Assembly (NCBI GenBank): GCA_031263785.1
Contig: JAISFC010000074.1
Location: forward strand, 1 to 36,695
Length of the DNA stretch: 36,695 bases
Direction of reading: 5' to 3'
From: Clostridiales bacterium
Lineage (GTDB): Bacteria > Bacillota > Clostridia > Monoglobales > WRBX01
The notes under the pieces are model-generated. The model did no database searches and was not told where the DNA came from. It saw nothing but the letters and a program-made list of their open reading frames with translations. Positions within the stretch are counted from its first letter, which is position 1; each line of letters opens with the position of its first letter. Below, in pieces: positions 1-36,695 of this stretch. Both the position numbers and the translations under genes were made by a program.

Positions 1-7269
<7,269 letters not shown>

Positions 7270-7351
7270 GTTTCATCTTCCCTTCGTTTTAATTTTCCGC
7301 AGCATACCGTGCGTACTTTTCTTTGCCACGGATATATTCCATAGGAAAATT

Positions 7352-7379
7352 TTGACATATTTCCCCACATTTATATTAT
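7352..7379 (+). promoter_or_regulatory. Divergent promoter overlapping the propeller promoter
   Basis: TTGACA (7352-7357), 16-nt spacer, TATTAT (7374-7379). The nearest plus-strand gene is about 500 nt away and an intrinsic terminator lies between, so the product may be a short RNA. Confidence 0.45.
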
Positions 7380-7403
7380 ACTGCTTCGCAGCCCCGCAGT
7401 CAA
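7375..7403 (-). promoter_or_regulatory. Promoter for the propeller gene
   Basis: On the minus strand there is TTGACT (7403-7398), a 17-nt spacer and TATAAT (7380-7375). The predicted start near 7368 gives a leader of about 100 nt to the ATG at 7269. The -10 element overlaps that of a plus-strand promoter. Confidence 0.6.
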
Positions 7404-7580
7404 TATCAAAATGTAGCTGTTATGTTAAGATTGTGTAAAGACGACATAAGAAAAACGCTCAAAATATAAATTAAGCGCAGTTTTACGCGTGTTTTGTCGT
7501 TTTTTAAATTAGACGATTTTATATCCAGCGGTCTTTAACCGCCAAACCCTTTTTATTTGTCACGTTTGGCTGTTTTTTTA
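7386..7580 (+). ncRNA. Candidate small RNA between divergent promoters
   Basis: The interval is bounded by the promoter at 7352-7379 and the hairpin plus T-run at 7541-7579, giving a transcript of about 195 nt. The only short ORF I see (15 codons from about 7421) has no ribosome binding site. I recognise no known RNA family. The call rests only on promoter and terminator geometry. Confidence 0.3.
7541..7579 (+). terminator. Rho-independent terminator
   Basis: GCCAAAC (7541-7547) pairs with GTTTGGC (7564-7570) across a 16-nt loop, followed by an almost pure T-run (7571-7579). It would stop plus-strand transcripts before the cassette promoter at 7651. Confidence 0.55.
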
Positions 7581-7650
7581 ATTAATAAAATGCGGGTCAA
7601 GAAAATTTTTTATATAAAAGTCGTAATTGGGGAAATAATCTGCAAAGATA

Positions 7651-7679
7651 TTGACAAATGTCTTTGATTTATATATAAT
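7651..7679 (+). promoter_or_regulatory. Consensus promoter of the TerB/BrxD/helicase cassette
   Basis: TTGACA (7651-7656), exactly 17 nt, TATAAT (7674-7679): a perfect housekeeping-sigma consensus on the plus strand. The predicted start near 7686 leaves a leader of about 190 nt before the first ATG at 7876. No repressor site is recognised. Confidence 0.75.
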
Positions 7680-7692
7680 AGGACACAGTTAG

Positions 7693-7720
7693 ACTGAACT
7701 GACCCCAAGAAGTTAGATAA
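7693..7720 (+). mobile_element. Possible solitary IS3-type terminal repeat
   Basis: The stretch ACTGAACTGACCCCAAGAAG and the following TTAGATAAAG resemble the ends of IS3-family elements (CTGACCCC followed by AAGTTAGA). No transposase and no matching inverted end is visible near either end of the adjacent cassette. It may be a scar or chance similarity. The stretch to 7875 encodes nothing I recognise. Confidence 0.3.
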
Positions 7721-7875
7721 AGACTTAAGCAGCGATGGAATGAGTTCTGTATTTCACGACACTTGCTTCAATTTCTGAGAGAAGGATGTCTGCTCACAGG
7801 GTTTGTAAACAATGACGATTTAGAGCAAGCGAAGTTGACAAATGGATTCAAGCAGAAAAGGCGAAAAGGTGAGTT

Positions 7876-9789
7876 ATGCAATATATTATTTTAATTGTCA
7901 TTGCCATATTTTTGTTTGCTACTCCGGTTGGATGGTTTATTTTAGCGTGCATAATAATTGGAGTAATCATAGCCTGTATTGTTAAGAAGACAACCGTTAA
8001 CACTGCTTTTGATAACACAAATGTAAATGAATCTAACAATCTAAACACTATCCAGCCTGTTTCTAATCCTAAAGAGGGGGAAATCATGCAAAGTGGTCTA
8101 GAAAATTTGAGTGTTCAGCTTGATTATGCGCCAAATACCAATAAAAAAACTCAATCCGACTTTGAGTTCCATTTAGTAGAGCAAACAATAAATAAGCGAC
8201 AGGAACTAAACTTTACAAATAGTATATACACCCCGGAAAAACTCAGCATAAGCGAGCCAACCGATACAAATTATAATACACCAACTCCGTATGAAAAGTT
8301 TAAACAAATGAGAACTTTAATACATAATATATATAACGGTTACTATAGTTTTAGTTATTATGCAGCCGATAGTGAAGGGTTTGTTAAACAAGCAAAATTT
8401 ATGGAAAAATTTGAAGATAATTATAAAGATATAAAAGATTTTGAACAATATTCCCCTACCTACGCGAATATGGACGATGCTCAATTGAGAACATATTTTA
8501 CTTGGCGAACAAAAGTTCGCAACGGGAATGTTGAAAATGTTAGTTTATCATATGCTTATGTCTATATATATGAACTAATAAATAATATCGGCGTTTCAAA
8601 AAACGAAGATGGTCTGGAAAAATTAATAAATTTTTGGGTAGAATTTAGAAAATACAACGCGCATCTCGATAGATATTTACCTTCATGGTGTATGGATTAT
8701 TTTGTTGTCTATAACGATAATTTAGAAAATGATTTTAGTTATTACGCAAACCTATTTCCGATTGCTTTTACATCAAAAAAAGAAATGATTGACCAAATGA
8801 AAGATGGAAAATGGTCATTAGACTTTATCGAAACAGCTTCTTCGCACAAAATTTCGAAAACGGCATTTTATAAGCCTGAATATGAAGAAATAATTAACCA
8901 ATGCGTTCCATTTGTGTTAAATAATTTAAAGACATATTTTCAACAAAACAACTGGAATCTTTATAATTTATTCTTTGAAATATATGATAATAATTATTAT
9001 CATCCCTTTAGAAGCGCCGTTTGGAAAGAAATATATTATACAACTGATAAAATTGTTAAGTTAAATGATTATGAAGTTTATAAAAGCGTTAGCGGTTCTT
9101 GGCAATGCAAGGATGTAAACGTTTGGAAGTTTCGTGAAACGAAGGGATATATACTCAAATATATTGAAATTTTCATGCGTCTTAAGATTGGTGTGAGTCA
9201 ACGGCTTAAAGAACCCGAAGTTGCAAGAATTATAGGCGAATTTATATTATATAATCGGTCATGGAAAGTCGCTCCCGCATGGCATAAAGAAATTTTTGAA
9301 AAGTTTAAGTCGGGCGAAATCAAGACAGAAATCCGCAATGCTGTGGGAAAGTTTTTCTTCGAGAATAAAATAGTTATAAATAATGAAGGTGAAATTAAAA
9401 AGGTTAAGCCCATAGATATTGATATTTCAGCTTTAAGTAAAATACGTGAAGAACACAAGGAAATTGCCGAAAAATTGAACACAGATATAGAAAGTAACCG
9501 CGCAGAAATAATTGCAAAACCTATTATAGAAATCGCCCCTGCTTCTAATGGCTGGGATGGTTTCTTTCATGCTTTAAGCGCTGAAGAAATGGAGCTGATG
9601 CAATTATTGTTAAACAGCCATGATCTATCTAACTTCAAGGACCTTGAACTGACACTTGAATCCATTAACGAAAAAGCTTTAGATTTTATTGAAGATAATA
9701 TTATTGAAATAGTTGCCGAAGACCCATATATATACGATGAATATTTTGAAAAAACAGCAAATGTAATTGGAGGACAAGTTCATGGCTGA
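7876..9789 (+). CDS. Membrane-anchored TerB-N/TerB-C domain protein
   Basis: 637 residues; AAGGTG precedes the ATG. Residues 3-35 are strongly hydrophobic, one or two membrane segments, followed by a polar linker. Residues about 140-345 resemble the TerB-N domain: the stretch YANMDDAQLRTYFTWR, then a hydrophobic Tyr-rich segment, matches the family pattern 'S.EQ..YL.WR ... YVFLY.Y.LE'. Residues about 556-625 resemble TerB-C (LSAEEMELMQLLL, then LESINEKALDFIEDN). No separate TerB core is obvious between them. The gene overlaps the next by 8 nt, implying translational coupling. In the family, TerB-N/C proteins are linked to stress and putative defence systems. A sensor or scaffold role at the membrane is inference. 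Codon usage is A/T-rich compared with flanking genes. Confidence 0.75.
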   Translation: MQYIILIVIAIFLFATPVGWFILACIIIGVIIACIVKKTTVNTAFDNTNVNESNNLNTIQPVSNPKEGEIMQSGLENLSVQLDYAPNTNKKTQSDFEFHLVEQTINKRQELNFTNSIYTPEKLSISEPTDTNYNTPTPYEKFKQMRTLIHNIYNGYYSFSYYAADSEGFVKQAKFMEKFEDNYKDIKDFEQYSPTYANMDDAQLRTYFTWRTKVRNGNVENVSLSYAYVYIYELINNIGVSKNEDGLEKLINFWVEFRKYNAHLDRYLPSWCMDYFVVYNDNLENDFSYYANLFPIAFTSKKEMIDQMKDGKWSLDFIETASSHKISKTAFYKPEYEEIINQCVPFVLNNLKTYFQQNNWNLYNLFFEIYDNNYYHPFRSAVWKEIYYTTDKIVKLNDYEVYKSVSGSWQCKDVNVWKFRETKGYILKYIEIFMRLKIGVSQRLKEPEVARIIGEFILYNRSWKVAPAWHKEIFEKFKSGEIKTEIRNAVGKFFFENKIVINNEGEIKKVKPIDIDISALSKIREEHKEIAEKLNTDIESNRAEIIAKPIIEIAPASNGWDGFFHALSAEEMELMQLLLNSHDLSNFKDLELTLESINEKALDFIEDNIIEIVAEDPYIYDEYFEKTANVIGGQVHG

Positions 9790-11101
9790 AAATGAAATAC
9801 CTTTAAGAGTTGCGAACACATTATTAAATGCGTTAAAAGGCGGCGTTGTGCCCCGCACGGGACTTGGACATATAACCGTGGGCAGGAAAGATGAAATAGA
9901 CGCTTTATTACACGATGTCGAAACGATTACAGTTGGTGGCGCTACATTCCGTTTTGTTGTTGGCAAATACGGCGCCGGGAAAAGTTTTTTACTTCAAACG
10001 ATACGTAATTATTCAATGGACAAAGGATTCGTTGTAATGGATGCTGATTTATCACCCGAAAGAAGGTTAGTAGGGCATAAAGGCGAGGGATTGGCTACAT
10101 ATAAAGAGTTAATGAAGAACATATCCATTAAAGCCGCGCCCAATGGTGGCGCATTATCAATTTTGTTGCAAAGATGGATAAATGCGCTTAAAACCGACGT
10201 TATTAAAAATGGGGCAACTGACGACGAACAAATTAATAAGCAGGTTGAAATAAAAATACATGAAATCATTGATGAGTTGGAAACTATTGTTCATGGCTTT
10301 GATTTTGCAAGAATTATTTCTCTTTATTGGAAATCTTGCGTTAATGAAGATGATGATTTGAAAAGCAAAACTTTAAAGTGGCTACGTGGCGAGTATTCAA
10401 CGAAAACCGAGGCGAAAAATGAATTAGGAGTAGGCATTATAATAACTGATGATGACTGGTATGAATATATCAAACTTTTTGCTATGTTCGCCGTAAAAGC
10501 CGGTTATAACGGTATGCTTATGCTAATTGATGAGTTGGTTAATATTTTCAAAATTCCTCATTCAGTTTCAAGACAATACAATTATGAAAAGATATTAACT
10601 ATCTATAATGATATTATGCAAGGTAAAGCGAGCCATTTAGGAGTAATAATGTGTGGTACTCCTCAATGTATTGAAGATGCAAGACGTGGTGTGTTTAGCT
10701 ATGAGGCTTTAAAGTCTAGATTAGAAAATAGTCGTTTTTCCGACGATAATGTTAGAGATTTATTATCACCGATTATCAGGCTAAAAGTATTAACACCCGA
10801 AGAAATGTATATTTTAGTTGAAAAACTCTCATTAATACATGCACAAGTTTATTCTTGGTCGCCAACCGTAAGCCTGGCTGATTTAGAAATATTTATAAAA
10901 ACTGAATATTCACGCGTTGGCGCTGAAACAAATATCACTCCTCGCGAAATTATTCGTGATTTCATTGAAATATTAAATATTATTTATCAACATAGAGAAA
11001 AAACTATGCAAAGTATATTGGGTGGCGATTCATTTGAATTTGCGACCAATAATGAAACAGACGAACAAATACACGAAGAATTTAAGGGGTTCGAGATATG
11101 A
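9782..11101 (+). CDS. brxD-like: BrxD-like P-loop ATPase (DUF2791 / BREX ATP-binding type)
   Basis: 439 residues from ATG 9782, with GGAGG 8 nt upstream. An in-frame TTG at 9767 overlaps that site and is rejected. Walker A is GKYGAGKS (residues 61-68) and Walker B is LMLIDE (246-251). The opening pattern 'R.A...L..L..G.VP..GL..I.VGR..E' and the DADLSPERRL stretch after the P-loop fit the DUF2791/BrxD family, which in type 2 BREX (Pgl) loci sits beside an Lhr-like helicase. It overlaps the upstream TerB gene by 8 nt and the downstream helicase by 4 nt (ATGA). It presumably powers a nucleic-acid-handling complex with the helicase. No PglX methylase, PglZ or PglW is present, so this is not a complete BREX locus. 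Confidence 0.8.
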   Translation: MAENEIPLRVANTLLNALKGGVVPRTGLGHITVGRKDEIDALLHDVETITVGGATFRFVVGKYGAGKSFLLQTIRNYSMDKGFVVMDADLSPERRLVGHKGEGLATYKELMKNISIKAAPNGGALSILLQRWINALKTDVIKNGATDDEQINKQVEIKIHEIIDELETIVHGFDFARIISLYWKSCVNEDDDLKSKTLKWLRGEYSTKTEAKNELGVGIIITDDDWYEYIKLFAMFAVKAGYNGMLMLIDELVNIFKIPHSVSRQYNYEKILTIYNDIMQGKASHLGVIMCGTPQCIEDARRGVFSYEALKSRLENSRFSDDNVRDLLSPIIRLKVLTPEEMYILVEKLSLIHAQVYSWSPTVSLADLEIFIKTEYSRVGAETNITPREIIRDFIEILNIIYQHREKTMQSILGGDSFEFATNNETDEQIHEEFKGFEI

Positions 11102-13272
11102 GTGCATTTGAACAATTAGTGCCCTTTATTCAAGATTATATCTATAAAAACCGTTGGGAAGAACTTAAAGAAATTCAAGTTGCTTCTTGCGATGTTATCT
11201 TTAACACGGATAAAAACTTGCTTTTATCCACCCCTACCGCTTCCGGAAAAACAGAGGCAGCTTTTTTGCCAGCAATAACTGAAATATATAATCATTTCCC
11301 TTCTTCTGTTGGTATTCTTTATATTGCACCGTTGAAAGCGTTAATAAATGACCAATTTGCAAGAATTGAATATTTATTACAAGAGGCATATATACCTGTT
11401 ACAAAATGGCACGGGGATGCTTCGCAGTCGTTGAAAAGCAAGCTCCTTAAAAATCCACAAGGTGTTATGCAAACTACTCCTGAGTCATTAGAAGCCATGA
11501 TAATGAAACGAAAACAAGAAGTTATGCGCCTGTTTTCTGATTTGCGTTTTATTATAATCGACGAAGTTCATAATTTTCTTGGCGAAGATAGAGGCGTTCA
11601 ACTAACATCAATTTTAGAACGAATACAAAAAATAACTAATAATATCCCTCGTCGCATTGGATTATCCGCTACTTTGGGCAATGTGGAAATTGCAAAGCAA
11701 TGGCTTAATTGCGGAACAAACAAAGAATGCATATGCCCTGAAATTGCAAATGAAAGACGCAAATCGCAAATTATGATAAATCATTTTTATACAAACGAAA
11801 CTGATGCGAATGACGAAACTTGGGACATGTATTTTAATTCGTTATACAATTTAACAAAAGGTAAAAAGAGCATTATATTTTCGAATTCAAGACGCGCCGC
11901 CGAAGTCAATATAAATAGATTGAAACTTATTGCCGAAAAGAAAAAAGAACCTGATTTGTTTTTTGTCCACCACGGCAGTATTTCAAAAGAATTACGAGAA
12001 TATGCCGAAGAGCAATTAAGAAATGCCGAACTCCCATTGGTTGCAGGCGCCACTGTAACATTAGAATTGGGCATTGATTTAGGTGATTTAGAACGAATCG
12101 TGCAAACAGGTTCTCCTCATTCGGTGAGTAGTTTAGCTCAACGCTTGGGTCGGAGCGGGCGGCGCTCTGGCATCCCACAAATGTGTTTTGTGTTTGACGA
12201 AGATTACAAAAAGAATAGTATAATATATTACAAAACAATAAACTGGCATTTTATAAAGTGTATCGCTTTAATTGAATTATATAGAGAACGGTGGATTGAA
12301 CCAAAGAGAGTGGATAAATATCCATTTAATATTTTAGTTCATCAAACCCTTAGCTTTTTATATAGTTTTGGTGACATTGATGATTCGCTTTTAGCGCAAA
12401 GAATGTTAAGCGAGAAATCTTTCGAAAAAATAATTCAAAAAGATTTTAAGTTGTTATTAAATTTTATGATAAAAGAGAAATTACTTGAGAAAACTCAAGA
12501 AAACAAAATATCAATTGGTGAAAAAGGGGAATGGTTGGCTAATAATTATGAATTTTATTCTGTTTTTGAGAATCCCGTTGAATATTCCGTTAGAGAAGGT
12601 TCGCAAGAAATAGGAACATTATACGAAACGATACCGGTTGGTGAAAGATTTGTTTTATCCGGTAGAACTTGGGAAGTTTTAGAAATTGATAAAGAAAAAA
12701 GCAATATGTATGTTAAATATACTGGAGGGAAAAGTACCGTTAATTGGTTTTCCTCGGGGTTTGTCGAAGAATACACAAAAGTTCTGCAAAAAATGAGAGA
12801 AATCTTATTGTCTGACGAAGATTATGGGTATTTACATGAAACAGCAAAAATTAGATTGCGGGAAATTAGAAGTGTAATAAAAGAAAGCCGTGCGTTAGAA
12901 ACAAATGTGTTTCAAATTAGTCCAAATAAATATGGCATATTTCATTGGCTTGGGACAAGAGCATCAAATGCATTAAACTATATATTACGGTTCAAAGGAT
13001 TAGACATATTACGTGATGATTACGGCTTAGGTTGGGTCGTTACTCTTGTGGGAAATACAACTGAAAAAGATTTGTTAAATGTATTAGACGAAATAAAAAA
13101 TATCGAAATCACACCAGATGAACTTCCATTGCCAACAAAATTACCTAAACTTGGAAAATATGGTGAGTTTGTTCCATATGAATTGGCATTAAAACAATTC
13201 ATAGATAAATCACTAGATATTGAAGAAATGAAAGAAAATTTACAAGTAGGCGTCAACACCCAGGGGGATTGA
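11098..13272 (+). CDS. brxHI-like: Superfamily 2 DEVH helicase, Lhr/BrxHI-like
   Basis: 724 residues. Motif I is STPTASGKTEA (44-54), Ia is APLKALINDQ (78-87), II is DEVH (155-158), III is SAT (190-192), and a C-terminal RecA-like domain carries QRLGRSGRR near residue 350. The Lhr-type layout and the BrxD-like gene directly upstream match the brxD-brxHI pair of type 2 BREX. The remaining about 370 residues probably hold winged-helix and accessory domains; no nuclease motif is evident. ATG overlaps the stop of the previous gene in an ATGA, with AAGGGG upstream. It would act as an ATP-driven 3'-5' translocase on DNA or RNA. It ends convergently with sbcC, 115 nt away, with no clear terminator between. 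Confidence 0.85.
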   Translation: MSAFEQLVPFIQDYIYKNRWEELKEIQVASCDVIFNTDKNLLLSTPTASGKTEAAFLPAITEIYNHFPSSVGILYIAPLKALINDQFARIEYLLQEAYIPVTKWHGDASQSLKSKLLKNPQGVMQTTPESLEAMIMKRKQEVMRLFSDLRFIIIDEVHNFLGEDRGVQLTSILERIQKITNNIPRRIGLSATLGNVEIAKQWLNCGTNKECICPEIANERRKSQIMINHFYTNETDANDETWDMYFNSLYNLTKGKKSIIFSNSRRAAEVNINRLKLIAEKKKEPDLFFVHHGSISKELREYAEEQLRNAELPLVAGATVTLELGIDLGDLERIVQTGSPHSVSSLAQRLGRSGRRSGIPQMCFVFDEDYKKNSIIYYKTINWHFIKCIALIELYRERWIEPKRVDKYPFNILVHQTLSFLYSFGDIDDSLLAQRMLSEKSFEKIIQKDFKLLLNFMIKEKLLEKTQENKISIGEKGEWLANNYEFYSVFENPVEYSVREGSQEIGTLYETIPVGERFVLSGRTWEVLEIDKEKSNMYVKYTGGKSTVNWFSSGFVEEYTKVLQKMREILLSDEDYGYLHETAKIRLREIRSVIKESRALETNVFQISPNKYGIFHWLGTRASNALNYILRFKGLDILRDDYGLGWVVTLVGNTTEKDLLNVLDEIKNIEITPDELPLPTKLPKLGKYGEFVPYELALKQFIDKSLDIEEMKENLQVGVNTQGD

Positions 13273-13387
13273 GATTTATAAAAGGCATGAATTTAGGCGA
13301 TGTTTCCGCATTAATAAATATTTGTATGCGAACCTTGATTTGCGATTTAGTCTATAATACATATGTTTTAGAAATAATAATCACCAA

Positions 13388-15985
13388 TTACACGGCAAGG
13401 CTAATCTTGCTTCCACTCGTTGTTTTCTCAACACGCACTTGTTTTTCAATGCGCTCGCTAAGCTCAGCGACGTGCGAAATAATCCCTATAACACGTTTGC
13501 CCGCCATATCCGAGAGCGTCCTCACCGCAAGCTCCAAGACCTCTGCGTCAAGTGCGCCAAACCCTTCGTCAACAAACATTGCGTCAAGCTGAATGCCCCC
13601 CGCGCTTTGCTGAACAACATCAGACAATCCGAGCGCAAGTGAGAGTGACGCCATAAAAGATTCCCCGCCCGACAAACTGTTTGCGGAACGAACCTTACCT
13701 GTATACGAATCCAATACTTCAAGCTCTAACCCTGTTTTTGAACGCCTGTCCTCGCTGTCTGTTTTCCTCAGCAAAGTATATCGGCTTTGACTCATTAGTT
13801 TAAGACGCAAATTGGCGGCACGAAGTATATTCTCAAAGTATGCTGTTTGTGCGTATGTTTCAAAATCAAGCCGTCCGTTTGCCGTATCCGATAACTGTTT
13901 GACAGCGGCATACTTTTTTTCAAGTTTAACAAAGGTGTCCGCGCTTTTACGAAGTTCAACAAGTACAAGTGTTATTTTTTCTATCCTGCTTTTTACCTCG
14001 TCATGTTCTTCACGCAATTCATCGGTAATTTTTTTCATCGCATCAGCTTTCTCGACTAATTTATCCAAATCGGGCTTTTCTTTATCGGATGTCTCACCTT
14101 TCAGTCGGGAAACATCGCGCATAAGCTGCTCGCCCGTCTTTTCATAATCGGCAAGCTGTCTAACCATATCAGAAAGCTCCTCTTCTTCAACAAGCGCAGA
14201 ACTGTATGCGGTTTCATCAACAAAACCGTTATCATTGAGCGAGTTGGTGTAATCTTTCTGTGTTTGGTCGCGGAGCTTTTGCTGTTCCTCTTCTCGAGCC
14301 TTGCGCTCTCTCACCAGCGTAAGCGCAGCGCTGTATGCGGTTTCAGCTTCAGTTTTCCGCTTTGTCACATTGTCCCAATTTGCAGTAAGCTCGGCAAGTT
14401 GTTTCTCGTCGTTTTGTTTGCTTATGGTCATTTCATTCACTGTGGTCTGCACTTGTGTAAATTCGTTATACAACAACTCTCCGGCTGTATCCCACGTCAC
14501 CTTTGGAATGATGGCTGATAAATCCGCGATAAATCTTTTTATAAGCGTTTCTATTTCGCTTTTCAGCGCTGCGCACTCGTCTGCCTTTTTGCCGCGTTTA
14601 TTCTGCGATTTTTCAACGGCTTCTTTCGCTTGCTTCAATTCCATTTCGGTTACATTGCTTTCAGACAATTTTGTCGGAGCGGGATGCCGAGCTGAGCCAC
14701 AAACAGGGCAAGGCTCACCATCTATTAGTCCTGCGGCAAGAATCCCAGCTTGACTACGCAAAAACAATTCGTTCGCTTTTTTATATTTTTCATCAAGCAG
14801 ATTAAAATCTGTGTTCCACACTTCAAACTCAGATTGTAATGTTTCAAGGGCTTTTTGTTTTGTCGTAATTTCAAAATACTCAGCTTTCAATGCTTTCAAT
14901 TTTTCAAATTTTACCGTTTCTGTCTCCCACTCATGCTTTAATTTATCGAAGTTTTTTTGAGTGTCTACAAGCGGGGGCAATTCGGTAAGAGCTTTTTTCG
15001 CGGAGTCCAATTCAGTTGTCGCGACTTCCTCGTCCGACTTTGCTTTGTCAAGCGCCGCTTGTGTCGCGTTATACTGTTTGATCATTTCGTTTGCTTTATC
15101 CGCAAACGGTTTGACCTTACGCAGAGCTATTTCGCCGCGTTTGCGGCTTTCCGACAACAATTTTATCTCATCAGATTTCGCTTGATGCTCTTGCAGTGCG
15201 GCGTAGGTCGCTTCGAGGTCAACAAATTTCTTTGCCAATTCCTCCGCGACAGCAATTTTCGCAGCAAGCTCCGTTCTTTTTTTGTCATATTCCGTAAGAC
15301 GGTTGTTATGTTCCGCAAGTGTCGCTTTATCGGTTTTTATTTGTACTTCCCAAGCCGCAAATTGCTCATCGCGCTTGTATGGGTCGACCTCGTTCCGCAC
15401 AAAATCGCGGCGGGTCATTTCAAGGTTATCGCTTACTTGCTTCGCGTGGGATTTAAGGCTTTCTTGCAAATATTTTAATGAGTCTGTATTAAAAATCCTT
15501 CGTAAAATCTTAACGCGTTCGTCCGTGCCGCTTTGCAGAAAATGCAGAAAATCATTTTGTGCTATCATAACGATTTGCGCGAATTGATCGCGATCCAGTC
15601 CGACTATTTCAGCGATTTTACCCTTAATATTACGGTCGCCGCTCATCGCCGTGCCATCGGGAAGGGTAAGCTCGACATCCTGCCCTGTTTTCTTTATCGA
15701 TCGTTTGATATGATACAGATTGTTTCCGGAAGTAAAGTCAAGTTCCACAAATGTCTTTGCCTTTTCATCGGCGAAATCAGAACGGAGCATCTGGTATTTA
15801 TCCCGCGCCGGACCGCTTGCTTCACCGAACAGCGCAAAAGAAATCGCGTCAAATATAGTGGTCTTTCCCGCGCCCGTCTCACCTGTTATAAGATACAGTC
15901 CATTTTCACCTAACGCGGTGAAATCAAGCGTTTCCTCGCTTGCGTAAGAGCCGAACGCGCTCATTGTCAGCTTAAGGGGCTTCAT
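13388..15985 (-). CDS. sbcC: Exonuclease SbcC, ATPase subunit of SbcCD (Rad50 type)
   Basis: 865 residues. The N-terminal half-ATPase has Walker A GETGAGKTT near residues 35-43. Two long coiled-coil arms flank the zinc-hook motif GEPCPVCG. The C-terminal half has the ABC signature LSGGE, Walker B LDAMFVDEGFG and an H-loop ISH. SbcCD cuts hairpins and protein-blocked DNA ends. Known homologues are often over 1,000 residues, so the arms here are short. GGGGTG lies 5 nt before the ATG, and the start overlaps sbcD by 14 nt, so the pair is translated together. Confidence 0.95.
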   Translation of the reverse strand: MKPLKLTMSAFGSYASEETLDFTALGENGLYLITGETGAGKTTIFDAISFALFGEASGPARDKYQMLRSDFADEKAKTFVELDFTSGNNLYHIKRSIKKTGQDVELTLPDGTAMSGDRNIKGKIAEIVGLDRDQFAQIVMIAQNDFLHFLQSGTDERVKILRRIFNTDSLKYLQESLKSHAKQVSDNLEMTRRDFVRNEVDPYKRDEQFAAWEVQIKTDKATLAEHNNRLTEYDKKRTELAAKIAVAEELAKKFVDLEATYAALQEHQAKSDEIKLLSESRKRGEIALRKVKPFADKANEMIKQYNATQAALDKAKSDEEVATTELDSAKKALTELPPLVDTQKNFDKLKHEWETETVKFEKLKALKAEYFEITTKQKALETLQSEFEVWNTDFNLLDEKYKKANELFLRSQAGILAAGLIDGEPCPVCGSARHPAPTKLSESNVTEMELKQAKEAVEKSQNKRGKKADECAALKSEIETLIKRFIADLSAIIPKVTWDTAGELLYNEFTQVQTTVNEMTISKQNDEKQLAELTANWDNVTKRKTEAETAYSAALTLVRERKAREEEQQKLRDQTQKDYTNSLNDNGFVDETAYSSALVEEEELSDMVRQLADYEKTGEQLMRDVSRLKGETSDKEKPDLDKLVEKADAMKKITDELREEHDEVKSRIEKITLVLVELRKSADTFVKLEKKYAAVKQLSDTANGRLDFETYAQTAYFENILRAANLRLKLMSQSRYTLLRKTDSEDRRSKTGLELEVLDSYTGKVRSANSLSGGESFMASLSLALGLSDVVQQSAGGIQLDAMFVDEGFGALDAEVLELAVRTLSDMAGKRVIGIISHVAELSERIEKQVRVEKTTSGSKISLAV

Positions 15986-17129
15986 TTCGACACCCCGTTT
16001 CCAAAAGCTCTTTGATGAGCGCCTCTTGTTCCTCGCTCATCACAAACCCTCTCATTTCCAGGAAAAATTCGCTGAACAACTCATAAGACGATAGCGCTGA
16101 TATCCGTTCCGAATCAAGGTTAATGGCGGACACATCACTATTTGTTCGCGGATTTTCAAAATCAAGCGCCATAACATTAGGATAAACACTGCGGATTTTC
16201 CCCATAGGGTCGATAATTTCTTCTTCATCGGTAAGTATAACACGCAAATAATCTTCTTTGTCGGCAAGCGCGGATTTTTCATCGTTTACCAGCTTTTCAA
16301 GTTCACCTTTAATCTCCCGCATATCGTGTAATGGTGTAAGCGGAAGATCAGACACGAGGAAATTGCCTTTTTTGTTTAACTCCACAAGTGTTACGGATTT
16401 TTCCTGCCGTATTTCGGAAAACGAGTATTTAAGCGGAGAACCGGCATAACGAATATGATCCGCGCCAATCCTTTGACTGCCGTGTAGATGCCCGAGGGCA
16501 ACATAGTCAAACTTTTCGGCAATATTTATATTAATAGCATCAAGTCCGCCTATAGGATTTATTTCCGATTCGGAACGGATAGGCAAAACGCCTGATTTGG
16601 TGTAAAATTGATGGGACACAAGCACATTTCGGGCAGAGTAGTCAACCACAGCGGTCTCGATTACCGCCGCCAGCGCGTCGTCATAGGTTTCGATTTCGCG
16701 TTCATTGAATAAGCCTCGAACCGAAAAAGGTTTAATGAACGGCAATAACCAAAAGGTCACATCGCCGAAATTATCAGAAAGCACCACCTTGCGAATATTT
16801 CCGTCAAACGCTCCACTGATAAATAGCTTTTTATCCGCGAGTAACCGGCTTGCGTAACTCAAACGCTCCGGCGAATCGTGATTACCGGCAATAATCATAA
16901 TCGTAATTTCTTCATTGACAAGTTCTGTAATGAAATCATCAAACACGCGAACGGCTTCAATGCCCGGCACGGCGCGGTCATATATATCGCCCGCGATTAC
17001 CGCGGCGTCAGGATGCTCGGTTTGTATGTAGCCGATAATCTGACGGAAGACATGCCGTTGTTCTTCAAGCATGGAAAAGCCGTTTACACTTTTTCCGATA
17101 TGCAGGTCGGATAAATGCAGAAATTTCAT
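15972..17129 (-). CDS. sbcD: Exonuclease SbcD, nuclease subunit of SbcCD (Mre11 type)
   Basis: 385 residues. It shows the calcineurin-like phosphoesterase signatures in order: HLSDLHIG (5-12), GDIYDRA, GNHDSPERL, and later VSHQF and GHLHG. These supply the Mn-binding Asp, His and Asn residues. The capping and C-terminal region follows. GGAG lies 8 nt before the ATG. It is the middle gene of KTSC-sbcD-sbcC. It forms the 3'-5' exonuclease/endonuclease complex with SbcC. Confidence 0.95.
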   Translation of the reverse strand: MKFLHLSDLHIGKSVNGFSMLEEQRHVFRQIIGYIQTEHPDAAVIAGDIYDRAVPGIEAVRVFDDFITELVNEEITIMIIAGNHDSPERLSYASRLLADKKLFISGAFDGNIRKVVLSDNFGDVTFWLLPFIKPFSVRGLFNEREIETYDDALAAVIETAVVDYSARNVLVSHQFYTKSGVLPIRSESEINPIGGLDAININIAEKFDYVALGHLHGSQRIGADHIRYAGSPLKYSFSEIRQEKSVTLVELNKKGNFLVSDLPLTPLHDMREIKGELEKLVNDEKSALADKEDYLRVILTDEEEIIDPMGKIRSVYPNVMALDFENPRTNSDVSAINLDSERISALSSYELFSEFFLEMRGFVMSEEQEALIKELLETGCRNEAP

Positions 17130-17179
17130 TTTTACTCTCCAATAGCTATTTTTATTCCCCGTATTGAATTGCTGTTAAA

Positions 17180-17398
17180 TTATTTCACATAGAGATTATT
17201 TACATTTCTTTTAATAAATGCATTCAACCCTTGCCCCACATCCGCCAACTTTTTCATAGTTTCGACATTAGCCATTCCTGCGCTTTCGTATGAGTATGTG
17301 TACGGAACACCTGAACTAAACTGAACTGTAATGGATGTGTCCCCATACTCATAAGATACAACATTTGAATTCCCTCCGAGATTTGCGTAATATTTCAT
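17180..17398 (-). CDS. Small KTSC-like protein of unknown function
   Basis: 72 residues. The pattern 'SNVVSYEYGDTSITVQFSSG', then VPYTYSYES, an Ala-Asp stretch, and GLNAFIKRNVNNLY fits the KTSC family of short proteins (a strand pair, Y.Y, a helix, then a C-terminal N..I+..Y). KTSC domains are found alone or attached to nucleic-acid enzymes; their function is not known. GAGGTG precedes the ATG at good spacing. It lies 50 nt upstream of sbcD on the same strand and may be cotranscribed. Confidence 0.7.
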   Translation of the reverse strand: MKYYANLGGNSNVVSYEYGDTSITVQFSSGVPYTYSYESAGMANVETMKKLADVGQGLNAFIKRNVNNLYVK

Positions 17399-17770
17399 AC
17401 TTTCACCTCATTTCTGTTTATATATTTGTTACATCTATATGTTTTTAACAATCGTAGTTTTTGTACGTCTATTTAAGTGTTTAAGCGCATCTTTAGGAAT
17501 TCCGCACATATTCCTGAGCTCCTCTGATTTTCCCGTTGTCGCACAAAAGATGTACCCTACGTGCTTTTATATCTCATAAAGCACTTGACTATATCGCATA
17601 TTACAATATATTATACATCTAATTTGCAAATAATGCAACATAAAAATAGAAAAAACTACAAATTTTTGGACTTAATTTTGAGTTCGTTAATGTTAAACCC
17701 ATAAAATACATCCGAATCTGTCGCCCATCGGAATTAATGGTAAGCGTTTAGATTCAGATATGCCAAATTG
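17399..17770. other. Intergenic region upstream of KTSC-sbcDC
   Basis: 372 nt without a gene. It holds a minus-strand promoter candidate (17610-17638) and a 7-bp hairpin (GTGCTTT/AAAGCAC, 17560-17583) with no T-run, located in the predicted 5' leader. I see nothing else that can be named. Confidence 0.5.
17610..17638 (-). promoter_or_regulatory. Candidate promoter for KTSC-sbcD-sbcC
   Basis: Minus strand: TTGCAT (17638-17633), 17-nt spacer, perfect TATAAT (17615-17610). The -35 match is weak. It would give a leader of about 205 nt. Confidence 0.4.
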
Positions 17771-17860
17771 TGGCGGAGAATGAGAGATTCGAACTCTCGG
17801 AGGGCGTAAACCCTCACACGCTTTCCAAGCGTGCGCCTTCGACCGCTCGACCAATTCTCC
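17771..17860 (-). tRNA. tRNA-Ser, anticodon GGA
   Basis: A 90-nt class II tRNA with encoded CCA (17773-17771). The acceptor arms GGAGAAT/ATTCTCC pair, there is a long variable arm (GAGGGTTTACGCCCTC), the T-arm is GAGAGTTCGAATCTCTC, and the anticodon stem CACGC/GCGTG encloses a loop with GGA at 17826-17824. It reads UCC and UCU. It lies 65 nt downstream of serS on the same strand. Confidence 0.95.
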
Positions 17861-17925
17861 TCGAGCATGGCTTTAATGCCACGATTATTTATAATCCTGC
17901 TGTGTGTTTTAAATCCGTAGCGACG

Positions 17926-19194
17926 TCAACCTATTTTTTCCGCATCCATGTATTTTTTCAACACGTCTGGAATCGTGACCGTGCCGTCAGCTTGCTGAAA
18001 ATTCTCTAAAATTGCAGCCGTCGTGCGCCCAACCGCCACTCCCGAGCCGTTCAGCGTATGTATAAATTCCGGCTTTCCGCCCTTCTCGCGACGAAATTTA
18101 ATCCCCGCACGCCGCGCCTGGAAATCCTCAAAATTGCTGCACGACGAAATTTCCACATATCTTTCGTAGCTGGGCATCCACACCTCAATATCATACGTCA
18201 TCGCCGACGAAAATCCCAAATCGCCGCTGCACAACACCACAACGCGATAGGGAAGCCCCAGCCCCTGCAGGACTTTTTCGGCATCGTGCGTGAGCGTTTC
18301 AAGCTCATCATACGAATTTTCCGGCAACGCGAATTTCACCAGCTCCACCTTGTTGAACTGGTGCTGCCTAATTAGTCCACGCGTGTCGCGCCCCGCCGCA
18401 CCCGCCTCTGCACGGAAACACGCCGAATACGCGCAGTGCTTGATTGTCAATTCCGACGCGTCCAAAATCTGCTCGCGGTACATGTTGGTAACCGGAACTT
18501 CCGCCGTGGGGATGAGAAAATATTCCGTTCCCTGCACCCGAAATGCGTCTTCTTCAAACTTCGGCAGCTGCCCCGTGCCGCGCATGGAATCGCGATGCAC
18601 CATGAACGGGGGGAAAACCTCCATGTATCCATGCTCTTTCGTGTGCGTGTCCAGGAAATAATTTACAATTGCGCGCTCCAGCCTTGCGCCCATATCGCGA
18701 TAAAACGTAAAGCGCGTCCCAGTAACCTTTCCCGCGGTCGCCGCGTCCAAAATCCCTAATTTACTGCCTATTTCCCAATGTGGCTGCGGTTCAAATCCGA
18801 ACTTCCGCGGCTCACCCCAACGACGAACTTCCACATTTCCGCTCTCATCGGAATCTATCGGGACTTTATCGCTAGGCAGATTGGGTATGTATAATAATAT
18901 TTGATTAATTTCTTCGTCTATTGCATTTACCGAATCCGTCGCAGTTTTCGCCTCATCTGACAGCTTTTTCATGTCCTCAAAAAGTTGAGTTGTGTCCTCC
19001 CCATTTTTTTTCATGACAGGAATTTTTTTATTCATTGCGTTTTGCTCTGCGCGCAGATTTTCCGCTTTGAAAATGCACTCGCGACGCTGTTTGTCAAGTT
19101 CTACAAGTTGTTTAATATTTATTTCATGTCCGCGCGTTTTTAATTTTTTTTCTGCATCTTCCGGATTTTCAAAAATTTTTTTAATATCCAGCAT
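17926..19194 (-). CDS. serS: Seryl-tRNA synthetase
   Basis: 422 residues from ATG 19194 (MLDIKKIFE), preceded by GGGAG. A longer frame to 19233 lacks a ribosome site and a family match. An N-terminal coiled-coil tRNA-binding arm (about 1-105) is followed by the class II core: motif 2 [21 protein letters not shown], shown here only as FRAEAG...RQHQF in key residues, and motif 3 GSGVAVGRT near the C-terminus. It charges tRNA-Ser with serine. Length is normal for bacteria. No T-box leader is visible upstream. The tRNA-Ser(GGA) gene follows directly. Confidence 0.97.
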
Positions 19195-19297
19195 TTTATC
19201 ACTCCCACAATTTAAATTTTTTGTCCTTAACAATTATTTTTTTTATTTGCTTCTTTATTAATTTTTAATTCTAACTTTTTTGTCAAGCATTTTGTTT

Positions 19298-19756
19298 TTA
19301 GTACCCTTTCTTTTTGAGCTGTACTCCCATGTCGTCATAGCGTGTCCGCCCGCGCGCAGATAAAATGCTGGGGTCAACTGCCGACACTCTTTCTCTGCTT
19401 GCCTTATATTTTGCACTTTTAAACAAATCTTCCGCTTCCATCACGCCGTCCAGCGCCTGTAATTTTAATAAACTCTCATTGTTTTGCAGGTAGATACTCG
19501 TCAACTCCATTTGCAATATTTCATTTTCTTCACGGAGCTTGTCTAATTGTGCCCGTAGTTCCTCTTTTTCTAACGTCAAGCTCGCTAACGACGCCTGTGT
19601 TTTTTGCTGCATGACTTGCGCTTTCTCAACCTCCGCCGTTTTTCCTTTTAGCGTAGGTGCGACGCTTATTTGATAAATTGACGTTACCGCAGCAATGACA
19701 AAAAATGCTGAAATTACTCCTATCCCACTTGCAAACAAAACATTTTTTTTGTGCAT
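19298..19756 (-). CDS. Single-pass membrane coiled-coil protein, unknown
   Basis: 152 residues with GGAGGA before the ATG. Residues 6-28 form one membrane segment. Residues about 38-100 form a heptad-rich coiled coil (LEKEELRAQLDKLREENEIL). The C-terminus is short and basic (ending QLKKKGY). I do not recognise a family. The topology resembles small DivIC- or FtsL-like proteins, but no family motif supports that. It sits between parB (55 nt upstream) and serS on the same strand and is probably in the parAB transcript. Confidence 0.7.
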   Translation of the reverse strand: MHKKNVLFASGIGVISAFFVIAAVTSIYQISVAPTLKGKTAEVEKAQVMQQKTQASLASLTLEKEELRAQLDKLREENEILQMELTSIYLQNNESLLKLQALDGVMEAEDLFKSAKYKASRERVSAVDPSILSARGRTRYDDMGVQLKKKGY

Positions 19757-19811
19757 AATATTCCTCCAAAAAAAATTTTATCAAAAATATTTTGCACAAT
19801 TTTTTCCCAAG

Positions 19812-20861
19812 TTATTCCATATGAGAAATAATTTTTAAAATTCTGTCGAGGTCTTTATTTGTGTAATATTCAATTTCTATTTTACTTTTTTTAGCCCCCG
19901 GGGTTATTTTAACTTTTGTTCCGAATTTTCGCGTCATATTTTTTTCTATATTTTCCAAATACATCGTCATTTCATCACTTAAAGTGTTTTTTTCGCTTGC
20001 CCGCTTGCCGCTGCCCCCTATAGATTTAACTAATTTTTCCGTTGCCCTCACGCTTAAATCATGTCTAATAATTTTTTCAACAACTTCCCTTTGTGTGTCT
20101 TCGTCCGTCAACGTAAGCAATGCACGAGCATGTCCGCTCGAAATATCCCCTGTCTCCACGAGTTCCCGAACCGTTTGCGGCAAGCTCAAAAGACGCAACG
20201 AATTTGCAATTGCAGAACGGCTTTTACCTATTCTCTCGGAAATTTGTTCTTGCGTTATTCCATATTCTTCCATAAGAGTTTGGTATCCATGCGCCTCATC
20301 TATGGGGTTTAAATCCACTCTCTGCAAATTTTCGACTAACGCTAATTCCATAATATTATCATCTGTATTCCTTATAAAAACCGGGATTTCCTTTAATCCG
20401 GCTTTTTGTGCCGCCCGCCATCTTCTTTCTCCCGCAATGATTTCATATCTATCCTCATTTATCGAACGAACAATTATAGGTTGAATTATTCCGTGGGTTT
20501 TTATTGATTGCGACAGTTGTTCCAATTCTTGGCTGTCAAACTTTTTTCTTGGTTGTGTTCTGCACGGTTCTATATTCATAATCTTTACCATATAAGCTCC
20601 GTTTTTGTCAAGTGGTTTTTCTTCCGAAAATTTTTCTTTCAAAATATTTTTTTTCTCGGAAAAATTTTCAAAAATAATTTTCTGCGGGGTTTGCTGCTTT
20701 ATTTGCGGCATAGCGCCAGAAATTTTTTTATTTACTTCTGTTTTTATTTCTTTTTTCTTTTTTAATTCCGTGGTGCCTAATATCTCCGGGAATTCTTCCA
20801 TTTCGCTGATATTTGCTCCGGGAATTAATGCACCTAAGCCTCGCCCTAATGAATTTTTCAT
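19812..20861 (-). CDS. parB: Chromosome partitioning protein ParB (Spo0J)
   Basis: 349 residues, opening with MKNSLGRGLGALIPG, typical of ParB. A non-conserved Lys-rich linker follows. The CTP-binding N-domain includes RRKFDSQELEQLSQSI-like residues, IIAGERRWRAA and ENLQRVDLNPIDEA. A helix-turn-helix (ITQEQISERIGKSRSAIANSLR) binds parS, and a C-terminal dimerisation domain completes the protein. AAGGAGG precedes the ATG; the parA stop lies 23 nt upstream. It loads onto and slides along DNA around parS, driving origin segregation with ParA. Three parS sites lie 0.9-1.1 kb upstream. Confidence 0.97.
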   Translation of the reverse strand: MKNSLGRGLGALIPGANISEMEEFPEILGTTELKKKKEIKTEVNKKISGAMPQIKQQTPQKIIFENFSEKKNILKEKFSEEKPLDKNGAYMVKIMNIEPCRTQPRKKFDSQELEQLSQSIKTHGIIQPIIVRSINEDRYEIIAGERRWRAAQKAGLKEIPVFIRNTDDNIMELALVENLQRVDLNPIDEAHGYQTLMEEYGITQEQISERIGKSRSAIANSLRLLSLPQTVRELVETGDISSGHARALLTLTDEDTQREVVEKIIRHDLSVRATEKLVKSIGGSGKRASEKNTLSDEMTMYLENIEKNMTRKFGTKVKITPGAKKSKIEIEYYTNKDLDRILKIISHME

Positions 20862-20884
20862 GAGGTTCTCCTCCTTAAAAAATT

Positions 20885-21673
20885 TTATGCCATTTGCATT
20901 TCTGCATTTTGTTCATTAATATTCTGCTGTAAAAATTCTTCCGCAAGCTGCATATACATTATAGCGCCCTTACTCGCGGCATCGTATACTATTATTGGTT
21001 GCCCATGGCTTGGCGCTTCAGAAAGCCGTACATTGCGAGGAATAATTGTAGTATATACTTTTCTCGGAAAAAACTTTTTTACTTCTTCCACAACTTGTAT
21101 AGACAAGTTTGTACGCGCATCAAACATTGTCATCAACACCCCTTCAATATGTAGTGCGGGGTTTAAAGATTTTCTGATGTAATTTATCGTGTTTGTCAAG
21201 TAACCTAATCCTTCCAGCGCATAATATTCACACTGAATAGGCACAAGCACCGTATCTGCCGCGACAAGTGCATTGAGTGTAAGTAAACTTATTGAAGGCG
21301 GACAATCTATAATAATATAGTCAAAGAAATTTCTCACTTGTTCAACTGCATTTTTTATTCTAAATTCCCGCGCATCTTCAGCAACTAATTCAATTTCCGC
21401 TCCCGCTAGTTTCTGACCGGAAGAACAAATGCTTAATTTTTGTATTGGTGTAGCATAAATTGCCGAACGCATTTCTGTTTGCCCTATGATAACATCATAA
21501 ATTGTTTCCGGACATTCCATAATTCCCAACCCGCTTGTGCTATTTCCTTGTGGGTCTGCGTCAATAAGCAGTACATTTTTATCCTTCACCGCCAGACATG
21601 CGCTTAAATTCACCGCCGTTGTAGTCTTCCCCACGCCGCCTTTTTGATTGGCTATTGCTATAACTTTTCCCAA
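20885..21673 (-). CDS. parA: Chromosome partitioning ATPase ParA (Soj)
   Basis: 262 residues from TTG 21673. AGAGG lies 8 nt upstream of it, while the GTG/ATG codons at 21682 and 21679 sit on or against that site. The resulting start [19 protein letters not shown] is the usual Soj opening. The deviant Walker A is KGGVGKTT, followed by DADPQGN and the Walker B region [13 protein letters not shown]. It is a MinD-family ATPase that binds DNA nonspecifically and moves ParB-parS complexes. It is the first gene of parA-parB. Confidence 0.97.
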
Positions 21674-21722
21674 TATCATCACCTCTTTATAAACATTTTT
21701 GTCGTAATCTTTTCTTTATAAT

Positions 21723-21751
21723 ATAATATCACAGTTTGATTAAAATATCAA
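21723..21751 (-). promoter_or_regulatory. Promoter for parAB
   Basis: Minus strand: TTGATA (21751-21746), 17-nt spacer, TATTAT (21728-21723). It lies between parA and the nearest parS site, so ParB spreading could affect it. Confidence 0.55.
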
Positions 21752-21780
21752 GTGTTTTTTATGTAAAAATATTAAAAATA

Positions 21781-21796
21781 TGTTTCACGTGAAACA
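21781..21796. promoter_or_regulatory. parS site 1
   Basis: A perfect 16-bp palindrome TGTTTCACGTGAAACA, the ParB-binding consensus of Bacillota. It is the nearest of the three to parA. Confidence 0.97.
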
Positions 21797-21926
21797 TTTG
21801 GCTGTTAATTTCTAATTTATTTTATTTTTAAAGCTAATTTATTTTTATTAAAATAGTTTTTTCACTTTTGTAAGAGTGTTGCACAATATGTTTTTTGTTT
21901 TGAACCCTTGCGTGTCGCTTACAAAT

Positions 21927-21942
21927 TGTTTCACGTGAAACA
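21927..21942. promoter_or_regulatory. parS site 2
   Basis: Perfect 16-bp parS; the palindrome extends by AAT/ATT-type flanks to 22 bp or more. Confidence 0.97.
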
Positions 21943-21985
21943 ATTTGTGTTGCAAAAAATATTTTTGTAGTGTTTTTTGTTAAAA

Positions 21986-22001
21986 TGTTTCACGTGAAAC
22001 A
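21986..22001. promoter_or_regulatory. parS site 3
   Basis: Perfect 16-bp parS with extended AAAA/TTTT flanks, ending 9 nt before the stop codon of the polysaccharide deacetylase gene. Confidence 0.97.
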
Positions 22002-22010
22002 TTTTGGGAT

Positions 22011-22826
22011 TTAATTCTCACCTATTGCCTTTAATAGCTGTGCGCCTGTCCAATCGCCGGAAATTGTTATGCGTTGTAATGTTACTATGCCGTTTTTATA
22101 ATTGCTTGCTTTTGCATCACCAAGCAAACATAAAACTTTATACCCTGCATTCTTTCCTAAATTGTGCGCTTCCAGCGTGTTGCCGCCATATGGGAAGGCA
22201 AAAATATTACATTCCTTGTCCATGTTTTTTTCTATTAAATATTTTGACCGGCGCATCTCAAATTGCATATCACTAATAGAACTATTTGACATATCTCGAT
22301 GGGTGTCTGAATGTGACTCAATATCAATTATGCCGCTGTCCTGCATTTCAATAGCTTCTTTCCACGAAAAATGTTCGTAAACTACACCGTCATTAACTTT
22401 TGCTCCCATTCTGCTTGTAACAACAAAAATTGTCGCCTTCATTCCGCTTCGTTTTAACATCGGATACGCATAAAAATAATTACTAATATATCCATCATCA
22501 AAAGAAATTATTATTGGTTTGGACGGAAGTGGCTTGCTTTTCTCAATATATTCATAATATTCATTAAAACTAATTGTGTTGTAACCGTTTTTCTTTAAAG
22601 TTTCTAAGTGCAAACTAAAATTTCTCGGAGTTATATTTAATAATAAATCTTCATCCGCTTGAATTACTTCTTTTATGTTATGATATAGCAATATGGGAAT
22701 TTTTTCCACCGCACTTGCTACAGGCGTTGTTATAATATATGTAATTACGACCATAAGAGCTGCCGCAAAAAAAATATTTTTTGCCATTTTCTTTTGTTCT
22801 TTTTTTATTTTTCCCGCTTTTATCAT
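22011..22826 (-). CDS. Polysaccharide deacetylase family protein, exported
   Basis: 271 residues from ATG 22826, with GAGGAG upstream; a longer frame to 22856 lacks a ribosome site. A basic start and one hydrophobic segment ending VASA form a signal peptide or anchor. The NodB homology domain carries SFDDGY (metal and catalytic Asp pair), HSDTHRDM (metal His residues) and FAFPYGG. Family members remove acetyl groups from cell-wall or exopolysaccharide sugars. The substrate cannot be told. It lies between rho and the parS cluster, on the same strand as rho. Confidence 0.9.
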   Translation of the reverse strand: MIKAGKIKKEQKKMAKNIFFAAALMVVITYIITTPVASAVEKIPILLYHNIKEVIQADEDLLLNITPRNFSLHLETLKKNGYNTISFNEYYEYIEKSKPLPSKPIIISFDDGYISNYFYAYPMLKRSGMKATIFVVTSRMGAKVNDGVVYEHFSWKEAIEMQDSGIIDIESHSDTHRDMSNSSISDMQFEMRRSKYLIEKNMDKECNIFAFPYGGNTLEAHNLGKNAGYKVLCLLGDAKASNYKNGIVTLQRITISGDWTGAQLLKAIGEN

Positions 22827-22923
22827 TGCTTTCTCCTCTGTTTTTATTATGCGCACTGTGAATTCAACAAGTTTTTATTCAAAAAAACTTTTTATGCTTT
22901 AAAAAATAATAATTTAATCTTTT

Positions 22924-24390
22924 TTATTTCTTTTCATAAATTTTATTTATCCGCTCAACAAATTCTTCGTTTGTTTTTACCGCCACAAGTTGATTCAATA
23001 AAGTTTCTGTAACCGTCGCGGGGTTTTGGCTGCTCATTGCTCTTCGTATTGACCACATTGCGTCTACTTCTTGTTTATTTAATAATAATTCTTCTTTTCT
23101 TGTCCCCGACCTTCCGATATCTATCGCCGGAAAAATTCTTTTTTCTTGCAATCCTCTATCTAAATGTACTTCCATATTGCCCGTTCCTTTAAATTCTTCA
23201 AAAATTACGTCGTCCATACGACTTCCCGTGTCAATCAAAGCGGTCGCAAGAATGGTTAAACTCCCGCCGTTTTCGATGTTTCGCGCCGCACCAAAAAATC
23301 TTTTCGGCTTGTGTAATGCCCCGGGGTCCAAACCGCCGCTTAAAGTGCGTCCCGTTGGCGGAATCGTTAAATTGTACGCCCGCGCCAAACGTGTAATGCT
23401 ATCCATCAAAATTACCACGTTTTTTTCGTATTCCACAAGCCTCATTGCCCGTTCTAATGCCATCTCCGCAACGCGAATGTGATGCTCCGGAAGCTCGTCA
23501 AAAGTGGAAAATATCACTTCGCCGTCAATACTGCGCTGCATGTCCGTTACCTCCTCCGGACGCTCATCAATAAGCAATACAATCAGCTTGACATCTTTGT
23601 GATTCCGCGCAATTGCGTTCGCGACATTTTTTAAAAGCGTTGTCTTCCCTGTTTTTGGCGGGGCGACAATCATTCCGCGCTGTCCTCGTCCTATTGGAGC
23701 AATTAAGTCTATGAGCCGCGTCGCAAAATCGTTAGTCGTTGATTCCAAATGCAGCCGCTCGTCAGGATAAATCGGCGTAAGGCGGTCAAAGTTTTTTCGG
23801 CGAATTGCCTCTCCCGGATGCTTGCCGTTTACTTCATTAATATATAATATTGAACAATATCTTTCGCCCTCGCGCTGCATTCTGGCAATTCCTTTAATTT
23901 CGTCCCCGGTACGCAAGCGAAATCTTTTTATTTGTACGCTTGCAACATATACATCGTCATTTCCGCTTAAATAATTTTCACTGCGCAAAAATCCATATCC
24001 ATCTTCGCATATTTCTAAAATCCCAACAACTTCTTTTGTGTCTGTTCGGACACGCGGAATATTATTTTTTTCCTGCGGAATATTTTTTTCAGAAAATTTT
24101 TCTTCTGTTTTTTTTGTGCCCGTCAATTTTTTCTCGCTTCTTTCCGCGTTTTTTGCTTTTTTGAAAAATTTTTCTTCAGAAATATTTTTTTCTTCAGAAT
24201 TTTTTTTAATTTTTTTATCAGCTACAGATTTTTTATTGCTCGATTCTTTTTTCTTAAAAGTTTTTTGCGCATTCTCAATTGCAGTAATAAGTTCAGCTTT
24301 TCGCATAGTTGCTGCGCCTTTAATTTGTAATTCCTTCGCCAAATTTTTTAATTCCGTCAATTTCATGGTGCTTTCAATCTGATTAGACAT
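22924..24390 (-). CDS. rho: Transcription termination factor Rho
   Basis: 488 residues. A Rho_N (SAP-like) helix bundle occupies residues 9-42. A Lys/Glu/Ser-rich disordered insert covers about 43-118. A cold-shock RNA-binding domain (about 120-185; EDGYGFLRS) follows, then the hexameric ATPase with Walker A APPKTGKT (243-250), Walker B VVILMDS, and the Q/R-loop region DTGSRMDD. It terminates transcription by translocating on RNA. The insert resembles disordered inserts known in Rho of other phyla. The ribosome site before the ATG is weak (AAAGG); a second ATG at 24366 has none. Confidence 0.95.
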
Positions 24391-24433
24391 ATTTTACCCA
24401 TAACCTTTCTCAAAAACATTTTTTTATATCTTC

Positions 24434-25006
24434 CTAAAATAAATTCATAAATAATGATATTGGGTTCGGCAAATTGTTCGCCAAGAACGACGCGCTCATC
24501 GCTGCCCCAAGCCAGGGAACAAACACCGAAACCGCAAAACATCCCATAGTTACCAAAAATATTAATATATATCCATTAACCACGCCAATTGCCATGCCCG
24601 CAATTCTATTTAAAAATGTTAGATGCACCAACCGCATAAACCCTGTCAAAAAGCCTGAAAGTATCCGCAGGAGTATGAAAACTATAAGCAATACCGCGCA
24701 GACTGATAAAATCTGTACTATTATATATGTAAGAGAGCTGACTTGCGTGTTCATTGCGTCAGAGACAAAGGAAAGATTTGACCATTCTCCCGCGGCGTCG
24801 CTTGCAGTGTTGGAAATTGCGTCGGAAATTTTTTGCGCAAAGGGAAGCGTCATTGCGAAATTCGCGATTGGCGTCCGAAAACAAAAGGAAATAATAATCG
24901 CGAGGATTAGACTCACAGCTCCGAATGCCATACGAATAAATCCTTTTTGCCATCCTCGTAAAATCGCAAGTGCAAAAATTATAATTAAAATTATATCAAA
25001 AATCAT
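24434..25006 (-). CDS. CvpA family membrane protein
   Basis: 190 residues with GAGGTG before the ATG. Four hydrophobic segments are visible. The opening MIFDIILIIIFALAILRGWQKGF, in key residues ...RGWxKGF, is the CvpA signature, and the last segment has a Gly/Pro-rich turn (VFVPWLG). CvpA-type proteins affect colicin V export and envelope stress in enterobacteria; the role in Bacillota is not settled. It lies between the DUF5711 gene and rho on the same strand. Confidence 0.85.
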   Translation of the reverse strand: MIFDIILIIIFALAILRGWQKGFIRMAFGAVSLILAIIISFCFRTPIANFAMTLPFAQKISDAISNTASDAAGEWSNLSFVSDAMNTQVSSLTYIIVQILSVCAVLLIVFILLRILSGFLTGFMRLVHLTFLNRIAGMAIGVVNGYILIFLVTMGCFAVSVFVPWLGAAMSASFLANNLPNPISLFMNLF

Positions 25007-25074
25007 TAAATCACCTCTTTTTCCACGTTTTCCGGCTTGACAATAAATTTTAAAAATTCTAAAATATAATTATA

Positions 25075-26169
25075 TTAAGGCGTTATAACATCTACATTAT
25101 TCCCGTGGACCACTAAAATGTTTTTTCCGTCCGGTAAAAGCCCTTGCCAGCGGATATCACTCGTCAATGCCAGCGTTATTTTACTCTTGCCCGAAAATGT
25201 AAAAGTCGCTAAATCACGTATGCCTGCCGCCGAAATCACTCCGCCATTAACAGATACTGTAGATACATCAAAGTCTAATTCATGCGCATTTTTCTTTTCG
25301 CCGTTGAGTCCGTAGCTTTCAAGCGTCGAAGTGTTTCTGCCGTTTTTGAAAAACAATACTATATTTTTTCCTTCGGGGAAGGCGTATGATTGTAAGGTTC
25401 TTCCGTCAAAATTTTTGTTCCATAAAATTTTTCCGTCTTTATCAAAATATAGGGCTGCTGTGTCCGCAATCGCCAGAACATTATTGTTTTTATTATACCT
25501 AACCGATGAAAAAATACAATTTACAAATGATGGGCGCTCAATTATTTTTTTTTCTATAATATCAACAAAGGCTAACGACCCGAAAATCTTTTCATCAGAG
25601 GTTGAAACCATTGCGGCAACAATTTGTTTTCCGTTTGGAGAAACTTCACAATCGAGAACATAATTATCACTAATTTTCCACTTGTAAATTTCATCGCCGA
25701 ACTCGTTATAGACCGTCACCTTACATTTGAAGCCATCTTCTTCCGACGCGAGGGCAATATAGCCGTTGGCATTTATTTTTCCGGTGAAAATTTCACTCCC
25801 TACATTGCCGTGCGTTAATATTTTGCCGTTTTTAATCGCCATAAATTCCGTGCCGTCGCGGTCAACCACCAACGCGTAATTTCCATTAACATTAATCATC
25901 GGATTTTTCGTGGGGAAATCAACCGCCCATACGAGATTTCCGCGCTTGTCAATCGCTTTAATGTCCTGATTGGTATTAATCAACAACATTTTTTTATATA
26001 TTGCAAAATTCCTTTGAAGCGCGCCGTCTATTTTGTAAATAATGTTTTTACCACCGCGATTTACATCCCTGCCAAAAAAAATTTCATTACGGTTTGCATA
26101 GATATTTATCAGAAGAATTATTGATAAAATAGCGCTGACAGCCCAAAGGACGGGGTTTTTCTTAGCCAA
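25075..26169 (-). CDS. DUF5711-like membrane-anchored propeller protein
   Basis: 364 residues from TTG 26169, chosen because AGGTGG lies about 7 nt upstream; an earlier TTG at 26217 has no ribosome site. Residues about 8-26 form one membrane segment. The rest is an extracytoplasmic chain of strand repeats (for example DKRGNLVWAVDFP, NEFGDEIYKWKIS, DKDGKILWNKNFD) typical of a WD/PQQ-like propeller. The whole matches what I know as DUF5711 of Clostridia. Function is unknown. It follows gyrB by 92 nt. Confidence 0.75.
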   Translation of the reverse strand: MAKKNPVLWAVSAILSIILLINIYANRNEIFFGRDVNRGGKNIIYKIDGALQRNFAIYKKMLLINTNQDIKAIDKRGNLVWAVDFPTKNPMINVNGNYALVVDRDGTEFMAIKNGKILTHGNVGSEIFTGKINANGYIALASEEDGFKCKVTVYNEFGDEIYKWKISDNYVLDCEVSPNGKQIVAAMVSTSDEKIFGSLAFVDIIEKKIIERPSFVNCIFSSVRYNKNNNVLAIADTAALYFDKDGKILWNKNFDGRTLQSYAFPEGKNIVLFFKNGRNTSTLESYGLNGEKKNAHELDFDVSTVSVNGGVISAAGIRDLATFTFSGKSKITLALTSDIRWQGLLPDGKNILVVHGNNVDVITP

Positions 26170-26261
26170 GCCCTCACCACCTGCAATTATTTTACCATAG
26201 TAAAAAAACTTTTGCAAGAGAAATTTTTTTACAGCAGAGAAATTTCTTTGACGGATTTTTG

Positions 26262-28213
<1,952 letters not shown>

Positions 28214-28242
28214 GCTTTTTTTGCCGCCGCCGTTTCATATAA

Positions 28243-28854
28243 TTAGAATAACTTGCTCACGACGTGGACGAAAACAGGGACAATAAACCCGTCAATCAGG
28301 CTACAGCAAAGGATGACCGCGAAAAAGCCGCAGCATCTGATTAGCCATTTTTTGCGAATTTCCCGCAGGTTTCCATTGTTTTTCCGGCTGTAAAGAGATA
28401 TATTTACGGCGCAGACGGACATACATATCAATATGGGGATTAATGTTAATATTTGAGGCAAAATCGAGACAAAAGTAAGTAGGAAGCCTTTCGCCCCGAA
28501 ATAAAGTGTGGTGAAACCTGTTGTGAAACCCATGGAAAACCCTTTTATTCCTAAGGATATCATCGTGAGGACGCGCATATAAAAAAAACATCCCGCGACC
28601 ACGATTAATAAAAGAAGCCGTATGTTGGACGCCGCCGCCTTAATGAAAACGTCGGTCATTGATGAGCCTTCTTGCGCGTTTTGTCGGCAAAATTCCTGAA
28701 TTTGATTCGCGGTTTCCTCTCCGGCGCCGTCCGGAAGAAGCCCGACAAAAATAAAACCTGCGGCAAATCCTACGGATAAGCTTAGAATCATGTAGAAATA
28801 TTTTCGTTTATGCAAGTCGAAATGGTCGCGTAAAGTCCGATATAATTTGAACAT
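28243..28854 (-). CDS. spoIIM: Stage II sporulation protein M
   Basis: 203 residues from ATG 28854, with GAGGTG 5 nt upstream; a GTG at 28860 overlaps that site. A short cytoplasmic start (YRTLRDHFDLHKRKYF) is followed by about five hydrophobic segments. The central 'LGIKGFSMGFTTGFTTLYFGAKG' region, in key residues KGFxxGFTxG, matches SpoIIM. SpoIIM forms the DMP complex with SpoIID and SpoIIP that remodels peptidoglycan during engulfment, so the organism is probably spore-forming. It sits between gyrB and the candidate origin. Confidence 0.9.
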   Translation of the reverse strand: MFKLYRTLRDHFDLHKRKYFYMILSLSVGFAAGFIFVGLLPDGAGEETANQIQEFCRQNAQEGSSMTDVFIKAAASNIRLLLLIVVAGCFFYMRVLTMISLGIKGFSMGFTTGFTTLYFGAKGFLLTFVSILPQILTLIPILICMSVCAVNISLYSRKNNGNLREIRKKWLIRCCGFFAVILCCSLIDGFIVPVFVHVVSKLF

Positions 28855-28965
28855 GTCCACACCTCGTTAAAGTCTATGCGGAGTTGTTTGTAATTAATAC
28901 ATGCTTTTGGTTTTCAACAATGGATGTGTGTAGGAAAGGGTTTGCAGGGTGAGATTTGGATCGCC

Positions 28966-29240
28966 CTCTCTATTTATTATTAATTATTATAGTAGTAGTA
29001 GTAGGGGCTGTGGAATAAGTTGAAAAGTAAAGAAAGGGTTTTAAAACCAATGGTTTGTGTTGTTGGAAATATCCACAAATTATACATGATATCCACAGGG
29101 GGAGGCGGGGGGAGGTTGCGGAGAATTTAGGGGAAGAAAGAAATCCACAATGCTTGAACAGGATACGAACAAGGAGTGAACAAGATGTCAACAAGGTTTC
29201 CACAGTTTTTTGCACAGGGAAGGAGGACGGGTGTGGAAAA
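28966..29240. other. oriC: Candidate replication origin (oriC)
   Basis: In the 28855-29323 gap the minus strand reads: a DnaA-box-like TATTCCACA (29017-29009), GCCC, five CTA triplets (29004-28990), then an AT-only stretch (28989-about 28970). This is the box / GC spacer / DnaA-trio / AT order of the Bacillus subtilis unwinding element. Five more near-matches to TTATCCACA occur beyond the box: 29071-29079 and 29091-29099 (ATATCCACA, 8 of 9), 29141-29149, 29196-29204, and 29232-29240 (minus strand). Gene orientation and apparent G/C strand bias change here. No dnaA is in the window, which is unusual. Confidence 0.6.
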
Positions 29241-29288
29241 GATGGTGATGGGGAAAATAAGAGGGTGAATTCGTGGGTAAAAAAATGC

Positions 29289-29317
29289 TTGCCTTTTTTT
29301 GGCAGATATGGTAAAAT
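29289..29317 (+). promoter_or_regulatory. Promoter of coaX, apparently leaderless
   Basis: TTGCCT (29289-29294), 17-nt spacer, TAAAAT (29312-29317) with a TGG extension. Only six nucleotides separate the -10 from the ATG at 29324, so transcription would start at the start codon. Confidence 0.5.
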
Positions 29318-29323
29318 GATTTC

Positions 29324-30064
29324 ATGAAAAAAATATTGTGCATTGATATCGGGAATACGAATACGAAGCTGGCGCTGTTCGCAACAGGCGGAGAGATGAG
29401 CTTTATAGGCGCGATAAAGACAGATAGTGAGGCGACGTGGGAGAATTGCGCGGGGGATATCATAGATTTGTTTAGGTTGTTTGGAGTGGGCAAAGACGCG
29501 GTGGGGGCAGTGGTTATTTCGAGCGTTGTTCCGCGGTTTTTGGAGAAGGTGCGGACGGCGTCCAAATTTATTTTTAATACGGAACCGTTGTTGGCGGAAG
29601 ACCCCGAAAAGCGTGTAGGCGCGGATATTTATTGCATTGCGGAATTTGTGCGTAGGCATTATGAGCTCCCCGCCGCAGTTTTCTCATTGGGGACGGCGAC
29701 GACGGTAATTGCGGTGAATGAGAGAAAAGAGCTTATCGGCGGCATGATTATACCGGGCGTGATTTCGTCGCTTTCCGCCTTGGCGCGGGACACGGCGACC
29801 CTTCCACAAATTGCGATAAAGCCGACGGAGATGATGTTGTCGATTACGACGCACGAGGCGATAAACAATGGCATAATTTACGGTACGGCGGCGATGCTTG
29901 ACGGGTTGGCGGCGATGATGACGGAGCGGTATAGCATAAAAACGCTGATGTTGGGCGGCGGATTGGCGGGGCTTTTTAAGCAGTACACAGATAAAAAATT
30001 TATTGTAGATGAACACCTTGTTTTGAAAGGAGCATATGAAATTTATGAAAGAGAAAAAGAGTAG
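29324..30064 (+). CDS. coaX: Type III pantothenate kinase (CoaX family)
   Basis: 246 residues. The ASKHA fold begins with DIGNTNTKLALF (8-19, phosphate loop), followed by VISSVVP, RVGAD (97-101) and LGTATT (122-127). Type III enzymes phosphorylate pantothenate in CoA synthesis. Two positions deviate from the usual family: GADR reads GAD-I (I102), and the Asp before xGTA is Ser (S121), so activity is less certain than the family call. There is no ribosome site; the upstream promoter suggests a leaderless mRNA. It overlaps an ECF S-component gene by 29 nt, consistent with pantothenate uptake and use. Confidence 0.85.
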   Translation: MKKILCIDIGNTNTKLALFATGGEMSFIGAIKTDSEATWENCAGDIIDLFRLFGVGKDAVGAVVISSVVPRFLEKVRTASKFIFNTEPLLAEDPEKRVGADIYCIAEFVRRHYELPAAVFSLGTATTVIAVNERKELIGGMIIPGVISSLSALARDTATLPQIAIKPTEMMLSITTHEAINNGIIYGTAAMLDGLAAMMTERYSIKTLMLGGGLAGLFKQYTDKKFIVDEHLVLKGAYEIYEREKE

Positions 30065-30653
30065 CACATTATTTTTAACGCAGTTGGCGCTTTTGGCGGC
30101 GGTAGAGCTTATTTTCGCGTTTACGCCGTTAGGCTCAATCCCGATAACGGTGGGAATCGTCGCGACGCTTTTCCATTTGCCCGTTATAGTGGCGGGCTTG
30201 ATGTTGGGCAGGAAGGCAGCGTTGTATTTGGGGACGCTGGCGGGATTATGCTCGTTATACGCCTATTCCACCTATCTTTCCGGCACGCCCGGGGCGTTTG
30301 CGTTTAGTCCGTTTGCACCGAACGGCGAATGGTACAGCTTGTTGATATGCTTGGTTCCACGGATGTTTTTCGGCTGGGCGGCGCGGGTTTTGTATGATTT
30401 CTTGGTGAAAAAGTGGGAGAAAGCCCCAAAGATAATCTTCGGTGGCATCGCGGGCATGATGGGCGCGCTTATACACACATTTTTGGTGCTGTCAGGGATA
30501 TATCTCGGCTTTAGCGGACATGGAGCGGTGGGGGTGTCCGTCGTAAATTTTGTAATCGCATGGGCGGGCGTCAATGCAATATTGGAGGCGGTGACTGCAT
30601 TGTTGGTAGGAGGCGCTGCCGTTTCGCGTATCGGCAAAAGAGACGACGATTGA
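30036..30653 (+). CDS. ECF transporter S component, possibly for pantothenate
   Basis: 205 residues with about five or six hydrophobic segments. The TPLGSIPITVGIVATLFHLP region and the PNGEW / VPRMFFGW segments fit ECF-type substrate-binding (S) components. Such proteins work with a shared EcfA-A'-T energising module that is not in this window. Substrate is inferred from the overlapping coaX: PanT-like pantothenate uptake. AAAGGAG lies three nucleotides before ATG 30036; ATG 30045 is an alternative start. The last 162 nt overlap ispE on the opposite strand. Confidence 0.8.
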   Translation: MKFMKEKKSSTLFLTQLALLAAVELIFAFTPLGSIPITVGIVATLFHLPVIVAGLMLGRKAALYLGTLAGLCSLYAYSTYLSGTPGAFAFSPFAPNGEWYSLLICLVPRMFFGWAARVLYDFLVKKWEKAPKIIFGGIAGMMGALIHTFLVLSGIYLGFSGHGAVGVSVVNFVIAWAGVNAILEAVTALLVGGAAVSRIGKRDDD

Positions 30654-31436
30654 ACTCCCCGACCCTGAAAGCGTCGTAAATATCGCTTGATTTTGCGCGG
30701 GGGCGGTTGTTGCGCCGCGTTTGCCGGGGGCGGGGACGTTTAGTAAATTGTTAAGCCAGTTGTAAAAGGTTTCGAGCGCGGGGTACACGCTGAAAGCCGC
30801 GGAAGTGAGGGCATTGTAGGGATATTGAGGAATGAGCGGAAGCTCGGGGGTCTCGTCGAAACGTTTGTAGACGGCTTTAGTGTCGCAATCGATGTTGGGA
30901 GTGATGACTAAAAACCGTTTAGTTAGCGGTAGAATTTGCGTGGAAAGATTTTGTTTTAAAGATGTATTTTTAGAATCGTCAGAAGAAGGGAGCGGGGAAA
31001 TTTTTTCGCCGACGCCTTCTACTAAAGACGGTTTATTATAAATAAAGAAGGGAACGTCGGAGCCGACTTCCGCGGCTATTTTTGCCAGTTTTTGAGGGGA
31101 GTAATTGGTTTCGTAGAGTTTATTCAGCGCGCGAAGGACACTGGCAGCGTCACTGCTTCCGCCGCCCAGCCCCGCGCCTATAGGAATTTTTTTCATGAGA
31201 GAAATGGTTGCGCTGCCTTTAATCTTTGAGATTTCAAAAAATTTTTCAGCTGCCTTATAACAAATATTTTTTCTGCCGAAAACTCCTTTAAAATGAAGCT
31301 TGTCGGAAGGCTTGACGGTTATTTTGTCAAAAATCGGAACGGGAACAAAAAGGCTGCGGATAAGATGTAATCCGTCGTGTCGTTTGCCCAAAACTTCCAG
31401 ACCAAAATTAATTTTTGCATTAGCGAACAAGACCAT
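30492..31436 (-). CDS. ispE: 4-diphosphocytidyl-2-C-methyl-D-erythritol kinase
   Basis: 314 residues. It opens with ANAKINFGLEVLGKRHDGLH, the IspE signature. The GHMP ATP loop is PIGAGLGGGSSDAAS and the C-terminal GHMP motif is LSGSGSS (ends at residue 262). It phosphorylates CDP-methylerythritol in the MEP isoprenoid pathway. The 52 residues after SGSGSS lie wholly inside the antisense 3' end of the ECF gene; the first few (IVVSFAD) look normal, the rest do not resemble the family. No ribosome site precedes the ATG, and the promoter spacing implies a leaderless transcript. Confidence 0.9.
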   Translation of the reverse strand: MVLFANAKINFGLEVLGKRHDGLHLIRSLFVPVPIFDKITVKPSDKLHFKGVFGRKNICYKAAEKFFEISKIKGSATISLMKKIPIGAGLGGGSSDAASVLRALNKLYETNYSPQKLAKIAAEVGSDVPFFIYNKPSLVEGVGEKISPLPSSDDSKNTSLKQNLSTQILPLTKRFLVITPNIDCDTKAVYKRFDETPELPLIPQYPYNALTSAAFSVYPALETFYNWLNNLLNVPAPGKRGATTAPAQNQAIFTTLSGSGSSIVVSFADTRNGSASYQQCSHRLQYCIDARPCDYKIYDGHPHRSMSAKAEIYP

Positions 31437-31442
31437 AAATAT

Positions 31443-31471
31443 ATTTTAACAGAACGTTTGAAAAAAATCAA
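31443..31471 (-). promoter_or_regulatory. Promoter of ispE, apparently leaderless
   Basis: Minus strand: TTGATT (31471-31466), 17-nt spacer, TAAAAT (31448-31443), then six nucleotides to the ATG at 31436. The -35 overlaps the end of the upstream ykvI-like gene. Geometry is identical to that of coaX. Confidence 0.5.
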
Positions 31472-32541
31472 GAGGTTTTTACCGAAGAAAAATCCCGTGA
31501 TTTTTTCCGCATGTTTTTAACGGGATTTTTGAGGGCAAATCCGTGCAGAAAGCCGTCACGGATTATATAGCCCATCACGAATAGCCCCAGCCAGCCGAAG
31601 GCGGTGTATAGTTTCGCCACCAGCTGAGAAAAGCCGAAAAAGCCCAGCGCGCCGCCGAGAATTACGACGAGGAGAATGCGGATGATAATCGGAATTTTAT
31701 GCTTGCCGAAGCTGTGGATTACGCCAAACCCCGAGCTTACCGCCGTGGTAATAATCGCCATGAACATGAGCGGGATATAGAAAAGCCCCAGATTTTTGCC
31801 TAAAGACGCCATCATCGGCAATTCCGCGCTGGCGGAAAAATCTTGCGTCCGCCAGAGAATCAGCCACATTATGACGGCGATTCCGGTGAGGGCGAGCGTG
31901 GATACGACACCGACAAGCACCGAGGTTAAGCGTGTTTTTATTTGGTTGCGCAAGGCGGAAAGGATCATGACACAGGGAAGAACGTTGTAGCTGGCGTACA
32001 AAAGCGAGGGGAAAAACCAGTGCCAAATGCCCTCGTCGCTGAGGGTGACGGGCTGAATTGCGGCTGACGGTACAGGGGTTCGCGTTAGGAAAAGCACGCC
32101 GAGAATTGTGATTCCAACGACCATAAGCGGGGTAAGCACTATATTAACGGCGATGATTCCTTGCGCGTCCTTCAGGAAGACGATGAGGCAAAAGGCGGAA
32201 AAAAGCACAATTCCCAGCCATTTTGGCGCGCCGAGAATTTCGCTGAAAAACGCGCCGCACGCCGCGGTCATGACGATGTAGGAGCAGAACAAAAATAGCG
32301 CCATTAGGATGTGTGTCAGCAGGGCGAAGCCGCCGCCGCCGAAGTACGAAGCCGCCGTATCTATGCGTGATGTGCGGATTTTTTCCAGCACGAGGAAGGC
32401 GACGAGCCCGAAGAGCAGCCCGCAAAGCAGCACGCCCCAAAAAGAGTGAGGACCGTTTTTGATGAAAAACTGCAGCATTTCTTGCCCTGACGCAAAGCCC
32501 GCGCCGATGATTATGCCGATATAAGTCAACGTTATTTTAAT
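31468..32541 (-). CDS. YkvI-like membrane protein
   Basis: About 357 residues if initiated at ATT 32541; 353 from TTG 32529. About ten hydrophobic segments are present. The start LTYIGIIIGAGFASGQE is the hallmark of YkvI proteins, distant members of the LeuT/APC transporter fold. The C-terminus is basic. Substrate is unknown. The strong ribosome site GGAGGGG (minus strand, about 32554-32548) is 6 nt from ATT but 18 nt from TTG, and ATT restores the usual family N-terminus (M-K-x-x-L-T-Y-I-G). The gene faces away from glyQS and is upstream of ispE. Confidence 0.8.
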   Translation of the reverse strand: MKITLTYIGIIIGAGFASGQEMLQFFIKNGPHSFWGVLLCGLLFGLVAFLVLEKIRTSRIDTAASYFGGGGFALLTHILMALFLFCSYIVMTAACGAFFSEILGAPKWLGIVLFSAFCLIVFLKDAQGIIAVNIVLTPLMVVGITILGVLFLTRTPVPSAAIQPVTLSDEGIWHWFFPSLLYASYNVLPCVMILSALRNQIKTRLTSVLVGVVSTLALTGIAVIMWLILWRTQDFSASAELPMMASLGKNLGLFYIPLMFMAIITTAVSSGFGVIHSFGKHKIPIIIRILLVVILGGALGFFGFSQLVAKLYTAFGWLGLFVMGYIIRDGFLHGFALKNPVKNMRKKSRDFSSVKTS

Positions 32542-32594
32542 TTTTATCCCCTCCGCGCAGGCGACAGACGTCCCGCGTTTTATTTAAATTGTAC

Positions 32595-32623
32595 TTGACA
32601 ATGCCGATGGTCTGTGATATACT
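32595..32623 (+). promoter_or_regulatory. Promoter of glyQS
   Basis: TTGACA (32595-32600), 17-nt spacer, TATACT (32618-32623) with an extended TGA before it. The predicted start near 32630 leaves a leader of only about 21 nt, so there is no room for a glycine T-box. Confidence 0.75.
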
Positions 32624-32650
32624 TTATTATAGGTTAATGGGGTTGATATT

Positions 32651-34018
32651 ATGAATAATGCCGATAAAGCGATGGAGAAGATCGTGGCGTTGTGCAAGGG
32701 GCGCGGGTTTGTCTACGCGGGGAGCGAAATTTACGGCGGGCTGGCGAACTCGTGGGATTACGGACCGCTGGGCGCGGCGTTCAAGAATAATGTGAAGCGG
32801 GCGTGGTGGACGGATTTTGTGCAAAAGTCGCCCTACAATGTGGGGTTGGACAGCGCGATTTTGATGAATCCGCAAGTGTGGGAGGCGAGCGGGCACACGA
32901 CGGGATTTGCGGACCCGCTGATGGACTGCAAGGCGTGTAAAACGCGGCACCGTGCGGATAATTTGATAGAGGCGGTCGGCGAGAATACGGCGGGCTGGTC
33001 TAACAAGAAGATGCAGGATTATATTGCGGAACATAACGTGGTTTGCCCCAACTGCGGCAAGAGCGATTTCACGGATATAAGGCAGTTTAACTTGATGTTT
33101 AAGACGTACGCGGGCGTCACGGAGGATGCGAAGAATGAGATTTTCCTTCGACCCGAAACGGCGCAGGGGATTTTTGTGAATTTCAAGAACATACAACGCA
33201 CTACGCGCAAGAAAATTCCGTTTGGCGTGGGGCAGATTGGGAAGTCCTTCCGCAACGAGATTACGCCGGGGAATTTTATTTTCCGGACGCGGGAATTTGA
33301 GCAGATGGAGCTGGAATTTTTCTGTAAGCCGGGGACGGAGCAGGAATGGTTTGTATATTGGAAACAAAAGTGCTATGATTGGCTGATGGGCTATGGTATG
33401 CGGGGCGAGAACGTTAAAATGCGCGACCATTCGCCCGAGGAATTGTCCCATTATTCCAACGCGACGACGGACATTGAGTTTCAATTTCCTTTTGGATGGG
33501 GCGAGCTGTGGGGGATTGCCAGCCGCACGGATTTTGACCTCACGCAGCACGCAAAACATAGCGGGGACAATTTGGAGTATATAGAAGCGGACGGGAAGGA
33601 AAAGTACATTCCATATGTGATTGAGCCGTCTTTGGGGGCGGACCGAGTGGCGTTGGCGTTTCTGGTTGACGCGTACGATGAGGAGCAGATTGGCGCGGAG
33701 GATGTCCGCACGGTACTTAGGCTTCACCCGAAGCTTGCGCCTTTTATGGCGGCGGTCCTGCCGTTGTCGAAGAAGCTGGCTGAGCCCGCGCAGGCGTTGT
33801 TTGCGCGATTATTAGAGGCGGATTACGTGTGCGAGTATGACGATACGGGGAGCATAGGCAAGCGGTATCGGCGGCAGGATGAGATAGGCACGCCGTATTG
33901 CGTAACCTACGATTTTGAGAGCGAGACGGATAAGGCGGTCACCGTGCGTGAGCGGGATTCGATGGAGCAGGAGCGGGTCTCTATAGATAAGTTGGCAGCA
34001 TATTTAAATGAAAAGTGA
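32651..34018 (+). CDS. glyQS: Glycyl-tRNA synthetase, single-chain (alpha2) type
   Basis: 455 residues. The opening [14 protein letters not shown] ... WDYGPLG matches one-chain Gly[10 protein letters not shown] and CPNCGK form a probable zinc site. [13 protein letters not shown] and the motif 2 region FRNEI, then motif 3 [14 protein letters not shown], make the class II core. The C-terminal anticodon-binding domain is complete. It charges tRNA-Gly. This form differs from the alpha2-beta2 enzyme of Bacillus subtilis. A long antisense frame across it is a shadow. Confidence 0.97.
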
Positions 34019-34073
34019 GTTAATGTGGAAAAATTTTCAGCGGAAAATATAAAATACAAAAGTGGGGGATTAC

Positions 34074-34313
34074 ATGTTTAAGCTATTGAATATCGGATTT
34101 GGGAATTTTATTTCCGGAGGGCGGCTGGTGTCGATTGTCAGTCCGGATGCCGCGCCGATTAAACGCATTATTCAGGGGTCGCGCGAGGCGGGGACGCTGA
34201 TTGACAGCACATGCGGGAGAAGGACGCGCTCGGTTCTGGTTATGGACAGCGGGCATATTGTTTTGTCGTCGGTCATGCCGGAAACCGTGGCGCAGCGGAT
34301 TGCCGAAGAGTAG
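34074..34313 (+). CDS. remA: RemA-like regulator (DUF370)
   Basis: 79 residues from ATG 34074, with GTGGGGG upstream. [43 protein letters not shown] (key residues LIDxTxGRRTR) and a C-terminal helix match the RemA/YlzA family. RemA is a small DNA-binding protein that activates biofilm matrix and osmoprotection genes in Bacillus subtilis. It sits in the conserved order remA-gmk-rpoZ. Confidence 0.93.
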
Positions 34314-34346
34314 AGGAGGAGCTCCCGGGAGAAGGGAAGGGAAAGA

Positions 34347-34922
34347 ATGGGGAAGAAGGGCAAGGTTTTTATTGTGTCGGGACCTTCCGGTGTGGGCAAG
34401 GGGACGCTGTGCAAAAATGTTGTGGCGCTGTGCAAAAACATACCGAATTTAGACGTTTCGCTGGTCGTGTCGGTGACGGAGCGGGAGCCGCGCGTGGGGG
34501 AAGTCGACGGGGTGCATTATCATTTTTGCTCGTCGAAGGAGTTTGACGATTTAATCGCAACCAACGGCTTGCTTGAGTGGGCGACGTACAACGGGAAGCG
34601 ATACGGGACGCCGCGCGCGGAGGTAGAAAGCGACTGTGCGGCGGGAAAACATACTATTTTGGAAATTGAAGTTGTGGGGGCGAACCAAATTCTCGAAAAG
34701 ATGCCGGAGGCGGTCTCGGTATTTGTCGTTCCGCCGGACAGAGAAACGTTGCGAAAACGGCTGATTCAGCGGGGGACGGAAACAGAGCGGCAAATTGAGC
34801 AACGGCTCGCGATTGCAATGCAGGAATTTCAGCAAGCAAGCCGCTACGCGCATGTAATCGTGAACAGGGACTTGAAAAGCGCGACGGATGAGTTATTGAA
34901 TATTATCAAAGGAGGAGTGTAA
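34347..34922 (+). CDS. gmk: Guanylate kinase
   Basis: 191 residues. The P-loop SGPSGVGKGT lies at residues 11-20. The GMP-binding region SVTEREPRVGEVDGVHYHF (key S, R, PR, GE, Y) reads R where many have TTR. EWATYNGKRYGTP and the lid RLIQRGTETERQIEQR complete the fold. It converts GMP to GDP with ATP. GGGAAAG-type sequence precedes the ATG. It is followed without gap by rpoZ. Confidence 0.96.
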   Translation: MGKKGKVFIVSGPSGVGKGTLCKNVVALCKNIPNLDVSLVVSVTEREPRVGEVDGVHYHFCSSKEFDDLIATNGLLEWATYNGKRYGTPRAEVESDCAAGKHTILEIEVVGANQILEKMPEAVSVFVVPPDRETLRKRLIQRGTETERQIEQRLAIAMQEFQQASRYAHVIVNRDLKSATDELLNIIKGGV

Positions 34923-35114
34923 ATGTTGATTTCACCATCGCTTACAGGGATAACGAGGCGTGTCCCGAATTTATACACATTAGTAATGGCGGCAGCTAAG
35001 CGCGCGCGACAGATTGCGAACGAGGGAAAGGAATTGCAGCCGGGTGTACGGGAAAAAGCGGTGTCGCAAGCCGCAAATGATATATATGACGGAAAAACGG
35101 TTGTGTTGGAATAG
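34923..35114 (+). CDS. rpoZ: RNA polymerase omega subunit
   Basis: 63 residues with GGAGG before the ATG, which follows the gmk stop directly. The pattern LYTLVMAAAKRARQI, then the second helix VREKAVSQAANDIYDGK, matches RpoZ (LV..AA+RAR.L). It assists RNA polymerase assembly and stability. It is slightly shorter than the about 67-90 residues of most homologues. Confidence 0.93.
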   Translation: MLISPSLTGITRRVPNLYTLVMAAAKRARQIANEGKELQPGVREKAVSQAANDIYDGKTVVLE

Positions 35115-35219
35115 AACAAATAAATAGTGGAAATACGATTTTGTTTTTAGCGAATTATGCGCTGTCAAAAATAAATTTTACGAAATATTACAATTATGTT
35201 ACAAGAATATTAAATTTAT

Positions 35220-35259
35220 GTTACAGAACTATTAAATTTCTGTGACATTTCTTTTTTTT
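35220..35259 (+). terminator. Terminator of the remA-gmk-rpoZ unit
   Basis: GTTACAGAA (35220-35228) pairs with TTCTGTGAC (35238-35246), one G-T pair, nine-nt loop, followed by T8 at 35252-35259. The stem is A/T-rich, so strength is uncertain. The rest of 35115-35397 is A/T-rich and holds no gene that I can see. Confidence 0.5.
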
Positions 35260-35349
35260 AATAAAAATTATAGCATAATTATAGAAGAATGTGGAAATAA
35301 TAAAATATTTTTACAAAGGAAGAAAAATTTCCTAAAAATATTTTGCAGC

Positions 35350-35378
35350 TTGACAAAAAAATATTTTTAACTTAAAAA
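35350..35378 (+). promoter_or_regulatory. Candidate promoter for the repeat-containing secreted protein
   Basis: TTGACA (35350-35355), 17-nt spacer, TAAAAA (35373-35378). An inverted repeat CCTAAAAAT / ATTTTTAGG (35331-35339 and 35379-35387) flanks it. The match could be chance in this A/T-rich stretch. Confidence 0.35.
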
Positions 35379-35397
35379 ATTTTTAGGATTTGATTTT

Positions 35398-36695
35398 ATG
35401 TTAAAAAAATTATTAGCAATTATAATCATATTCACTCTTATGTTGGGAAATACGATGTTTATGCCTCAATTGGGTAACGGTATTCCCGAAATATTCGAAA
35501 AAACTTTTGGCGCATCTAATATAACCGGATATTTTTATATAAGCGACGTAGACATTGTCGACAAAACAATATCTTCATTCAGTACTCGTACTAATCACAC
35601 CGTGTATAATATAAGCACCAAAACGACGACGACATTATCTACTAGCTATGTCTTGGATATTGGGACGGCTTTCGTAGATATGCACGAGCTTGATTATGCA
35701 TATCAAGGCTATTGGTACAATGTTATGGGTGACCACGAACCAACATCTTCTGGATATAGCGGAAGTACTTATATACAAGAAGACGTATGGCACGGTGGTG
35801 GGCTACCTCTTTCAGACGCTTATACAATTCGTTCAGGGAACGGTACACTTTCAAATCCATATAGACTTTCGGATAGTGTAGCCATTTTCAATTTCACCGG
35901 ATATTTTTATAACGCTGGAGCAGACATTTCCGACAAAACAATATCTTCATTCAGCACGCGTACGAATCACGCTGTGTATCATATAGGTACCCAAAATGCG
36001 ACGACGTTATCTACTAGCTATGTCTTGGATATTGGGACGGCTTTCGTAGATATGCACGAGCTGGATTACGCATATAAAGGCTACTGGTACAATGTTCTTG
36101 GTGAGTACGAACCAACATCTTCTGGATATAGCGGAAGCACTTATATACAAGAAGACGTATGGCACGGTGGTGGGCTAACATATGATACATCTTATTCGAT
36201 TCGATCGGGAAGTGGTACATTGTCAAATCCATATAGAGTTTGGTCAGGAGCTGACACGTCAACGCCACCGCCGACAACTCCACCACCGACAAACGTATCG
36301 GGAAGCACGACATATAAGCCGAGTATTAGCACATCAAATCCGGTTGAAGATTCCTACATGACTATCGGTAATGCAAAAGCGTCAGGGTATACGAAGTATC
36401 TGTATGTAGGACGCAACGGGAGTTTCTCATATGAGAAAAGCTTCACCGGCACATCCACGACTTACACGCCATCAGCGTCAGACGTAGGAAAAACGCTTAC
36501 CTTCTATTTTTATTATTATGATTCCAGTAGCGGATATACAGGATATACCATGGATTCGGATACTACCAATGCGGTTCAAGCGGCAACAATAGCGCTGGTC
36601 GCGCCGGGATATGCGCCGACGGGGAGTACGATTCCGGGATACACGCTCACAGCTCCAACGATAACGGGAACATACAGTTTGCGGTGGTATCGCTA
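35398..36695 (+). CDS. Secreted protein with duplicated domain and Ig-like tail, 3' end outside window
   Basis: 432 residues to the window edge, no stop. AGGA lies about nine nt before the ATG. Residues 1-22 form a signal peptide (MLKKLLAIIIIFTLML). Two copies of a domain of about 120 residues, which I do not recognise, start at residues 42 and 166 (TGYFY, DKTISSFSTRTNH, STYIQEDVWHGGGL). A PPPTTPPP linker follows (about 287-299), then an Ig-like module ending in TPSASDVGKTLTFYF, and the start of another module. Surface attachment signals, if any, lie beyond the window. Confidence 0.85.
   Translation, partial: MLKKLLAIIIIFTLMLGNTMFMPQLGNGIPEIFEKTFGASNITGYFYISDVDIVDKTISSFSTRTNHTVYNISTKTTTTLSTSYVLDIGTAFVDMHELDYAYQGYWYNVMGDHEPTSSGYSGSTYIQEDVWHGGGLPLSDAYTIRSGNGTLSNPYRLSDSVAIFNFTGYFYNAGADISDKTISSFSTRTNHAVYHIGTQNATTLSTSYVLDIGTAFVDMHELDYAYKGYWYNVLGEYEPTSSGYSGSTYIQEDVWHGGGLTYDTSYSIRSGSGTLSNPYRVWSGADTSTPPPTTPPPTNVSGSTTYKPSISTSNPVEDSYMTIGNAKASGYTKYLYVGRNGSFSYEKSFTGTSTTYTPSASDVGKTLTFYFYYYDSSSGYTGYTMDSDTTNAVQAATIALVAPGYAPTGSTIPGYTLTAPTITGTYSLRWYR
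35521..36264 (+). repeat. Two tandem 372-nt copies inside the secreted-protein gene
   Basis: Copy 1 starts at 35521 and copy 2 at 35893, in frame (124 codons). A stretch of about 50 nt (35638-35690 and 36010-36062) appears identical, and 35740-35812 is nearly identical to 36112-36184. The nucleotide-level identity indicates a recent duplication or ongoing conversion. Confidence 0.85.

Follow-up and report, generated by a model that had tools for sequence, protein, structure and literature searches.

The cassette studied here occupies positions 7876-13272 on the + strand of a 36,695-nucleotide stretch of DNA from a Clostridiales bacterium (the window, meaning the whole stretch that was analysed) and comprises, by ORF calling, three uninterrupted genes. 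The first two, sngA and sngB, overlap by 8 nt, and sngB and sngC by 4 nt (ATGA); a TTG at 9767 is a possible alternative start for sngB. They are preceded by a perfect sigma-70 consensus promoter; when intergenic regions of matching composition were simulated 20,000 times, a 12/12 match of this kind arose in 4. ORFs and promoter agree with a preliminary description of this DNA, made from the raw sequence, which had reported three overlapping genes behind one consensus promoter. The leader between promoter and sngA (7695-7875) starts with TGAACTGACCCCAAGAAGTTAGA, which resembles an IS3-type end. Because the leader is present in a single copy in the genome, an insertion sequence remnant upstream of sngA is not established, and this candidate was rejected. 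The features of the cassette are collected in Table 1.

Table 1. Features of the sngABC cassette, with positions in the window.
Feature	Position	Strand	Description
Perfect sigma-70 consensus promoter TTGACA-17-TATAAT	7651..7679	+	12/12 match; 196 nt upstream of sngA
sngA	7876..9789	+	637 aa, TerB_N + TerB_C (Pfam), N-terminal membrane hairpin; PADLOC SngA 5.4e-56
Predicted transmembrane helical hairpin MQYIILIVIAIFLFATPVGWFILACIIIGVIIACIVKK	7879..7986	+	SngA residues 2-37; hydropathy; AlphaFold2 helices 2-14, 17-37
Alternative in-frame ATG (M71)	8086..8088	+	preceded by GAGGGGG; SngA starting here would be soluble and 567 aa long
TerB_N domain	8323..8910	+	SngA residues 150-345; Pfam 4.6e-32
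TerB_C domain	9400..9753	+	SngA residues 509-626; Pfam 3.3e-8
sngB	9782..11101	+	439 aa from ATG, BrxC/D-family ATPase; PADLOC SngB 8.8e-179; PF10923 2.2e-159
SngB Walker A GKYGAGKS	9962..9985	+	motif intact
SngB Walker B LMLIDE	10517..10534	+	motif intact
sngC	11098..13272	+	724 aa, SF2 helicase; PADLOC SngC 3.4e-222
SngC motif I ASGKT	11239-11253	+	motif intact
SngC motif II DEVH	11560..11571	+	motif intact
SngC motif VI QRLGRSGR	12139-12162	+	motif intact

Both the TerB_N and the TerB_C domain of SngA exceed the Pfam cut-offs. SngC also contains motif III (SAT), motifs I, II, III and VI being complete, and matches the Pfam families DEAD (7e-31) and Helicase_C (5e-16) in addition to a sub-threshold match to WH_Lhr. 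The domains named in the preliminary description (TerB_N/TerB_C, a BrxD-like ATPase, an Lhr-like helicase) were thus recovered by the profile searches it had proposed, which gave matches to TerB_N, TerB_C, BrxC_BrxD and DEAD/Helicase_C. Profile searches found no nuclease domain on any of the three genes.

All three proteins match the respective PADLOC models of the Shango system, the matches spanning residues 6-434 of 444 in SngB and residues 2-713 of 724 in SngC. The sngB product scores 593 bits with the SngB model but only 151 bits with that of BrxD, and the sngC product 738 bits with the SngC model versus 429 bits with BrxHI, so the family names BrxD and BrxHI used in the preliminary description are wrong. 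Likewise, the NCBIfam equivalog model BREX_BrxD gives 152.9 bits for the sngB product, below its cut-off of 350. We conclude, with a probability of about 0.93, that positions 7876-13272 hold an intact Shango anti-phage operon in the order sngA-sngB-sngC. The association, which the preliminary description had left without a name, therefore has one, along with dedicated PADLOC models and phage data (PMC10250203); Shango is catalogued and this cassette is mostly ordinary, so that reading the raw sequence had found a true defence operon, one already on record.

Shango was described in 2022-2023 (Millman 2022, as cited in Johnson 2023, PMC10250203). Johnson et al. 2023 reported a three-gene operon encoding a TerB protein, an ATPase and a helicase in P. 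aeruginosa PA14, which cut plating of many phages by a factor of 10 to 100 and protected liquid cultures; the cloned PA14 copy restricts several phage families. They also noted that a copy from E. coli had come to light independently a little earlier (PMC10250203), and phage restriction by Shango is on record in both Pseudomonas and E. coli. The present operon agrees with Shango in gene content, gene order and domain classes (TerB, ATPase, DEAD/DEAH helicase). By analogy with the PA14 copy, from which restriction is known, it is most likely an anti-phage operon too, in line with the role that the preliminary description had considered likely.

The homologues of SngB and SngC in type 2 BREX are BrxD and BrxHI, an ATPase and an SF2 helicase whose genes are also adjacent and which likely share a loader-helicase relation (PMC12839542), and one might on these grounds take the cassette for what is left of a decayed type 2 BREX locus. 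We consider this extremely improbable. PglZ, which BREX requires, was not detected in the whole genome, and none of the window proteins covered by the Pfam scan was a BREX methylase, PglX, PglW or BrxC, consistent with the preliminary description, which had seen neither PglZ nor a methylase. Of 34 genomes with the cassette, just one has a convincing PglZ. Since that is so, and PglZ is absent here, the cassette is not a BREX fragment. The 82 large neighbouring proteins of relatives contained no BREX family among the PADLOC matches listed, and the neighbourhoods of relatives are not full BREX loci. The cassette differs from type 2 BREX also in its TerB_N/TerB_C protein, the Shango-specific models score far higher, and the three-gene unit recurs alone across phyla. 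Within the genomes sampled, the PglZ searches and the Shango-specific profiles refute a BREX origin of this kind.

Scanning 84,980 species genomes with SngB revealed 267 relatives, and the analysis was confined to the best 80 loci among them. Of these, 68 were testable for sngA, which lies directly upstream of sngB in 64, and 68 for sngC, which comes right after sngB in 59; all three genes are contiguous, in the order A-B-C, in 49 of the 59 loci that were fully testable. In most exceptional loci the missing gene is found a few kilobases off, several of them having genes between sngB and sngC. This co-occurrence, which the preliminary description had suggested counting, upholds its view of the three genes as one functional unit. 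None of the outcomes that it had named as refuting occurred. The hosts belong to the Bacillota, Spirochaetota, Synergistota, Planctomycetota, Acidobacteriota, Myxococcota and Actinomycetota. Searching annotated plasmids with SngB gave 682 matching records, most of them from Klebsiella and Salmonella, and 540 of the 682 are predicted to be conjugative; the four plasmid records examined (Paenibacillus, Klebsiella, Pantoea and Hymenobacter) encode a TerB_N protein, an ATP-binding protein and a DEAD/DEAH helicase in succession.

Some loci are arranged differently. Genes for NUDIX-like, membrane or other proteins lie between sngB and sngC at L051:11320-15684, L057:3970-5274, L076:11513-14729 and L082:11341-12862, and L071 has the order A-C-B. 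At L094:5563-10107, sngB is followed by a tandem pair of sngC genes, and more sngC genes occur on other contigs of that genome. A Spirochaetota locus with close relatives of SngB and SngC (L012:2-1474) has, directly in front of sngB, a SUMF1-like repeat protein (formylglycine-generating-enzyme-like, by eye) rather than SngA; this locus is at a contig edge, and sngA may lie further upstream. Finally, L139:3553-9264 and L140:5021-10180 form a branch of divergent Shango-like loci (268-276 bits for SngB, 276-296 bits for SngC), in which the first gene matches SngA in its C-terminal half only and, at L139, has an N-terminal TM2-like membrane region.

The N-terminal hairpin of SngA reaches a peak 19-residue hydropathy of 3.03, a value attained in 1 of 20,000 shuffles. 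In the AlphaFold2 model (mean pLDDT 80), a low-confidence linker extends to about residue 137, and a confident globular part begins at about residue 138. The internal start at M71 has a good ribosome-binding sequence of its own, so a soluble form may exist beside the tethered one, and production of SngA in both forms appears possible from the sequence. The membrane segment is absent from SngA of Catonella and Desulfosporosinus, the two closest relatives with sngA, and of the other top loci. A separate Clostridia clade (L093, L096, L104 and L110) has SngA proteins with at least two N-terminal membrane helices, one of them with a TM2 domain, and SngA of Klebsiella and Pantoea has a single N-terminal anchor. 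Mapped onto the SngB tree, the membrane label has to change at least twice, even when the proteobacterial anchors receive no label; the Klebsiella row of this tree (L127) has an extreme branch length and was used for no conclusion. Because other Shango lineages bear different anchors, tethering of SngA is recurrent, not universal. Of the membrane-anchored TerB protein in the preliminary description, the hairpin itself is thus real in the sequence, but it is not general to Shango, and the gene has the internal start at M71. A broader scheme, in which tethering arose repeatedly via unrelated anchors, with a major Shango branch at the inner membrane and soluble forms in the cytoplasm, strikes us as unlikely. 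If it held, the membrane branch would act on incoming or membrane-associated phage DNA and soluble forms likewise in the cytoplasm, the latter possibly even made from the same gene through an internal start.

SngA of Klebsiella and Pantoea differs from the present protein, with its two-helix hairpin, not only in the single anchor but also in the presence of a central TerB domain (PF05099) flanked by TerB_N and TerB_C. This domain is listed for Shango (PMC10952713), but neither the window nor any of 52 aligned relatives has a match to it at E<0.01, and the PADLOC SngA model does not require it. Strongly conserved residues include R211, R215, E233, R435, N598 and D607. These comparisons suggest that the core of SngA consists of TerB_N, TerB_C and the invariant residues, with anchors and the central TerB domain as accessories. 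In a structure search, the PDB yielded no significant match (best E 1.2), nor did the sequence match any solved structure; no enzymatic activity can therefore be assigned to SngA, and a cryptic catalytic function is possible. The conserved residues offer concrete targets for working out the mechanism of Shango, and the comparative picture of SngA anchors is a small new element.

Our literature search found no publication on that mechanism, the preliminary description had known of none worked out, and a 2026 review gives it as unknown (PMC12926258). Loading of BrxHI by BrxD is a published proposal (PMC12839542), and SngC, BrxHI, DruE and DpdJ form one clade of antiphage helicases (PMC12278908). 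By analogy, SngB, an ORC/Cdc6-like AAA+ ATPase, would load or activate the SF2 helicase SngC on phage DNA, and SngA would be a platform or sensor recruiting both, tethered in this organism to the membrane, the site of phage DNA entry or replication. As it translocates, SngC would then obstruct or unwind phage DNA instead of cutting it; because no recognisable nuclease is encoded, blocking of phage DNA replication or translocation seems likelier than cleavage. Since most relatives have no membrane anchor, recruitment to the membrane cannot be obligatory. We put this particular mechanism forward tentatively, at somewhat less than even odds.

The main rival to SngA as a platform is SngA as the effector: the ATPase-helicase would sense phage replication structures and switch SngA on, leading to membrane or nucleic-acid damage and abortive infection. 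Such a division of labour is known from Hachiman, in which the helicase HamB acts as sensor and controls the effector paired with it (PMC12278908), and it would fit a fold that has no match in the PDB, the strongly conserved residues listed above, and the membrane hairpin here with other anchors in other lineages. SngA has no recognisable nuclease or pore domain, however, and most of its relatives are devoid of a membrane segment; we regard an effector role as somewhat unlikely.

Either way, the system has parallels elsewhere. Like Shango, Hachiman (HamAB), Druantia (DruE) and Dpd (DpdJ) have an SF2 helicase at their antiphage core, DruE and DpdJ being those that cluster with SngC and BrxHI, but their partner proteins are unrelated, and Shango has no identified effector nuclease. 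Bunzi and Dionysus have a TerB-family component in common with Shango, but two reviews that cover them give no SngB/SngC pair (PMC10952713, PMC12926258).

The cassette adjoins sbcCD, which lies immediately downstream in convergent orientation; the other neighbours are housekeeping genes (seryl-tRNA synthetase, parAB, rho, gyrB), and no defence island is evident around it. TerB domains were first linked to tellurite and stress response. Together with the position of sbcCD, this could speak for a DNA-repair or stress cassette working with SbcCD instead of a phage defence system. The two differ in base composition, however: the cassette has a G+C content of 33.6% and a GC3 of 27%, compared with a G+C content of 43.5% for the contig and a GC3 of 45% for sbcC. 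The distribution is patchy as well: of 391 Clostridia genomes, 27 have SngA, and SbcC-like profile matches occur in only some neighbourhoods of relatives. Given also that hundreds of copies are on plasmids, most of them predicted conjugative, and that the P. aeruginosa copy restricts phages experimentally (PMC10250203), we consider a repair role with SbcCD very unlikely and retain the reading as Shango.

The low G+C content and the patchy distribution suggest horizontal arrival, and the cassette was probably acquired beside a chromosomal sbcCD. An SngC-grade match is present in only 4 of 60 relatives and absent from the nearest genome searched (G001), which is of the same family. A phage as carrier was rejected: no phage record or viral contig speaks for it, nor does a specific PHROG, the PHROG matches being to generic helicases only. 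On the - strand of the window, positions 1-7269 hold a giant ORF of at least 2,423 aa that runs off the contig. Two pieces of it gave no Pfam match. It contains many degenerate repeats ('DAIIVKYDANGDIEWAHNAGGT..DYFYGVT') as well as, at its predicted start, an Arg-Glu stretch derived from a (CT)n microsatellite, and looks like a secreted repeat or beta-propeller surface protein.
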